Source: a virus. From it: a DNA stretch of 59,791 bases. A program made the position numbers and the translations under genes. The stretch lies in the IMG/VR virus record IMGVR_UViG_3300049846_002562, positions 1-59,791 of that record; one strand, 5' to 3'. Below, piece by piece: positions 1 through 59,791 of the stretch. The first letter of the stretch is position 1, and each line of letters begins with the position of its first letter. The notes under the pieces are model-generated. The model worked only from the letters and a program-made list of their open reading frames with translations. It was not told where the DNA came from and ran no database searches.

Positions 1-2
1 TC

Positions 3-455
3 ATTACCGCCGCTGGCACGTATAGCTTCGTGGGCAACACGTTCAGCGGCTACGGCGCGGGCGGATCGACCGACGCGGCCATCTATAACAACAGCGGCGG
101 GGCGGTGACGCTCAACATCAGCGGCGGCGGCGGTACGCCGACCGTCCGCAACGGGGCGGGCGCCAGCACCACGGTCAACAACACGGTCAGCATAGAAATC
201 GTGGCAAACGTCACCCTTTCGGGTGCGGAAGTGCGAATATATGACTTCGACAACACGCCGGCCGGCACCTACGGCACCGCCCTGGCGGGGACTGAAAGCC
301 ATGGATCGGCGACGTACACCTACAGCGGTGCCGGCGGCAATACGATTTGGATTCAAATTATGAAAGACGGATATGTTGAGTTTGGCCAGCAGTACACCAT
401 GCCGGGTGCAAACGGTACGTTGAACATCACCCTCGTCGCAGACACTAACGCTTAA
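3..455 (+). CDS. Virion (tail fibre region) protein, C-terminal part
   Basis: The reading frame is open from base 3 without a stop, so the gene starts outside the window; the GTG at 30 is probably not its start. The visible 150 residues are rich in Gly, Thr, Asn and Ser with alternating hydrophobic residues, as in beta-structured tail fibre proteins, and contain a long Gly run near residue 40. It is followed after 14 bases, with a good ribosome binding site, by another structural gene. I recognise no domain; the role is inferred from position at the head of the fibre gene cluster. Confidence 0.7.
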   Translation: MTAAGTYSFVGNTFSGYGAGGSTDAAIYNNSGGAVTLNISGGGGTPTVRNGAGASTTVNNTVSIEIVANVTLSGAEVRIYDFDNTPAGTYGTALAGTESHGSATYTYSGAGGNTIWIQIMKDGYVEFGQQYTMPGANGTLNITLVADTNA

Positions 456-469
456 AGGAGCGCGCCACC

Positions 470-1972
470 ATGGCACTGATTGACCATACCAACTATGCCA
501 CTACGCTGAAGGAGTCGACCAACCCGCGCGGCTCGACACCGAACGGCAACGTCTATTTCGACGCGGCTAACAACGAGATTCAGTTGATCGGCGTCAACGA
601 GCTGGCCACCGTCGACTTTGGCTCCGGCCCGGTCACCAACCCGTTGAACAACACCGACGGCATCACCCTGCGCGCGCTGTACAACTTTGAAAACAGCCGC
701 CGTCGCGTCAATGAAACCCTGCGAACCTACGAGCGCGGTACGGCCGGTAACTACCGCTTCGCCGGCGCGTACTCATTCGTCAACGGCGTCAAGCTGGACG
801 CCAGCGATCGGAACAAAATCCGCAGCTCTGGCTGGATCGAGTTTGCCAACACCGGCGACGGTGCGACCGACGTGGACCGCATTTACCACGGCGTCGTCTC
901 GCTGGTGGATGTGCAGGCCGCCACGGTTCCGTATTGGTCGCTGGTCACCGCGACCGACGAGACCACTCTACAGGCCGCGACCTGGACCAACTTCGTCCGC
1001 GCCGGTGACATCAACGAAGCCGTGCAAGTGTACGGCAGCACAGCGTTTGGCGACACTGGTGCCGGTAACTTCGACTACACCACTCGTACCCTTGTGGTGC
1101 GCGTGCGCAGCTGGGGCTACAATCCTGGCGAAACCACGTCGGTGGCGTCCGGTATTTCGGAATTCTCCGGTAACTCGGCCGGCTACGGTGTCGGCGAGTC
1201 GCTGAACCCGTCAAACAGCTACGCGCTGGCCGACGTCTTCGGGGGCGCGGCGATTGCACCGTGGTCGACCATGACCTTGGAAAAACTGGCCAGTCCGCAG
1301 ACCGAAACCGGATTCAACGAGTCCAACGGCAACTTTACCTGGGTCTTGAACAACCCGGCCGGCGGCACCGTGCAGCAGTGCGCTGCGTATCTGGACGCGC
1401 TGACCCTGCAGAGCACTGACATTGACTCCGGCGCTGGCAGTTATATCGGCACCAAAGGCCGCGTCTGGTACACCCGCAACGCGGCCGGTAAAGTGGTCAC
1501 CAGCTCGATCGGCGGCGCGGGTCTGTTCATTGAAGGTTTGAGCACGGCCGAGAAACAGAACGTGATCATGACCGACAACGCCGGCGCGACCAAAACCTAC
1601 CCGTTCTTCCCGGACGTGCGGATTACCGTCGGTGCCGCGGCCATCGCCGACACCAACGCCTGGTACCACGTGTTCTACGTGGATGGCGCAGCTGGTGCCG
1701 ACTTCGATACGGCCAGCGCAGTGACCGTCAATGACTCCGCCGGTAATCCGGTCAAAGGCAATGTCGCAGCCAACGTGTCCGGCGGTAAGATCAGCTTCGC
1801 CTACGCCTACGACACCAACACCCAGGCTGGACTCGCCGCCGGCGTAGACAAATCCTGCGTGGTGATTGTCGAAGGCGACGGCGGTGCAGCGCAAGCCATC
1901 ACATACTTCACCATTACCCGCAGTACGGTTGTTGCCGTTACCTGCGCCCCGCCGTCGGACAACAACGCGTAA
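470..1972 (+). CDS. Virion structural protein, probable tail/fibre component (500 aa)
   Basis: Starts at an ATG preceded by AAAGGAG. The 500-residue product is rich in Ala, Gly, Thr, Asn and Val with few charged clusters, no signal peptide and no membrane segment, which fits a beta-rich secreted-particle protein. No enzymatic motif is visible and I do not recognise the family. It sits in a tight run of plus-strand genes (13 bases to the next) that leads into the recognisable tail fibre gene, so a role in the tail or adsorption apparatus is likely. Confidence 0.65.
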   Translation: MALIDHTNYATTLKESTNPRGSTPNGNVYFDAANNEIQLIGVNELATVDFGSGPVTNPLNNTDGITLRALYNFENSRRRVNETLRTYERGTAGNYRFAGAYSFVNGVKLDASDRNKIRSSGWIEFANTGDGATDVDRIYHGVVSLVDVQAATVPYWSLVTATDETTLQAATWTNFVRAGDINEAVQVYGSTAFGDTGAGNFDYTTRTLVVRVRSWGYNPGETTSVASGISEFSGNSAGYGVGESLNPSNSYALADVFGGAAIAPWSTMTLEKLASPQTETGFNESNGNFTWVLNNPAGGTVQQCAAYLDALTLQSTDIDSGAGSYIGTKGRVWYTRNAAGKVVTSSIGGAGLFIEGLSTAEKQNVIMTDNAGATKTYPFFPDVRITVGAAAIADTNAWYHVFYVDGAAGADFDTASAVTVNDSAGNPVKGNVAANVSGGKISFAYAYDTNTQAGLAAGVDKSCVVIVEGDGGAAQAITYFTITRSTVVAVTCAPPSDNNA

Positions 1973-1984
1973 GGAGACAGTCGT

Positions 1985-2674
1985 ATGGGCATTGTTACCC
2001 GTGCGGGTAAAGGACAAGCGCTGACGCACGCGGAGCTCGACAATAATTTTGTCGAGCTCCGTGATCGGCCCGATGGGCAGGTTTATCCGGCCGCGTCGGG
2101 CATCGGGCTGAAGCTCGATACCGACACGCCGGACTACGGCTGGCACGACTTGACCGGCGAGATCCACCAAGACTTGAGCAACAGTCTGTCGACGCCGGCG
2201 GTGTATGTCGGCGGCATCAAGCAGTATCAGTTTGACGTGGGCAACGAAGCGGTCATGGAGTTTCACATGCCGCACGACTACGCCCCGGGCACGAACATGT
2301 TCATCCACGCCCACTGGTCGCACAACAACAACGCGGTCACGACCGGCTCGGTGACGTGGCAGTTTGAGATCATTTACGCCAAAGGCCACAACCAAGCGGC
2401 GTTCTCGACCCCGTTGCTGGTGCAGGCGGTACAGACGGCCAGCACCATCCGCTACCAGCACATGATTGCCGAAACCCAGGCGTCGTCGGCCGGCGGCGCT
2501 GGCGGCATGATTGATACTGGTCAGTTGGAAGTGGACGGTATCATGATCGTGACCGTGCGTCTGCTGGCCAACACCATGGACGCCGGTGCCAAACCGTTCC
2601 TGCACGCCGTCGACCTGCATTACCAGTCCACCAGCTTGCCGACCAAGAATAAGGCTCCGGTTTTCTATGGCTGA
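1985..2674 (+). CDS. Virion protein with fibre-type N-terminal motif (229 aa)
   Basis: The N-terminus carries GKGQALTHAELDNNF, a short motif I know from the N-terminal attachment region of many phage fibre and tail proteins. The rest is a beta-rich domain with many His and aromatic residues (for example HAHWSHNNN near residue 109). Ribosome binding site AAGGAGAC precedes the ATG. The stop overlaps the next gene by 8 bases, implying coupled translation. Probably part of the host-recognition apparatus; exact role unknown. Confidence 0.65.
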   Translation: MGIVTRAGKGQALTHAELDNNFVELRDRPDGQVYPAASGIGLKLDTDTPDYGWHDLTGEIHQDLSNSLSTPAVYVGGIKQYQFDVGNEAVMEFHMPHDYAPGTNMFIHAHWSHNNNAVTTGSVTWQFEIIYAKGHNQAAFSTPLLVQAVQTASTIRYQHMIAETQASSAGGAGGMIDTGQLEVDGIMIVTVRLLANTMDAGAKPFLHAVDLHYQSTSLPTKNKAPVFYG

Positions 2675-3347
2675 CATCGTCACGCTCTATGTTGACGCCG
2701 GATATGTAGTTGAAGGCTACATGGCGGACTACGCGACGACGAAAATTCACCACATGGATCTGGCGACCAAGCGGATATACCTGAACCCCGGCGTCACCGA
2801 ATACCATCCGGTCGACGACATTTACAAGGAAGTCCGGTTCATCCGTAGTCAGGACATTTCGCTGCGGGTGGCTTTGCTACCCGTGCGCGCGGAAGGCTCG
2901 ATTCCTAAAGGCGGCGGGAAATTCACGCCACGGCTGGCCGTGTTCCAGCACGGCTGGCGGATCGTGCCGGCCGACGAGACCCACTCCCTGTATATCACTG
3001 GCGAGCAGATCACCGACGACGGGCAGTCCGGCCCTGCCGTGATGAACACGGCCGTACTGTCGCCCGGGACCAATGTGACCATCCACTACGAGCCGCCGGC
3101 CGCTGAGCTGGTCGGTGCCGAAGGCGGCACAGCGCCGACGGCCGCGGAAGTGGCTACGGCCGTCCGGTCTGAGCTGGCTGCCGAGCTGCTGCGGGTCACT
3201 GAGCTCTGGCAGAAAGAAGGCCTGTCGCCCGACCTGGCGGTCACGGTCACCAAAACAAAAATCACGGCTGGAGACCCCCTATCGCCCACAATTGAAATAT
3301 TATTGTCGGGAGATCTGCGGAACACGACCACCATGGAGCGCCAATGA
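2667..3347 (+). CDS. Hypothetical structural protein (226 aa)
   Basis: I chose the ATG at 2667 (protein begins MADIVTLYVD) because it overlaps the upstream stop by 8 bases and the frame before it reads as a shadow of the upstream gene. The product has a beta-rich N-terminal half and an Ala/Glu-rich helical segment around residues 150-180. It overlaps the next gene by 4 bases (ATGA). I recognise no family; position suggests a tail or fibre-associated protein. Confidence 0.6.
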   Translation: MADIVTLYVDAGYVVEGYMADYATTKIHHMDLATKRIYLNPGVTEYHPVDDIYKEVRFIRSQDISLRVALLPVRAEGSIPKGGGKFTPRLAVFQHGWRIVPADETHSLYITGEQITDDGQSGPAVMNTAVLSPGTNVTIHYEPPAAELVGAEGGTAPTAAEVATAVRSELAAELLRVTELWQKEGLSPDLAVTVTKTKITAGDPLSPTIEILLSGDLRNTTTMERQ

Positions 3348-4030
3348 GCACCAGCTTGGGCATCGCCACTGAAGGACTGCTGCAAGAAGAAGGCGGCGGC
3401 GGGAGCTGTGTCAAAGTCGTTGCGCGCGAAAACATCACGCAGAAAGTTTCTCGGTCTGTTGAGCAGCGCACGGCGACGCGCGCAGCCAACGGTAATTCCG
3501 CCGCGCGAGTATCGGTGCAGAACAGCGCGAGTCAGCAGACCAACCAAGTTGCCGCTGCCCGGCTTAAGACCGCTGCGGTTGTCGTGACGACAGCCTGCCC
3601 CGCAACGGCAACTCCGACCCCTGATCCCCCCGCCGGCAGCGGCACTCTTGATACGGTGTCCAAAGTGAACGGGCACATCCAGCCGATGTACGCAGGCCAA
3701 GTAGTCTGCTCGGTAGCCGGCGAGTGGCAGCCGGCCGCATCCACGCTGTCGCGGTTTGAAGCAGTGGGCATGCTGGTCGATGAAGTGCTGCTCGCCGGCG
3801 CGGCCGGCCGCGCGCAGACCACCGGCGTCATTACTTTGACCGCCCCGCAGTGGGACTTGGTGCAGACCAATGTTGGTGGGCTGGTGCCGGAGTCCGACTA
3901 TTACCTGCATCCGGCGGGTAAAATCACGCACGATCCGGATCTGATCGGCACTGCCGTTTTGGTACGTGTCGGGTACGCTATCAACAACACGCAGTTTTCA
4001 CTCGACATCGAACCCCCTATTCTTCTATAA
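3344..4030 (+). CDS. Hypothetical structural protein (228 aa)
   Basis: Start overlaps the previous stop in an ATGA arrangement. The first 100 residues are low-complexity (Ala, Thr, Gln, Asn and a Pro-rich TPTPDPP stretch), a likely linker or attachment region. Residues about 105-228 form a compact beta-rich domain whose end resembles the C-terminus of the following fibre protein (both end in an IxxPIxL pattern and contain an ADxYLxxAGKIT-like stretch). This suggests a duplicated C-terminal module shared by two fibre proteins. Function inferred only from context. Confidence 0.6.
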   Translation: MSTSLGIATEGLLQEEGGGGSCVKVVARENITQKVSRSVEQRTATRAANGNSAARVSVQNSASQQTNQVAAARLKTAAVVVTTACPATATPTPDPPAGSGTLDTVSKVNGHIQPMYAGQVVCSVAGEWQPAASTLSRFEAVGMLVDEVLLAGAAGRAQTTGVITLTAPQWDLVQTNVGGLVPESDYYLHPAGKITHDPDLIGTAVLVRVGYAINNTQFSLDIEPPILL

Positions 4031-4042
4031 GGAGCTCCAATC

Positions 4043-5794
4043 ATGGCCGCAAAAACCCCAATTACCCTGTATGCCGGTCAGCTTGGGCAGCTGCAGACTG
4101 GCGATTACGTCGACATCGCATTCGGCGGTACGGGCGCGACCACTGCTGCCGGCGCGCGAACCGCGCTTGGTCTGGCGATCGGCACCAATGTCCAAGCCTG
4201 GGACGCCGACCTCGACGCCCTGGCTGCTCTCGCTGCAACGGGCGGCATGCTCTCGCGCACCGGCGCGGGCGCTTTTGCCGTCCGTACTATTGCCGGCACC
4301 GCGTCTGAAATTGCGGTAACCAACGGCGATGGCGTTGCTGGCGCACCGACCATCGGGCTGGCGACGTTTGCCAACGGTTCCGGCGGTACGTTCCTGAAAT
4401 TCACCCGCGACACTTACGGCCGCATTAGCCAAACCACCGCTGTCGTCGCCGGCGACATTACCGCGCTGGTCAACGGCACTTACGCCCCGATCGCCAGCCC
4501 GACCTTCACCGGTACGGTCACGCTGCCGACTTCGACCCCATCGGCCGCGCTGGAAGCGGCGTCGAAAGGCTACGTCGATGCCATGGTTGCCGGCCAGCGA
4601 GTTCAAGACTCGGTACGCGTCGCCACCACCGCCAACGGCACCTTAGCGACCGCGTTTGCCAACGGCCAGTCGGTCGATGGCGTGACCCTGGCCACCAACG
4701 ACCGGATCTTGATCAAGAACCAGTCGACCGGCGCTGAAAACGGCGTCTACATCGTGCAGGCGTCCGGCGCTCCGGTCCGCGCGACCGACTTTGACGGCAA
4801 TAGCTCGACCGGTGAAGTGGTCGGCGGCGCAACGTTCTGGGTCAATGAAGGTTCGACCCAAGCCGACACCGGCTGGACTCTGACCAACGACGGCACCATC
4901 ACCGTCGGCACTACGGCGCTGACCTTTACCCAGTCTTCGGGTCTGGGCCAGGTTACCGCCGGCAACGGTCTGACCAAAACCGGCAATACGCTCGATGTCG
5001 GCACCGCGTCCAGCGCCCGCATTGTGGTCAACGCGGACAACATCGACTTGGCGACCGTTGCCAACGGCGGCACCGGCACGCTGTACAAAGTGACCGTCGA
5101 TGGTTACGGCCGTGTCACCGGCTACGTGGCTCCGGTCTTTGCCGACCTGCCGATGGACGCTACGCTGACAGCGCTGGCTGGCTTAGATGCTACCGCCGGT
5201 ATGGTAGTGCAGACAGCTGCCGACACGTTTACCAAACGCACCATTACCGGTACTGCCGGCCGCATTGGTGTCACCAACGGTGACGGCGCTTCTGGCGCGC
5301 CGACGATCGATCTGGCCAGCGGTGTTGCTACCCCCGGCACTTACACCTCGGTCACCGTCGACACTTACGGCCGCGTCACTTCCGGCAGTACCGGCGGCGG
5401 CGTAATGACCACCGACGCTTTCACCAACGGCGAGGCGTCAGCCATTGCCATCGGCCGCGCGGTTTACTGCTCGGCTGCAGGTTCGGTCAAACTGGCCAAC
5501 GCCAACGCTGCCGGCACGACTATTGTGGTTGGTTTGGTCGCTGCGACTTCGATCGCGTCTGCGGCATCTGGCGCTATTGCCAACTCGGGCTTTTTGACTG
5601 CGACCACGGGTGAGTGGGACGCTGTCACCGGCCAGACCGGCGGGCTGACTTTTGGCGCGACCTATTATCTGGACAACGCGACGGCCGGTAAAATAACCAG
5701 CACCGCGCCTGGATCTGGGTATGTCGTCGCCGTCGGCGTGGCGATGTCGACCACGAAGCTCGCCATTCAGATCAACCGTCCGATCCAGCTGTAA
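4043..5794 (+). CDS. Tail fibre protein (583 aa)
   Basis: Typical tail fibre composition: nearly no Cys, very rich in Ala, Thr, Gly. The N-terminus has the [18 protein letters not shown] motif class seen in fibre shafts. A YGRxT motif recurs (residues about 128, 355 and 446, DTYGRIS, DGYGRVT, DTYGRVT), together with a repeated VTNGDGxxGAPTI block (about residues 92 and 410). The C-terminal ~130 residues resemble the end of the upstream 228-aa protein. Strong ribosome binding site AAGGAGCTCC. It is the clearest fibre gene of the window. Confidence 0.8.
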
Positions 5795-5797
5795 GCC

Positions 5798-6670
5798 ATG
5801 CCTGATTTTGTATCTCTCCAGTCAGGGCTTTTGAAAGTTGCGGCAGGCAGCGCGTCGGCACAGGTCGACGTGTTTACTGCGTCTGGTACATGGACTAAAC
5901 CGTCTGGCGCAAAATCCGTCGAGATTATTGTCATTGGCGGCGGCGGCGGCGGTGGTGCGGGGTGTAAACGCGCTGCAGGCACTACTCGATACGGTGGCGC
6001 AGGGGGTGGTTCTGGCGGCAGGTCGCATGTTTTTACTTCAGCTACAGGACTTGGCGCAACAGAAACTGTTACTGTCGGTGCGGGCGGCGCAGGCGGAACT
6101 TCTGCTACAGCAAATGACACAACAACAGGCAACGCAGGTACTGGTGGCGGCACTTCATCTTTTGGGTTAGTACTCAAAGCGACAGGCGGCGGTGGCGGTG
6201 GTGGCGGTGCACCAACACAACCTACAGGTGGAACTGTAGGTACAGGCAGTTTAAGCTCAGGCGGCACTGGTGGCGGCAGCCAACCTACGTACGCGTCAAC
6301 TGGTGGCGCAATATCAAATCAGATCACTAATGCTAACGCATATTCTCCTACGGCAAACGGCTTTGCGTCTGGTTCAGGCGCAGTAATAACTTACGCGAAT
6401 TTGGGTAGTGGAGATCTCGCCGCCGGCGCAGGTGGTGTTGGCGCTGGAGCTACCGGCGGTGCAGGCGCATCTTTAGACGCTCCGTACTTTTTAGCGTCAG
6501 GCGGGGGCGGGGGAGCATGCAACATGTCTGGAAACGGTGGCACTGGCGGCGCTGGGGGTGGATACGGTGCTGGCGGTGGCGGCGGTGGCGCTGCTACAAA
6601 CTCTGTTGGAAATAGCGGCGCAGGTGGACTTGGCTCTGACGGCGCAGTCATTGTAATCACATATTTCTAA
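5798..6670 (+). CDS. Glycine-rich tail fibre tip / receptor-binding protein (290 aa)
   Basis: After a short N-terminal domain with the FTASGTWTKPSGAKS element that is common in glycine-rich phage fibre proteins, residues ~45-280 consist largely of Gly runs (up to seven Gly) separated by short variable segments. This is the architecture of fibre tips in which polyglycine helices pack into a bundle and the variable loops contact the receptor (known from phage S16 gp38; applied here by analogy). Codon use shifts to more A/T at third positions compared with the fibre gene before it. It follows the fibre gene by 3 bases. Confidence 0.7.
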   Translation: MPDFVSLQSGLLKVAAGSASAQVDVFTASGTWTKPSGAKSVEIIVIGGGGGGGAGCKRAAGTTRYGGAGGGSGGRSHVFTSATGLGATETVTVGAGGAGGTSATANDTTTGNAGTGGGTSSFGLVLKATGGGGGGGGAPTQPTGGTVGTGSLSSGGTGGGSQPTYASTGGAISNQITNANAYSPTANGFASGSGAVITYANLGSGDLAAGAGGVGAGATGGAGASLDAPYFLASGGGGGACNMSGNGGTGGAGGGYGAGGGGGGAATNSVGNSGAGGLGSDGAVIVITYF

Positions 6671-6678
6671 GGATCGAT

Positions 6679-7080
6679 ATGCGTATAGCTCTTATCCAAG
6701 ATTCAATCGTAGTCAATGTTATCATCGCGTCCGAAACCTGGACCGCGCCCGATGGGTACATTGCGTACCCGCTGCCCGAAGGCTCGACTGTCGGTATCGG
6801 CGACGTGTACGACGGCGTCGACGGTTTTGCAAAAGCTGCTTCGCCCGCACCTTCTGCAATTATGTCGAAGCTCACGTTCATGCGGCGCTTCACGCCTGAA
6901 GAACGCATCGCTATTCGCCAAGCTGCTGTGCAAGATGTCGTACTTGCCGACGCGCAAGAGTTACTGAACCTAGCGCTTGAAATCGATCTCAACGATCCGG
7001 ATACCGTGCGCACACTGCAATACATGACGTTTCTCGGGCTTGTTACCGCAGAACGCGCTACTGAAATTCTCACCCCGTAG
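6679..7080 (+). CDS. Small tail-fibre-associated protein (133 aa)
   Basis: The N-terminal 50 residues (MRIALIQDSIVVNVIIA) match the pattern of a small domain often found next to phage fibre tips. The C-terminal half (FMRRFTPEERIAIRQAA, then LALEIDLNDP) is a helical segment also common in phage fibre-cluster proteins. Ribosome binding site AAGGATCG. Probably a chaperone or accessory of the glycine-rich tip protein just upstream; this is inference from location. Confidence 0.6.
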   Translation: MRIALIQDSIVVNVIIASETWTAPDGYIAYPLPEGSTVGIGDVYDGVDGFAKAASPAPSAIMSKLTFMRRFTPEERIAIRQAAVQDVVLADAQELLNLALEIDLNDPDTVRTLQYMTFLGLVTAERATEILTP

Positions 7081-7091
7081 GAGCTCGCCCC

Positions 7092-7508
7092 ATGATTACC
7101 AGTGCACAGTGTTTGAAAGTGATTGGCCCACCGGAACTTGAAAAAGACATGGTGGTGTTCGACGTCCCGACGCACCTTGAAATGGGCGTCATCCCTAAGA
7201 AGGTGTACTGCAACAAGCGCATGGTTGGTCCGCTGACTCAGGCGTTCCAGAACATCGTCAACCGCGGGCTGGTTACCCAGCTCAAGACCTGGGATGGCTG
7301 TTTCAACATTCGGAAAAAGCGCGGTGCCGGATCTCCGTCCCTGCACAGCTGGGGTCTGGCCATCGACATCAATGCCGCGTGGAATGGTTTTGGCAAGCCG
7401 CCGACCATGTCCAAAGAGCTGGTGAAGTGCTTCACCGATGCCGGCTTCGACTGGGGTGGCGTCTGGGGCAAGCCGGACGGCATGCACTTCCAGCTGTCCA
7501 GCCTATAA
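7092..7508 (+). CDS. Endolysin, M15 family peptidase (138 aa)
   Basis: Contains the zinc-binding signature of VanY/L-Ala-D-Glu-type M15 peptidases: SLHSWGLAIDIN with His85 and Asp92, and the second His in GMHFQL (His132). A typical phage endolysin of this family is about 130-140 residues, as here. It cleaves peptide cross-links or stems in peptidoglycan. No signal peptide is visible, so it needs a holin for export. It heads the lysis cassette, followed by membrane proteins and spanins. Ribosome binding site AGGAGCTC. Confidence 0.88.
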   Translation: MITSAQCLKVIGPPELEKDMVVFDVPTHLEMGVIPKKVYCNKRMVGPLTQAFQNIVNRGLVTQLKTWDGCFNIRKKRGAGSPSLHSWGLAIDINAAWNGFGKPPTMSKELVKCFTDAGFDWGGVWGKPDGMHFQLSSL

Positions 7509-7509
7509 A

Positions 7510-7544
7510 AAACTCCTAGGCGAAGGGGTTTCGCCGAAAAGTTT
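7510..7544 (+). terminator. Weak hairpin between endolysin and holin genes
   Basis: Inverted repeat GGCGAA (7519-7524) and TTCGCC (7530-7535) with loop GGGGT, extended outside by AAACT and AGTTT across a symmetric internal loop. It is not followed by a run of T, so it could be an attenuator or an mRNA stability element rather than a true terminator. Confidence 0.3.
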
Positions 7545-7593
7545 CTGATAACATCAGCTTACACGTCAACGCACTGAACAAGGAGATAGGGGA

Positions 7594-8022
7594 GTGCTTA
7601 AGGAATCCACCGTAGCAATCACAATCGGGGCGCTTAATGCCTTGGGCGTCGCCACCAGTGCGACAATTTTTGGCGTATCCGATCAGGCGTTGCAGCCGTT
7701 TATCGGCACGACTGTCAGCGCGTTCATTATGGCAGTGCTGGGGGCGCTGCTGGCCATGGGCGTTGCCAAGCCGTTGACCCCGCGTTCGCACATGTGGCTG
7801 ATCTTTGTCGCATCCTTTGTGCTGGGCGCTGGGCTGACTGCGCTTACGCCGCACCTGCCGGTGATAGGCGATGGCTTAGCCAAAGCCCCGGCCGGCCCGA
7901 TGGCGCTGTTGACCAGTTTCTTTTCCCGCTGGGCGCTGCCGGTAGCGATTGAAGAAGTGCCCAAGCGTCTCAAATCCGTAATCAGCGGCAATCCCGTACC
8001 CAAAGAACCATCAGGAGAGTAA
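7594..8022 (+). CDS. Putative holin, membrane protein (142 aa)
   Basis: GTG start behind AAGGAGAT. Three hydrophobic segments are visible at about residues 7-28, 36-57 and 67-86, with a hydrophilic C-terminus ending in basic and acidic residues, the usual layout of a class I holin. It lies between the endolysin and the spanins. The next gene also encodes a small membrane protein, so which of the two forms the lethal hole, and whether the other acts as antiholin, cannot be decided from sequence. Confidence 0.6.
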   Translation: MLKESTVAITIGALNALGVATSATIFGVSDQALQPFIGTTVSAFIMAVLGALLAMGVAKPLTPRSHMWLIFVASFVLGAGLTALTPHLPVIGDGLAKAPAGPMALLTSFFSRWALPVAIEEVPKRLKSVISGNPVPKEPSGE

Positions 8023-8026
8023 AGCC

Positions 8027-8368
8027 ATGTTCCTCGCATACGCTATCATTTTTGCCTGTTTCATTATTTTGGTGAATCTGGTGCCCCGCATTAACGACAT
8101 GCGCGGGCACGCGATTTGGAAAGACCAACGAACAGCCGCGCGATTCATTGGGCTGTGCCTTACCGCGCTGGCGTGTCTCTGGGTCAGTTTTGCTATACTG
8201 TCCCCAGCCGTGCTTGGCCAAGACTACGCTATCCTGTGCTTGTTGATCGGCGTCGGCATCACCTGGACTACGTCGCCGAGCATTAGCAAAAGCTGGATTG
8301 ATTACATGTTCCACTCCGGTGAAATGACCCCGCGCCGCCGCGTTACTGACAAAGTCGAGCAAAAATGA
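8027..8368 (+). CDS. Small membrane protein, holin/antiholin candidate (113 aa)
   Basis: Three predicted membrane segments (residues about 2-18, 40-60 and 66-84) followed by a basic cytoplasmic tail (TPRRRVTDK). Ribosome binding site AGGAG. Its stop overlaps the i-spanin start by 4 bases. The location inside the lysis cassette points to holin or antiholin function; I do not recognise the family. Confidence 0.6.
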   Translation: MFLAYAIIFACFIILVNLVPRINDMRGHAIWKDQRTAARFIGLCLTALACLWVSFAILSPAVLGQDYAILCLLIGVGITWTTSPSISKSWIDYMFHSGEMTPRRRVTDKVEQK

Positions 8369-8748
8369 ACCCGATCCCCTTCTACCAGCGTCCTTTGTTT
8401 ATCGTCTCCGCCGCGCTCGCGTTGTCCGCGCTGCTGAATGTCGGTTTCCTTGTGTACACTGGTTGGCAATGGGGTGAGAAAAAAGCTGAAGCCCAGCTCG
8501 CGGCGACCAAGTCCCAGCTTGCAGCGGCCAACACCGCGCTCGCCGTGACTGGCGTAATGGCTGAAAAAGCCGAAGAACGCCGACTGCAGGTACTTGACGA
8601 GCTGGCCGCAATCGCCGAACGCTCCCGCGAAACGCGGGTGATTTACAAAAACGCGGCCGCTGCCGCACCTTTGGACGCCAGCTGCAAGCCCGGAATCGGA
8701 CGCGTCCAAGCCGTAAACGCCAATCTTGGCCCGGGAGATAAACCGTGA
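8365..8748 (+). CDS. i-spanin, Rz-like inner-membrane protein (127 aa)
   Basis: One N-terminal membrane segment (residues about 11-32) followed by a periplasmic coiled-coil rich in Ala, Glu, Lys and Arg (about 37-90) and a Pro/Gly-containing tail: the standard Rz topology. The partner o-spanin overlaps its stop by 4 bases. Together they join inner and outer membranes and fuse them in the last step of lysis. Identification rests on topology and gene order because spanins diverge fast. Confidence 0.8.
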   Translation: MNPIPFYQRPLFIVSAALALSALLNVGFLVYTGWQWGEKKAEAQLAATKSQLAAANTALAVTGVMAEKAEERRLQVLDELAAIAERSRETRVIYKNAAAAAPLDASCKPGIGRVQAVNANLGPGDKP

Positions 8749-9038
8749 AGCCACTGACTTTACTGCTGCTGTTGGGACTGACCGCCTGTGCCGGCCGTCA
8801 AGTAAAGGTCGAACCGCCGACATTTGCGTGTCCTGACGCTTGCGCCACGCCCTGTGTCGCCGAAAACGGCGACACGGGCATCCGCTGGGAAGCCGATCCG
8901 GACAGCCCCGAAGCATGGGACGACCTGGCCGGCAGCGTGCTCGATCTGCTGGTGCAGAAGCTCCGTACCTGCGAAGTGAACCGGAGCACCTGCAACAAGT
9001 GCATCCAGAATTTGAAAGACCAAGGGGTTATCCAGTGA
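8745..9038 (+). CDS. o-spanin, Rz1-like outer-membrane lipoprotein (97 aa)
   Basis: A short signal peptide of Leu residues ends in the lipobox LTAC with Cys15 as the lipidated residue. The mature part is about 82 residues, somewhat long for an o-spanin, and unusually rich in Cys (CPDAC, TPC, TCEVN, STCNKC), suggesting disulfides in the periplasm. It overlaps the i-spanin gene by 4 bases and the small terminase start by 4 bases. Confidence 0.78.
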   Translation: MKPLTLLLLLGLTACAGRQVKVEPPTFACPDACATPCVAENGDTGIRWEADPDSPEAWDDLAGSVLDLLVQKLRTCEVNRSTCNKCIQNLKDQGVIQ

Positions 9039-9508
9039 GCGCGCTTGAAATTGAAGCGCTCAGCACCCTGGCCGACGATGAAGCCAACTTTGTCTACAAC
9101 GTCGAAATCCTGAATCTCCCGACCAAAAAAGCCGCCGATCTGGCCGGCATGGAAGCCCACAAAATATACGCCCCCCACGTCAAACAAGCGCGCGAAGTCG
9201 TCCGCGCCGAATTGAACAGTCGAGTCAATATCAGCAAAGACGACGTGGTGCGGGGCATGCGCGACGCCATTGGCCGTGCCCAGATCCTTGGCGAGCCCAT
9301 GACCGAGATCGTTGGCTGGGAGAAAATCGCCAAGCTGCTGGGATACGAAGCCCCGCAAAAACACGACGTCAACGTTACCGCCACCATCGAAGCTCTGCAG
9401 GGCAATCTCAAAAGCCTGCCGGACAGCGAACTGTCGAAGCTGGTCAACGCCAGCGACATCATTGACGTTGAATTTTATGTGGTAGGTAATCGTGACCAAA
9501 CCAGTTAA
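9035..9508 (+). CDS. Terminase small subunit (157 aa)
   Basis: I place the start at the GTG at 9035, which overlaps the o-spanin stop (GTGA); the frame upstream is a shadow of the spanin gene. The N-terminal 45 residues look like a helix-turn-helix DNA-binding region (LPTKKAADLAGMEAHKIYAP), followed by a helical central domain. It sits immediately before, and overlaps by 17 bases, the large terminase gene, which is the standard order. It would recognise phage DNA and regulate the motor. Confidence 0.65.
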   Translation: MSALEIEALSTLADDEANFVYNVEILNLPTKKAADLAGMEAHKIYAPHVKQAREVVRAELNSRVNISKDDVVRGMRDAIGRAQILGEPMTEIVGWEKIAKLLGYEAPQKHDVNVTATIEALQGNLKSLPDSELSKLVNASDIIDVEFYVVGNRDQTS

Positions 9509-11402
9509 AAAGCGCAGTCTGGTTGTCGCCAAGCCCCAACTGGACGCTGGCGTCGAGTGTCGTGCCTGCGGCGAACGCCGCGAACTGGTCGACTTCCGCG
9601 TGTTCCAGCCCGGGCAGCCGCCGGTCTACATGGACTTTTGCTCGTATTGCGAGCAGCAGCACGGCACGCTGGTGTTATATCGCCGATACAACGCCTACGG
9701 CACCGCCGACGTAATCCGCGCCGTATTCGCCGCCAACCGCACTCCGGAAAAGCACCGGACGGCCGAGCAGATCCGTTTGCTGGTCCAGCCCAAAAAGATC
9801 GAGCTCCCTGAGAATCGGGAAGCCATGGTCATGCAGGAAATGGCTCGCCGCGAGCTGGCGCGTCGCCGGCTGATCTATTTTACGACCACCTTCAAGCCCG
9901 GATACATGCCGGGGTGGGTTCACCAAGACATCTGCCGCCGGCTGGAGAAATTCGTGGCCGATGTTGAGCAGGGGCTGTCGCCGCGGTTGATGCTGTTTCT
10001 CCCCCCGCGTACCGGCAAGTCCGAGTTGGCGTCCGATCAATTCCCGTCCTGGGTGCTGGGCAAGCACCCCGACTGGGGCATTATTTCGACCAGCTACGCC
10101 CAGTCCCTGCCGGTCGGTTTCAGCCGGAACATCCGGACGCGCCTGCGCGACCCTGAATACAACGCCATTTTCCCCGATACCAAGCTGGCGCCCGACAGCC
10201 AAGGTATCGAAGCATGGCACACCACCAAGCACGGCGGGTACATCGCGGCCGGTATCGGCACCGGTATCACCGGTAAGGGCGGCAACATTCTGATCTGCGA
10301 CGACCCCGTCAAAGACCAAGAAGCCGCCGACTCCGAGCTGATTCTCGAGAACACATACAACTGGTACCAGTCCACGTTCCGCACCCGTCTCGCCCCGGGC
10401 GGCGGAATCTTGATCATTCAGACCCGCTGGAAGTTTAACGACCTGTCCGGCCGGCTGCTGGAAGACGACGAAGCCTTGAAAAAAGCCGGCGTGCCGGCCG
10501 TCGAGCGCGAAAACTGGGAAGTGGTCGAGTACGCGGCCCTGGCCGAGTCCAACGAATACTTGCTCAAAGACGGCACCATTCTGCAGGGCGAGCCCTACGA
10601 TATGGGCGAAGTCAGCCGGCTGCTGCGGTCAAAAGGTGAAGCCCTGCACCCCGAACGATACAGCACCCAAGACATGCGCCGGCTTCGGAACGTCCTGTCG
10701 GGCTCGATCTGGACGGCGCTTTACCAGCAGAAACCGACCCCCGACGAAGGCGATTTCTTCAAGCGGGACGACTTTGTGTACCGCTGGCTCGATCCGGCGT
10801 ACCGGCCGCTGTGCAACATTTTCCTCTGCGTGGACTACGCCATCGGCAAAAAAGAACGCAACGACTTCACCGTAGCGGGGGTTTTTGCCTTAGACTCTGC
10901 TGACAATCTCTATGTTTTGGAGATCCGCCGCGGCCGCTGGGGTACTATGGACATCGTGAACAACGTGACAGCCCTGATTGAGCGACACAAACCCCAGGTC
11001 TACGCTGGGGAGCGCGGCTCACTCCACATGGCAGTCTGGCCGCTGATCGAAGCTGCCTTGCAGGCCAAGCGCCTGTACATCACCGTCGACGAGTCTTTGG
11101 TTCCGATTCAAGACAAACAAGTCCGTGCCCGCCCCCTACAAGGCCGAATCCAACAGCGAAAATTTATCTTCTCCCATGACGAAAGTACCCGTCCGGAGAT
11201 ATATGATATAACCGAGCGCGAAATGCTGCAGTTTCCAAACGGCCAGCACGACGACATTGTCGACTGTCTGGCCTGGGGCGCACGTCTCGCATTGAACTTG
11301 TCGCTGCCTAACGCGCAAGCCGTTCCGAAGACTCACGCCAGCTGGAAAGATAAGCTCAACGGCATGACTTCCAGCGGCGGGCGCAACTTCATGATAGGGT
11401 AA
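9492..11402 (+). CDS. terL: Terminase large subunit (636 aa)
   Basis: ATPase and nuclease of the packaging motor. Walker A is PPRTGKS (residues 171-177), Walker B ILICDD (266-271). The RNase H-like nuclease starts with FLCVDYAIG (Asp448) and ends with HDDIVD (His586 to Asp591). An N-terminal extension of ~120 residues holds a CxxC...CxxC zinc-finger pattern (Cys23, 26, 50, 53), unusual for terminases. GTG start inside the small subunit gene. Followed after 2 bases by the portal gene. Confidence 0.93.
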   Translation: MTKPVKKRSLVVAKPQLDAGVECRACGERRELVDFRVFQPGQPPVYMDFCSYCEQQHGTLVLYRRYNAYGTADVIRAVFAANRTPEKHRTAEQIRLLVQPKKIELPENREAMVMQEMARRELARRRLIYFTTTFKPGYMPGWVHQDICRRLEKFVADVEQGLSPRLMLFLPPRTGKSELASDQFPSWVLGKHPDWGIISTSYAQSLPVGFSRNIRTRLRDPEYNAIFPDTKLAPDSQGIEAWHTTKHGGYIAAGIGTGITGKGGNILICDDPVKDQEAADSELILENTYNWYQSTFRTRLAPGGGILIIQTRWKFNDLSGRLLEDDEALKKAGVPAVERENWEVVEYAALAESNEYLLKDGTILQGEPYDMGEVSRLLRSKGEALHPERYSTQDMRRLRNVLSGSIWTALYQQKPTPDEGDFFKRDDFVYRWLDPAYRPLCNIFLCVDYAIGKKERNDFTVAGVFALDSADNLYVLEIRRGRWGTMDIVNNVTALIERHKPQVYAGERGSLHMAVWPLIEAALQAKRLYITVDESLVPIQDKQVRARPLQGRIQQRKFIFSHDESTRPEIYDITEREMLQFPNGQHDDIVDCLAWGARLALNLSLPNAQAVPKTHASWKDKLNGMTSSGGRNFMIG

Positions 11403-11404
11403 CA

Positions 11405-13519
11405 ATGGCTACCGAATTCGACACCGTACAATCTCAGTACCAGAATTACCGTTTCTGCTATGACAACGGACATTCTGATTGGCTGCGCACCGCCAAGACC
11501 TGCTTCGATTTCTACTCCAACAAGCAGTGGGATCCGAAGGACAAGGCCAAGTTGGAACGCGAAGGCCGTCCGGCGCTGACCTTGAACGTGATCGAATCGC
11601 TGGTTCGCTCGATGCAGGGTATTCACCGTTCGCTGCGCAATGACGTGCGCTTTGTGCCCGTGGCTGACGCCAGTATGGCTGACGCAACCCTGCGCAATCA
11701 GACATGGCTGCACATCCAGCAGCAGAACGACTTTGACTACCTTGAGTCGCACGTATTTAAGAAAGGCCTGATAATGGGGCGCGCGTATTACGACACGCGC
11801 ATGAAATTCGACGAGAACCTGCAGGGCGAAGTCTGCATTACCAGCCCACGCAGCCAAGACGTCATTCTGCACCCATCGGTCGACGAATACTCGCCCAAAA
11901 CCTGGCCGGAAGTTTTTATTCGCCGCTGGGTCAGCGCCAATGACATTGAAGCGCAGTTTGGCAAAGACAAAGCCAAATACATCATGAACTCACCGATCCC
12001 GGACTTCTACGACTATGAAGACACCTTCATGGCGCAGCAGATGGGGAACCTGCCGTATTATCAGCACCACCATATCGACACCACGCTTATGCCGCACAAT
12101 CGCGGCCACCTGCTGCTTGACCGGCAGTACATCAAGGTCAAGCGCAAAGAGCACTTTATTGACCTGAAGACCGGCGATACGTCCGAGATCCCTGAAAACT
12201 GGGACCGCAACCGCATCGCCGCGTTCCTTGAGAAAGTCCCGGGCATCAGCACCATCAAACGCGACGTCAAAACGATCTGCTGGGCAGTCACGGCCGGCGG
12301 TATCGTGTTGCACGAAGAAGACAGCCCGTACAAGAATTTCACCATTGTGCCGTTCTTCCCGTCGTTTATTGACGGCATCACCATGGGCGCAGTCGAGTCG
12401 CTGATCGATCCGCAGCGCATGTACAACAAAGTGACCAGCCAGGAACTGCACATCATCAACACCACCGCCAACAGCGGTTGGAAAGTCCGGCGCGGTTCGC
12501 TGAAAAACATGACCATTCAAGAGCTGGAACAGGTCGGTGCCAAGTCGGGCTTTGTCGCCGAGCTGGACGATATTGCTCAAATGGAGAAAATCACCCCGAA
12601 CAGCACCCCGCAGGGGCACGACCGTCTGTCGTTCAAGGCCGACGCCATCATGCGCAACCTGTCTGGTATCTCCAATCAAGGCCGTGGTTTTGCCCGGGAA
12701 GACGTGGCCGGCGAAGCCATCATGGCCAACCAAGCCGCCCAAGACATCAACTTTGCCGACTGGCTGAGCAACCTGCACTACTCAAAAGTGCTGGTCGCCC
12801 GCAACTGCATGGACCTGGCGCAGACCTATTACACTGAAACCCGCGAAATCATGATCAACCGCGGAACGGCGCTGGCTCCGGAAATGGAGTCCGTAGTGCT
12901 GAACCAGCCGGCCCCGCAAGAAGAAGGCATGCCCATGGGCGCGCCTGATCAGCCTGCTCCGCCCCCGACACTGCTCAACGACATGACGCGCGGTAAATAC
13001 AGCTGTGTTCTGGTGCCCTCGCCAATGCGCACCTCGATGGCCGAAGGCGACTTCAAGTTGCTGCTGGAACTGCGTCAACTGGGTATTGGCATCGACGACA
13101 AGCTGCTTATCGAGCTGTCGCCGGCGATCAACAAGACTCAGATTATGGACAAACTGGTCGGCGACTCCAACCAGCAGCAAGCCGAAGCTGCGGCGCAGCA
13201 GGCACGTATTGCTCAGCTGGAAGAAGCGCTCATGCAAGCTCAGGCCGAAAAAGAAGCGGCTGCCGCCAAACTCAACAGCGCCCGCGCCGACAAGTTTGCC
13301 GTGGAAGCCGTTTCCGACCCAGACGCCAGTTACGAGCGTATTGAGCAACAGCGCATTGAGCGTGAAGACGCCCGCGACACTCAGCGCATTGAGCTTCAGC
13401 GCCAGAAACAAATCCAAGATTACGACGTGGCCAAAGAAGCCAACGCCATCAAACGGGAGCAGGCGAAGCGCAGCGCCAGCTCACCCCCTAAAAAATCTGC
13501 GCCCCAAAAACGTAAGTAA
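11405..13519 (+). CDS. Portal protein, P22-like (704 aa)
   Basis: Length and features fit the P22-type portal family: N-terminal WLRTAKTCFDFYSNKQWDP region, LTLNVIESLVRSMQGI, and the central GAVESLIDPQRMYNKVTSQ segment. The C-terminal ~130 residues form a long charged coiled coil rich in Gln, Glu, Ala and Arg, comparable to the barrel of P22 portals. It forms the dodecameric DNA channel at one vertex and docks the terminase, encoded just upstream. Confidence 0.85.
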   Translation: MATEFDTVQSQYQNYRFCYDNGHSDWLRTAKTCFDFYSNKQWDPKDKAKLEREGRPALTLNVIESLVRSMQGIHRSLRNDVRFVPVADASMADATLRNQTWLHIQQQNDFDYLESHVFKKGLIMGRAYYDTRMKFDENLQGEVCITSPRSQDVILHPSVDEYSPKTWPEVFIRRWVSANDIEAQFGKDKAKYIMNSPIPDFYDYEDTFMAQQMGNLPYYQHHHIDTTLMPHNRGHLLLDRQYIKVKRKEHFIDLKTGDTSEIPENWDRNRIAAFLEKVPGISTIKRDVKTICWAVTAGGIVLHEEDSPYKNFTIVPFFPSFIDGITMGAVESLIDPQRMYNKVTSQELHIINTTANSGWKVRRGSLKNMTIQELEQVGAKSGFVAELDDIAQMEKITPNSTPQGHDRLSFKADAIMRNLSGISNQGRGFAREDVAGEAIMANQAAQDINFADWLSNLHYSKVLVARNCMDLAQTYYTETREIMINRGTALAPEMESVVLNQPAPQEEGMPMGAPDQPAPPPTLLNDMTRGKYSCVLVPSPMRTSMAEGDFKLLLELRQLGIGIDDKLLIELSPAINKTQIMDKLVGDSNQQQAEAAAQQARIAQLEEALMQAQAEKEAAAAKLNSARADKFAVEAVSDPDASYERIEQQRIEREDARDTQRIELQRQKQIQDYDVAKEANAIKREQAKRSASSPPKKSAPQKRK

Positions 13520-13528
13520 GGAGTTTCT

Positions 13529-14488
13529 ATGAACATCGAAAACCAACCGCTTGGCGGTGACGAAGACGATCTCAGCACCGCTGATTTCGGGAATGACCTG
13601 AATCCACCGGCAGCTGAACCGCCGGCTGACCCGCCGCCGGCCGATCCGGCGGGCGACCCCGCTTCTGCGGATGGTGGCCCGCCGGCGGGCGGCGACCACG
13701 AAGGTGAAGACCCCGAAGCCAGCTCGGTGCCCTACGGCCGGTTCAAAGAAGTCAACGACGCCAAAAAGACGCTGGCCAGCCAGCTGGCTGAGCGCGAAGC
13801 TGAAATTGCCGCCTTGAAAGCGGCGCAAGCTCCGCCACAGCCGGCCGCGCCGGCAGAGCCGCCGGCTGATCCGATCGCTCAGTTGGGAAGCCAGCTGGAC
13901 GAGCTGTATGACCAAGTCGAAAGCTTGCGTTTGGAAGGCGAAACCAAAGAAGCCGCTAAAGTACAACGCCAGATTGACGGTATCAACCAAGAAATTCTTT
14001 TGGAAAAATCCCGCCGGATTGCCGCCCAGACCAATTCTGTAACCAAAGTGGCTGAGCAGTACAATAAATATCTGGACGCTCTGGAAAGCGCGTTCCCTGA
14101 ACTGGTCAAAGGCACCGACGCGTTCGACCCTGCAAAAGTCGAAGACATCAATGTCACGGCAGGTGCCTATGAAAAAGCAGGCATGCACCCCCTGAACGCC
14201 ATCAAAAAAGCGACCAAGTTGGTGTTGGGCCAGACGTTGGAAGACCGTCTGGCTGCGGCCGCAAAAGCTGCCGCCCCGCCAGATAAACCAGCCGCCCCGG
14301 CTGCCCCGGCGACCAAACCGCGCGATCTGAACAAGGCGGTCGATGCCGCCAACCGTCAGCCGCCGGATATGACCACCGCCGGCGTCAATCGGGACGACAC
14401 CAAAATCGACGTTTCCCGTCTGTCGGACGAAGAATTCGACAAACTCCCCCTGTCCAAACAGCGGGAGCTCCGCGGAGACTTCGCTTAA
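13529..14488 (+). CDS. Capsid scaffold protein (319 aa)
   Basis: Located between portal and capsid genes. Composition is that of a scaffold: acidic, Pro/Ala-rich disordered N-terminus (about residues 20-70), then a coiled-coil region (about 75-175), then further Ala/Pro-rich linker and a short charged C-terminal helix (LSDEEFDKLPLSKQRELR) typical of capsid-binding ends. No protease motif is visible. It would template procapsid assembly and then leave. Followed by a strong terminator. Confidence 0.75.
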   Translation: MNIENQPLGGDEDDLSTADFGNDLNPPAAEPPADPPPADPAGDPASADGGPPAGGDHEGEDPEASSVPYGRFKEVNDAKKTLASQLAEREAEIAALKAAQAPPQPAAPAEPPADPIAQLGSQLDELYDQVESLRLEGETKEAAKVQRQIDGINQEILLEKSRRIAAQTNSVTKVAEQYNKYLDALESAFPELVKGTDAFDPAKVEDINVTAGAYEKAGMHPLNAIKKATKLVLGQTLEDRLAAAAKAAAPPDKPAAPAAPATKPRDLNKAVDAANRQPPDMTTAGVNRDDTKIDVSRLSDEEFDKLPLSKQRELRGDFA

Positions 14489-14498
14489 AAAAATATGG

Positions 14499-14530
14499 GA
14501 AAGCCCTTGCAAACGCAGGGGCTTTCTTTT
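14499..14530 (+). terminator. Strong rho-independent terminator after scaffold gene
   Basis: A 12-bp stem (14499-14510 pairing with 14515-14526, one G-U pair) with loop AAAC is followed by TTTT and preceded by an A-run. It ends the terminase-portal-scaffold transcript, so the capsid gene probably has its own promoter or is reached by read-through. The 158 bases from 14531 to the capsid start contain no gene; a further short inverted repeat ATCGCC...GGCGAT lies at about 14599-14622, and I could not identify a convincing promoter. Confidence 0.85.
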
Positions 14531-14688
14531 ATCGTTATCTCAGCCCGACCAGTGGCGTCAAACTGGCCCGTCTCGTAGCGCGGATCAAAGCATACGTATC
14601 ATCGCCGGTGCTGCCCTGGGCGATAACAGAGGCGGAACAGTAATATCGTTCTTTTCACTTCCCCTTTTACTTTTCAGGAGCACATAGT

Positions 14689-15810
14689 ATGGCAACCACC
14701 AACTTCGCTGCCCTTACTGACGAGCAATATACCGTATGGTCTCGCTCGTTCTGGAAGGAAGCTCGCAACAAAACCTTCATCATGTCGTTCGCCGGTTCCG
14801 ACAGCAACGCCATGGTCCAGCGCATTACCGAACTCCGCAACACCACCGACGGTGCCCGCGCAGTGATCACCCTCGTCAATGACAGCACCGGTGACGGCGT
14901 GGTTGGCGACAACACGCTGGAAGGCAATGAAGAAGCGCTGAAATCGACCGATATGGTCATTCAGCTGGATCAGTGGCGTCACGCCCACAAGTCTGCCGGC
15001 CGTATGTCCGAGCAGAAATCCATCGTCATGTTCCGCGAAGAAGCCCGCGACAAACTGTCGTACGCCGCTTCCCGCGTGATGGACGAGCTGGCTTTCCTGA
15101 CCCTGTCCGGCGTCAGCTACGCGTTCAAGCCCGATGGCTCCGCCCGCGTCGGTTCGCAGCTCCCGCAACTGGCTTTTGCCGGTGACGTCGCTGCCCCGTC
15201 GGCCAAGCGCCACATCCGCTGGGACGCCAGCACCGGCATCGAAGTCGGTGACACCAGCCAAGTCGCTGTTGCCGACACCCCGTCGTGGGAAATGCTGGTT
15301 GAATTGAAGGCCCACGCGGTCGACAAATTCATCCGTCCCATGCGCAGCGCTGACGGCGTCGAGTGGTACAACGTCTTCATGTGCCCGCAAGGCATCGCCA
15401 AGCTGAAGCAAGATCCGAACTTCCTGGCCGCATGGCAGCATGCCCAGAAGCGCGGTGATGACAACCCGTTGTTCTCCGGTACCGCCCACGGCGGCAAGAA
15501 AGGCATCTACATCGATGGCCTGAACATCCTGGAATACCGCAACGTGTACAACACCAAAGGTGCCGCCAGCGGTGCCAAGTGGGGTGCCGGCAGCGCCATC
15601 GACGGTCAGCGTGTGCTGGTCTGCGGTGCTCAAGCTCTGGCCTTCGCCGACATCGGTACTTCGGACTGGAACGAAGAAGAATACGACTACGGTAACCAAC
15701 TGGGTATCGCCGTCGGCAAGATCTTCGGTCTGCTCAAGCCGAAGCTTTTCTCCACCCACGCACAGTCCAAGGAAGATTTCGGTGTCCTGGTCTGCGACAC
15801 TGCCATCTAA
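14689..15810 (+). CDS. Major capsid protein, N4 gp56/DUF4043-like (373 aa)
   Basis: The N-terminus (NFAALTDEQYTVWSRSFWKEARN) and body match my recollection of the DUF4043/N4-gp56 capsid family, with conserved VIQLDQWRHAHKSAGRMSEQ and C-terminal YGNQLGIAVGKIFGL. Length is normal for an HK97-fold capsid subunit of this group. Strong ribosome binding site CAGGAGCAC and GC-biased codon use fit high late expression. It follows the scaffold gene and a terminator. Confidence 0.88.
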   Translation: MATTNFAALTDEQYTVWSRSFWKEARNKTFIMSFAGSDSNAMVQRITELRNTTDGARAVITLVNDSTGDGVVGDNTLEGNEEALKSTDMVIQLDQWRHAHKSAGRMSEQKSIVMFREEARDKLSYAASRVMDELAFLTLSGVSYAFKPDGSARVGSQLPQLAFAGDVAAPSAKRHIRWDASTGIEVGDTSQVAVADTPSWEMLVELKAHAVDKFIRPMRSADGVEWYNVFMCPQGIAKLKQDPNFLAAWQHAQKRGDDNPLFSGTAHGGKKGIYIDGLNILEYRNVYNTKGAASGAKWGAGSAIDGQRVLVCGAQALAFADIGTSDWNEEEYDYGNQLGIAVGKIFGLLKPKLFSTHAQSKEDFGVLVCDTAI

Positions 15811-15822
15811 GGAGACATCACC

Positions 15823-16209
15823 ATGGCACAGACTCAAATCGTCGAACGTCAATACGCTCTGTTCGCAGTAGCCGACGTCGGAATTGACAACATGGGCGCC
15901 GGTAACGAAGCGGTTATTCCGCTTCCGCCGAACGCAATGCTGATCAATCTGACTGTCGATACCGTCACTGCGTTCAACAGCGCTACCACTGCAACCATCA
16001 ACGTCGGCGACGGTACCACTACCTTCGTCAGCGTTGAAGACGCCAAAACCGCCGGCCGTGAAACTGCTGACGCTGTCAGCAAATTCTATCCGTCGGGCGG
16101 TGATCTCACCGTGGCTCTCGCTCAAACCGGTGCTGCCGCTACTGCCGGCCGCGCCATCGTTGTCGCTACCTACATCATCGTCGGTCGCCAGAACGAAATG
16201 CAATACTGA
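15823..16209 (+). CDS. Probable capsid decoration / head protein (128 aa)
   Basis: A small, Thr/Ala/Val-rich beta protein directly behind the capsid gene (12 bases, AAGGAGACATC binding site), a usual place for decoration proteins. It has no membrane segment or enzyme motif. The family is not recognised; the assignment rests on position, size and composition. It is followed by an RNA hairpin pair with a terminator. Confidence 0.55.
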   Translation: MAQTQIVERQYALFAVADVGIDNMGAGNEAVIPLPPNAMLINLTVDTVTAFNSATTATINVGDGTTTFVSVEDAKTAGRETADAVSKFYPSGGDLTVALAQTGAAATAGRAIVVATYIIVGRQNEMQY

Positions 16210-16214
16210 GTTTT

Positions 16215-16250
16215 GGGGCGCAGCGTTTTCTAGCTGCTTCGTTGCGCCCC
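16215..16250 (+). promoter_or_regulatory. Hairpin that competes with the following terminator
   Basis: An 11-bp stem with one G-U pair, 16215-16225 pairing with 16240-16250, loop of 14 bases. Its 3' arm shares bases 16244-16250 with the 5' arm of the terminator stem, so both cannot form at once. This is the geometry of an attenuator (antiterminator versus terminator). Whether a trigger exists is unknown. Confidence 0.45.
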
Positions 16251-16278
16251 CCGGACTACCCCCGGGGGGCGCTTTTTT
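16244..16278 (+). terminator. Rho-independent terminator after capsid genes
   Basis: An 11-bp perfect GC-rich stem (16244-16254 with 16262-16272), 7-base loop, then six T. It would end the abundant capsid/decoration transcript. No gene lies between it and the next start at 16327. Confidence 0.88.
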
Positions 16279-16326
16279 ATAATTAAGGGTAGACAACAAC
16301 CCCCCAACAAAAATTAGGAGCTTCAC

Positions 16327-16893
16327 ATGCCCAAGATGATTTCCCTTCGTGATTTCCGGCTGGCCACCATGTCCGGCCATGTTTTGATTTTTGAGTCGCG
16401 TGTTGCGCGCGACGTGCCGGCCGCTGCAGTTGAAGACGCTCTGGCCGCCGGTTGCGCCATGATCAATGCCAACGAAACTCCCGACTTTGATACCATGGAA
16501 CTGAAAACCCGTTTCGATCTGGAAGCCGACCTGCGCCAGTCCGTCATTTTCTTGGTTTGCAAAATGCTGGCTGAACAGAACAAAGTGCAGCACTTCGACG
16601 GCGGCGGCGCCCCCCGCGAAGGTGTCGTTTCCGACATACTGGGCTTTGAAGTCGGCAAAAAAGAACTGGTTACCGTCTGGCAGATCTATCTGGCCGCCAA
16701 GTCCGAAGGCCGCGAACACGGTCTGCATGCCGACGCGGTGTCGGTGCTTGAAATCATCCAAGCCGAGACCAAGAACGACCTGCTGGACATCGCCAAAGCC
16801 CGGGGCATCCCGGACGAAGAAGTCGACGGCAAACAGGCCAAAACCATCCGTGCGTACCTGTTGAAGCAATTCCCTGGTGCCATCCTCGCGTAA
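16327..16893 (+). CDS. Hypothetical head/connector-region protein (188 aa)
   Basis: ATG behind TTAGGAGCTTC. An alpha/beta N-terminal domain (residues ~1-110) is followed by a helical C-terminus that resembles a short Rho-N/SAP-like module (VLEIIQAETKNDLLDIAKARGIPDEEVDG, about residues 138-170). Such modules occur in phage head-tail region proteins. No catalytic motif. It begins the connector/tail operon after the capsid terminator and precedes a likely head-tail connector gene. Confidence 0.55.
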   Translation: MPKMISLRDFRLATMSGHVLIFESRVARDVPAAAVEDALAAGCAMINANETPDFDTMELKTRFDLEADLRQSVIFLVCKMLAEQNKVQHFDGGGAPREGVVSDILGFEVGKKELVTVWQIYLAAKSEGREHGLHADAVSVLEIIQAETKNDLLDIAKARGIPDEEVDGKQAKTIRAYLLKQFPGAILA

Positions 16894-16902
16894 AGGTGAC
16901 CT

Positions 16903-17577
16903 ATGCTTGCCCTCGACACTACTGAGCTCGCCCGCGTATTCCGGTCTGAAGTCGATGACCCGCTGAAAGCGGACTGCGGTGATGAAGACTGTCTGTGGAA
17001 AGACTCAGACGTCTATTACTACATGACCGAAGCGTTTGACGCGGTCATGCGGGGTGTCGGGGGCGTAGCAGGGCAGGTTTCCGTGCCGTACGCCATTGGG
17101 CAGTCGACTATTACGCTGCCCAAAAAGGTCTTTGAGATCTCGTCGGCATGGCTGGCGTCAGGCAAAGCCCTGCGCATTACCAACCTGTCCGACGCCGGCT
17201 ACAACCGCCAGTTTCCTGAGCGCGAGCTCGATCTGGGCAAAGTCGACATTCCCGACTCGTTCATGACCGAAAACGGCTACAACCGCGGCGTGCTGTATCC
17301 CGCGCCGTCTGAAGCCGGCACGCTCAACATCATGGGGCGGTTCACGTTAGCGTTCCCGCTGGAAGCCGGCATGCCGGTGCCGCTTCGGGACATTCCCGAC
17401 CAGCGGCTGGTTCTGACCTACATGAAATACCTGGCCTACGCCAAGCACGACGCCGAGACCTATGACCTTGGCCGATCGAGCCGGTACCAGTCGGAATTTG
17501 ACGTAAAAATTATGGACCGTGAAGTCGAGCTGCGGCGCAACCGCCGTCGCCCGGGCACGGTGCGGATGGATTACTGA
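16903..17577 (+). CDS. Putative head-tail connector protein (224 aa)
   Basis: Helical, acidic N-terminus with aromatic residues (WKDSDVYYYMTEAFDAVMRG), a beta-rich centre and a helical C-terminus (RLVLTYMKYLAYAKHD, then a basic end RRNRRRPGT). Size and pattern are those of gateway/adaptor proteins that bind below the portal in podoviruses. Its stop shares one base with the next ATG (TGATG). Function is inferred from order: capsid genes, this gene, then tail genes. Confidence 0.5.
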   Translation: MLALDTTELARVFRSEVDDPLKADCGDEDCLWKDSDVYYYMTEAFDAVMRGVGGVAGQVSVPYAIGQSTITLPKKVFEISSAWLASGKALRITNLSDAGYNRQFPERELDLGKVDIPDSFMTENGYNRGVLYPAPSEAGTLNIMGRFTLAFPLEAGMPVPLRDIPDQRLVLTYMKYLAYAKHDAETYDLGRSSRYQSEFDVKIMDREVELRRNRRRPGTVRMDY

Positions 17578-18887
17578 TGGCGGGCGTCGATGACAAAGAA
17601 CTACTCCGTTTCGCAGGCTTCCCGAAAGGGATTGACAACGTTAGCCCGGAACAGTCTGTGCCTAGCGGTGCTCTCCGCGCTGCGGTCAATGTTGTCCTCG
17701 ACGACGCCGGCAAACCCGCCCGCCGACCAGGGTTCGTGAAAGTGGTCGACGTTGACGGCATCCATTCGCTGTATTCCGATCCCCGCGTCGCTTTTATGCT
17801 GGCCGTGACCGACGCCGGCCTGTGCACGATCGATGACACCCTGACTTTCACCCCGATTGCCCCCGTGTCGCGGCTGACCGCCCCGATGCACTATGAAACG
17901 GGGGAATTCCACATTCTCTGCGGCAACGGTCTCGAGAATTTCCGTATTGGTCTGGACGGCGAACTGACCCCGCTGTCGCCGCCCCAGCCGGCCGGCCAAC
18001 CGACGGTAACGGCAAATCCCACCGCCGGCGGCCTGACGGCCGGCACGTACCAAGTCGCCATCACGTTCATCATGGCTGACGGCCGCGAGTCCGGCAGCAC
18101 GCTGGCGGCCGTGGTCGATGTCCCTGAGAACGGGGGTATCGCCCTGTCGAACTTCCCGTTCGACGCCAACGCCGCTGCCACCGCGATCTACATGACGCAC
18201 CCGAACGGCGACACCCTGTACCAGTACGAAGTGTCCCCGAACCCGATGCCAGTCAGCCGCCTGCTGTCTCGGCGCGAGCTCGGCCGGCAGCTGGACACCC
18301 AGTTTCTTGTCCCGCTGCCCGGGCTGCAGAACCTGGCGCTGGCCAACGGCCGGCTGCACGGCTCCTACGGGCGCCTGCACATCTGGTCGGAAGCTCTGAA
18401 CTACGGCTTGACCAATCAAGCTACCAACTACGCGATGTACAACGACGACATCACGCTGATTGCCCGTATGGGCGACGCGTCCCAGTCCGGCATGTACCTC
18501 GCTGCCGGCAAGCGCACTTATTACATGGATGGCCCTACCCCTGCGCAGTGGCAGCGCGTGGTCGCGCACCCTCATGGGGCAATTCCTGGCTCTCGGATCT
18601 ACGTCGAAGCGTCTGAGCTTGGGCTCGATGTCATCGGCGTCGTGCCGGTCTGGATGGACACCCGTGGCGAAATGGTCGCCGGTCTCCCGGGCGGCCGCAT
18701 CGCCCGTTTGCACAAAGACACCTACCTTGGGCCGGAAAATGCTGACAGCGCGGCAGCGCAGCTAGTCAGCATGAACGGTTCGATGCAACTGCTGATGGTG
18801 GCGCAAGGTGGCTCTATGGCAAACACTGCCGCTTTTGGCGACAGCGTAGACGCGGAGATCTGCCGTAATGGCGTCGTCGTTGGCTGA
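17577..18887 (+). CDS. Tail hub/accessory protein, possibly P22 gp10-like (436 aa)
   Basis: Opens with FAGFPKGIDNVSPEQSVP followed by LRAAVNVVLDDAGKPARRPGF, a beginning that I associate with phage tail accessory beta-propeller proteins that bind the connector. The remainder is beta-rich with repeated Gly-Thr-Tyr segments (LTAGTYQVAITFIMADGRES). No enzymatic motif. It overlaps the connector gene by one base. The gp10 (DNA stabilisation) analogy is tentative. Confidence 0.5.
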   Translation: MAGVDDKELLRFAGFPKGIDNVSPEQSVPSGALRAAVNVVLDDAGKPARRPGFVKVVDVDGIHSLYSDPRVAFMLAVTDAGLCTIDDTLTFTPIAPVSRLTAPMHYETGEFHILCGNGLENFRIGLDGELTPLSPPQPAGQPTVTANPTAGGLTAGTYQVAITFIMADGRESGSTLAAVVDVPENGGIALSNFPFDANAAATAIYMTHPNGDTLYQYEVSPNPMPVSRLLSRRELGRQLDTQFLVPLPGLQNLALANGRLHGSYGRLHIWSEALNYGLTNQATNYAMYNDDITLIARMGDASQSGMYLAAGKRTYYMDGPTPAQWQRVVAHPHGAIPGSRIYVEASELGLDVIGVVPVWMDTRGEMVAGLPGGRIARLHKDTYLGPENADSAAAQLVSMNGSMQLLMVAQGGSMANTAAFGDSVDAEICRNGVVVG

Positions 18888-19050
18888 AAAAAAGGCTGGA
18901 TACGCGCAAAAGCGCTGGGAAATATGCAATACTTGCCCTGAGCTGCAGCGATCGGTAAAACCTCTGGAACGCTGTCGGCTTTGCGGGTGCTTTATGCGGG
19001 CGAAGGTTCAAATTCCCGGCGCGAAGTGCCCGAAAGGGCGATGGACTTAA
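18868..19050 (+). CDS. Small zinc-ribbon protein, DUF6171-like (60 aa)
   Basis: Overlaps the preceding gene by 20 bases in another frame. Cysteines are arranged as CNTCPEL, CRLCGCFM and AKCPKGRW, which matches the pattern of a family of 60-90-residue phage proteins with a zinc-ribbon (DUF6171 as I recall it). Such genes often sit among late structural genes. Function unknown; it could be a small virion component or a regulator of a host protein. The conserved Cys set in so short an ORF makes it a real gene. Confidence 0.7.
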   Translation: MASSLAEKKAGYAQKRWEICNTCPELQRSVKPLERCRLCGCFMRAKVQIPGAKCPKGRWT

Positions 19051-19072
19051 CCACTTTTACGAGGCACATTTT

Positions 19073-19588
19073 ATGACCGATAACCAAATCACCAGCAACA
19101 ACCCCAGCTTGGCCAACGGCCACTTTGAAGTGTCCGTCGACGGCGGCAAGACCTGGGAAATCGAACCCAACCTGATTGTCACCGAAGGCTTGAACTACAT
19201 GCTCAACGCCGCTTTCGACGGCGGCACTCCGATCGTCACTTTCTACGTCGCCCTGTTCGGCGGCAACGTGACGCCGGCTCTGGGCTGGACCGGCGCCAAC
19301 TGGGTGGCCAACGCCACCGAATTCACCAACTACGACGAAGCCACTCGCCAAACTTGGTCGAACGATGCCGTATCCGGCGCTGCCATCGGCAACTCTACCA
19401 ATCCGGCCGTGTTCACCATTGCCACCGGCGGCGGCACCGTCCGCGGTGCGGCTCTGGTCGAGAACGCCACCAAGTCGTCCACTGCCGGCAAACTGATCGC
19501 CGCGGCTCGTTTTGCTACTGACAAAGTCATGTCGGCCGCTGAAGAACTGCGCGTTCGCTACGTTCTGTCTGCACAAAACGCCCCGTAA
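19073..19588 (+). CDS. Virion structural protein (171 aa)
   Basis: ATG behind ACGAGGCAC. The product is a beta-rich, Thr/Ala/Asn-rich protein (VSVDGGKTWEIEPNLIVTEGLNYMLN) with no enzyme motif. It resembles small phage tail proteins that start with an insertion-rich beta domain. It is followed after 5 bases by a much larger structural gene with different base composition. Role inferred from context only. Confidence 0.55.
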   Translation: MTDNQITSNNPSLANGHFEVSVDGGKTWEIEPNLIVTEGLNYMLNAAFDGGTPIVTFYVALFGGNVTPALGWTGANWVANATEFTNYDEATRQTWSNDAVSGAAIGNSTNPAVFTIATGGGTVRGAALVENATKSSTAGKLIAAARFATDKVMSAAEELRVRYVLSAQNAP

Positions 19589-19593
19589 TGTAA

Positions 19594-22182
19594 ATGGCCC
19601 GCGATTTCGATGATGTTCGCATCACGTTCTCGGGCAACGTCGAGTTAGCTCGGCAATACGTGTCTGAAGCCCGCAAGTATCTCGGCGGGCTGAAAGACGC
19701 CAACAACACAAACAGCGCATACCGTCACATTACAAACTCTGACGGTGTGCGCTTTTTTGTGGCCAATTACGTCGGGCAAAAACAGATCGAGATCTGGGCT
19801 CCCGGCGGTGAAACCGACGAAAAGTCAAAACTGTTCGTAATACAAGGGTACATGCTTGCGCCACGCACGTTAGCGTCGATTACTGCTTACAGCATAAACC
19901 CTTACACAATTTCAAGTCCTGCGCCTGGAAACGCTGCGCCGTGGAAAACATATTTTTACACAAATCCAGGCGCTTTAACGCCAAGTACGCATCCTACAAA
20001 CGCGTTTGTAGACACGTTTAAAACATACGAAACTGCGTTCTCAAATGCTACCGCTGCCGGTAACTCTTTTTCATCGCTCGTTTTTAACTCGATGTCTTGG
20101 AACAATGCTGACGAAGATCTGTTTGTGTACTGGTCTAACTTGAATTACATAAACAGCGGCAGCTTTAATAATTTGGGCACAGTGTACATAAACGGATCGT
20201 CTGTATTTAACATCAGCACATATTTAACCGAATACACTTCGCGCCGGCTTACTGGTATTTCTGCTGTGCGGACAGGCACCGGTCTTACTGTATACGGAAC
20301 CGCTGCTTGCTTTAGCTCTGGTGCAGGGTCAAACATTGTTCTTTTCCGCGCGACGCTCGTACCTACGACCGCCGAAGTTACCCGCTTGGCTAAACTTGAA
20401 AAGTCTTTAGCACCAGGAGAAAAGCTACAAGGGTATGCCAATGCGTACGTTGTTTCTGAAGCGCCAGTAATTCTTAAAGTGCATTCGATAAGCAACTCGT
20501 ACAATACGTATAGCGCATACGTTTTTAATCAAAGCGCAAACGAATGCCGTGGTATCCACACTGTTACAGTGTCTAACGTATTAACTGTCTACGAAACAGT
20601 TTTTGATCTGCGGCCGTATCTTATTAGCGGAAACGCGCTTGATATTACTGTTACGCAAACAGCTATTGCTACAGGCACTGGTACGCAAACTAATGTAAAA
20701 AATTACGACAGTACGTCTGTAGACGCTCGTACGAGCGACGTACGGATCCAGCTTGGTTGGGATCCGTACGTCATGCCCGATATAGATACGACGTATAGCT
20801 ATACAGAGTCAACAGCACCAATAGTTGAGTATTCGTATAAAACGTATGGTACCGGCAGCACGTATGACGTTTGTAATGGGTATACTCAAGACACTGCAGA
20901 TACGTTTACAGTCAGTTGGTTTAAAGCGTTTGTTGATTATATAAACGACGCGCCAGTGTACGGGTATATTAAGCCGCTTACAAAACAGCGCAACGACACG
21001 TCGCAGATACTTAATTATCCAACAGCGTCGGAAACAATAACAGCCGTGATGAATCTTACGTCATACGCTACAGGGACTGGCGTACCAAATGTTGTAAGCA
21101 CCTATCGCAGCAACACAAAAACGCACGTGCGAAACCCGTCTAATGTGTCGATAACTACCGATCGCGCTGACGAAGCGTTTGCGCTACGCTGCGACTATTA
21201 CGACGAAAACGGCGCTTTTGCTGGATATTGGACAGATTTAGTATACGTGACAGAAGAAAAACGTCGACGCACTGTTACTAGCAGTTATTCATCTACAAAA
21301 CTTACTGTAACGCAAGACACTACCGGCACGTATCCTAATCCCTGGGACGGCAATTCGTTTAATGCGTCGTACTCAGAAAACGTGTCTGCGCCGCTTGTAG
21401 ACAACTACACTGCAACAAAAACTATTGCAGTGCACCACATTAATTTACGTACAAAATCACTGGCGTTAACCGTCACAACCAGTAAAACGTCAAATTTAAA
21501 CTCTACAGCTTGCTCAGGGTCTGTCAGTATTACTGGCGTAGGTACGGCTACCATACCGTACGTGACTACTTCGCAAACTACTACAGAAACAAAACGACAG
21601 ACATTTATTATGCACGCCGGCACGACAGTGTTTCTTTCTTCAGAAGTCGTGTCTGCGTCTTCTACTCCTAGTCCGACAGTAACAAATAGCACTGTAAGTT
21701 TTCAATCACTTTCTGGAATTCAAACACAATATATGAGTGCGGCGTCACTTGTGCCGCAATTTTCCCGCGTCGTTTCGGCTGACGCTGCTGCACTCGATGC
21801 TTACGCAACTGCAAATACGCAGCCTACTTTGGAACCTACCTATCCATACACGCATGGTACGATTGGGCTGTCACCTGCTGATATTTCAACGTCTGTTGCG
21901 CGGTCTCCATTTTCAAACATTGTATCTCCGACTGTATCGTCGTGGCCTGGACTTAACAGCGAGCCGTCAAACACAGAAGCTATGGCTACCCGTGTAAATT
22001 CGTACGTAATTAACGGTTCGTATTACACAGGCATAAATACTCGCGCGCCTATACGCCTGACATCGCATAATGTGATAGGGTTTGCAGGTACAATTGACTA
22101 TATTACTGGCGCGCATACGTCACCGTTTTTTACGTCACCGTTTAATATTTCTGCAATAGCAGACGCTGTAAAAAAAGCATAA
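19594..22182 (+). CDS. Large structural protein, low-GC third positions (862 aa)
   Basis: The start ATG at 19594 lies 5 bases after the upstream stop with no clear binding site, so translation may depend on coupling. The 862 residues are Ser/Thr/Tyr-rich, with no Cys clusters or catalytic motifs. Several weak internal repeats of a TYSYTESTAPIVEYSY-like beta pattern run through the middle. Third codon positions favour A and T much more than in neighbouring genes, a sign of separate origin. Probably a tail spike or adsorption protein; not recognised. Confidence 0.6.
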   Translation: MARDFDDVRITFSGNVELARQYVSEARKYLGGLKDANNTNSAYRHITNSDGVRFFVANYVGQKQIEIWAPGGETDEKSKLFVIQGYMLAPRTLASITAYSINPYTISSPAPGNAAPWKTYFYTNPGALTPSTHPTNAFVDTFKTYETAFSNATAAGNSFSSLVFNSMSWNNADEDLFVYWSNLNYINSGSFNNLGTVYINGSSVFNISTYLTEYTSRRLTGISAVRTGTGLTVYGTAACFSSGAGSNIVLFRATLVPTTAEVTRLAKLEKSLAPGEKLQGYANAYVVSEAPVILKVHSISNSYNTYSAYVFNQSANECRGIHTVTVSNVLTVYETVFDLRPYLISGNALDITVTQTAIATGTGTQTNVKNYDSTSVDARTSDVRIQLGWDPYVMPDIDTTYSYTESTAPIVEYSYKTYGTGSTYDVCNGYTQDTADTFTVSWFKAFVDYINDAPVYGYIKPLTKQRNDTSQILNYPTASETITAVMNLTSYATGTGVPNVVSTYRSNTKTHVRNPSNVSITTDRADEAFALRCDYYDENGAFAGYWTDLVYVTEEKRRRTVTSSYSSTKLTVTQDTTGTYPNPWDGNSFNASYSENVSAPLVDNYTATKTIAVHHINLRTKSLALTVTTSKTSNLNSTACSGSVSITGVGTATIPYVTTSQTTTETKRQTFIMHAGTTVFLSSEVVSASSTPSPTVTNSTVSFQSLSGIQTQYMSAASLVPQFSRVVSADAAALDAYATANTQPTLEPTYPYTHGTIGLSPADISTSVARSPFSNIVSPTVSSWPGLNSEPSNTEAMATRVNSYVINGSYYTGINTRAPIRLTSHNVIGFAGTIDYITGAHTSPFFTSPFNISAIADAVKKA

Positions 22183-22197
22183 TCTACCGAGGGCTGT

Positions 22198-23301
22198 ATG
22201 GACGAAACTATCAACGAGCTGTTAAACCTTGATGAATCCGCTGTCGACGAGCAGATTACGATTTTGCGCGATCGGTACCAGCTCTCCGAAGCCACAGTCA
22301 CGCTGTTTGTCTATGCGCTTCAAGATACCGTCAATACTGACGACAGTCTGACCGCCACGGCAACGTATCTTGGCACCTGCCAAGAGCTGCTGCACCAGAT
22401 GGACAATCTGTCGGTGCTGTACGAAGCCACCGTGCCGGAACTGCTGAATATCACTCCCGCACTGACGGCGACATTGGTGCGCAGTGCCGCCCTGCTGAAC
22501 CAGCTCTACATGCTCGATCGGCCGTCTGCCGGTGTCGGATCGAGTGTGTCGGAGACGCTGGCGGTCATGGACGTGCTGACCCGGATCCAAGAGGGCGCGG
22601 TTCTGGACGAAGCCCAGATCAGCGAGCTGCTGCAAGAGCAGGTAGCGTTCTACCAAGCCCTGCTGGACACTGTGCTGATGTCCAGCGACCTGGCCGGTAT
22701 GGGCGTATTTCTGCTGCAGCTGGACGACACCATCCAGCTCGACGGGGAATTCCTGACCGTCACCAGCTTCTTTGGGGCGCTTGAAGAATCCCTGCACGTC
22801 TCCGTCAGCCTGTCGCTGGACGGCTTGCCGTATGTCGGCATGGCGCTGAACACCACCAACAAGAGCGTGACCGAATTCCGCCCCTACGCGTTCAACTCGC
22901 TGGGTACGCTTCGTGGCAAGGTTTACGGCGCGCGCTCGGACGGCCTGTATCTGCTGGAAGGCGCGGACGACGCCGGCACCGACATCGATGCCTACGTCCG
23001 TACCGCCCTGACCCGGATCGCTGGCGGCCGGAATGCCCATGTCGACTCGGCCTATTTGGGCTACAGCGCCGACGGCCAGATGCAGATCAAGGTCATTACC
23101 ACCGAAGCCACCGGCAGCAAAACCAGCCGGGTCTATCAATTAAATGCCCAAAATGCCGACACAAACCGCGCCGGACGCATTAAGATTGGCAAAGGTGTGC
23201 AGTCGGTCTACTGGGCGTTTGAGCTGAGCAACGTGCTGGGGTCGGACTTCACCATCGATGTCATTGAACTGCGCGTTTTGGCGCTCTCCCGACGGGTGTA
23301 A
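22198..23301 (+). CDS. Tail-region structural protein (367 aa)
   Basis: The N-terminal ~190 residues are a chain of acidic, Leu-rich helices (for example TINELLNLDESAVDEQ, ISELLQEQVAFYQALLD). The C-terminal ~170 residues are a beta domain with a VYGARSDGLYLLEGADDAG segment, which I have seen in phage tail proteins. GC-rich codons return here. It is followed after 2 bases by a coiled-coil gene. Function by context: tail or connector component. Confidence 0.55.
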   Translation: MDETINELLNLDESAVDEQITILRDRYQLSEATVTLFVYALQDTVNTDDSLTATATYLGTCQELLHQMDNLSVLYEATVPELLNITPALTATLVRSAALLNQLYMLDRPSAGVGSSVSETLAVMDVLTRIQEGAVLDEAQISELLQEQVAFYQALLDTVLMSSDLAGMGVFLLQLDDTIQLDGEFLTVTSFFGALEESLHVSVSLSLDGLPYVGMALNTTNKSVTEFRPYAFNSLGTLRGKVYGARSDGLYLLEGADDAGTDIDAYVRTALTRIAGGRNAHVDSAYLGYSADGQMQIKVITTEATGSKTSRVYQLNAQNADTNRAGRIKIGKGVQSVYWAFELSNVLGSDFTIDVIELRVLALSRRV

Positions 23302-23303
23302 AT

Positions 23304-25205
23304 ATGCCAGGATCTTTCCAAAATCGCTGTAACTCCATCGAAACCGATCCGGCGCTGGCATTTGTCTCCGCCGGCTGGGACACCTTCAGTCAGTACGCGG
23401 CAGACGGCTATTCGCTGGCTGTCGAGCAGACCGGCAAACTGAACGACTTCAACGTCGACTACATCACGTGGAATGCCCAGTTTGAAGCTGACGGCGTGCT
23501 GGGCGGCTTTATCCGGCCGACCCGCCCGGACATCCCGGAAATGGTCATCCCCGACCTGACGGTCAACATTCCGGCTGCGCCGTCCGTGGACACCGCCCCG
23601 ATCGTCATTGGCGACGCACCGGCCGAACCGGCCGACCTGTTGAACCCGCCGGTTATCAACGTCCCGGCCGCGCCCGGTGAATTCACCGTGGCCAGCCCGG
23701 GCGATGCCCCGACCATGGACGTGTTCACCCTGCCGGAAGCGCCGGCGCTGGAAAGCATTCTGCCCCCGTCGTTGGTCTCGATTCTGGTGCCGGATGCCCC
23801 GAACATCGTCATTGACCAGTTTGCCGAGCCGCTGCCCATCTTTGAGGGCACCGCCCCGTCTGGGCAGTTTGACTTCACCGAGCGCCCGTACGAGTCCGAC
23901 TTTCTGGACGAAATTAAGGCCAAGCTTCAGCATTGGATCGCCACCGACGGCCGCGTCCCCATGGCGCTGTCCGACGCGCTGTGGGGCAAAGCCGCCAGCC
24001 GCGCTGACGAAACCGACCTGAAACTGCACCAAGAAGCCCGCGACGCTTTCGGCGCCCGTGGCTGGAGCGAGCCCAACGGCATTCTGCGGGATACCTTGCT
24101 GCAGGTGCAGCAGCAGAACCGCAATGCCCGCATGGGCCTGGTCCGCGACGTCTACATCCAAGAAGAAACCCTGGCGATCGAGAACCTGAAATTCGCCATC
24201 CAGCAGGGTCTGCAGCTGGAAACAACGTACCTGCAGGCTTGGTTGACCGTTGAACAGCGCCGGTTTGAAGTGGTCAAAGCCGCTTCCGACCTGACCATCG
24301 CCGTATTCAACGTCCAAGTCCAGCAGTACAACGTCGCTATCGCCGGTTACAACGCCCGGGTCGATGCATACAAAGCCTATCTGGACACCCTGCGCACGCA
24401 GGTGGCGGTTTATGAAGCCGAAGTCAGCGCCGCCCGGGTCAAGGGTGAACTGAATACCCAGCTGGTGCAGGCCTATGCCGCCCAGATCCAAGCGCAAGGC
24501 TATTACGCCGACCTGTACCGTAGCCAGATCGAGGGTTTCAAAGCCCGGATTGATGGCGAAAAGGCCAAAATCGACGGCTACCGCAGCGAAGTAGAAGCCT
24601 ACCAAGCCCGCGTGCAGGCCTATGGCCAAGAGTGGGATGCGTACAACAGCCGCCTGCAGGCTGAAGTCCAGAAAGGCCAGCTGTACGGCGTCATGGTCGA
24701 CGCCTACGGTAAGCGCGTGCAGGTGTGGCAGACCCAAGCCGGCGTCAAGATCCAAGAGAACCAAGCCAACCTGGCCACGATTCAAGCCCGCCTGCAACAG
24801 TACGACGCGCAAGTCCGCGGTGTGCTGGCTCGGCTGGAAGCGGCCAAAATCAGCATCGATGCCCAAGCCAGCCGAAACAATTCGCTGGTGCAGGTCTACA
24901 GCACCGACGCCACCGTAGAGTCCACGGCGGTCGACGCTGACACCCGCGTGTTCCAAGCCCAGACCGAGCGCGAACGCGCCAAGCTGGAACTGCTCTTTAA
25001 AGATGCGGAACTTCAGATCACGCAGATCAACCAGCGTGCTAGTCTGTTGCTGCGTGCGTACGAGTCCGCTGCCCAGTCCAGCTCGCAATTGGCAGCATCG
25101 GCTTTCAGCGCAATGAACTTCTCGGCTGGCTTAAGCAGCAGCCAAGGCAAGAGCCAATCGTGTTCGACAAGCTTCAGCTTCTCGGGCGAAATTGCAGATT
25201 CGTAA
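23304..25205 (+). CDS. Long coiled-coil virion protein (633 aa)
   Basis: Residues ~70-200 are Pro/Ala/Ile-rich and extended (repeated Pro-containing strands), while ~215-600 form a very long Gln/Ala/Tyr-rich helical region with heptad-like repeats (VYEAEVSAARVKGEL, KIDGYRSEVEAYQARVQAYGQ). The C-terminus is Ser-rich. No membrane segment. Such proteins occur as tail-needle, ejection or internal proteins in podoviruses. It precedes two further helical genes and the giant internal protein, with which it may form the ejected complex; that is inference. Confidence 0.6.
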   Translation: MPGSFQNRCNSIETDPALAFVSAGWDTFSQYAADGYSLAVEQTGKLNDFNVDYITWNAQFEADGVLGGFIRPTRPDIPEMVIPDLTVNIPAAPSVDTAPIVIGDAPAEPADLLNPPVINVPAAPGEFTVASPGDAPTMDVFTLPEAPALESILPPSLVSILVPDAPNIVIDQFAEPLPIFEGTAPSGQFDFTERPYESDFLDEIKAKLQHWIATDGRVPMALSDALWGKAASRADETDLKLHQEARDAFGARGWSEPNGILRDTLLQVQQQNRNARMGLVRDVYIQEETLAIENLKFAIQQGLQLETTYLQAWLTVEQRRFEVVKAASDLTIAVFNVQVQQYNVAIAGYNARVDAYKAYLDTLRTQVAVYEAEVSAARVKGELNTQLVQAYAAQIQAQGYYADLYRSQIEGFKARIDGEKAKIDGYRSEVEAYQARVQAYGQEWDAYNSRLQAEVQKGQLYGVMVDAYGKRVQVWQTQAGVKIQENQANLATIQARLQQYDAQVRGVLARLEAAKISIDAQASRNNSLVQVYSTDATVESTAVDADTRVFQAQTERERAKLELLFKDAELQITQINQRASLLLRAYESAAQSSSQLAASAFSAMNFSAGLSSSQGKSQSCSTSFSFSGEIADS

Positions 25206-25215
25206 GGAGAGCTTT

Positions 25216-26361
25216 ATGGCCGACTATCTCAACCGACGCGTTCCCACTACTGCCGAAATCAATGCCGGCATTACCCAATTCAACAATGCGCAACAGCGTA
25301 AACCTGGCGCAACATTCAACATATCAAAAGATCTGTACGGTCCAGCTGTTGGCCCTGCGCCGGTGACGGGGCTTGGGTCATTTAATACCCGCCCCGCCGC
25401 GACACGTCCGCGTCCGCGTCCGAAGCCTGCTGCTGCAGCTACTGCGGCTGCTCCCGTTGCCGCAGCTCCGGCCGCTGCTGCTCCCGCAGCTAAACCCGCT
25501 GCGGCATCCCCTTGGTCGGCAGGTAATCTTTGGGGAGACGCCAAAGACTTGGCAATTTTGGGTGGCGGTGCTTTAGCGCTTCCGGCCGCAGCTACGGGCG
25601 ACTTGCTTGCGCAAGGCGCAACGTACGCGCTTGGCGGCGACCCAGACACATTGGAAGGCGGCCGTTGGGCTGCCAGCGAAGCCGTACGCGGTGCCATGGG
25701 TGACGCGTGGAGTCGTGGAAGCGACCGCGCCAGCGCTCAAAATGCCAGTTTGCTGCGCATGATTGGTGCAAAACCAGCGGTTGATCCGAACCAAGTCGCT
25801 GCTGAAGCTGGTGCTGCGCAAGCCCGTAAACGCCGTGAAGCTATGGCGGCAAATACGGCTGCCGCACCTGCTACTGCGGCTGCTGCGCCTGCTGCTGCCA
25901 AACCTGCCGTGACTGCGCCTGCAGCGCCGCAAGTTGATTGGCGCGGGGCTACTCCGCAAGGAAAAGTCACCAACAACGGAAGCTATTACATTGGCGGCGA
26001 CGGCGTTAAACGCATGATCTCCTGGGACGAAAAAGGAAATCTTGGTCGGCAGGTTGTACCTACTACGGCTGAAGAAAATGCAACGTATCAACGTGGTTTA
26101 CAAGAGCAAACACTTGCGCGTAAACAACAGTCGGAAGCCGAAGCACTTGACCCAACATCGCGGTATGCTGCGCGTAAAGCTGCAGAAGAAGCGCAGCTTA
26201 TGCAAACGATGCGCGATCAAAAACTCGATTATGGTGTCCGCGGAACAACTTTCGTAGACGGCGTGCAGTATACAAATACCAATCAAAAAGGCTGGATTTC
26301 TGCAGACGGTACAACGCTTGACGAATACAAAGCAAAACGCGCTGCGCGAAACAATTTTTAA
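25216..26361 (+). CDS. Ala/Pro-rich internal virion protein candidate (381 aa)
   Basis: I take the ATG at 25216 (MADYLNRRVPTT) because AAGGAGAG lies just upstream; the longer frame begins with TTG at 25192 inside the previous gene. Residues ~65-110 are almost pure Ala/Pro, and a second Ala/Pro stretch lies at ~220-245. A hydrophobic segment (LAILGGGALALPAAATGDLLA, shown here as about residues 115-135) could insert into membranes. The C-terminus is charged and helical. Probably an ejected internal protein. Confidence 0.55.
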   Translation: MADYLNRRVPTTAEINAGITQFNNAQQRKPGATFNISKDLYGPAVGPAPVTGLGSFNTRPAATRPRPRPKPAAAATAAAPVAAAPAAAAPAAKPAAASPWSAGNLWGDAKDLAILGGGALALPAAATGDLLAQGATYALGGDPDTLEGGRWAASEAVRGAMGDAWSRGSDRASAQNASLLRMIGAKPAVDPNQVAAEAGAAQARKRREAMAANTAAAPATAAAAPAAAKPAVTAPAAPQVDWRGATPQGKVTNNGSYYIGGDGVKRMISWDEKGNLGRQVVPTTAEENATYQRGLQEQTLARKQQSEAEALDPTSRYAARKAAEEAQLMQTMRDQKLDYGVRGTTFVDGVQYTNTNQKGWISADGTTLDEYKAKRAARNNF

Positions 26362-26372
26362 GGAGACACCCA

Positions 26373-27515
26373 ATGGTTATGTCCGTTCGTAAAGGCGCTA
26401 CCCAAGAAGAAATGGCTGCTGCCGTCAACATGCCCCCGGCTCCGCCCCCGGCCGATCCGCGCCAAGTTGCTGCTTACGACGCCGGTACCGCTACTGCCGG
26501 CGTTGCCGCAGGTGCGCGCTTGGCTCGCCAAGACCCCAGCATGTTCGCCATGGGCGGTGACGGTGCTGTGCGTCGTGAAGCCCCTGCTTACCGTCAGTCC
26601 AACATTGCCGGCGGCTTGAACCGTGACGAGTTGGTGCGCCGTATGGAAATGGCGGCAAGCTCGATGCGCGGGTCTCCGTCGGCGCGTGCGGCCGTCATGG
26701 GCGTTTACGCCGACCAGATCAAAGCGCTCGACCAGGGTGAACTGGCCAAAAACCAAGGCAACATCGACACCGACCAGTTGGCGCTCAAAACCAACATGGA
26801 CGCCAACATGCAGCAGGCGGCCGGCAAGCAGGCGTTTGGCAACGACATGGGCGTGCTGAACCGCAAAGGCGTGCTCGATATGCAGGTTGCCCAAGCCAGT
26901 GCTGACCCGATTAAGAACTACTGGGACAACAAGCTGAAAGAAGCACAAGCTCGTAAAATCAATTTTGACATCGCAACCGGCAGCGATCGGTATGACGTGA
27001 ACGCCAAAGCCGAAGCAGACAAAGCGTTGAACGTTTATATCGACCAGCTTGTAAAAGCCGGCGTTCCCCCAGAACTTGCGCTAGCAAAAGCCGGCCGTGA
27101 CGCGCTTAACAGGGGCGACCTGAACTCGACACAGTCTGAGCAGACGTACAAAGCAGACTCCATGATGCTGGCCGACTCGTTCAACAATACCGGCTGGGGC
27201 GGTATCTGGGCCGACAACAACGACCTGCAGGCCGGCGGTTTGGCCCCAGGAACTCAGCTCGACCCGTTCAGCGTCAAATTTGATACCACCGGCGGTAGCG
27301 GCAATCTGTACAACGACTACATTGCCAACTGGATGCCGTTTACTGAAAAAGATCAGCGGATGGTTTACACTGACCCGAAGACCGGCAAACAATTGGAAGC
27401 GTGGCTTGACTTGTCGGAATCGCGGGACAAACAGATATACGACGCGTTCAGTACCTACAGCAACAACCCGGATGCTGAAAAAATGCGCCGTAAGATTCTC
27501 GAAAAATACAAGTAA
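26373..27515 (+). CDS. Helical internal virion protein candidate (380 aa)
   Basis: ATG behind AAGGAGACACCC. The product has a Pro/Ala-rich N-terminus, a central helical region rich in Gln, Asn, Ala and Met (about residues 80-200) and a mixed C-terminal domain. No motif of known function. It sits directly before the giant gene (19 bases) and resembles in composition the smaller internal proteins that accompany giant ejection proteins in other podoviruses. Confidence 0.55.
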   Translation: MVMSVRKGATQEEMAAAVNMPPAPPPADPRQVAAYDAGTATAGVAAGARLARQDPSMFAMGGDGAVRREAPAYRQSNIAGGLNRDELVRRMEMAASSMRGSPSARAAVMGVYADQIKALDQGELAKNQGNIDTDQLALKTNMDANMQQAAGKQAFGNDMGVLNRKGVLDMQVAQASADPIKNYWDNKLKEAQARKINFDIATGSDRYDVNAKAEADKALNVYIDQLVKAGVPPELALAKAGRDALNRGDLNSTQSEQTYKADSMMLADSFNNTGWGGIWADNNDLQAGGLAPGTQLDPFSVKFDTTGGSGNLYNDYIANWMPFTEKDQRMVYTDPKTGKQLEAWLDLSESRDKQIYDAFSTYSNNPDAEKMRRKILEKYK

Positions 27516-27534
27516 TCCATAAGGTATCGACAAC

Positions 27535-30500
27535 ATGGCAGACTTTCTCCAGCGGTATGCGGGTAACATCGACCCAAACGATGAATCGATACCGCAGTCC
27601 ATCCGCGATAAGCTGACTGGAGCCAACATTCCTGGCGTTCACGTCGGCGACGCGCTCGATGCCCGTATCGGCGATCGTAGCTGGGGGCAGAAAACTGCCA
27701 GTGGCGTTACCCAAGAGCTGCTTGGGCAGCGCCACCTTGCTTTGGGGCTGGGCAATTATCTGCTGGGCGACCAAGACGCCGCTGTCGCACGCCTGAAGCG
27801 CTGGGAAGAAAACAACCAGCGCGTCAATGAAATTGCACCCGAATTTAAAGACTTTGAGCAGATCAAAGACTTCCAATCCGGTGCCAGCGTGCTGGGTTAC
27901 CAGCTGGCTAAACTGGCGCCCGACGCCATTCTTGGTCTGGGTATTGGCGCGATCGGCAAAAAAGGTGCGACTGCTGCTGCCGAAGCGGCCGCTGTTGAAG
28001 CTGCCGCCCGGGTACTTGCAACGTCTGCCGCTAAAAAAGAAGCGCTGGTCATTGCCGAAAAGCAAGGACTGGATGCGCTGAAAGAGACGGCCGGATACAA
28101 AGCCGCCGACGCCGCCAAGCGGACTGCCATGGAACAAGGCCGTCTGCAGCAGGTTCGTGAAACTGCAAAAGACGGTTTGTTGGCCGAAGCCCGCAAAAAA
28201 CTGTCGCCGGAAGCGGTAAAAGCCATCGGCAAGCGCGGCGACCTTGGGTTTGCCATTGGCGCAACCGTTGGTAGTATTCCGTCGAACCTGCAAGACCAAG
28301 GCCAGTTTATGCTGGAACGGCCGGATCTGACGCGCGAAGAAGCGCTGAAACTCCTGGCCGGCACCACGGCGTCAGCCAGCACCGACTTCATTCCGTTGGC
28401 CGGCTGGCTCAACCGCTTCTCAAAAAAAGGCGTCGAAGCTGCCCGCAAAGCGGACGAGCTGTTCACTCCGCGGTTTGTCAAAGCCGTCGTGAAACAAGCC
28501 GGCGCAGAAGGCGGTCAAGAAGCCGTGCAGGCTATGATTACGCGTCAGTCCCAAAACTGGGTCGACGAAAACATCAATATGTTCGACCAAGAAGCCATGC
28601 AGGAATACTTCATGAACTTCGTGGCCGGTGGTCTGCTCGGCGGTACCATGGGCGGTGCCGGCGAGATCGGCAGCACGACCAGTAATGCAATCGGCAACCT
28701 GTTCAAAGCGTCGTTCAAAAAAATGGAAGCCGCCCGACTCGATCGGGAAAACGCACGTGCGCAAGCTGAGCGCGATCCGAACACCATCAATGTCCCGCCC
28801 GGGGGCTTTTCATCGGCTGATCCAACCAGCGGTACTCAAGCCGCTGCCGCTGCTGCCCAAGCCAGTGGCCGAACGCTGAATCCGCAAGCCGCGGCCGTAC
28901 TCAACGGCGACGCCCCGCAGTCCGGCGACCTGGGCAGCCAGATCAAATTCAGCCAGCGCATTGACGAGCAAAGCACGGACTTGCTGACTGAGTGGCAAAA
29001 CCGCGTTGCTGCGTATCGGACTGGCGGCGTCAATGCCGCCGCGCAAGGATACGACGCCGGCGTTACCGACGTGTTGTTTCCTGTAGGCATTCGTCTGGGC
29101 GAAGAAAGCCTGCCGTTTGCCAATATCGCTGCAGGGTTTGGTTTTACCAACACCAATAAAACGTCTGAACAGCTGAAAGCCGACCCTTTGTACATCTACG
29201 GCATGCGCGCGCTTGAAAAAATCATGCGTTTTGGCATGGACAGCACCGCAGTCACCAAAGAAGACAAAGAGTATTACGCCGACCTTGTCAGTATGTCAGC
29301 AGAACCGTGGCGGTTTTCGGTAGTCACTGCGCTCCGCGACTTGAACCCGACTTTGCACGCTGAAACTCTGGCCGGAATCGACGACCGTTTGGCTGCGCTC
29401 AAGCAGCAGACGCAGAAAGAAGACTTCAACCTTGCTGAGTCCATGGGTGTCAGCCGTGACGAAATCGCCAACGTCACCGGCCAGCTCGATCCAGAAGGAA
29501 CGGAAGGTGGTCCTGAAGGGGCTGGCGCAAATCCTGACGCCATGGCGCTGACGACCAATCAGCGTACGTCCATGCTTGACCGCGATGTGACTTCGGAAAA
29601 CCGTGCCAATGCCCTGGCTTATTTGTTGAACGGCCGAAAACGTGCGTTTGACGACGGTACTGAAGACAAATCCCGCCCGCTGGGTGCTGGCGAGATCCTG
29701 ACCCGTGAGGAATTTGAGCCGGCGCTGGTCGAAGCTTTGAAAGACCCTGCAGTCATCGCGCAGCTGGGCGGCCGCGATGCCGCCATTGGCGCGTACGAGC
29801 GCTTGCAGCAGATGCTTGAGGAAAAAGCCCGCTTGATGCAGGGCAGCTATCGCCGTGAAGACGGCACACCGACCAATACGCAAGAGCGCGTCAAGCAGCT
29901 GAACAAACGCTTTGAAGCCCAAGTCATCCAAAACAAAACGCTCGATGCGTTGGCCAATATCATCCGCGCTCGGGTCATGGCTGCAGCAGATGCCAAAACC
30001 CGCGCTGAAGTGTCCGCAAATAGCGGCGTGTTCCCGAACTACAATCAAGTTGCTTTTGACGAGCGTAAAAACAACGAGACTGAAAACTCCGCATACGCTG
30101 TGTCTGACGAGCGTAACCTGATCGACCTGGGTAGCCAGATGGCACGGTTTATCTCGTCGGCTGACGGTAAAGAAGAACGCGCCGGTAAAAAGTCCGGTGC
30201 AAACGCGATTCAGCAACAGCTTGCGCTGCTGGCGCAGTTGTCAACTAATCCGCAGTTGCCGATCGATCTCGACACCGTGCCTTGGGGTAAGAAATTCACC
30301 ATCAAACGTTTTGGTGACCGTGAGTTTGTATTCAACAAAAAGCCGGACAATTTCGACACGTTTGTCGAACCTGCCCGCAAAAAAGGCGAGAACGATCTTG
30401 CGTACGCAAAGCGTACTAAGTTTCTGCGCGACAAGCACGAAGCCAATCAGCGCAAAATGGTCGCTGAAAGCCTTGCTGCGTTTGTAGCCAAGTACGGCAA

Positions 30501-33500
30501 GACCGCAGCGGAAAGCAAAACTGTCCAGAAGCAGGTTCAAGAACGCGAAACCAAAAAAGCAGAGCTTGCCAAAAAAGGCGCTGCTTTGAAAGAAAAGCGC
30601 GCCAACACGCCGCCGGAAAAACGGGTATACGAAACACCGACGTCCCTGGCTGTCGACGAAATTGGCAGCGGTGGCGGTGCAGACGCCGAGCGCGTCAGCC
30701 TTGGCGATTTTGTTTCTACGGACGCCAATGGCAACATACTGGTTGAAGAACTCCAGCCGTACAATGCCAGCGGGCTGAAAGACGAAGAAGTGGTTCCGGA
30801 AGGTCGCTCGCCGTCTCAGGAAGCCCGTAAGCTTATCCGGGCGATCAACCGCGACAAAGACGCCGCGTTTATCCTGAACATTCTGGACAAGTTGGGCATT
30901 CCTGACGCAACGCAGTTGAAATGGGACGCTGCTGAAAACGGCTGGCGCGTGTTCGTCGGCAAAGAACTTCAAAAAGGCATTCTGTCCGTGGCAGAAGTCG
31001 AAGCAAAAGCGCCGGAAATGCTGACCAATCCAATGATGAACATTTTTGGGTTTGAAGCCGGTAACCCCAAAAAACAAAACGTCACCATTGGCCGGAAAGA
31101 ACGCCCGAAGACATCGGCGGATCTTGCCGCGTTTGTAAAAGACCTGCTGATCAAAAAAATCGACGGCAACGCTTCTGCGCGCTCGATCTCGCAGCAAACC
31201 CAACGCATTATGGATATGCGTGGCCCCGCCTTGCGTAAAGCTCTTGACGACGTACTGGCAGGCGACTACGACACCGGCGCGTATCGCGCTACCGAAGAAA
31301 CGTCGCAAGAATACAAAAAACCGGAAAACGTGCGCGATGAATTTGGCGACGAAGTTGTCAGCGACGCCGCCAATCAAGAAAAGATCGACGCTTTGGAAAA
31401 CAAAGAGTCGTTTGTCGCAGACGACTTGCGCAACCTGGCGCTTGCATACGCCCGCAAAAAAGGCGTAGAAGACAAGTACGTTCTTTGGGTATTCAAGCAA
31501 GCCAACGCCATTGCCAACAATCCGAACTTCAAAACGTCGGACCAGCGCTTGAACGCGCTTGGCAATGCCATTAACGTCATGATTGAAAAACGTGGCGAGT
31601 TTGGAGACGGCCTGCGTTCAATGATGCGCGACATGAACGTCGACTTCAATCTGCAGAAACCGAAACCGGAAACGAAACTCCGCGACAACGAAAAAGCCGA
31701 TACGGACGTTCCGGCGGGCAAAGCAAAACTCGTCCCGACATATATGTCGCCGGAAACGAAAGAAAAGCTCGACAAAGAAGCTGCCAAAGAAGCTGACTTT
31801 GACGCAACGCTGACTGAGTTTGCACAGCTGATGCGCGTGTGGATGTCTAAAAAGAAACCGCTGACTGATAAGCAGCGCGTCCGTGCCGCGTTTACTAAAG
31901 TTAAACAAGACACTACGCAAAACGTAGGCATTACTAAAGAAGAAGCTGCCAAAGATACGACTGTTCTGCCTAAGAAAGACCCGCTGCGTCCGCAGACTGA
32001 TATGCGCGGATGGATTGAAAGCGCTGTCCAAGCATTTATTCAACGTCAAGTTGATGTTGGTCTAAAAACTGCTGAAAAAGCAGACAAAGTGTCTCGTCCT
32101 GTAGCTGCGGCATTAGATACGCCGTTTGCCTGGGCGTATAAACTTAAAAAAGCAGAGGAAAAAGCAAAATCTGCGCGTGCACAGTTTGACACGGACGAGC
32201 TGGTGCAAGATCTTAAAGCGCTTAATACTCCGCAAGCAATCGAGTTTGTAAAGCGCTTAGAAGCCGCGAGCAAACTGTTTGTAACACCCGCTGCGGAAAA
32301 TAAGTTTAATAAAGAGTTGACGTCGGAAATTGACGCGCTACGCGCAGTCGCACCCGCTAATGACCCTGCTAACGTAGAAAAGTACTTTGACGCTGTAGAG
32401 CGCGCATACGACGCTGCGTTTGCAAAACGTTCAGAGCGCGTTTCAAAACTGCTGGCGTCTCCGCTTGCTAAAACTGTACAAGCACAGCGCAACAACCCTG
32501 CGCTTAAAAAACCAAAGCTGCCGGAAAACATTACTCCGAGCAAGCAAGTTAATAAGCCTGATCCGCGCGCTGCTGCGCGTGCGCGTCTGTCGAAATTTAC
32601 CGCTGCCGAGCAAGCACGCCTTAAAGCAGCTTGGGATAAACTGCCGGATCAATGGAAAGAAAAAATCCTTGACGGTACGCTCAAACTGCCGAAGTCGCTG
32701 GCTACGCAGATCCAACAGGCGTGGCAAAAGCGTGCTGTGTCCAAAGTCGATCCGACGCAAAAAGCCACAAGTGCAACCGACGGGCAAGTAGCAATGCTAA
32801 GCGGCGCGCAAATGACCGAGCTTATGCGCGAAATGTTCACCCCCGGACTAGGGCGGATTGAAGGCCCAGTGACGGTTACCACTGCTTCGGACTCCCTTGC
32901 GGTCAATAATCCGAAACTCAAAGCCAGTATCGCTGCCGACTGGCAGCAACGCCCGCTGACTCAGCCGGAGCATAAAGCTACTGTTGCCGCGTTTGTGAAA
33001 AGCCTTGCCGACTTGATCGGTTCGGACGCCGCGCAAGCCATGGTCAAAACCGGCATGCTGAGCTTTGTCACCCGCGACAACCTGCCCCCGTTTGCTTCCC
33101 ACATCGGCAACGGTGTCCAGGCATACGAATACGAGGGACGCATTTACGTGCTGGCCGACGCTCCGATTGGCAATGCCAGCGGCGTGCTGCTGCATGAATC
33201 GTTCCATGCCTACGCAAAAAGCTTGTTGGGTGAAGACTACATTCCGCTGTTGCAAGAGCTGGCAAAAGAAGCCGGACTGGCAGCACCGGTTGTTGATACC
33301 AATACGGTCATGGCCAGCGAACTGGCAAACTCTGCGCCTGGACTTACTTCTATTGAAAAAAATCTTTTTGATCGTGCGCTTGCGCAATTAAACGCTAAAG
33401 AAGTTAATTTAATAAAAACAGAACTTGGTTCAGCAATCGCCGAGGGTCAAAAAGACTCTCAGCGTTTTGCTGCAGTAGTGCTTTTCAAACGCGCGACGCA

Positions 33501-36500
33501 GATGCTTAAACAAAAAGCAACTGACTATAAAACTATTGAAAAAGGCGTTCGCGTGCAGCCTGAATGGGTTATCGCGGCTAAAGCACTTGAAGACGCGTTT
33601 AGCGCATCTGAAAAGAAGCTTAACGACCTTTTGGAAAAACGAAAAAAATACCGAGATACGTATAATACGGTTTCTTCAAAGTTAACATTTAAAGAAACCG
33701 TTGAAAACGTAGAATTTAAAAAAGCGTCTATGGCGTTCAGGTATGCTAAAGACCTTTTTGTGCGTGAATTTCAAAAAAACATATCTGAAATTCAAATGCC
33801 TTCGGCAGCGCGAACTACTGCGAACATGTTTGTCGGTGACATAACATTTCAACTTGATCAGATAGAATCTGAGTTTACGCTATTAACTGCTGACGCCATT
33901 TTCAATAAACTTCGTGATATGCGCGTGCAAGAAATCCAGTATCTTCGCGGAGAAGCTTTTGTGCGTGAAGAAACTGCGGTAGATGGCGCGAATGATGGTG
34001 CTGTGGTAGAAGATTTTGTGCGAGCGCTTTATGTATACGGATCGCTTGGCAGTCTAAGTAGCGAACGTGTGCCGCGTTCTGTTAATAACGCAGCAATCTC
34101 GCAAGTAGTTAGCGAACTTGAAAAAAACCCACGTGCACATATTGTAAATACGTATAACGACATCGTTAACCGCACTATGCAGCAGTACATTGCGTATACT
34201 ACTGACGACGGTAATGTCTGGCGTAAGCACGTAAAAACAAAAAAAGGAACTGCCGATTTTGACATTGCTGCGAGCTCTATACAAACAAACTCGCATACTA
34301 ATTGGTGCATTAGCGGAGAATCGTATTCTCGCATGTACCTTAACGACGGTGATATATGGTTGCTTAACTCTAAAGATGGCAACTCGATGCTTGCTATTCG
34401 GTTTTTCAATGATGAAATTGCTGAAATTAAAGGGGTATCAAACCAGCGACAGCTTACTAACTACGAACAACGTCTTGCTGCAGAGCTTGCGCGTACTGGT
34501 CTAGTCGGTAAAAAAGAAGTGCTGCGTTATGCAAACGCTTGGGGGCTCACCGAGCTTGCATCGATTGTTGGATCTCAGGCTGATGTAGATGCTGCAACTA
34601 AATCCGCTAAGTTAGCTGCGGATGCCCGAGAAAACGGTTTTGCCATTGACGACGATGGTAATGTACTTGACGTTGCGGTTGCGGAGTATCGTGACCGTGA
34701 CTGGGACGGTGACGACGTCGGGCCTGAAGCGTTTGACGCTTTTTGGGTGCCAGATCAAAATAATTTCCAAGTACAACGCGAACGCGAACGCGACGAAATC
34801 CGTGCGAACAATCTTGTACGTCGTGAATTAAATATGCGTTTAGAAAATCGCAACGAAGCTCGCGGTGATGTTGCGGGCGAACGAAATGATGATGTGCCTT
34901 TCAGCGTCCGTGCCGACAGTCCGTCCGAAGCTGCCGACAGCGACTGGATCGCACAAGCCAAGCTGCGGGTGAAACTGGCCGGCGTGTCTCCTGAACACCA
35001 GGCCGAGGAATTTGCGGCGTACGCCATTGAAAACTACGAAAGCGCGCCGAAGAATATCCAAACCATCATCGACAAGCTGTTTGCCAAAATGAAACTGGCG
35101 CTGGCAACCATGCTGCGCAAGCTGAAAGTGGCACCGAAGTACCGCGTTGCCCTGCTAAAAGACCCGGCGGTTCTCCGGGAGATCGCGCTGAAAGGTCTGC
35201 GTCAAGCCGGCAAACGTGCCGAAGGGCATACCAATTTTGGTGCGGGCAGTATCCTTGCCGACGTTGCCATAAGTGCGCAGTCTGCAGTAACCCGCGTGTT
35301 TGGCAAAGTCTACGGCAGCGTTCAATCCGAGCGTATTGTCGCCGGCGCGCGGCAGTTTGCCAGTGAGCGCATGCGCGGATACCAAGCGCCTGGAAACGAC
35401 ACCACTATCGGTGAAAAACTCGACGTTCACAATTTGAACCAGTTTTTGCAGGAAGTGCTGACTCCTGAGCAGCGCAACGCGATGTACCAGCTGGCGCATA
35501 CGACTTTCCGTGAGGTATTCCGTCAGCTTCCGGAAAACTACGCGCTGATGCTGAACAGCAAATACGGCTTTGAATACACGATGTACAATCTGTACCACGC
35601 GTATATCAACGGACAGCTTGGCGATCAAGAAGCAATCCGGCCGTTCTTCATGCTCAACAAGGCCAAAGCCAAAGCCCGTGAGTTGCTGGACATCTATACC
35701 GACGATGACCTGGCGCTGCAGATCCTGAAAGACATGTCTGACGGCACGCTGATGAACGCAGCCAAGTCGCCGTATCCGTACATGCCGGAAATGCGTCTGA
35801 AGCGTAAGCAGACCAAAGCCGGCAGCGTGTCGCAGAAAATCAATGACGCTGCAGTCAAAGCCGGCGACGTGTTTGAGCGTATTTTCTACAGCGACTACGA
35901 CCGTGCGCGCTCGTCAGGCATTGCCGCGTATCAGGAAATTATCAACCGGATCCAGTACCGTTCCGGTGACCGCCCGACTATTAATCCAGACGGCACGGTA
36001 AACCGTGGCCTGCTGCCGGCTATCGCTCACCAGACGGGTAAATTCCTTCAGCAGTTTGATACCGCGGTCAAGGGGCTTTCAAAAGAAGCTCAAGAGCGCG
36101 TCGTCCGTGAAACCTATTTCAATATGCCGAACCCGCGCCCGGGCAAACTGTCCGAAGCGGAAACCGAAGCGTTCTACAAAATCCGCAAAATCTACAGGGA
36201 CGCCGGTGCTTACGGCGTAGCCGGCGGCACGCTCGATGCTGGGCAGATCGAAAACAATCCAGACTACACGCCGGTCATTTTTGACATCGGTGGCGACGTT
36301 AAGACTCACAAAGTCAATCTGCGTATGCTGCTTGACCAAGGCGTTATCAACGAGAAAAACGGCGTTAAAAAGTACAAATACCAGCGTACGCTGCAAGCCA
36401 TTTACGAGTTAAAGAACCCCCGTCGCCATCCGACTGACCCTGAGCCTGATTTCAGCGTTTTGGACATTGCTGCGCAAAAAGCATTCATTGACCAGGTGGT

Positions 36501-38100
36501 TGACTACGCGTTCTTTGATCCGAGCAGCGTTATGCTTGACGACCAGTTGGGCAAACAGTTTAAGCATGCGCACGCCCGCTTGTTCAACGACATCTTTGAA
36601 AACTACAAAGACGGCGACAAAGCCGACTTGGAAACCCTGGTTGCCATGCTTGAGCCGTCGCTTGGTCAGCAAGCGGTTCAGTATATTGAACCGTTGGTAA
36701 TTCGCACGGAATACGAAAAAGCGTTTCCAAACGGGTTGGACAACAAGCTGATCGAGCAAATGCGCCGGCAAGGTGCCAGCAAAGCGCAGCTTGCCGCTGC
36801 GGCACGCGTGCTTGACGCCGCCCGCAACAAGTTTACGTTCCCGATTTTGAACGACAAAGGCGAGCGCGGCAGCCCGACCATTGCGATGCTCAACAAAACC
36901 CTGGCGACCAAAATGCACAACCGTGAAACCTTGACGGCTATGCAGAATCTGTCTGCGTGGCAGAACCTGCGCCTGTTGCCGCTGGCTCTGCTGTCCAGTC
37001 TAGTTGACCCGCAGGGCATTGCCATTCGTTCCGGCGGTGACATGGGCGCGTCGTTCTTTGCGCTGCGCACCGGTATTGCGGGACTTTTTGATCAAGGCCT
37101 GCAAGACCAGTTGCATGCCATGGCCGAAGCGGCCGGTTACTCCGCGGAGATCAGCGCTGCCCAAGCGCTGCATGATGGCTTTGGCGCCGGATCTCGTACG
37201 CCGTGGGCGCGCAAAGTCAACAGCTTTGTGTTCAAGTGGAACGGACTGGAGACTTGGACTCGGCAGACCCGATACATGGCGCTGGTCGCTGGCCACGAAA
37301 TGCTGGCCAAATGGCAATCTCAGGCGCGTGGCGAAAACGCGACTGAGCAGCAGCAGGCCAACGCCCGACGCTACTTGTCTGAATTAGGTGTCAAAGTAGA
37401 CGACATCCGAGTCGGAGCACTCTCCGACGGCCCGCTTGCGGGCCGTCGGCAGGTGCTACTGTTATCTCCCGAACAGCGGCTCAATGCCACAAAAGAACAG
37501 CTCCTTGCCGACGACCGCGTAAAAGGCGCGCTCGTTCAGTTTGTTGATGAAGCCATTCTTCGGCCGAACATCTTGCAGACGCCCGGGTACTTCAAAGACC
37601 CGTTCATGTCGATATTCACTCAGTACAAGAATTTCAGCTACGCCATTTACGAGCAGATCGGTCGCCGGCTGGCTCTGGAGCTTGACCACGGTAACTACCA
37701 TGTGGTCACGGCAGCACTGAGCTATTTGCCGGTGATCTTGTTGGCTGAGTTGCTGCGCGAATTCCTTCAGTGGGGTACGGAAGGTAATCCGCAGCGGGAA
37801 CAGTGGGGTGTGCCGGAGTACACGGGCCTGGCCATTGCCAAGACCGGTTTTGCCGGTCCGCGTATCGAATACGCCAGCAGCGTGAAGAAAGACGCCGAAA
37901 TGGGCAACGTTCCGGGTACCAGCGCGCTGGGCCCGACAGTCGGAGCTGTGGGCATGATCAAAGACAGCGCCACAGGCCAGCGGTCTTGGGGAGCTACCGG
38001 AGAGTCTTTAGCCCCCGGTTCTGCGCTCTGGAAGAACTGGAACAACGACAACGCGCCCCCGGCAGGTGGGGGACTACAGCGGAAGGCTGTCGATGCCTAA
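27535..38100 (+). CDS. Giant internal virion protein with HExxH zincin motif and LPD38-like C-terminus (3521 aa)
   Basis: One uninterrupted frame of 3521 codons. Visible features in order: an N-terminal region with Gly/Ala-rich hydrophobic stretches (about residues 125-165 and 360-380) that may contact membranes; a long charged helical region (about 450-1760); a zinc peptidase motif LLHESFHAYAK with His1887, Glu1888, His1891; a low-GC-coded insert (about 1938-2450) with an NWCISGESY motif (Asn2256 onward); and a C-terminal region from ~3143 (LRLLPLALLSSLVDPQG) to the end, resembling domain LPD38 of large polyvalent proteins, with a hydrophobic helix near 3388-3411. Likely an ejected protein that opens or crosses the cell envelope. 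It is similar in size to N4 virion RNA polymerase, but I see no polymerase motifs. Confidence 0.8.
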   Translation: MADFLQRYAGNIDPNDESIPQSIRDKLTGANIPGVHVGDALDARIGDRSWGQKTASGVTQELLGQRHLALGLGNYLLGDQDAAVARLKRWEENNQRVNEIAPEFKDFEQIKDFQSGASVLGYQLAKLAPDAILGLGIGAIGKKGATAAAEAAAVEAAARVLATSAAKKEALVIAEKQGLDALKETAGYKAADAAKRTAMEQGRLQQVRETAKDGLLAEARKKLSPEAVKAIGKRGDLGFAIGATVGSIPSNLQDQGQFMLERPDLTREEALKLLAGTTASASTDFIPLAGWLNRFSKKGVEAARKADELFTPRFVKAVVKQAGAEGGQEAVQAMITRQSQNWVDENINMFDQEAMQEYFMNFVAGGLLGGTMGGAGEIGSTTSNAIGNLFKASFKKMEAARLDRENARAQAERDPNTINVPPGGFSSADPTSGTQAAAAAAQASGRTLNPQAAAVLNGDAPQSGDLGSQIKFSQRIDEQSTDLLTEWQNRVAAYRTGGVNAAAQGYDAGVTDVLFPVGIRLGEESLPFANIAAGFGFTNTNKTSEQLKADPLYIYGMRALEKIMRFGMDSTAVTKEDKEYYADLVSMSAEPWRFSVVTALRDLNPTLHAETLAGIDDRLAALKQQTQKEDFNLAESMGVSRDEIANVTGQLDPEGTEGGPEGAGANPDAMALTTNQRTSMLDRDVTSENRANALAYLLNGRKRAFDDGTEDKSRPLGAGEILTREEFEPALVEALKDPAVIAQLGGRDAAIGAYERLQQMLEEKARLMQGSYRREDGTPTNTQERVKQLNKRFEAQVIQNKTLDALANIIRARVMAAADAKTRAEVSANSGVFPNYNQVAFDERKNNETENSAYAVSDERNLIDLGSQMARFISSADGKEERAGKKSGANAIQQQLALLAQLSTNPQLPIDLDTVPWGKKFTIKRFGDREFVFNKKPDNFDTFVEPARKKGENDLAYAKRTKFLRDKHEANQRKMVAESLAAFVAKYGKTAAESKTVQKQVQERETKKAELAKKGAALKEKRANTPPEKRVYETPTSLAVDEIGSGGGADAERVSLGDFVSTDANGNILVEELQPYNASGLKDEEVVPEGRSPSQEARKLIRAINRDKDAAFILNILDKLGIPDATQLKWDAAENGWRVFVGKELQKGILSVAEVEAKAPEMLTNPMMNIFGFEAGNPKKQNVTIGRKERPKTSADLAAFVKDLLIKKIDGNASARSISQQTQRIMDMRGPALRKALDDVLAGDYDTGAYRATEETSQEYKKPENVRDEFGDEVVSDAANQEKIDALENKESFVADDLRNLALAYARKKGVEDKYVLWVFKQANAIANNPNFKTSDQRLNALGNAINVMIEKRGEFGDGLRSMMRDMNVDFNLQKPKPETKLRDNEKADTDVPAGKAKLVPTYMSPETKEKLDKEAAKEADFDATLTEFAQLMRVWMSKKKPLTDKQRVRAAFTKVKQDTTQNVGITKEEAAKDTTVLPKKDPLRPQTDMRGWIESAVQAFIQRQVDVGLKTAEKADKVSRPVAAALDTPFAWAYKLKKAEEKAKSARAQFDTDELVQDLKALNTPQAIEFVKRLEAASKLFVTPAAENKFNKELTSEIDALRAVAPANDPANVEKYFDAVERAYDAAFAKRSERVSKLLASPLAKTVQAQRNNPALKKPKLPENITPSKQVNKPDPRAAARARLSKFTAAEQARLKAAWDKLPDQWKEKILDGTLKLPKSLATQIQQAWQKRAVSKVDPTQKATSATDGQVAMLSGAQMTELMREMFTPGLGRIEGPVTVTTASDSLAVNNPKLKASIAADWQQRPLTQPEHKATVAAFVKSLADLIGSDAAQAMVKTGMLSFVTRDNLPPFASHIGNGVQAYEYEGRIYVLADAPIGNASGVLLHESFHAYAKSLLGEDYIPLLQELAKEAGLAAPVVDTNTVMASELANSAPGLTSIEKNLFDRALAQLNAKEVNLIKTELGSAIAEGQKDSQRFAAVVLFKRATQMLKQKATDYKTIEKGVRVQPEWVIAAKALEDAFSASEKKLNDLLEKRKKYRDTYNTVSSKLTFKETVENVEFKKASMAFRYAKDLFVREFQKNISEIQMPSAARTTANMFVGDITFQLDQIESEFTLLTADAIFNKLRDMRVQEIQYLRGEAFVREETAVDGANDGAVVEDFVRALYVYGSLGSLSSERVPRSVNNAAISQVVSELEKNPRAHIVNTYNDIVNRTMQQYIAYTTDDGNVWRKHVKTKKGTADFDIAASSIQTNSHTNWCISGESYSRMYLNDGDIWLLNSKDGNSMLAIRFFNDEIAEIKGVSNQRQLTNYEQRLAAELARTGLVGKKEVLRYANAWGLTELASIVGSQADVDAATKSAKLAADARENGFAIDDDGNVLDVAVAEYRDRDWDGDDVGPEAFDAFWVPDQNNFQVQRERERDEIRANNLVRRELNMRLENRNEARGDVAGERNDDVPFSVRADSPSEAADSDWIAQAKLRVKLAGVSPEHQAEEFAAYAIENYESAPKNIQTIIDKLFAKMKLALATMLRKLKVAPKYRVALLKDPAVLREIALKGLRQAGKRAEGHTNFGAGSILADVAISAQSAVTRVFGKVYGSVQSERIVAGARQFASERMRGYQAPGNDTTIGEKLDVHNLNQFLQEVLTPEQRNAMYQLAHTTFREVFRQLPENYALMLNSKYGFEYTMYNLYHAYINGQLGDQEAIRPFFMLNKAKAKARELLDIYTDDDLALQILKDMSDGTLMNAAKSPYPYMPEMRLKRKQTKAGSVSQKINDAAVKAGDVFERIFYSDYDRARSSGIAAYQEIINRIQYRSGDRPTINPDGTVNRGLLPAIAHQTGKFLQQFDTAVKGLSKEAQERVVRETYFNMPNPRPGKLSEAETEAFYKIRKIYRDAGAYGVAGGTLDAGQIENNPDYTPVIFDIGGDVKTHKVNLRMLLDQGVINEKNGVKKYKYQRTLQAIYELKNPRRHPTDPEPDFSVLDIAAQKAFIDQVVDYAFFDPSSVMLDDQLGKQFKHAHARLFNDIFENYKDGDKADLETLVAMLEPSLGQQAVQYIEPLVIRTEYEKAFPNGLDNKLIEQMRRQGASKAQLAAAARVLDAARNKFTFPILNDKGERGSPTIAMLNKTLATKMHNRETLTAMQNLSAWQNLRLLPLALLSSLVDPQGIAIRSGGDMGASFFALRTGIAGLFDQGLQDQLHAMAEAAGYSAEISAAQALHDGFGAGSRTPWARKVNSFVFKWNGLETWTRQTRYMALVAGHEMLAKWQSQARGENATEQQQANARRYLSELGVKVDDIRVGALSDGPLAGRRQVLLLSPEQRLNATKEQLLADDRVKGALVQFVDEAILRPNILQTPGYFKDPFMSIFTQYKNFSYAIYEQIGRRLALELDHGNYHVVTAALSYLPVILLAELLREFLQWGTEGNPQREQWGVPEYTGLAIAKTGFAGPRIEYASSVKKDAEMGNVPGTSALGPTVGAVGMIKDSATGQRSWGATGESLAPGSALWKNWNNDNAPPAGGGLQRKAVDA
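37411..37449. repeat. Overlapping perfect inverted repeats inside the giant gene
   Basis: GTCGGAG (37411-37417) pairs with CTCCGAC (37422-37428), and a second 12-bp perfect stem (37424-37435 with 37438-37449, loop TT) overlaps it. Both lie in coding sequence. No T-run follows, so these are not standard terminators. Confidence 0.6.
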
Positions 38101-38471
38101 GAATGCGTCTGAGAGCGATTTAGCAACATAGACCCGTTCAGCGCCGCCTCTAGCTCGGCAATTTCTTCTAGTAACCGCGAAACACAGGCTTCTACGGTTT
38201 CATCGTTGAGCATGCCGGCGGTTGCGGGGGCGTGCAAGTCAGCCTTCAAGATCTCGATGGTCTGTTGGATGGGAAACAGGTTGATAGTGTAATGGGCGGC
38301 GTCGCAGTTGCCGCAGTAGAAGCTGTCGGAGTGGTCAAAAATCCACTCCTGGGCGGCAAAATCCCACCGGCCGGAGCCTTCTTGCCGCAGATCGATTGAG
38401 TGGCACTCTGCGCAAGAGGGCCACAAAAGTGTGACGGAGTTCACAGTTTTGGGAGATTCGGGAGTCGGCAT
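38097..38471 (-). CDS. Hypothetical protein with two CxxC pairs (124 aa)
   Basis: First gene of the minus-strand block; its stop overlaps the stop of the giant gene by 4 bases, so the two transcripts converge here without room for a separate terminator. The N-terminal half has CAEC and CGNC, a likely zinc-binding pair set, and aromatic residues between them. The C-terminal half is helical and acidic (EACVSRLLEEIAELEAAL). Its start adjoins the TGTCACA repeat region, so it may be controlled by that element. Family not recognised. Confidence 0.65.
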   Translation of the reverse strand: MPTPESPKTVNSVTLLWPSCAECHSIDLRQEGSGRWDFAAQEWIFDHSDSFYCGNCDAAHYTINLFPIQQTIEILKADLHAPATAGMLNDETVEACVSRLLEEIAELEAALNGSMLLNRSQTHS

Positions 38472-38771
38472 GTGAATTTTCCATTAAAAAAAGGTTAAAT
38501 TTGGCGTCGTGTCACAGATTTCAGCGTTTTTGTCACAAAAAATAGTCAATAAAATCAACGATGTCACAAATGTCACACTATTTACATACTCTACTACTTT
38601 TTATATATATATATTTTTTAGGGGGGAATAGAGCAGACGGTGACTTTTGTGACATGCTTGTTTTTGTTAGCTTTTTTTCTGTGACACGACTGCTTGATCA
38701 GCCCTATTTTCGTTAAGTTTGCGTTAAACCGACGCGACGACTGCTTTTTTGGAAGTCGTTTTTGTGACAGA
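38472..38771. promoter_or_regulatory. Candidate replication origin or operator cluster with TGTCACA repeats
   Basis: No gene is visible in these 300 bases. They are strongly A/T-rich in an otherwise GC-rich genome and contain seven heptamers: TGTCACA at 38510, 38531, 38562 and 38571, and the inverted form TGTGACA at 38648, 38680 and 38763. Between the two sets lies an alternating TA tract (about 38601-38615) followed by T and G runs. The last copy is part of the palindrome TGTGA-CAGA-TCACA. This layout is known from iteron-type origins and from clustered repressor sites. Confidence 0.6.
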
Positions 38772-39299
38772 TCACAGTTTTTTGAGTTCAAATGCTGCCC
38801 GCCAGAGCAGCTGCACAGCTTCAGCCAGCTTGATGTTCGCCCCTTTGGTGCTTTCCGGGTCGTAGACGGTCTTTTGGAAATCCAGAATATCGTCTCGCAG
38901 TTGGTCTACTCGGCTGACAGGATTTTCTGGCATACCTACCCAGTCTTTGTCGACTTCGACAACCTGTCCGTGCTGCGATGCGGCATTCTGCACTTTGCCG
39001 TGGCGCAGTTCACTCAAACGTACGTCTTGGACTGGGATTTCGCCCAGCAGCTCTTTTTCAGTTAGGCGGGCGTACCCGATGATGTCGGTCCAGCTGTCGA
39101 CGTAATAAGGGTCGCCGTTGACGATTCGGCCGATCTTGTGGGCGATCATGTCCAGGGTTTCTTGCATGTGCGGATTGCAGCTGTCCCAGCTGCGGCCGCT
39201 GTGGATTGCCCGCTTGATGTCCTGGGTGATCATGGCGTGGTCAGGGTACTCGCCGTAGCGTTTACCGCGTTCGTACAGAACCTTTTCGATGTCAGACAT
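38772..39299 (-). CDS. DUF6378-like protein (175 aa)
   Basis: The N-terminal ~95 residues match my recollection of the DUF6378 family of phage proteins: ERGKRYGEYPDHAMITQDIKR, then LDMIAHKIGRIVNGDPYYVDSWTDIIGYARL. The pattern of helices with His, Asp and Lys residues recalls MazG-type nucleotide pyrophosphohydrolases, but the full metal site is not obvious. The C-terminal half is a charged helical extension. It overlaps the next gene upstream by 8 bases. Confidence 0.7.
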   Translation of the reverse strand: MSDIEKVLYERGKRYGEYPDHAMITQDIKRAIHSGRSWDSCNPHMQETLDMIAHKIGRIVNGDPYYVDSWTDIIGYARLTEKELLGEIPVQDVRLSELRHGKVQNAASQHGQVVEVDKDWVGMPENPVSRVDQLRDDILDFQKTVYDPESTKGANIKLAEAVQLLWRAAFELKKL

Positions 39300-39546
39300 T
39301 TTTCTTTTCCTTACCGTGGATGATGTTGTCGTGCATCATTTTGCGAAGGGTCTGGGCGCCTTGCTTTGCCCCCTGCAGCATGATGGCGGTGTTGATGGAT
39401 TCTCGACGATTGAATTCGTCGATCGTAGTCAGGCCTTCCTTGAGCGCCTTCCGGCAAAAGTCGTAGCTGCGGGCGGTGTAGATTTTGCTGACTTCTTTCG
39501 CGGTGCGGTATTCCCCTTCAAAGAGGTATCGTTTTGCAGTTGGCAT
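39292..39546 (-). CDS. Hypothetical small protein (84 aa)
   Basis: A basic protein with an N-terminal YRTAKEVSKIYTARSYDFCRKAL segment resembling a helix-turn-helix, thus possibly DNA-binding. The first 118 bases overlap the 3' end of the upstream gene in another frame; both proteins look plausible. No strong ribosome binding site precedes the start, so an internal start is possible. Downstream it overlaps the DUF6378-like gene by 8 bases. Confidence 0.5.
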   Translation of the reverse strand: MPTAKRYLFEGEYRTAKEVSKIYTARSYDFCRKALKEGLTTIDEFNRRESINTAIMLQGAKQGAQTLRKMMHDNIIHGKEKKNV

Positions 39547-39803
39547 TCGTACTGGTCCAATTGTTTGAGAATTTTGGTATACATCTTGAAGTCGGGTTCA
39601 GCTTCCTTGCGGCTGCGCTCGCCGTCTTGCAGCAGGTTTTCGTCTTCCAGAAGCATTTCGATGTGCCCCCGGAGTGTGCGCCGGGACGCCAGTTTGGTCA
39701 GATCTGCGAGTTCACCTTCCAGCGGCTCACGGCCGTACATGGAATTGATACTCAGCTTTGCTCGCTGGTTGAGTAACGCTACGAAATTAGTAAGTTCTTT
39801 CAT
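39429..39803 (-). CDS. Hypothetical small protein (124 aa)
   Basis: I take the ATG at 39803 (MKELTNFVALLNQ), which overlaps the stop of a 35-codon gene in an ATGA arrangement and has GAGGA upstream; the open frame extends further upstream but without sense. The N-terminal ~85 residues are helical (LADLTKLASRRTLRGHIEMLLEDENLL), and the C-terminus is a basic, Lys/Arg/Pro-rich tail. The last 118 bases overlap the next gene out of frame. Family not recognised. Confidence 0.5.
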   Translation of the reverse strand: MKELTNFVALLNQRAKLSINSMYGREPLEGELADLTKLASRRTLRGHIEMLLEDENLLQDGERSRKEAEPDFKMYTKILKQLDQYECQLQNDTSLKGNTAPRKKSAKSTPPAATTFAGRRSRKA

Positions 39804-39907
39804 CGGATGTACCGTCCTCGGGGTGGTTTCCGCGATTTGAACGCGGCAATGATAACGATTGCGTTGAACACGATGGCTGCGCCAGCTTTGATCAAAGTCC
39901 AGTTCAT
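39800..39907 (-). CDS. Micro-gene for a single-pass membrane peptide (35 aa)
   Basis: Its start overlaps the preceding stop by 4 bases (ATGA) and its stop overlaps the next start by 4 bases (ATGA), so it fits exactly into the coupled array. The peptide begins MNWTLIKAGAAIVFNAIV, forms one hydrophobic helix (about residues 4-23) and ends in a basic tail (SRKPPRGRYIR). This is the layout of small phage membrane peptides. Function unknown. Confidence 0.6.
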   Translation of the reverse strand: MNWTLIKAGAAIVFNAIVIIAAFKSRKPPRGRYIR

Positions 39908-40203
39908 TCGATAGGGGTCTCAAGGTTTTCTTCAGGAGTGGTGGTAGAAGGCTCGGCAATTTCGTCTTCGACTTCTTCGTCGAGCTCGGCTTCTACTTCT
40001 GGCGCTTTGGTTTTGTTTTTGCCACGCTGCTTGGCGTTAGAGTAACCTGACGCGGTGGCTTTTTTGACAGATTCAAGCCGTTCTTGTTCGGACTTGTGCT
40101 CGATCACCTGGATCTTACCGCCGTTTTTTACGAACGTTTCGATGTCCTGTTTGATCTGATCCGACTTAACTTGATTCACTTTGGCGAGGGTACGAGCTTC
40201 CAT
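39904..40203 (-). CDS. Hypothetical small protein with acidic tail (99 aa)
   Basis: The N-terminal ~60 residues are helical and mixed-charge (QIKQDIETFVKNGGKIQVIEH), then a basic stretch (AKQRGKNKTK) and a Glu/Asp-rich tail (EAELDEEVEDEIAE). Overlaps the upstream nuclease gene by 38 bases and the micro-gene by 4. The charge segregation could suit a nucleic-acid or protein-binding role. Family not recognised. Confidence 0.55.
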   Translation of the reverse strand: MEARTLAKVNQVKSDQIKQDIETFVKNGGKIQVIEHKSEQERLESVKKATASGYSNAKQRGKNKTKAPEVEAELDEEVEDEIAEPSTTTPEENLETPIE

Positions 40204-40588
40204 GGCAGTAATCCCATATTTCTAAGGCAAGAGTTTGGTGAGATACCGCTGTGGCGATAGGAGTTCCCATCGTCCACTGAAACGGCATGGTTTGAATAAC
40301 GACGGTTCGGTTTGGAAGTCCGACAACGCCCCAGACATTATTGCCTGTTTTTGCGCGCCGGCGCATCCACTCCAGCTGCAGCTCTGAAAAGTCACCGCGA
40401 ACAATGCCCGACCGCGGCATGCTGGTCAGGCGCTTGAATTCAATCCATAGGTCTGCTTTGGCACCGTCGTAGTACCGGTCAGGAGTGCCGTTCATTGACA
40501 GCGAGCCAAAAGTCATAGACTGGCTGTGCAGCTTGCCCAGCTTTTTGAGCTGGTTGTTGACGGCCTGGATGTGGGCTTTCTCGAGCAT
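40166..40588 (-). CDS. VRR-NUC-like nuclease (140 aa)
   Basis: Shows the PD-(D/E)xK core of the VRR-NUC/Holliday-junction-resolvase type: NGTPDRYYDG with Asp37, then ADLWIEFKRL with Glu50 and Lys52, then a Gln-containing helix (SELQLEWMRR) and GNNVWGVVGLP as the last strand. Phages use such small nucleases for DNA recombination intermediates. Its start shares a single base with the stop of the exonuclease gene. Confidence 0.72.
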   Translation of the reverse strand: MLEKAHIQAVNNQLKKLGKLHSQSMTFGSLSMNGTPDRYYDGAKADLWIEFKRLTSMPRSGIVRGDFSELQLEWMRRRAKTGNNVWGVVGLPNRTVVIQTMPFQWTMGTPIATAVSHQTLALEIWDYCHGSSYPRQSESS

Positions 40589-41166
40589 CAGATGTTCAGC
40601 GGCACGCCCGGGCCGACCAGCTCCTGCAGGGCTACCAGATAGGCGATCTGGTTGGCGGCGTCGTCGGCCGCATTGTGGGGAGTCCCTTCAAACGAGGGCG
40701 CCAGCCGGTAATCGGGGTCAAGAATGGCCCGAACGGTGCGGAAACAGCGCTCGTTGCCGTAAGACCACGGTTTCACGTGGAACAAATTGGTCAAAATCGG
40801 CAGGTCGAACATGGCCGGCGCTGCCCAGACCAGCGGATCGTACAGCTGGATAATGCCCTGCAGGTGCTCAAACAGGTGTGTTGGGTGGATGGTGGGGTAG
40901 GTATCGCCAAACACGGCGTCCTGAGCCTGCTTGGACTGCTTAGACCACCATTTGAGGGTGGAAGGGCAGATGTGGGCGTGCTCTTGGCCGTCGGCGTGTA
41001 CGCCGTACGTGCCGTGAATCAGGGTTTCACGCTTGTCGAAGTCGTACAGCACCCAACCGATCTGGGTTACAAACGCCGTCGGTTGGGTCGACAGGGTCTC
41101 CAGATCGATCATCAGGGCGTAACGCTTGGGCTTTTTGGTGAAAAGCGTCGAGATAGAATCAGACAT
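40588..41166 (-). CDS. DnaQ-like 3'-5' exonuclease (192 aa)
   Basis: The start at 41166 (MSDSISTLFTKK) has GGAGA at the right distance; the longer frame is a shadow of the upstream gene. Exo I is MIDLETL (Asp21, Glu23), Exo II lies in APAMFDLPIL, and Exo III in HNAADDAANQIAYL. The pattern is closest to the Rv2179c-type exonuclease group (PF16473). DNA repair, replication or RNA turnover are all possible. It overlaps the Tad2-like gene by 8 bases. Confidence 0.78.
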   Translation of the reverse strand: MSDSISTLFTKKPKRYALMIDLETLSTQPTAFVTQIGWVLYDFDKRETLIHGTYGVHADGQEHAHICPSTLKWWSKQSKQAQDAVFGDTYPTIHPTHLFEHLQGIIQLYDPLVWAAPAMFDLPILTNLFHVKPWSYGNERCFRTVRAILDPDYRLAPSFEGTPHNAADDAANQIAYLVALQELVGPGVPLNI

Positions 41167-41455
41167 TGCCGGGATTCTCCACAATGTACCAGTCGTAGGC
41201 CGCCATGTCGCCATGGCTGGCCAGCCAAACGCCAACAGAACCGTCAGCGTAGCGCATGTCGTAGTGCGGCCGGTAGGTGATTTCAGTGCCTTCGGGGAAA
41301 ATGCCCAGAAGGGGCGGGCGATTCACGACAAACGTCGATCCTGGCACTTTGAATACGAACATGCCTTTGCCGTTCCAGCCAGCGCGGGCCATGCAGAGCC
41401 CGTTATTGAGCATGTTCATGGCTTGTGAGAAGGTGTAGTAACCGTCAGAATTCAC
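41159..41455 (-). CDS. tad2: Tad2-like anti-Thoeris protein, DUF2829 family (98 aa)
   Basis: The whole sequence follows the family pattern: FSQAMNMLNNG (residues 9-19), ARAGWNGKGMF (23-33), VPGSTFVVNRPPLLGIFPEG (37-56), a DMRYADG segment, VWLASHGD (76-83) and DWYIVE (88-93). Tad2 proteins form a tetramer that binds and sequesters the cyclic ADP-ribose signal of Thoeris defence. GTG start with AGGAG. It lies just behind a terminator hairpin and upstream of the exonuclease gene, with which it overlaps by 8 bases. Family assignment is strong; activity against Thoeris is inferred. Confidence 0.85.
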   Translation of the reverse strand: MNSDGYYTFSQAMNMLNNGLCMARAGWNGKGMFVFKVPGSTFVVNRPPLLGIFPEGTEITYRPHYDMRYADGSVGVWLASHGDMAAYDWYIVENPGNV

Positions 41456-41466
41456 GTGAAACTCCT

Positions 41467-41499
41467 AAAAAAGCGGCCTGTTCCACGTGGAACAGGCCG
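41467..41499 (-). terminator. Terminator made of a perfect 26-base palindrome
   Basis: Bases 41474-41499 are a perfect inverted repeat centred on ACGT, followed on the minus strand by six T (41467-41472). It separates the histone-like gene from the Tad2 gene. The core TTCCACGTGGAA is itself a symmetric site, so protein binding is also possible. Confidence 0.75.
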
Positions 41500-41576
41500 G
41501 TTGGGGGAGCAAATACCGGCCAGAAGGGATGGGGGGCATCTGCCGGCGTGCTTGGGGCACAGCGCTCCCGAAAGGC

Positions 41577-41924
41577 TTAGGCGGCTTTGTCTTTGCCTTG
41601 GAGCTTGGCCAGCTTGGCTTGAGCCACCTGGACAGCGCCGTAGGCCGAGTTATGGACTTTCCGCGCTTGGCTGAGCTGTTCTGAAGCTTCTTTCAGACCC
41701 AGTTTCAGGGTGCTCAGATTGGCTTTGACATCAGCGATCTGGGCTTTCTTGGCGGCAGCGGCGGCTTTGGCTTTTTCAGCGGCAGCAGCGGCTTTGGCTT
41801 TTTCCTTGGCGGCTTTGTCAGCGGCTTTGGCTTTGGCCTTGATTTCGGCAGCGGACGGGCCGGCTTTCGGGACGCGTTTGGCGGCGCGCGGGGCGACGTT
41901 GGTGACAGCGGTATCGAGACTCAT
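41577..41924 (-). CDS. Lys/Ala-rich histone H1-like protein (115 aa)
   Basis: Residues ~10-62 consist mostly of Lys and Ala in AAKEKAKAAAAAEKAK-type repeats, as in bacterial histone H1-like proteins and TolA-type helices; the C-terminal half is a coiled coil (LKEASEQLSQARKVH). There is no membrane anchor, which argues against a TolA analogue. It could coat or condense DNA. A terminator follows about 80 bases downstream, suggesting independent, strong expression. Confidence 0.6.
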   Translation of the reverse strand: MSLDTAVTNVAPRAAKRVPKAGPSAAEIKAKAKAADKAAKEKAKAAAAAEKAKAAAAAKKAQIADVKANLSTLKLGLKEASEQLSQARKVHNSAYGAVQVAQAKLAKLQGKDKAA

Positions 41925-41954
41925 GGCTTATTTACCTTGTATTTTTGGGGAGAA

Positions 41955-42749
41955 TTACCGGCGACGGCCGGCGGTGGTGCCACGGACGGGTGCCCGCGGT
42001 TTGGCTTTCGGAGCAGACTCCACAGCGGAGTAGTCCGGCTTGCGCATCAACAGGTCTTCGCATTCCGCACGACGGGCAAAATTTGCCGCATAGTCCGGGT
42101 TCGGGACCGGGTCGACGAACGAGATTGCCGCGTACGTGCCGGCGTTTTTGGCAGTGACCGATACGATCGCTTTGATCGGCGGGCCACCCAAGGAACGCAT
42201 CACGTAGCCCACGAAGCCGTCAAACGATTTGATGGCGGTAGGCGGCAGCGACATGGTGTAAATCGGAGCAGACGGATCCAGGTGAGCTTGGTCGTCATTC
42301 GGGTCGAGCAGCAGCACGGCAAGTTCACGGGTGTTCTTGCAGGCTTTGCCTTTGCCGTTGGCTGCAGAACCGAATTGATTCAGTTCGCAGGTGGAGCACT
42401 TGTCGTTCATTTTTTCCGGCGACAGGTCGTCAGGCACCATGTCATTGAGCGACCGGCCGAGCGAGAAGCAGTCGGGCGGGGAAATGACGTTCGGGTTGTA
42501 GGCGCTGGCGTAGTAACGGTTGGCCGAAATGAAGTCGAGTACAACGACTTGAATTTCGTTGCCGAGCGTCTGCCCGTCAGGAAGTTCAATGTCGCCACTG
42601 GCTTGGAATTTGATCTTGTTGCCGGACGGCTGAGAGATCTGCGATTTCATCGCTGCGATTTCGTTGGCCAGTTCTGCGTCAACGGTTGCGATGGAAGTGT
42701 TGCCTGCACGCTTTGCAACGGCAGTGGAAGGGGCTTTCTTTGTTGCCAT
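41955..42749 (-). CDS. Probable single-stranded DNA-binding protein (264 aa)
   Basis: A central zinc-like cluster (CSTCELNQFGSAANGKGKAC, around residues 118-137) preceded by PPDCFS fits a group of phage proteins that I recall being annotated as ssDNA-binding. A beta-rich domain follows (PIYTMSLPPTAIKSF, then IVSVTAKNAGTYAAISF), and the C-terminus is a flexible basic tail. ATG with AAGGAG. Neighbours are replication genes, which supports the assignment; direct evidence is limited. Confidence 0.5.
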   Translation of the reverse strand: MATKKAPSTAVAKRAGNTSIATVDAELANEIAAMKSQISQPSGNKIKFQASGDIELPDGQTLGNEIQVVVLDFISANRYYASAYNPNVISPPDCFSLGRSLNDMVPDDLSPEKMNDKCSTCELNQFGSAANGKGKACKNTRELAVLLLDPNDDQAHLDPSAPIYTMSLPPTAIKSFDGFVGYVMRSLGGPPIKAIVSVTAKNAGTYAAISFVDPVPNPDYAANFARRAECEDLLMRKPDYSAVESAPKAKPRAPVRGTTAGRRR

Positions 42750-42754
42750 GTGAC

Positions 42755-43141
42755 TTACTCCTTAGAGACTTTGCGGACGGAGAGCTTAACCTGAGTGAAT
42801 TCGCCCAGACCAGGAACATCTTTGCCTTTGAGCGATTCTTTCATTTCAGCGTATGCTTTTGAAGAAATGCGACGCTCAAACAGGTGAAGCGCTTTCTTGC
42901 GGAGAACGAAAGTACAGAACGCTTCGTAATCGACAAGTTGGGGTTTGACGCTCCTGGTAATTGAAATTGTATCATATTTTCCGCGAAAAGCATCAAGACT
43001 TTGCGCTTCCATTGCGTTGATTAATTGCGATTCCAAATCGCGTTTTTCGTTCTCGATTTCTTCGACGGCTTTGTTGGCTTTTTCCAATTTGGCACGGATG
43101 TCATGCAGTTTATCGGCGAGATCGCCCAAGGCTGTGCTCAT
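42755..43141 (-). CDS. Coiled-coil protein paired with the ssDNA-binding gene (128 aa)
   Basis: An N-terminal coiled coil (residues ~5-45, ending in IENEKRDLESQLINAME) is followed by a small mixed domain ending in FTQVKLSVRKV. Phages that carry the zinc-containing ssDNA-binding gene often have such a partner next to it, as far as I recall. Overlaps the next upstream gene by 4 bases. Function unknown. Confidence 0.6.
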   Translation of the reverse strand: MSTALGDLADKLHDIRAKLEKANKAVEEIENEKRDLESQLINAMEAQSLDAFRGKYDTISITRSVKPQLVDYEAFCTFVLRKKALHLFERRISSKAYAEMKESLKGKDVPGLGEFTQVKLSVRKVSKE

Positions 43142-43335
43142 TTTTTTCTCTCAGGGTTGGTATGTTTGTTGTACGCGGTTAGCAAGCTCACTTTGTTGCC
43201 TTTAGTGAGCTTGAGTTTGTCCTGTTCGGACGGTTTGCCTTCGCTGGCTTGCTTGTAACCAAGCGCGTAGGCTTCGCTGGAAATGCGCTCGATCAGTTCA
43301 TGTACGAATTTCCAGTCAGTTGCATTAAGCGACAT
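43138..43335 (-). CDS. Hypothetical small protein (65 aa)
   Basis: I place the start at 43335 (MSLNATDWKFVHEL), giving an 11-base overlap with the upstream gene; the longer frame has no sense. The protein is one helix followed by a basic tail (NKHTNPERKK). Family not recognised. Part of the coupled minus-strand array. Confidence 0.5.
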   Translation of the reverse strand: MSLNATDWKFVHELIERISSEAYALGYKQASEGKPSEQDKLKLTKGNKVSLLTAYNKHTNPERKK

Positions 43336-43741
43336 CGGAATATTCCACTTTTCCTGTCCACGGGGCTGCCCAGTAACGCACGCCAAGCTCGGCGTACTCA
43401 AATTCAAATCCGCCGGCATAGCCGACCCAGCGTACCCGGCTTGCACCCGGCGGAATTACGACGGTAGCTACGGCGCTGTGGTCAATGCTCAAGTATGGCG
43501 TCGCGCCGGCAATAACGTCGCGGACGGCTTCGGCAATGTCGGGATAGCGGTCTTCGACTTTGCCTTTGAGCATGTCTTCCAGGTTTTCGACAAGATCGTC
43601 ATATTTGCGCTTTTCCGTGGCAATCAAATCACGGCAGTCTTCACGGGCTTCTTCTAGTTCTTGACGCGCGAAAGTCAATGAATTTTCGAGATCTTCAATA
43701 TGAGCAAGTAGGTCCGTTTTGGTCGGTTTTTTTGTAAGCAT
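43325..43741 (-). CDS. Hypothetical coiled-coil protein (138 aa)
   Basis: Residues ~5-60 are a charged coiled coil (LENSLTFARQELEEAREDC), followed by a beta-containing C-terminal domain (VATVVIPPGASRVRW, then FEFEYAELGVRYWA). No enzymatic motif; not recognised. It lies between the 65-aa gene and the MGQYYK-type gene. Confidence 0.55.
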   Translation of the reverse strand: MLTKKPTKTDLLAHIEDLENSLTFARQELEEAREDCRDLIATEKRKYDDLVENLEDMLKGKVEDRYPDIAEAVRDVIAGATPYLSIDHSAVATVVIPPGASRVRWVGYAGGFEFEYAELGVRYWAAPWTGKVEYSDVA

Positions 43742-43744
43742 CAG

Positions 43745-44272
43745 TTAGTCCTCGACAAAAGTGATTTCAAGCACGTCAAAATTGTATACATTTTGGTCAG
43801 ATACACTGATACGGTCACGTGCCCACTCACCGACGTGCGGGTTGTCACCACGGAAATCACCGCCGCCGCGTCCGTTACCTTCACAAGTCAGCAACGACAG
43901 CGGGTGGACTATCCACAGATCGAGTTCGTCTTTAGGAATAGCAACTGCCAATTTTTTGTCGTGGTTCAACACCCATTTGGCATCGACAGGTTTTTCACCG
44001 TATTGGAATGGCAGGATTTCTTCAGTTGCCAGACGGCGCTCTGCCAAAGCGTATAAATTGATCTGCGTATCAGGTTCATCGTCAGCGTAATCACCGGCCC
44101 AGACAACACGTTGCGGATTGTTAAACAGTGCATGTTCCATGCGTTGCATAACAGCGTTGCCAACATAGCTGTGTTCCATCAGCTTTAATCCGTTGTCGAA
44201 CGCATGTGTATCAATAAACAGTGCAGGTTGATTATTCGCGTCCAGAATCATCGGTTTGTAATACTGTCCCAT
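43745..44272 (-). CDS. MGQYYK-type conserved phage protein (175 aa)
   Basis: Begins MGQYYKPMI, with KLMEHSYVGN and RVVWAGDYAD later: a pattern that I recognise from uncharacterised phage and bacterial proteins, without known function. The middle has LLTCEGNGRGGGDFRG. The protein shows alternating alpha/beta structure, so an enzyme is possible, but no known catalytic triad is visible. It overlaps the next gene upstream by 41 bases. Confidence 0.65.
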   Translation of the reverse strand: MGQYYKPMILDANNQPALFIDTHAFDNGLKLMEHSYVGNAVMQRMEHALFNNPQRVVWAGDYADDEPDTQINLYALAERRLATEEILPFQYGEKPVDAKWVLNHDKKLAVAIPKDELDLWIVHPLSLLTCEGNGRGGGDFRGDNPHVGEWARDRISVSDQNVYNFDVLEITFVED

Positions 44273-44495
44273 CGTTGGGCTCCTGTGGTTTGGTTGAATG
44301 GATGTCGAAAGCTTCTAAGATCTGTTCGTCAGTCAAATGGCCGAAGCCGTTAGCTTGTAAGAAAAGCACTGCCAAAGGCACGGTTCCAAAGACCATGGGG
44401 TTGTTGTTGTCGTCCAACAGGTATTCGTAACCGTTGATACTGACGCCGTCAATCGGCCGGCGAACCAAAAATAACTCTTGTGCATGGGAGTTCAT
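44232..44495 (-). CDS. Hypothetical small protein (87 aa)
   Basis: Mixed-structure protein with segments RRPIDGVSINGYEYLLDD and PLAVLFLQANGFGHLTDEQI, which give it a plausible folded core. Its stop lies inside the downstream gene (41-base overlap) and its start shares one base with the polymerase stop region. Family not recognised. Confidence 0.55.
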   Translation of the reverse strand: MNSHAQELFLVRRPIDGVSINGYEYLLDDNNNPMVFGTVPLAVLFLQANGFGHLTDEQILEAFDIHSTKPQEPNDGTVLQTDDSGRE

Positions 44496-46399
44496 TATTT
44501 ATCGTACCTTTGTGAGATATGGGCATCCACCGCAATAGGCAGACCGACAGCCCATTCAGGGCTGAGACTCATAATCTCGTTGGTGAGTTTGAGTGCTTTG
44601 TCTGCGTAGCGGTTGGGAACAATTTGAACAATTTCGTCATGGGTGGACATGACGATCTGTGACCAGGGCATTGCGTCTTCAATCATTACCATCTGGTGGC
44701 CGATGACGGAACGAGCAAGCGCCTGCGTATTGTTTTCAACGATCAATCCGCCGTACAGCTTTTGGCGCAGCTCAGTGACGTCGCCGGTACGCTTGTTGAC
44801 GGTGCGCTTGGTGACATACGTAAGATCTGCACCACCCTGCACACCGTCGTAGCGGATGTACGTGCCATCTGGCAACACGGTAATGCCGCGTTTGCCATCG
44901 CCTTGGTAAGTGACGAATTCATCATCAACACTGCGGCCTTGGATAAACGCGTCGGTCATCAAAGTCTGCTGGGTTTTCCAGTTGGTAACAATCTTGTGGT
45001 TGGCCTGTCGCCACGCGTTCACAATGGCGTAAGCTTCGTTGTCGCTAATATCAAGCGGGGGTCCAAACGCGCCGACACGCAGCATTTCAGCGTATCGCAT
45101 TGCGCCGGCACCGTAACCGAGTGCCAGAACGGCAACCTTGCCGACAAAGCGTTCCAGTTTGTCTGCGGGCGTGATGGTGCGACCGTAAATCTTACTGGCA
45201 GCAAGGCAGTATACGTCTTCTCCGCGAGCGAACGCGTCGACGATGTCTTGCTGATACGCCGTGTACGCATTCATCCGGGCTTCAATCTGCGAGAGATCCG
45301 CGATGATAAGTTTGTGAGTGGAAGGAGCGTAGATAGCGGTACGCATATCGGAGCCCCGGGATAGATTCTGCCAGTTGGCTTTGTCACCGCCCGACCAACG
45401 GCCGGTTTTGGCACCCCAGTAGTTGAGATAAATCGGTTGTACGCCGTGCGTCGAGCGTACGGCCATGCGTTTGGAGCGCGTTTCGACCGTGCTGCTTTTA
45501 AGTGCAAAGCGAGCTTGTACCAGCGTGCGCAGCTCAGGGTCTTCGTGGGACAGCAGTTTCTTGAATTCCAAGTCGCTTTTGGACAGCGCCATGGCGTCTT
45601 TGCCGGTCGTTTTGCTGATTTTGTACGGGACGCTGTAGCCCAGTTCGTTCATCAGTTTGGCGAATTTGTCGTTACTGACCAGCTCGCCGGCTTCGATGGG
45701 GCGTTTGAATATTTTGCTGACTTCATCGACTTGGCTGGCTTTGCCTGCGATGGTGTCGTCGTGCAGCTTGCTGACCAGCTCGGTGTCGATCATCAGCCGC
45801 GGTTGCGCGTACATCTTGATCGTGGTGTTGATCAGCCGCAGTTCCTGGGGGATGGTGTGCGGCAGCAGACGGTCAAACAGGAACCAGCAGTCTTCGATGT
45901 CGTCACCGGCGTACGGAGCCAGTTCGGCATATTGCTTTTTAGTCAGCACGCGTATGCCGTCAACGTTGGTCAGCGCGCCGGCTTTCTGTTTAGATTGCCG
46001 GCCGAACGCTGCGCACAATGAGAACAAGCTCATGTTGACGCCGACGGGCATGACGGGGCGCGCCATGGATATGGTGTCGAAGTACGCTTTGGCTTTGACT
46101 TTGAAGTGCCGGCTGGCGATCAAGCCATCAAATTGAGCATGATGTGCCAGGATACCGGCGCGTTCCCAGTTAATACCTGCAGCCCAGATTTTGAATTGTG
46201 CCGGCGTCATGACGCGCGGCTTTGCCCAGCCGTTTTTCATGACGGCAACCATGTGCGCATTGAAGCGCTTGTCAAAGATGTATTCCGTAGTCGCCATGCT
46301 TTTCAGGGAATACTTTGACTTGGTGCAGTAGTAAGTTTCCCAGTCGATGCCGTAAATGGCGTCGATGTCAAACAGCTTCAGTACATCTTTAATTTCCAT
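44495..46399 (-). CDS. DNA polymerase, family A, with 3'-5' exonuclease domain (634 aa)
   Basis: Exonuclease motifs: IDWET (Asp19, Glu21), HHAQFDG (Asp91) and YAGDDIED (around 163-170). Polymerase motifs: A IADLSQIEAR with Asp368, B with Lys and YG (KVAVLALGYG), C MSTHDEIVQ with His587, Asp588, Glu589. There is no N-terminal 5'-3' exonuclease domain. The exonuclease is short, as in phage enzymes. It is the replicative polymerase of the phage, supported by the helicase-primase downstream in sequence. Overlaps the neighbouring small gene by 11 bases. Confidence 0.93.
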   Translation of the reverse strand: MEIKDVLKLFDIDAIYGIDWETYYCTKSKYSLKSMATTEYIFDKRFNAHMVAVMKNGWAKPRVMTPAQFKIWAAGINWERAGILAHHAQFDGLIASRHFKVKAKAYFDTISMARPVMPVGVNMSLFSLCAAFGRQSKQKAGALTNVDGIRVLTKKQYAELAPYAGDDIEDCWFLFDRLLPHTIPQELRLINTTIKMYAQPRLMIDTELVSKLHDDTIAGKASQVDEVSKIFKRPIEAGELVSNDKFAKLMNELGYSVPYKISKTTGKDAMALSKSDLEFKKLLSHEDPELRTLVQARFALKSSTVETRSKRMAVRSTHGVQPIYLNYWGAKTGRWSGGDKANWQNLSRGSDMRTAIYAPSTHKLIIADLSQIEARMNAYTAYQQDIVDAFARGEDVYCLAASKIYGRTITPADKLERFVGKVAVLALGYGAGAMRYAEMLRVGAFGPPLDISDNEAYAIVNAWRQANHKIVTNWKTQQTLMTDAFIQGRSVDDEFVTYQGDGKRGITVLPDGTYIRYDGVQGGADLTYVTKRTVNKRTGDVTELRQKLYGGLIVENNTQALARSVIGHQMVMIEDAMPWSQIVMSTHDEIVQIVPNRYADKALKLTNEIMSLSPEWAVGLPIAVDAHISQRYDK

Positions 46400-46637
46400 C
46401 AGTGATTTCCGTACCAGTTAGGTCGCAGTCGTCTGCATACATGCGTGCTATTGGGTTACGATCTTCAAACTTGCGTTCGTACAGCTCGACTTCAATGCCT
46501 TCTTTTTTACGGCGTATGTATACCGAAAAATTACCGACGCCAAGCCACATGCTGCAAAAATCGCTGCTTTCTGCTTGCAGGCCGAGGACTTCAAAATCGT
46601 TATCGCCAAGATGTTCAACTTTCAATTGACTTGACAT
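46389..46637 (-). CDS. Hypothetical small protein (82 aa)
   Basis: A small beta-rich protein (FEVLGLQAES, then FSVYIRRKKEGIEVELYERK) with an acidic C-terminus. Similar small beta proteins occur upstream of polymerases in many phages without a known role. It overlaps the polymerase start by 11 and the TIM-barrel gene by 16 bases. Confidence 0.55.
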   Translation of the reverse strand: MSSQLKVEHLGDNDFEVLGLQAESSDFCSMWLGVGNFSVYIRRKKEGIEVELYERKFEDRNPIARMYADDCDLTGTEITDGN

Positions 46638-47407
46638 ACCATATCCCGTTGGTTGCTTTCGCTGAAAACCGTAGTATACCGTGTGTCCAGTAAACTTTCG
46701 TTAAAAGCGTTCAGCCAAAACGGTGGGTTGTTTTTGAACAACAGCTTGTGCTGATCACGGGTACCGTCGTTGTCGGACACATGGACTTCGATGGTGTTTT
46801 TGTGCTCAAGCCAGTTGCGTAAAACAGCTTGCGTGAACGGCATCGGTTTGAGCAGGTTGAGGTGCGACAGGTCGAGCGCCACAAAGAACCCGCAGTCGTA
46901 AACTTTCTGATAGGCTTCCCAGGTGTCCATGTGCTGCGGCTTTGCTGCCAGCGGGTACAGGCCTTCGATACCGACAGGGATGTCGTTGAACAGCTCTTGA
47001 ATACGTGCGACGTTGTCAAGCATCGTATTAAAATCACAGTTTTCTTTGTACCCTGCGTGCAGCGTGTACGCCGGAGCGCCAAGGCGTTTACTGATAAACG
47101 CCATCTGCTCAAAGTACGGTTTGGTCATGTTGAAGTCGTCGCTGGCATCCCACTTGACGATGTGCGGCAGCACACGGACGTTGGCGTGCAGCCGGAATTT
47201 TGTGTTAGGGAATGTTTCAAGCAGCTGATCGACCAGTTCTTCGTCAACAAAGCCACGGTTTTGCGGGCAGAGCTGCATGTGGTCGGTGTAAATCGGCCCT
47301 AGCAGATCTTCACGTGTCGGATTTTCATGCAGAAGCTTGACAGCTTCATACATGAAAATGCCAGGAAGTGATGCGGTTGACGCGTTAAGCCGTTTTTGTG
47401 CCTGCAC
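46622..47407 (-). CDS. TIM-barrel enzyme, endonuclease IV/xylose-isomerase-like (261 aa)
   Basis: The order of putative metal ligands fits an AP endonuclease 2-type barrel: TLHAGY (His117), VGIEGLYP (Glu148), ALDLSHL (Asp179, His182), EVHVSDNDGTRDQH (His209, Asp and His220) and TVFSE (Glu250). Each lies at the end of a predicted beta strand. In this superfamily are endonuclease IV, sugar isomerases and DUF692-type iron enzymes; I cannot separate them by sight. Being next to the polymerase favours DNA repair, but a nucleotide or sugar enzyme is also possible. Confidence 0.65.
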   Translation of the reverse strand: MQAQKRLNASTASLPGIFMYEAVKLLHENPTREDLLGPIYTDHMQLCPQNRGFVDEELVDQLLETFPNTKFRLHANVRVLPHIVKWDASDDFNMTKPYFEQMAFISKRLGAPAYTLHAGYKENCDFNTMLDNVARIQELFNDIPVGIEGLYPLAAKPQHMDTWEAYQKVYDCGFFVALDLSHLNLLKPMPFTQAVLRNWLEHKNTIEVHVSDNDGTRDQHKLLFKNNPPFWLNAFNESLLDTRYTTVFSESNQRDMVCQVN

Positions 47408-47954
47408 GTTTGCGCTCCTTACGAACGAGTTTGCATCCTGGCCATTTATCGACGGTATCGAGAACGGTGTCTTCGCGTTGCTCGTATTGGTACATGTTAA
47501 AGCTGCGTTCGCCAGTAGTCAGATCCAGTTCCCACGATCCGCCACCGCCGTCGTTGTTGTACCAGTCGTGGCCGCTGTCCATGGCTTCGCCATGTACGAG
47601 ATCTTCGATGAATTCATCGACGTTGTTAAACGTACGGACTTCAGTGTACTTTTGCTGTTTCATCGGAAACGTGCCATTAAACACGTAACGGACTGGTTCA
47701 GCTGTGCAGGTAATCGGAAACGCGACGTGGTTGAACATCGTCAGTTTGCCGATTGTGTAAGTGTCTGACGGGTCTTTTGTCATTCCCCACTTTGGCATTT
47801 CGTCGACGATTTCTTTACCGTCTTTGTCGTAGTATCCCGGACGATTGATGTCGCCGCTGTCGCCGCCACCTTGGAAAGTGACTTCGATGCGGACAACCGG
47901 CGTGCCGGTAAAGATTTGTTTGATCAGTTCACGTTGCTGCTTGGTAATAGGCAT
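47385..47954 (-). CDS. DUF6878-like hypothetical protein (189 aa)
   Basis: Has a VTFQGGGDSGDI motif at the N-terminus that resembles DUF6878 proteins, and a second conserved-looking segment GGGGSWELDLTTGER near residue 137. The protein ends in a basic tail. No known function. Overlaps the TIM-barrel gene by 23 bases. Confidence 0.6.
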   Translation of the reverse strand: MPITKQQRELIKQIFTGTPVVRIEVTFQGGGDSGDINRPGYYDKDGKEIVDEMPKWGMTKDPSDTYTIGKLTMFNHVAFPITCTAEPVRYVFNGTFPMKQQKYTEVRTFNNVDEFIEDLVHGEAMDSGHDWYNNDGGGGSWELDLTTGERSFNMYQYEQREDTVLDTVDKWPGCKLVRKERKRAGTKTA

Positions 47955-47966
47955 GCTAAGTTCTCA

Positions 47967-48707
47967 CTATTTATAGATCCCTTTGATCCATCGACGCATA
48001 TCTACGCGGCGATTTTCAAAAGTACGGTAGTCGGAATGTGATCCAGAAAACGTAAATCTTTTTTCGCGGCCGTCTGGACTTCGACAGCAAACATGGATGT
48101 GTCCTCTGTGAATGTAACGTTCAAGCACAGTGACGTTGAATTCTTCAAACAGCTCGTCAAGTTGTTTGAAGTTTTGCTTTATTGTGGTCATATTTGCTTT
48201 ATTGTGGTCATAGACGGCCGATGCCCTGTCGATAACGTCGGTTTCAATTGCTTCGTCCCAGTCGTTCAGTCTGTCGTCGACAAGATTATCGAGAATGCTG
48301 ACAAGCGTTTCCAGGCGTTCTTCGTTCAGCTCGTACCCGTATTTTTCACTGAGCATGCTCCAGAATACGGGGCCGTTCGGGTCTTCGTCTTCGTCGATGT
48401 CCAACTCGTTAAACTCGCTTTCCAGCCAGTATTCAAGACTGGCTAAACCGTCTGACAAATCGCTTTGCTCAGAAAACGTAATGGCCGGCTTGTCAGTGTT
48501 GGCAAGCTTGATGCTGATGTCTTTCTTGACAGGAAAGTAGCTTTCGTCGTCGTAGTATTGATCGTTGACCCAGTATACGATGGCACCGCTTTGGCCAAGG
48601 AACGTGTACAGACCGAGCATGTGCAGTTCAAGACGTTGCTTTTTCAGCTCGCGGATTTCGGTCGTCAGCCGGTGAAGCTCGACGTCGATGCGTTCAAAAT
48701 CATCCAT
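47967..48707 (-). CDS. Hypothetical protein, apparent fusion through a 20-bp duplication (246 aa)
   Basis: Start at 48707 (MDDFERIDVEL) with AAGGAGAAC; the longer open frame is not needed. Residues ~1-165 are acidic, with a helix-rich part around 95-160; residues ~175-246 are a basic beta-rich domain (RGHIHVCCRSPDGREKRF). The two parts meet at a 20-bp tandem repeat (48173-48212) whose copies are read in different frames. Without one copy, the first part would stop shortly after the repeat and the second would begin at an ATG inside it. No family recognised for either part. Confidence 0.6.
   Translation of the reverse strand: MDDFERIDVELHRLTTEIRELKKQRLELHMLGLYTFLGQSGAIVYWVNDQYYDDESYFPVKKDISIKLANTDKPAITFSEQSDLSDGLASLEYWLESEFNELDIDEDEDPNGPVFWSMLSEKYGYELNEERLETLVSILDNLVDDRLNDWDEAIETDVIDRASAVYDHNKANMTTIKQNFKQLDELFEEFNVTVLERYIHRGHIHVCCRSPDGREKRFTFSGSHSDYRTFENRRVDMRRWIKGIYK
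48173..48212. repeat. Perfect 20-bp tandem duplication
   Basis: TTTGCTTTATTGTGGTCATA occurs twice without a gap. Since 20 is not a multiple of three, the copies encode different peptides (YDHNKAN and MTTIKQN on the minus strand). It joins two reading frames in the overlapping gene. Confidence 0.95.
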
Positions 48708-48717
48708 TGCGTTCTCC

Positions 48718-49710
48718 TTACGCGGCTTCCAGAGCCAGCTGCATGATGCGTTGTTTGATGCGCTCGCCTTGGCCGAACCAAGCGCGGTCGAGTTTGACAT
48801 CCGGGCTGCGCCGGGACGTGTGATCGACGTCGTAGGTTACAACATTGACCAGTCCCCAGAGCGTGCCGTTGGCGCTGTCAGTGCGCGCGCCTGGGGCGGC
48901 TTGGCTGATCTTCCAGGTGCGTTCCAGCAGCTTTTCCAGACGCTTGGTATTGTCGCCATTGCGTGTGAAGTCGACGACTTCGTCAGTTTTGAGATCGAAG
49001 TACGCCTGCAGCAGCAGGTTGACGGACTTGTCGGCGTCAACTTTGGCTTGCGAGAGCTTCTTGGTTTGGTATTGGAATTCAGACCACGTCGGGCCGATGT
49101 TGAGGTCAAGTTTGACCTGTGACGCGTCGAATTTGGTACTGTGCGGCACGGTAACGTTGGCTTTGCCTTCGGCGCGCGCCATGGTCAGCGTGTTATTGCA
49201 CACGACACGGACGCTGGTGAACCGCGCTTGCGTCGCCATCGAGCTGTCGTAGCTAGTAGCAAGCAGCAAATAGCCTTTCATCTTGTCGTCCGGGTCGAGG
49301 TTGAATGCTTCGTTGGTGTTGGCCAGTGCCCAGATCTTGCGACCGCCCCGCAGCGCACCGACGACTTCGATTTGGAAGCCGTAATCGGACACCAGATCAC
49401 GGTAGAATTCGACAACTTCAGACGGCTGTACGACTTGATACTTGCTGCCGACCACGCTGAGCGCGTCGCCGGTGTCGCTGCGGTGCAGCACAAAGCTGCT
49501 CGGGTCGGTTTTAGTGGTCCTTTCGCTGCCAAACGGCTGGCAATCGTACAGCACCGGCGTTTTGATTACGTCGTAATCCAGGCCGGCTTTGACGCGAATG
49601 TCTTCCAGACTGTCATCGGGAAGGATGTTTTCGCCGAGTCCGTGCCACGGTACAGCGCCACGGAATGCGATGGCCGCTTGGCCGGTAGTCATATCAAGTT
49701 CATGTGCCAT
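48718..49710 (-). CDS. DUF932 family protein (330 aa)
   Basis: Matches the DUF932/TIGR03299 phage-plasmid family: start with VPWHGLGENI, the segments VGSKYQVVQPSEVVEF and GGRKIWALA, then TSVRVVCNNTLTMA and a C-terminal helical part. The family is common in phages and plasmids and is of unknown biochemical role, often near replication genes. ATG behind GGAGCATCAC. Confidence 0.85.
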   Translation of the reverse strand: MAHELDMTTGQAAIAFRGAVPWHGLGENILPDDSLEDIRVKAGLDYDVIKTPVLYDCQPFGSERTTKTDPSSFVLHRSDTGDALSVVGSKYQVVQPSEVVEFYRDLVSDYGFQIEVVGALRGGRKIWALANTNEAFNLDPDDKMKGYLLLATSYDSSMATQARFTSVRVVCNNTLTMARAEGKANVTVPHSTKFDASQVKLDLNIGPTWSEFQYQTKKLSQAKVDADKSVNLLLQAYFDLKTDEVVDFTRNGDNTKRLEKLLERTWKISQAAPGARTDSANGTLWGLVNVVTYDVDHTSRRSPDVKLDRAWFGQGERIKQRIMQLALEAA

Positions 49711-49728
49711 GTGATGCTCCCAGTTGAG

Positions 49729-49986
49729 TTAAGTGCAGAAAAACAGTTCACCGTTGTTTGCCCACGTTTTGACGCAAGCGTTTTCAACGATGGTAACCAT
49801 GCTGCCGTTGATCAGTCCGTTTGCGTAATATTGTGCATACGGGTCGCTGTTGGTTTTCAACGCAGCCAGCACAGCTGCGTTGTCGACGATTGTGCAGCCG
49901 ATGATCGGCGTATGCGTAAACGCGATACGCACGTCAGGGTACATCGGCAGCAGTTTGCGGTAATATCCAGGCGCGGGGCGTTCCAT
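49729..49986 (-). CDS. Hypothetical small protein (85 aa)
   Basis: I choose the ATG at 49986, which shares a base with the preceding stop (TGATG); a GTG one codon earlier is possible. The protein has segments DVRIAFTHTPIIGCTIVDNA and NGSMVTIVENACVKTW, which form alternating hydrophobic strands. Family not recognised. Confidence 0.55.
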   Translation of the reverse strand: MERPAPGYYRKLLPMYPDVRIAFTHTPIIGCTIVDNAAVLAALKTNSDPYAQYYANGLINGSMVTIVENACVKTWANNGELFFCT

Positions 49987-50588
49987 CACGCCACCGCTTC
50001 TTGATATTTTTCAGACGGAATTTTAAGCGCAGCTTTCAACGCAGCGATTTGCACAGACGGCAGGCCGGTAGTTGTTGACGGCATGTTTGCCGGTTCAAGC
50101 TGCGCAGCGAGTTCGCGCAGCTCAGGAAACGCTTCGTACAGCTTGGCGAACGTCGTACAGCTTTCAACAAACGAGCTGATTTGGCGTTTGATGTCGTCGT
50201 GGCGTTCTTCTTTTTCAAAATGCTTGCGAGCAAAATCAAGAACGGTGTTTTTCATGTCTTCAGACAGATCGATGCAGTCTACCCAGTAGCTTCCGTTACT
50301 GGGCCACGGCGCGCCGTACGCGCAATTGTAATAGATGGTTTGGTTTGGATAACCAATGCTTGAAAAACCGGTAAGCCGTAAGTACATCTGATTGTCGAGC
50401 ATTTCCGGATCGTAGTTGTAGATCTGTACGACGTGTTGATAGACGCTGCCCCAGAGATATTCCGAAATCTTTTGCAGCAGCAGCCCGGCTTCGCGTGTAA
50501 ATTCGATTTCTTCTTCACCAGTTGCTCTGATAATCAGCGTGTTTTTGATGTCTTCTTTCATCGTTTTGGTTAAACGTACAGATGCCAT
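49986..50588 (-). CDS. Possible Nmad5-type nucleotide modification protein (200 aa)
   Basis: Start at 50588 (MASVRLTKTMKEDIKN) with GGAGC upstream; the longer frame lacks support. The N-terminus RLTKTMKEDI, the helical middle and the segment with many Tyr and Trp (SSIGYPNQTIYYNC, PWPSNGSYWVD) resemble my recollection of Nmad5 proteins, which are predicted to modify nucleotides or bases in phage DNA. The C-terminus is helical (SSFVESCTTFAKLYEAFPEL). The assignment is tentative; no catalytic residue is assigned. Confidence 0.4.
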   Translation of the reverse strand: MASVRLTKTMKEDIKNTLIIRATGEEEIEFTREAGLLLQKISEYLWGSVYQHVVQIYNYDPEMLDNQMYLRLTGFSSIGYPNQTIYYNCAYGAPWPSNGSYWVDCIDLSEDMKNTVLDFARKHFEKEERHDDIKRQISSFVESCTTFAKLYEAFPELRELAAQLEPANMPSTTTGLPSVQIAALKAALKIPSEKYQEAVA

Positions 50589-50589
50589 G

Positions 50590-51147
50590 TCATGCTCCAA
50601 AAGTGCGCGCTTCCCAAGCAGCGCGAATTGCGTCATGATCTTCCTTGGGGAAGTTGTCGAGAATGCCGTTGGTTTCGATGTCGCTACCGGTAAAGCCGCC
50701 AAGACAATCAGTATTACCGGTTTCGTCAGTCCATTCGATCAGCCAGTTATTACCTTGCATCCAGTCGTCGTAGTGTTTGATAAAACTACGCATGGCGTCG
50801 AGTGCGTCGTCAGGGCGTTCGTATCTGCAGCCGCTTTTTTCAAGCGAGTCTTTGGTGTAATAAATCGCGCCGACGATACCACTGTCCCAACGGCAGCTAA
50901 ACGGCGTGGTGCTGATCGTTTGCCCGCTGTGGTCATACATGTAGACCGTTAGGCAGTCAATAACGCCAGGAATAAGCTCACCGCTGAATGGATTGTCGTC
51001 AACCCATGGCGATACGGCGTCTTTGTGCCCGCCGGTGTACCGGCTGTGATTGAAGAAAAACAGAAACGGGCTGTACCCGCCATCATTGTGTACAGCGCAC
51101 GGGTTATCCGCCCACTGGTCTTGTAGGATTTTAAAAGTGCCGGTCAT
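50590..51147 (-). CDS. Conserved hypothetical phage protein (185 aa)
   Basis: A YMYDHSGQTISTTPFSCRWDSGIVGAIY core (written here as a region near residues 68-96) resembles a widespread uncharacterised phage protein group, with a helix-rich C-terminal domain (DALDAMRSFIKHYDDWM, GNTDCLGGF). The ATG is preceded by GAGGATGCT. The protein starts directly after the helicase gene (7 bases). Function unknown. Confidence 0.6.
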   Translation of the reverse strand: MTGTFKILQDQWADNPCAVHNDGGYSPFLFFFNHSRYTGGHKDAVSPWVDDNPFSGELIPGVIDCLTVYMYDHSGQTISTTPFSCRWDSGIVGAIYYTKDSLEKSGCRYERPDDALDAMRSFIKHYDDWMQGNNWLIEWTDETGNTDCLGGFTGSDIETNGILDNFPKEDHDAIRAAWEARTFGA

Positions 51148-51154
51148 AGCATCC

Positions 51155-52507
51155 TCAGTCTTTGAGTAAGTCGAGTAAATTCATCATGCGGTCGTACTTA
51201 TCGTTAAGACGTGCGTAGACTTTGGCTTCGACAGTGCCTTTGGCTTCGATAAGTATGGTGTTAGTGGCTTTATTTTGATCGCCACGGTAAATACGGTGGA
51301 TAGCTTGTTTGAGCATATCCGCTTCGTATATTGGTGAGCTGATGATCGTGGTAGTACCACGGGTCAGCGTCAGGCCATGCGCACCGGTACGCGGATGCAG
51401 CAGCAGCGTTTGATATTTGCCGGCTTGGTAGTCGGCGACGATTTGCACGCGCTCAGCTGTTTTGACGTTACCGTCAATGATGGCGAATTTGATGTCGCGT
51501 TTCTCGAATTCTTCAGCCAGCATGTCGCGCTGGTGCTTCCAGTTGAAGAACACAATGCTGTGGTCACGTTCTTCAACCAGCTCGGCGATCAGCTCATAAC
51601 GGCCGCGATCGATGACGACGTAGTGGCCGTCTTCCTGCCCGCTGTAGACTGCACCGGACGCAATTTGCAGCAGCTTGGTACGCAAGCTGGCGGCATGCAC
51701 GGCGCTGATACCTTCGGACTGCAGCATGCAGTTCATGCGCATTTCTTCGTAGCGTTTCCAGGCGTTTTTGGTCAGGTTGAACGCCCTGGTGCTGCGATGG
51801 TTGGCCGGCACGTGCGACATGACGGTTTCAAAGTCGTGGCGCACGGTCATGGGCGCCAGAATCTCGCGGATGGCGATGTCGGCACCGGGTTTGTCGTCCC
51901 AGCGCACGTGCTCAGGCTTGGGTCCGATCTGCGTCGGCTGCTGGACTTTATTGCGTAACGCTGTGTAGCTGGTACCCAGAGAACGGCCGCCGTCAATGAT
52001 TTTGGTCGGGTGAAACAGTTCCATGACTGTGTTCGGCGTTGGCGTACCCGTCAGCAGGCGTTTGTGAGTAAAGCCTTTGCTGATTTTCTCCATGGCTTTG
52101 GATCGTTTGCTTTGCGGGTTTTTGAACGCGTTGGACTCGTCAATCACCAGATGGGTGAAGTGCTTGAGGTACGGCGTAAATTCCTTGGCGGTCAGCTCTT
52201 TGACGCCGTCGGTATTGATGATAACGACGTCCGTTTGCAGCGTGAATGCGTCAAGGCGCGCGCCGGCGTAAGCGTAAGAGACGGTCAGTTTGGGTGCGTA
52301 TTCTTCGATGTCTGCGCCCCATGCGGTTTGCATAAGGGTCTTGGGCGCGACGATCAGCATGCGTTTGCGGGTTTTGCACTCTGCAAACGACTCGATCTGC
52401 ACACGGGTTTTGCCAGTACCAGGGTCGGAGAAATCGAATCCGCTTTGGACTTTGCTGAAGAATGTAATCGAATGGTCTTGATGTTTCCAGCGTGGCTTAT
52501 TGGACAT
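51155..52507 (-). CDS. SNF2-like DEAD/DEAH helicase (450 aa)
   Basis: Superfamily 2 motor: motif I DPGTGKT (residues 28-34), motif II VIDESN (121-126), motif III LLTGTP, and motif VI QAIHRIYRGDQ (401-411). The order and the short size match compact SNF2-type helicases of phages. It probably remodels or unwinds DNA during replication or recombination. Upstream lies the structured intergenic stretch at 52508-52764, which would be the 5' leader of this gene's transcript. Confidence 0.88.
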   Translation of the reverse strand: MSNKPRWKHQDHSITFFSKVQSGFDFSDPGTGKTRVQIESFAECKTRKRMLIVAPKTLMQTAWGADIEEYAPKLTVSYAYAGARLDAFTLQTDVVIINTDGVKELTAKEFTPYLKHFTHLVIDESNAFKNPQSKRSKAMEKISKGFTHKRLLTGTPTPNTVMELFHPTKIIDGGRSLGTSYTALRNKVQQPTQIGPKPEHVRWDDKPGADIAIREILAPMTVRHDFETVMSHVPANHRSTRAFNLTKNAWKRYEEMRMNCMLQSEGISAVHAASLRTKLLQIASGAVYSGQEDGHYVVIDRGRYELIAELVEERDHSIVFFNWKHQRDMLAEEFEKRDIKFAIIDGNVKTAERVQIVADYQAGKYQTLLLHPRTGAHGLTLTRGTTTIISSPIYEADMLKQAIHRIYRGDQNKATNTILIEAKGTVEAKVYARLNDKYDRMMNLLDLLKD

Positions 52508-52764
52508 TGGACTTTGCTCTAAGTAATTAAGGGCCCCGGTACAGCGGTCAGGGGGGCGAGGTCTGGTTGATCCGTATGACGGGGGAAGTCGTCACGTCCG
52601 CTTGTTTCTCGGAATAGGCGTTTCCGAGATCCGAATCCCGGTGGAAGAATCAGGCTTTCGCCTGCCCCAGACGCCGTTCTAGGGATGAAGTCTTCACCGA
52701 GAATATAACATGAAACACCCGGTTTGCCCGCCGGGTACGGGTACGTTTCAGTGGCCCTACCACT
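52508..52764 (-). ncRNA. Candidate structured RNA or leader upstream of helicase gene
   Basis: No gene is visible in these 257 bases. Read on the minus strand it contains, in order: AGTGG/CCACT; ACCCGG/CCGGGT closed by GAAAC/GTTTC; a stem CGGTG(G)AAGA enclosing a CAGGC-GAAA-GCCTG hairpin with a GNRA tetraloop; CTCGGAA/TTCCGAG; TGACG/CGTCA. Such density and a GNRA loop suggest a folded RNA. No tRNA fold or T-run terminator fits. It could be an RNA leader, a small RNA or a group I intron remnant. Confidence 0.4.
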
Positions 52765-52983
52765 TCACGTTTGGTCACGCAGTCGCACGGCGATACTCGG
52801 CACACGGATGTACGGAGTTTCCCAGCGCCCACGCTTGAATCCGTGGTCAACATACCGTTGGGGAAGCCGAAGATACTCCTTTTCGTCAATCCCCAAGAAA
52901 CTATGATACACGAAACCGTTTATCAAGTAACTGGCATGTTTTGCTTTGCTTTTGAGCTGCACGTCGACAAAGACTATGTTCAC
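52765..52983 (-). CDS. Hypothetical small protein (72 aa)
   Basis: GTG start two bases after the upstream stop, with TAGGGGTG as binding site. The product (MNIVFVDVQLKSKAKHA at the start, then LINGFVYHSFLGIDEKEY, and a basic end) is a plausible small mixed alpha/beta protein. A longer overlapping frame (52650-52889) has a less protein-like composition. Family not recognised. Confidence 0.55.
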   Translation of the reverse strand: MNIVFVDVQLKSKAKHASYLINGFVYHSFLGIDEKEYLRLPQRYVDHGFKRGRWETPYIRVPSIAVRLRDQT

Positions 52984-52984
52984 G

Positions 52985-53692
52985 TTACACCCCTACAGGA
53001 CAGACACCAAGTTCACGTGGCCCGTACGGACAGTACCGGCACGTCTGCTTTGTTGGATTGGGGCGGAAGTGTTTGTCGTTGTATAGCTTCTGAACGCGCT
53101 GATCGAAGTGATCAACGAATTTCAGAGCCCGATCTTTGTTGTAGTTGATGGCTTTGACGTGGCCTTCGTCAACGTACCAGAGCTCGGTACGGATGAAATC
53201 GAAGTAAGGAAATTTGAGCGTGGCGCAGGCTGCATACAGCTGCGTCTGCTGGATGTGCTCGATGGCTTTGTACATGGACTTGCCGGACTTGTAATCGCCG
53301 ACGATCAGCGTGCCGGTGTCGTCGTCGAATACAAGAAAGTCGAGCTTTGACCAGAGCCAAACGTCGTCACGGGAGCATTCAAACCAGTCTTTGTCGAAGA
53401 ACCAATTGTCTTCGGCAGTGGCCTGGTTATTGGCGTACAGCAGTTGCAGGTTTTCCAGCGCCGGCTCAAACACATCGAGCTTTTTGGCTTCGTTCTTTTC
53501 CAGAGTCTCGGTGCCTTTGACGTAGGCTTCTAAGTTGTTATGGATCCGGTTACCGCGTTCCATGGGGTTGTCAGGCGGTCGTTCCGGTTCGGGAATGCGG
53601 TCAATGTATTGGAGTTTGAAGCGGAAAGCGCAGGTCTCGTACTTGGTGAGTTTGCTGAAAGACCAGTTAATTGGCTTTGCTTCAGTGGACAT
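52985..53692 (-). CDS. Cas4/RecB-like PD-(D/E)xK nuclease with Fe-S cysteines (235 aa)
   Basis: Motifs in order: Cys21, GNRIH (His51), WSKLDFL (Asp118), VGDYKSGK (Asp133, Lys135), QQTQLYA, and the C-terminal cluster CRYCPYGPRELGVC (Cys218, 221, 231). Four Cys in this layout bind an iron-sulfur cluster in Cas4- and AddB-type exonucleases. There is no CRISPR gene nearby, so a role in phage replication or recombination, possibly 5' end processing, is likely. Confidence 0.85.
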   Translation of the reverse strand: MSTEAKPINWSFSKLTKYETCAFRFKLQYIDRIPEPERPPDNPMERGNRIHNNLEAYVKGTETLEKNEAKKLDVFEPALENLQLLYANNQATAEDNWFFDKDWFECSRDDVWLWSKLDFLVFDDDTGTLIVGDYKSGKSMYKAIEHIQQTQLYAACATLKFPYFDFIRTELWYVDEGHVKAINYNKDRALKFVDHFDQRVQKLYNDKHFRPNPTKQTCRYCPYGPRELGVCPVGV

Positions 53693-53906
53693 GCGCTTGC
53701 TCCAGTTTTTCGTCCGTTTCTACCAGTGTCGCTTTCCCTTTCAGGTTGTTGCGCAGGTATACATTGAACAGGGTGTGTATTCCGTTGGGTTTCAGCTGAT
53801 ACTCACGGGCTTTGACGGCGGCTTCTTGCGGGCTGGCAGCGCGCAGATCGATCGCCCAAATCACGCGGTATTCCGTTTGATCGTCGTCGTTAAATTCTTC
53901 AGTCAC
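53682..53906 (-). CDS. Hypothetical small protein (74 aa)
   Basis: A small protein with the pattern YRVIWAIDLRAASPQEAAVKAREYQL, which occurs in many small phage and plasmid proteins of unknown function. It overlaps the nuclease start by 11 bases and the primase-helicase by 8. ATG start without a strong binding site; translation probably coupled. Confidence 0.65.
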   Translation of the reverse strand: MTEEFNDDDQTEYRVIWAIDLRAASPQEAAVKAREYQLKPNGIHTLFNVYLRNNLKGKATLVETDEKLEQAHVH

Positions 53907-56301
53907 GGGTTACACCACGCAGTTTGACGACTTTGTCGGTCTTGTCAGTCACTTCGATTGGGAATTCCGGCGCTGTCCAGTTGACCATGATGCCACGATG
54001 GCGCTCGGACGGTTTACCGGGCATACGATGCTGCCGGTCAACGTCAAGGCCAATGGCTTTGTAGTGGCGTTTGCGCCAGGTCTTGCTGTCTTGGAAATAG
54101 CGGTTGTCGGTAATCAGCGTGCGGAACAGGATGAACACCTGTTCTTCCGTGAGCAGCATGACTTCGCCTTTCTCAGCATTTTGCTGGCACTGGGCAATTA
54201 GCGACTTGTAAATCAACAACGGGTTGAAACGGTTGTGGAAGTCAGCCGCGGCTTCATTGTCAGACGGCGTCCGGTCGATGAAGAATTGCAGGTCGCCATG
54301 GATAATGGCTTCGGCGATCAGCTGGTTAATGCCGGTAGTGGCTTCGTGAATGTCGACTTTGGCTTGGCTGTCGATCACTTTTGACGCTGCGATGCGGTCA
54401 ACCGGCCAACGGTGCAGAACGTCGGCGAAAGCGTCCAGCTCAGTACCCTCAGACAAGGCGTACAGCTCGTTGGGAGTGTATATGATCTTGTTTTCTTGCC
54501 GGTTGGCGATGTTGAAACGGCGGTCGTCGTCGGTGATATTGACTGGCGTGCGCTCGTTGGAGTTGAAAATGAAGTTGCTGTAGCTCGGTGCTGCGTAGGT
54601 TTTGATGCCTTTCTGGTTGATCTCAATCGGGCTGTCAGTGATCCAGTGCTTGAGCTTGGCCATTAAGTCGGAGTGGTTGTCGACCGCTTTGGTATCGGAT
54701 TCTTCAAATACTACGAACAGCGTGTTCTCAAGGAACGCGTTGAATTGGTTGGTAACCTGCCCGAATTGCACGACTTTGACGTGCTCAGGGCCGAACAGCG
54801 GTGTCAGCACGGCGCGGATGAACATGGACTTACCCGTACCAGACGCGCCGTGCAGCACCCACGCAGCCCCGCTTTTGGAGCGTGTCTGGAAAATAAACGC
54901 CAGCCAGTTGATATAGTGAATCAGCAGGTCGTCGTCTGGGTTGCCCAGCATTGACCGGATGGTTTTGTTTATGGCCGGCGGGATTTCGTGCAGTTTGGAA
55001 ACGCTTTCAGTGGTTTTGGGTTTCATCATGTAATCCGAAGCGCGAAACGTGTTGATCAGAGTACCACCAGGCATGTATTGAATGTCGCTTTGCGGGTCGA
55101 ATACGACTTCCACGTGGGGCAGAAAGCCTTTGTGCGGAATGCTCCACTCGTTGAGCCAGCCTTTGGCGGGCGTTTCGCTGGAGTTGTTGAGATCCAGTTT
55201 GCGGGTGACTGGCGAATACTGCCCGATGTAAACTGCGGACGAACGATTTGTTGCGTAGAACGCAAAGACGTCAGCGTCTTCGTCCAATGGCGCTGACGCT
55301 ACCGTTTTTGGGGCGGTTTTTTTTAATGTTTTGTAGAGCTCCGGCGCAGCTTCGTCCGTACGTAAGAACGGCTCGCCTTTGAAATTGCCGATAAGGCCGG
55401 GATTTCGCAGGTCGATGTAATAAGCGTAGCTATCGCCCCCATTGAGATTGAACCGGAGAAAGTGTTCACCTGACTGGCGAACACCATGAACCTCGCATTC
55501 AGCGGCATCCAGCATGACTTCAACGCCGTTATGCGTTTGGATATTGTAGTCAAGTGGCGGCTCGTTGAGTTTCGCACGGAGTTCATTGATCTTTACTCGG
55601 ATGTCATGATGGGTGATGGCTTCAAACAGCGGTATCGCAAGCGATGGCGTCTTTTTCTTGACCAGCGTAAACGCTTTGTCTTTGCTGATTTTCGGTGTGA
55701 AACCGGCGCAGATTGGTGGCGCGATATAGATGATTTTGGAGCAGTCCGCGACAGTGCGATCCAACGGCCAACGCAGTGCTTGCAGCGAGTCAGTCAGTGA
55801 CAGGCTTTTGGCCAGTGCAGGTACTTTGAAGTTCAAGTGCTCAAACCATTGCTTGAGCACTTTCTCCGGCACCGGCGTTTTCAGCAGCATGAAGATGTGG
55901 CCAGACCAGTGTGTCGTGTCAGGTTTGAACATCGACGCAGATGGCTGCACGATGTAGCTGACGTTCTGGCACGTGTCGGGCAGGTACTTTTTAACCACGT
56001 CTTCATGGTCTTTGGCATCGACTTTGTCGAAGTCAAAGCATACCCAGGTGCGGTCATTCTTGATCGTCTTGCCTGCACGCGATTCATCGACCAACGGATG
56101 CTGCAAGTGACCGCTGAACAAACAGCGATTGTGCTTTGCAGCATCGATCAGCGCTGCATGGAAATCCTGCAGCGTTTCGATCTCTACGTTATGGGAAGTA
56201 ACCCGACTGACAAGCGGATAGGGCTTGCTGATAAGTTTGCCGTTTTGGATTGCGAATGTCTTGGTAAGCGGAACGCGTGCGCTTAAAAAAACCAAGTGCA
56301 T
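53899..56301 (-). CDS. Primase-helicase, SF3/D5-type (800 aa)
   Basis: The ATG at 56301 follows AGGAATTATCT; the longer frame (to 56352) is unlikely. The N-terminal half has a primase-type Asp pair (WVCFDFDKVD, Asp90 and Asp92) and a further conserved-looking TDSLQALRWPLDRTV segment, as in archaeo-eukaryotic primases. The C-terminal half is a superfamily 3 helicase: Walker A GASGTGKS (about 485-492), Walker B FVVFEES, and NSNERTPVNI after it as the sensor. One protein can thus prime and unwind at the phage fork. Confidence 0.85.
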   Translation of the reverse strand: MHLVFLSARVPLTKTFAIQNGKLISKPYPLVSRVTSHNVEIETLQDFHAALIDAAKHNRCLFSGHLQHPLVDESRAGKTIKNDRTWVCFDFDKVDAKDHEDVVKKYLPDTCQNVSYIVQPSASMFKPDTTHWSGHIFMLLKTPVPEKVLKQWFEHLNFKVPALAKSLSLTDSLQALRWPLDRTVADCSKIIYIAPPICAGFTPKISKDKAFTLVKKKTPSLAIPLFEAITHHDIRVKINELRAKLNEPPLDYNIQTHNGVEVMLDAAECEVHGVRQSGEHFLRFNLNGGDSYAYYIDLRNPGLIGNFKGEPFLRTDEAAPELYKTLKKTAPKTVASAPLDEDADVFAFYATNRSSAVYIGQYSPVTRKLDLNNSSETPAKGWLNEWSIPHKGFLPHVEVVFDPQSDIQYMPGGTLINTFRASDYMMKPKTTESVSKLHEIPPAINKTIRSMLGNPDDDLLIHYINWLAFIFQTRSKSGAAWVLHGASGTGKSMFIRAVLTPLFGPEHVKVVQFGQVTNQFNAFLENTLFVVFEESDTKAVDNHSDLMAKLKHWITDSPIEINQKGIKTYAAPSYSNFIFNSNERTPVNITDDDRRFNIANRQENKIIYTPNELYALSEGTELDAFADVLHRWPVDRIAASKVIDSQAKVDIHEATTGINQLIAEAIIHGDLQFFIDRTPSDNEAAADFHNRFNPLLIYKSLIAQCQQNAEKGEVMLLTEEQVFILFRTLITDNRYFQDSKTWRKRHYKAIGLDVDRQHRMPGKPSERHRGIMVNWTAPEFPIEVTDKTDKVVKLRGVTRD

Positions 56302-56375
56302 AGATAATTCCTGAAGTGAAGTTGATGGATAGGGCCGACATTCATTTTGCACCTATCCGAGTCGTTTTGCAACGG

Positions 56376-56684
56376 TTACCCCATCACGGGAAGCGTGCCT
56401 TGTACGGCTTCAATTGCCGGGTTAACGAAACCTTTACTGTTGCCAAGAGCAAACAGCGCGCCCGGGCCGTTGCCTTCGTCGTCTTGCGACGGCGCCCAGA
56501 TGTCGCCGTTGTCGAGCTCGACCCAAAGTGCACCGTCAAACGCAGTGTCTTCAAGGTCATTGGCTTTGATTTCAGCGCGAGTGGGATACCAGGCTTTGAC
56601 GATGGTGCGGCCGACGAGCGCATCTTTGGCGGCGTCAGACCAGTATTTCAGGCGTTTTGCAGGGGTGGAAAGATCAGCAGTCAC
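56376..56684 (-). CDS. Hypothetical small protein (102 aa)
   Basis: GTG start, with GGGAGCAATCC as binding site. The protein combines a helical N-terminus (TPAKRLKYWSDAAKDALVG) with a beta segment (DGALWVELDNGDIWAPSQDD). The D-G-D and E-D motifs could bind metal. It is not a recognised family. A 74-base gap separates it from the primase-helicase start. Confidence 0.55.
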   Translation of the reverse strand: MTADLSTPAKRLKYWSDAAKDALVGRTIVKAWYPTRAEIKANDLEDTAFDGALWVELDNGDIWAPSQDDEGNGPGALFALGNSKGFVNPAIEAVQGTLPVMG

Positions 56685-56699
56685 GGATTGCTCCCAGAG

Positions 56700-56894
56700 T
56701 TAATTGGTGGTGGTCCACACCGTCGTGCGTTCGATGGTGTGATAACGGGTGAAAACACGGATACGGCGCACGTCGGTATTGGCTTTAAGTTCGTTGAGCT
56801 TTGTTTCCAAATCCGTATCAGTTTCGATACGGATCAAACCGCCGTCGCTGCCACGATCGCCGGCGTACTGGACTTCGATGATGGCCGTACACAT
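56700..56894 (-). CDS. Hypothetical small protein (64 aa)
   Basis: A small alpha/beta protein (TAIIEVQYAGDRGSDGGLIR, then LETKLNELKANTDVRRIRVF). Ends just before the GTG of the next gene. Family not recognised; the short spacing to both neighbours supports it being real. Confidence 0.55.
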   Translation of the reverse strand: MCTAIIEVQYAGDRGSDGGLIRIETDTDLETKLNELKANTDVRRIRVFTRYHTIERTTVWTTTN

Positions 56895-56897
56895 GGC

Positions 56898-57536
56898 TTA
56901 TTGCTTCGCTTGCTTGGCGTCGAAACGATCGTCCAGGAATTTGATGACTCCAGCCAATTCTTCTTCGCGCTGTTTGATCATCGCTTGGACTTGCTTGGTT
57001 TGGAATTTGCGGGCTTTCAGTTCTTCGATGGCTTGTTCTTCAAGAACAAGTACAGCATCGATTTCTTGATTGTCCATGTATTCGATGTTGTTGCCGTTGA
57101 GGTAATAGCGTTGTTCAAATTTCATGGATTGTTCCTTGGTGGTGGGTGAAACGGTGGGTAAAAGGGTTACTCCGTAAATAAAATTACGTGTGAACGGTGC
57201 TTGTTGAGCAGTTCCGCCAGACCAATAGCCGGACTTTGTGCATTGAAGTAAAAGATCGTTAGCTGTTATTTTTGGCTTTGAAACACGCGTTGATACGGAC
57301 TGGGGAGAGTTGGTAAAGATGTCTGAGTAATACCACTCAATCGTGCCATCACGATAACAAAAACCGTATTTACACCCTGTACAATTGTCAGATACGTATA
57401 CGTCAGTAGTGAAAGCTTTTGTTCGACTGCGCATGAATGCTTCTAACGCTTCTATGTTGTCGAACGACGCCGCTTCGTCAACCATACCGATGTTAGAAAA
57501 ATGGAATACAAATGCTCGTGCTACTGGTGTGGTCAT
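56898..57536 (-). CDS. Hypothetical protein, possibly with an internal start (212 aa)
   Basis: The N-terminal part has a cysteine pair (DNCTGCKYGFC, residues ~50-60). The last 75 residues from 57125 (MKFEQRYYLNGNN) are preceded by AAGGAAC, a strong internal binding site, so they may be made as a separate protein; this C-terminal part is a helix-rich coiled coil (EQAIEELKARKFQTKQVQ). The stretch between (about residues 115-137) is less protein-like. The full-length product and a 75-aa internal product are both possible. Confidence 0.5.
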   Translation of the reverse strand: MTTPVARAFVFHFSNIGMVDEAASFDNIEALEAFMRSRTKAFTTDVYVSDNCTGCKYGFCYRDGTIEWYYSDIFTNSPQSVSTRVSKPKITANDLLLQCTKSGYWSGGTAQQAPFTRNFIYGVTLLPTVSPTTKEQSMKFEQRYYLNGNNIEYMDNQEIDAVLVLEEQAIEELKARKFQTKQVQAMIKQREEELAGVIKFLDDRFDAKQAKQ

Positions 57537-57793
57537 GTTTTACTCTCGTATTTGGCTAGGATGGAGTTAAGAACAAGAAGGTCAACAACTAGGTATGTGG
57601 CATTAGGCTTTATCTGACTACGCAACTCCGCAATCAGCGCGGCCTTTTCTGCCAGAAGTTCTTTCTCGCGGGCTTCGGCAATGTCGGCTATGTCGCTCTT
57701 GGCATAATCGTATCCGCAATGCTTGTTGCTTCCGTCGCGTGATATATCATCATACGGATTCGGCAAAGACAAAATCTGTTCACGAACACCCAT
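57533..57793 (-). CDS. Small paralogous protein A (86 aa)
   Basis: The ATG at 57793 shares a base with the stop of the preceding gene (TGATG). The N-terminus GVREQILSLPNP, the helix ADIAEAREKELLAEKAAL and the C-terminus NSILAKYESKT are repeated in the gene at 58484-58780. These two are therefore paralogues. Mostly helical; function unknown. Confidence 0.6.
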   Translation of the reverse strand: MGVREQILSLPNPYDDISRDGSNKHCGYDYAKSDIADIAEAREKELLAEKAALIAELRSQIKPNATYLVVDLLVLNSILAKYESKT

Positions 57794-57978
57794 CACGCAC
57801 CGCCTTTTAATTCAACATAGCTTCTACATGTTTCGCTGTCATCACTAACGGCAATTGGCGCGTTAGGTTTTCCCCACCACTTTTCAGCCTCTGCCTTCAC
57901 CTTATCTGTGAGCATTAAAGGACAGCTTGCGTTTCCACAGGCCGCATTGCAGAATGTCATATCTCTAAAGCACATCAT
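57793..57978 (-). CDS. Small cysteine-containing protein (61 aa)
   Basis: The ATG at 57978 shares a base with the preceding stop. Cys residues CNAACGNASC (and a later CRSY) suggest zinc binding, followed by a helical segment (KAEAEKWWG). The protein ends in VELKGGA, whose codons contain the repeated junction sequence with the binding site for the next gene. Function unknown. Confidence 0.6.
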   Translation of the reverse strand: MMCFRDMTFCNAACGNASCPLMLTDKVKAEAEKWWGKPNAPIAVSDDSETCRSYVELKGGA

Positions 57979-58487
57979 CACGCACCGCCTTGCAGATAGG
58001 CGCGAATGTCGCGGAGTAGGATTTCTAAATTTTCGCCATCGCCTACTTCATCAATTCTGCCTATTAAATCATTCCGCTTCATGGCATCACGCAACGCCAC
58101 GCGCTCGGCATCGGCTTTCGGCACAAACGGCAACAGCGTGTCATGCGGAATCGGCTTGCCAGTTGCGCTTGCTGAAAGGTTGTCAAGGACGGGAACAAGG
58201 TTAGACTGTCCGTTCCATAGCGCACCGACAACTTGATAGACTTCGCCACACACGGCACAGCCATCGGCATCGGCTTTCGGTGGGCGGGCGTAGAGAAGAC
58301 TTCCATCTTCAATGTCGCAGAACCAAAGGAAAAGCCCTGCTTTGCCGTCATTCATGCGTTGCATTTCGGCAGTCATTTTCATGCCAACAGGCTCGGCATC
58401 GGCTTTTGTTCGTGTGGTGACAATGTAAAACACTACTTCGTCAGGGTTGATGTTGTTTTCTGCGTATTTTCCAGTAATGGTCATCAT
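57978..58487 (-). CDS. Hypothetical protein with KADAE repeats (169 aa)
   Basis: Contains three copies of a KADAE/KADAD peptide (TKADAEPVG, PKADADGCAV, PKADAERVALR). Between them are a beta-rich part (EVVFYIVTTRT, then FLWFCDIEDG) and a CAVCG pair. It ends in RAYLQGGA, the same C-terminal word as the gene at 58938-59246. The repeats link it to that gene. Overlaps its upstream neighbour by 4 bases. Function unknown. Confidence 0.6.
   Translation of the reverse strand: MMTITGKYAENNINPDEVVFYIVTTRTKADAEPVGMKMTAEMQRMNDGKAGLFLWFCDIEDGSLLYARPPKADADGCAVCGEVYQVVGALWNGQSNLVPVLDNLSASATGKPIPHDTLLPFVPKADAERVALRDAMKRNDLIGRIDEVGDGENLEILLRDIRAYLQGGA
58092..58121. repeat. Dispersed repeat encoding PKADAERVAL, copy 1
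   Basis: A 30-base segment that recurs at 59043-59072 with one mismatch. Shorter related copies lie at about 58266-58280, 58391-58406 and 59111-59130. On the minus strand it encodes PKADAERVAL. Confidence 0.9.
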
Positions 58488-58780
58488 GGCTTGGCCTCGT
58501 ATTTGTCAAGAATTGCGTCAATGCGGTGCGCGTCAGTTAGGTTGCACCAATTAAGCCCGCTCAACTCAGCAATCAGCGCGGCCTGTTTCGCCCTTTCTTG
58601 ATTCAGGTCAAACTGGTATTCGGTTGCTGTGAACAGCACTTTGTTTTCCAGTTCGGTAATTTTCGCCAAAAGTTCTTTCTCGCGGGCTTCGGCTATGTCG
58701 GCGGCTTGTTTCAGAGCAATGTTAAACCCTAACTTATTCGGCGGGCAGGGTATCGCCATAATCTGTTCACGAACACTCAT
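58484..58780 (-). CDS. Small paralogous protein B (98 aa)
   Basis: The start at 58780 (MSVREQIMAIPCP) overlaps the stop of the small membrane protein gene by 4 bases (ATGA). It is a paralogue of the gene at 57533-57793: SVREQIMAIP, AADIAEAREKELLA, and the end LDKYEAKP. It has a longer helical middle than its partner. Function unknown. Confidence 0.6.
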   Translation of the reverse strand: MSVREQIMAIPCPPNKLGFNIALKQAADIAEAREKELLAKITELENKVLFTATEYQFDLNQERAKQAALIAELSGLNWCNLTDAHRIDAILDKYEAKP

Positions 58781-58938
58781 AACGCACCACCTTTTGAAGC
58801 GCGACCAAAGAAAAACGCGCAACCTGTATAAAGCGCGGCGGCAAGCGAATATTTATAGTTTCCGCCTGACGCGCCAAGCGCGGTAATTGCTTGGAAAAAA
58901 AACACAATAGTAAATAAAACGAACGGGTATATTTTCAT
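58777..58938 (-). CDS. Small two-pass membrane protein (53 aa)
   Basis: The ATG at 58938 (MKIYPFVLFTIVFFF) shares a base with the stop of the upstream gene. Two hydrophobic segments (residues ~3-22 and 31-46) and a short basic tail ending ASKGGAL. It is too short for a signal peptide plus protein, so both segments probably span the membrane. Function unknown. Confidence 0.6.
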   Translation of the reverse strand: MKIYPFVLFTIVFFFQAITALGASGGNYKYSLAAALYTGCAFFFGRASKGGAL

Positions 58939-59246
58939 CACGCACCGCCTTGCAGATAGGTATGGACGGCCCATAACACTTCTTCGGCATCTTGAAGTGG
59001 GTTCTCTGTGTCGCCCTTGAGCCATTTGTCAACATCGGCCAACAACGCCACGCGCTCGGCATCGGCCTTCGGAAATATACCTTGCTCAATTAGCCATTCG
59101 CCCATTGCTTCGCGCTCGGCATCTTTCGGCATGGCTAGGGCTTCTTCCACGGCTTCCCATTGCGCTAATGGGATTTCAACACAATCACCCATGTCAAGCG
59201 AATTGCATTTCATCAGCGCCTGTTCAATCGCTTCATTCCTGTTCAT
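58938..59246 (-). CDS. Hypothetical protein with KADAE repeat (102 aa)
   Basis: Helical, acidic protein containing FPKADAERVALLADVDKW and a related PKDAEREAMGEW segment; ends in VHTYLQGGA, the same C-terminal word as the gene at 57978-58487. ATG overlaps the preceding stop by 4 bases. Function unknown. Confidence 0.6.
   Translation of the reverse strand: MNRNEAIEQALMKCNSLDMGDCVEIPLAQWEAVEEALAMPKDAEREAMGEWLIEQGIFPKADAERVALLADVDKWLKGDTENPLQDAEEVLWAVHTYLQGGA
59043..59072. repeat. Dispersed repeat encoding PKADAERVAL, copy 2
   Basis: Matches copy 1 (58092-58121) at 29 of 30 bases. It lies in the same reading frame relative to its gene as copy 1, which indicates a mobile or duplicated protein-coding segment rather than a regulatory one. 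Confidence 0.9.
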
Positions 59247-59521
59247 GTGGATTCCTTTGTGGCTTCAAGCATGGCTTTGTAAACCGCTACCGCCAAGCCA
59301 ATATCTTCATGCTCAGTTTCGCCATCACCATAAAGTGCGCCAGCCAAACACATAGCCCTTGTCGGCTCTCTAGGCACAATCACCAAGCCCTGCGACTCGA
59401 TACGGGCAAGGACGGCTTGCTCGGTAGCGTCAACAACGGCTGTCTGACTATGTGAGAGAATGCAATTGCGGCGGTCAATCGCCATCTTTTCTTCGTGTGT
59501 CATCGGCACATATGCGCTCAT
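59243..59521 (-). CDS. Hypothetical small protein (92 aa)
   Basis: A small protein with SAYVPMTHEEKMAIDRR at its start and a helical middle (DATEQAVLARIESQGLV), then REPTRAMCLAGALYGDGE near residue 52-68. The PREPT...M...G pattern is seen in small phage proteins of unknown function. Overlaps both neighbours by 4 bases (ATGA). Confidence 0.6.
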   Translation of the reverse strand: MSAYVPMTHEEKMAIDRRNCILSHSQTAVVDATEQAVLARIESQGLVIVPREPTRAMCLAGALYGDGETEHEDIGLAVAVYKAMLEATKEST

Positions 59522-59790
59522 TTTGCAAATCCTTTGGCCAGGGCAGCTTTAATGTCATCGCGTGCTGTTTCACTGTCACCGTACATGGCCCACAGACGTG
59601 TGCCATCATTACACGTAACGCGCAGCGGCTGCAGATCTAGGATAGCCGTAATCACGGCTTCTTCGTCGAACACGGGCGTAGCTATGGCGGTAACGTGATC
59701 AACAACAGCACGCAGGCCGGCAGCGTGGGATTCAGTTTTGGCACCAATGCCAAAACGGCGCGAGAATTCCAGGCGTGCTGTGTAATACAG
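59518..59790 (-). CDS. Hypothetical protein, N-terminus outside window
   Basis: The minus-strand frame is open from the right edge to a TGA at 59518-59520, overlapping the next start by 4 bases. The visible 90 residues contain LYYTARLEFSRRFGIGAK, LRVTCNDGTRLWAMYGD and the end ALAKGFAK. No motif of known function. It belongs to the same coupled array. Confidence 0.65.
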   Translation of the reverse strand: MYYTARLEFSRRFGIGAKTESHAAGLRAVVDHVTAIATPVFDEEAVITAILDLQPLRVTCNDGTRLWAMYGDSETARDDIKAALAKGFAK

Positions 59791-59791
59791 A

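Follow-up and report, generated by a model that had tools for sequence, protein, structure and literature searches.

Iteron plasmids with RepE/Rep_3 initiators and phage lambda, with its O protein, carry iterons beside an AT-rich unwinding element, the initiator not being a helicase. In phage P4, which has both an ori and a crr site, the repeats are bound by alpha, a primase-helicase whose primase part is of the TOPRIM kind. Clusters of inverted repeats are also known at partition sites and at packaging or recombination sites. Among staphylococcal islands, the helicases SaPI Rep and SCCmec Cch2 bind iterons via their C-terminal domains, the SaPI origins and the putative SCCmec one lying just downstream of rep (PMC7581432). 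The NrS-1 primase-polymerase, NrSPol, recognises single-stranded 5'-GTGA-3' (PMC8718748), and two 8-nt sites of the TTTGGTTA kind have been proposed as a possible NrS-1 origin (PMC7102993). The pRN1 initiator ORF904, comprising a primase and an SF3 helicase, acts at a large hairpin-capable origin that lacks iterons and requires a 100-nt stem-loop, and for phage relatives, too, the case made by its authors was one of stem-loops rather than iterons (PMC4234260).

The window considered here, a viral record analysed over its whole length of 59,791 bp, contains a compact array (38500-38780) that is interpreted, with a probability of roughly 0.7, as a theta-type, iteron-type origin read by the phage's primase-helicase, the binding, melting and firing being inferred. 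All seven copies of TGTCACA on either strand fall inside 260 bp (38510-38769) and none lies elsewhere, so that the first-pass annotation, which would have been refuted by a heptamer equally frequent across the genome, withstood this search; a shuffled record is expected to hold about 7.7 copies, scattered rather than clustered. The annotation's description of four forward and three inverted copies around a TA tract, with one direct tandem at 9 bases, proved exact (Table 1), as did its contention that the cluster exceeds chance. When random 300-bp stretches were drawn at the dinucleotide composition of the island itself, only 2 of 20,000 contained at least three copies of TGTCACA and no heptamer of any kind was present more than five times, and the mixed-orientation cluster reached a log10 p of -13.2, against -8.8 for the best among 40 locally shuffled genomes. 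The extended repeat unit reads TGTCACA-R-A, and the layout is mirrored, the 9-bp pair of iterons 3 and 4 on the left facing iteron 5 and a degenerate copy, likewise 9 bp apart, on the right.

Table 1. Features of the array and of the neighbouring and replication genes in the window
Feature	Position	Strand	Remarks
Iteron 1	38510-38516	+	TGTCACA(GA)
Iteron 2	38531-38537	+	TGTCACA(AA)
Iteron 3	38562-38568	+	9-bp tandem with iteron 4
Iteron 4	38571-38577	+	
TA core	38602-38614		TATATATATATAT; loop of the palindrome and candidate DNA unwinding element
GGGGGG run	38621-38626	+	beside the TA core
Degenerate iteron	38639-38645	-	GGTGACT; 9 bp in register with iteron 5, mirror of iteron 4
Iteron 5	38648-38654	-	
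Iteron 6	38680-38686	-	
Iteron 7	38763-38769	-	followed by opposed degenerate copy GATCACA at 38770-38776
Imperfect inverted repeat	38538-38678		39-nt arms 38538-38576 and 38640-38678, 79%, around the core
124-aa protein, unknown function	38097-38471	-	directly downstream of the island
175-aa DUF6378-like protein	38772-39299	-	directly upstream of the island
Replicative DNA polymerase, family A	44495-46399	-	
SNF2-type helicase	51155-52507		
PD-(D/E)XK nuclease	52985-53692		
Primase/SF3 helicase (DUF5906), 817 aa	53899-56352	-	predicted initiator; NrS-1 polymerase relative

The island between the two flanking minus-strand genes (38472-38771) has 35% GC in a record of 55%, as the annotation's picture of an A/T-rich island in a GC-rich genome implied, and is the lowest in GC of the whole record, tied with a stretch at 33.6 kb; clustered short repeats and an adjacent AT-rich element, two of the marks of an iteron origin, are both present. 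Its description as gene-free holds overall, except for two short open reading frames that are probably spurious. The junction of late and early genes, at which the array had been placed, is nearby, but the late (plus-strand) and early (minus-strand) modules converge at 38097-38100 and the island is found 370 bp from there, within the early module. Cumulative GC skew, one of the checks proposed, turns over broadly between 25 and 38 kb, is confounded by gene direction and carries no information on an origin.

As single-stranded DNA, the array folds with a z of -6.06, none of the shuffles folding as well, and the pairing between its halves extends past the heptamers along the 39-nt arms. Such a fold, together with the stem-loop requirement of pRN1, could mean that a large palindrome is recognised instead of the heptamers. 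The inverted repeats account for much of the palindrome, however, and what is conserved is a short repeat recurring every 8-12 bp, its copy number and arrangement varying; recognition of the palindrome itself is accordingly held to be a slim possibility. Of the large stem-loop near the replicase gene that marks the pRN1 type, the window offers the fold, at 15 kb from the gene. Against the proposal made for phage relatives of pRN1, these phages have both stem-loops and iterons.

A second explanation, a repressor or activator array controlling the gene at 38471, had been allowed for by the first-pass annotation. A phage regulator acting on the seven sites would control the 124-aa gene, the island being directly upstream of it, or else the last part of the early operon; on each strand, a single sigma-70-like site overlaps the repeats, and a further degenerate copy lies inside the 124-aa gene (38430). 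Promoter-like sites are no commoner than in shuffles (2 vs 1.1), though, an array of seven sites facing both ways about a melted core would be excessive for one small gene, and the same design is found in loci with quite different neighbour genes. An operator array is thus improbable and less supported than an origin, although no experiment excludes it.

The protein predicted to read the array as an origin is the 817-aa primase-helicase. It matches DUF5906 (PF19263, 1.2e-23), its helicase part is homologous to that of the NrS-1 primase (PDB 6k9c, E 2e-33), and it is 32% identical to a KPP25 protein over 98%. Its AlphaFold2 model (mean pLDDT 87.8) matches the folds of the NrS-1 C-terminal region (CTR; E 3e-25), SaPI5 PriRep1 with dsDNA (7pds, 6e-9) and other D5-type helicases. 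Both aspartates of the primase catalytic DxD (D107 and D109) are invariant across 42 relatives, catalytic activity being inferred. The C-terminal residues 711-790 show in the model the helix-strand-helix-helix-hairpin order of a winged helix; compared alone with the PDB, they matched no fold significantly (best E 0.66), with winged-helix proteins among the weak hits. A winged-helix-like character is therefore possible, and because no significant match was obtained the DNA-binding role of these residues is an inference. The gene lies 15 kb from the array, and no second array adjoins it, upstream included. Only 3.4 kb of early genes lie beyond it, compared with about 15 kb in KPP25, and there are no terminal repeats at the record ends (1 and 59791), so the record is probably incomplete. 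No relatives at the nucleotide level were found among public phage records.

Related phages at the protein level were nonetheless available for comparison. The window's giant virion protein (3521 aa, 27535-38100) keeps its last ~470 residues in KPP25-like phages and in a further relative, L201. In KPP25 (L025), the homologous giant virion gene is followed closely at its 3' end by an AT-rich island, which matches that of the window in position. A AAATAAATATATAAAG core is flanked there on either side by TGTYACGA repeats recurring every 8-9 bp, with a G-rich stretch beside the core placed as GGGGGG is in the window. This first island is near-identical among four Kochitakasuvirus-like (KPP25-like) genomes, and all four genomes examined have two islands each, with an AT core flanked by repeats; the second, in the early region of KPP25, carries the same TGTYACGA repeat. 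That second island (L025:6200-6910, 26.2-26.9 kb of the record) also contains three copies of a 49-nt unit, GTGGCACTAAGGCTCCAGC...TGTTACGAAATTTT, whose core recurs in the first island; these units may be promoters or else a second site for the initiator. Elsewhere in KPP25, AGCCCAGCC occurs 17 times in 9-bp tandem (L025:9864-10120), probably as a coding repeat. In NrS-1, all 11 copies of GTTACACTT lie in an inverted array within 316 bp directly downstream of the primase gene, and the array includes the sole exact TTTGGTTA of the record, the published primase recognition site (PMC8718748); the portions of PMC7102993 and PMC8718748 that were available make no mention of an iteron array that could be found. 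The repeats of the window, KPP25 and NrS-1 have a GTYAC core in common, and the islands of these relatives fold strongly as well (z of -5.6 and -7.6 in KPP25, -5.3 in NrS-1 and -7.9 in the family locus L099).

Conservation in relatives, on which the first-pass annotation had staked its claim, is nevertheless divided: an island occupies the corresponding site in the KPP25 group, whereas L201 keeps the same neighbours (polymerase 47%, SNF2 helicase 57% and giant protein 33% identical to those of the window) and has no island there, only a terminator hairpin between converging modules. This hairpin (L201:14457-14494), with 17 nt perfectly paired, is flanked by A/T runs at the point where the early and late modules converge, and is apparently a bidirectional terminator standing in the island's place. 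The closest relative with the primase-helicase (G001, 54%) has a record that stops short of the matching site; a candidate island in its early region was rejected as an array, holding only three CGTGCCAA.

A search by DNA alone took the layout as its query, the pattern being TGTCACA, 2 bp, TGTCACA, 60-90 bp and TGTGACA in viral contigs. It returned 79 viral stretches, against three for a reversed-pattern control. As the pattern itself imposes an inversion and a 9-bp pair on each locus, only extra copies and spacings are free evidence; most of the 79 loci hold extra copies, many at 9 bp, in varying numbers and arrangements, and of the 155 nine-bp steps in total, 79 are forced and 76 are free. 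The richest arrays (L276, L303, L327, L341 and L345) have 12-14 TGTCACA each. The commonest protein family among these loci is the primase-helicase, present in 25 and less than 500 bp from the array centre in 15, while terminase lies within that distance in 0 of 19 and SNF2-type helicases in 1 of 15. Nine representative proteins have DUF5906 and/or D5_N or DUF3987 together with Prim-Pol or TOPRIM primase parts; since the primase parts vary, what these proteins have in common is the helicase. Among array records of at least 25 kb, 22 of 35 contain DUF5906, compared with 0 of 21 records of a polymerase lineage, a control that is biased because this lineage has a different replication module. The iteron-origin reading proposed by the annotation is thus supported both by the KPP25-like and NrS-1 architecture and by a search that leads from DNA alone to primase-helicase genes. 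The latter result also tells against a partition (centromere), packaging or recombination site, as does the absence of any identified partition gene adjoining the island, so that this explanation, for which the general occurrence of inverted repeat clusters at such sites can be cited, is very unlikely.

Arrays were also sought from the protein side, through 80 viral loci found by alignment to contain this primase-helicase. Under a strict test, a strong AT-rich inverted array was present in 8 of 21 genomes or long records with the gene, including G017, whose repeat is the TGTTACGA of KPP25, and G005 (locus L099), where CTGTGAC, which includes the window's TGTCACA, occurs 14 times; no array was found under this test in phiA008, which has no clear array by other means either, and 12 others. 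Several high-scoring clusters were classed as coding repeats, their copies lying on the same strand at multiples of 3, and were left out. Because the detector uses exact heptamers and misses degenerate arrays, the counts of absence are lower bounds. At several loci of the family, the primase-helicase gene is preceded by the array at a distance of no more than about 0.3 kb, and over the 400 bp upstream of that gene in 69 loci, repeated heptamers (p 0.0005) and the motif TYMCRM (p 0.0015) are enriched relative to GC-matched windows from the same loci. Twenty heptamers picked blind to sequence resemble one another more than their letter-shuffled versions do (z 8), a likeness that may come partly from common ancestry; TYMCRM alone, being degenerate, fails to find arrays in most genomes.

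Phages outside the primase-helicase family can have arrays too. A terminase-based control search gave one locus, so the polymerase lineage without DUF5906 was used instead, and 3 of its 80 loci have inverted arrays (CTATCTA, CATAACA; L199:1188-1527, L212:2670-3012 and L241:19-348). Another genome without DUF5906, G002 (L022:19200-19570), has an AT core and TGTATTAG/TGTGTTAG in 9-bp pairs, a look-alike array whose reader is unknown. DUF5906 is likewise missing from roughly one in three array records of at least 25 kb. These look-alikes and records mean that another protein could read the repeats, a separate initiator such as lambda O or SPP1 G38P, and the 15 kb between array and helicase gene in the window point the same way. 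Yet no other family comes near the primase-helicase in adjacency to arrays, the repeats resemble each other across phages of the primase-helicase family, and phages without DUF5906 may use other D5-type helicases. An iteron origin with a different reader is unlikely, if by no means negligible, and the phage's own primase/SF3-helicase remains the likely reader, in the absence of binding data.

Set beside the described systems, the window resembles the SaPI and SCCmec origins in its short iterons and, for its predicted reader, in the D5-type helicase. It meets their criteria of repeats, AT core and a D5/DUF5906 helicase and fails that of gene adjacency, which many relatives satisfy; binding is inferred. 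The repeat sequences differ, and those origins belong to staphylococcal islands rather than to a large phage. The likeness to the NrS-1 primase-polymerase (PMC7102993 and PMC8718748) lies in the sequence and structure of the helicase region and in that phage's own inverted GTTACACTT array with TTTGGTTA, though the window phage has an additional family-A polymerase. With pRN1 it shares an initiator of primase and SF3 helicase and a large hairpin-capable origin (PMC4234260), and differs in having iterons.

Arrays of iteron plasmids and lambda O, by comparison, are mostly one-directional and their iterons longer. The two islands of KPP25-like phages are akin to the ori and crr of P4, whose repeat and TOPRIM primase are different; no second repeat site of this kind was found in the window record, which has one site and may be incomplete.

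In the mechanism proposed here, which is inferred throughout, the primase-helicase would bind the TGTCACA iterons, perhaps via its C-terminal domain; two helicase rings would be loaded by the inverted tandem groups, one on either side of the TA core and turned towards each other; the core would melt, perhaps aided by extrusion of the palindrome; and the primase-helicase would then prime, with the family-A polymerase extending. The exclusive clustering, the inverted symmetry, the AT core with its G-run, the recurrence of the design among related and unrelated phages alike and the linkage to primase-helicases are observed, while binding, melting and firing rest on the analogy with SaPI Rep and SCCmec Cch2. 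As the GTGA recognised by NrSPol is present in every TGTGACA, the repeats could, speculatively, double as priming sites.

With confidence only a little above even, these arrays are taken to form a widespread class of phage origins, palindromic iteron arrays read by NrS-1/D5 DUF5906-type primase-helicases, in which the repeats diverge around a core close to TYMCRM (TGTCACA, TGTTACGA, GTTACACTT and CTTCCAA being examples) and some phages have two origins. The members of this proposed class had not previously been linked, a limited literature search having found no earlier description of such phage origin arrays. Near-identical arrays beside one family of primase-helicase genes in many viruses suggest the way in which DNA replication begins in a large group of phages. 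Now that a concrete array and its predicted reader can be named, the site of replication start in NrS-1-type primase-polymerase phages becomes directly testable, with cultured relatives available in the KPP25-like Pseudomonas phages. In genomes of uncultured phages, the DNA signature points the way to predicted origins and in many cases also to the gene of the initiator, and the set of arrays is useful for following the co-evolution of initiators and origins.
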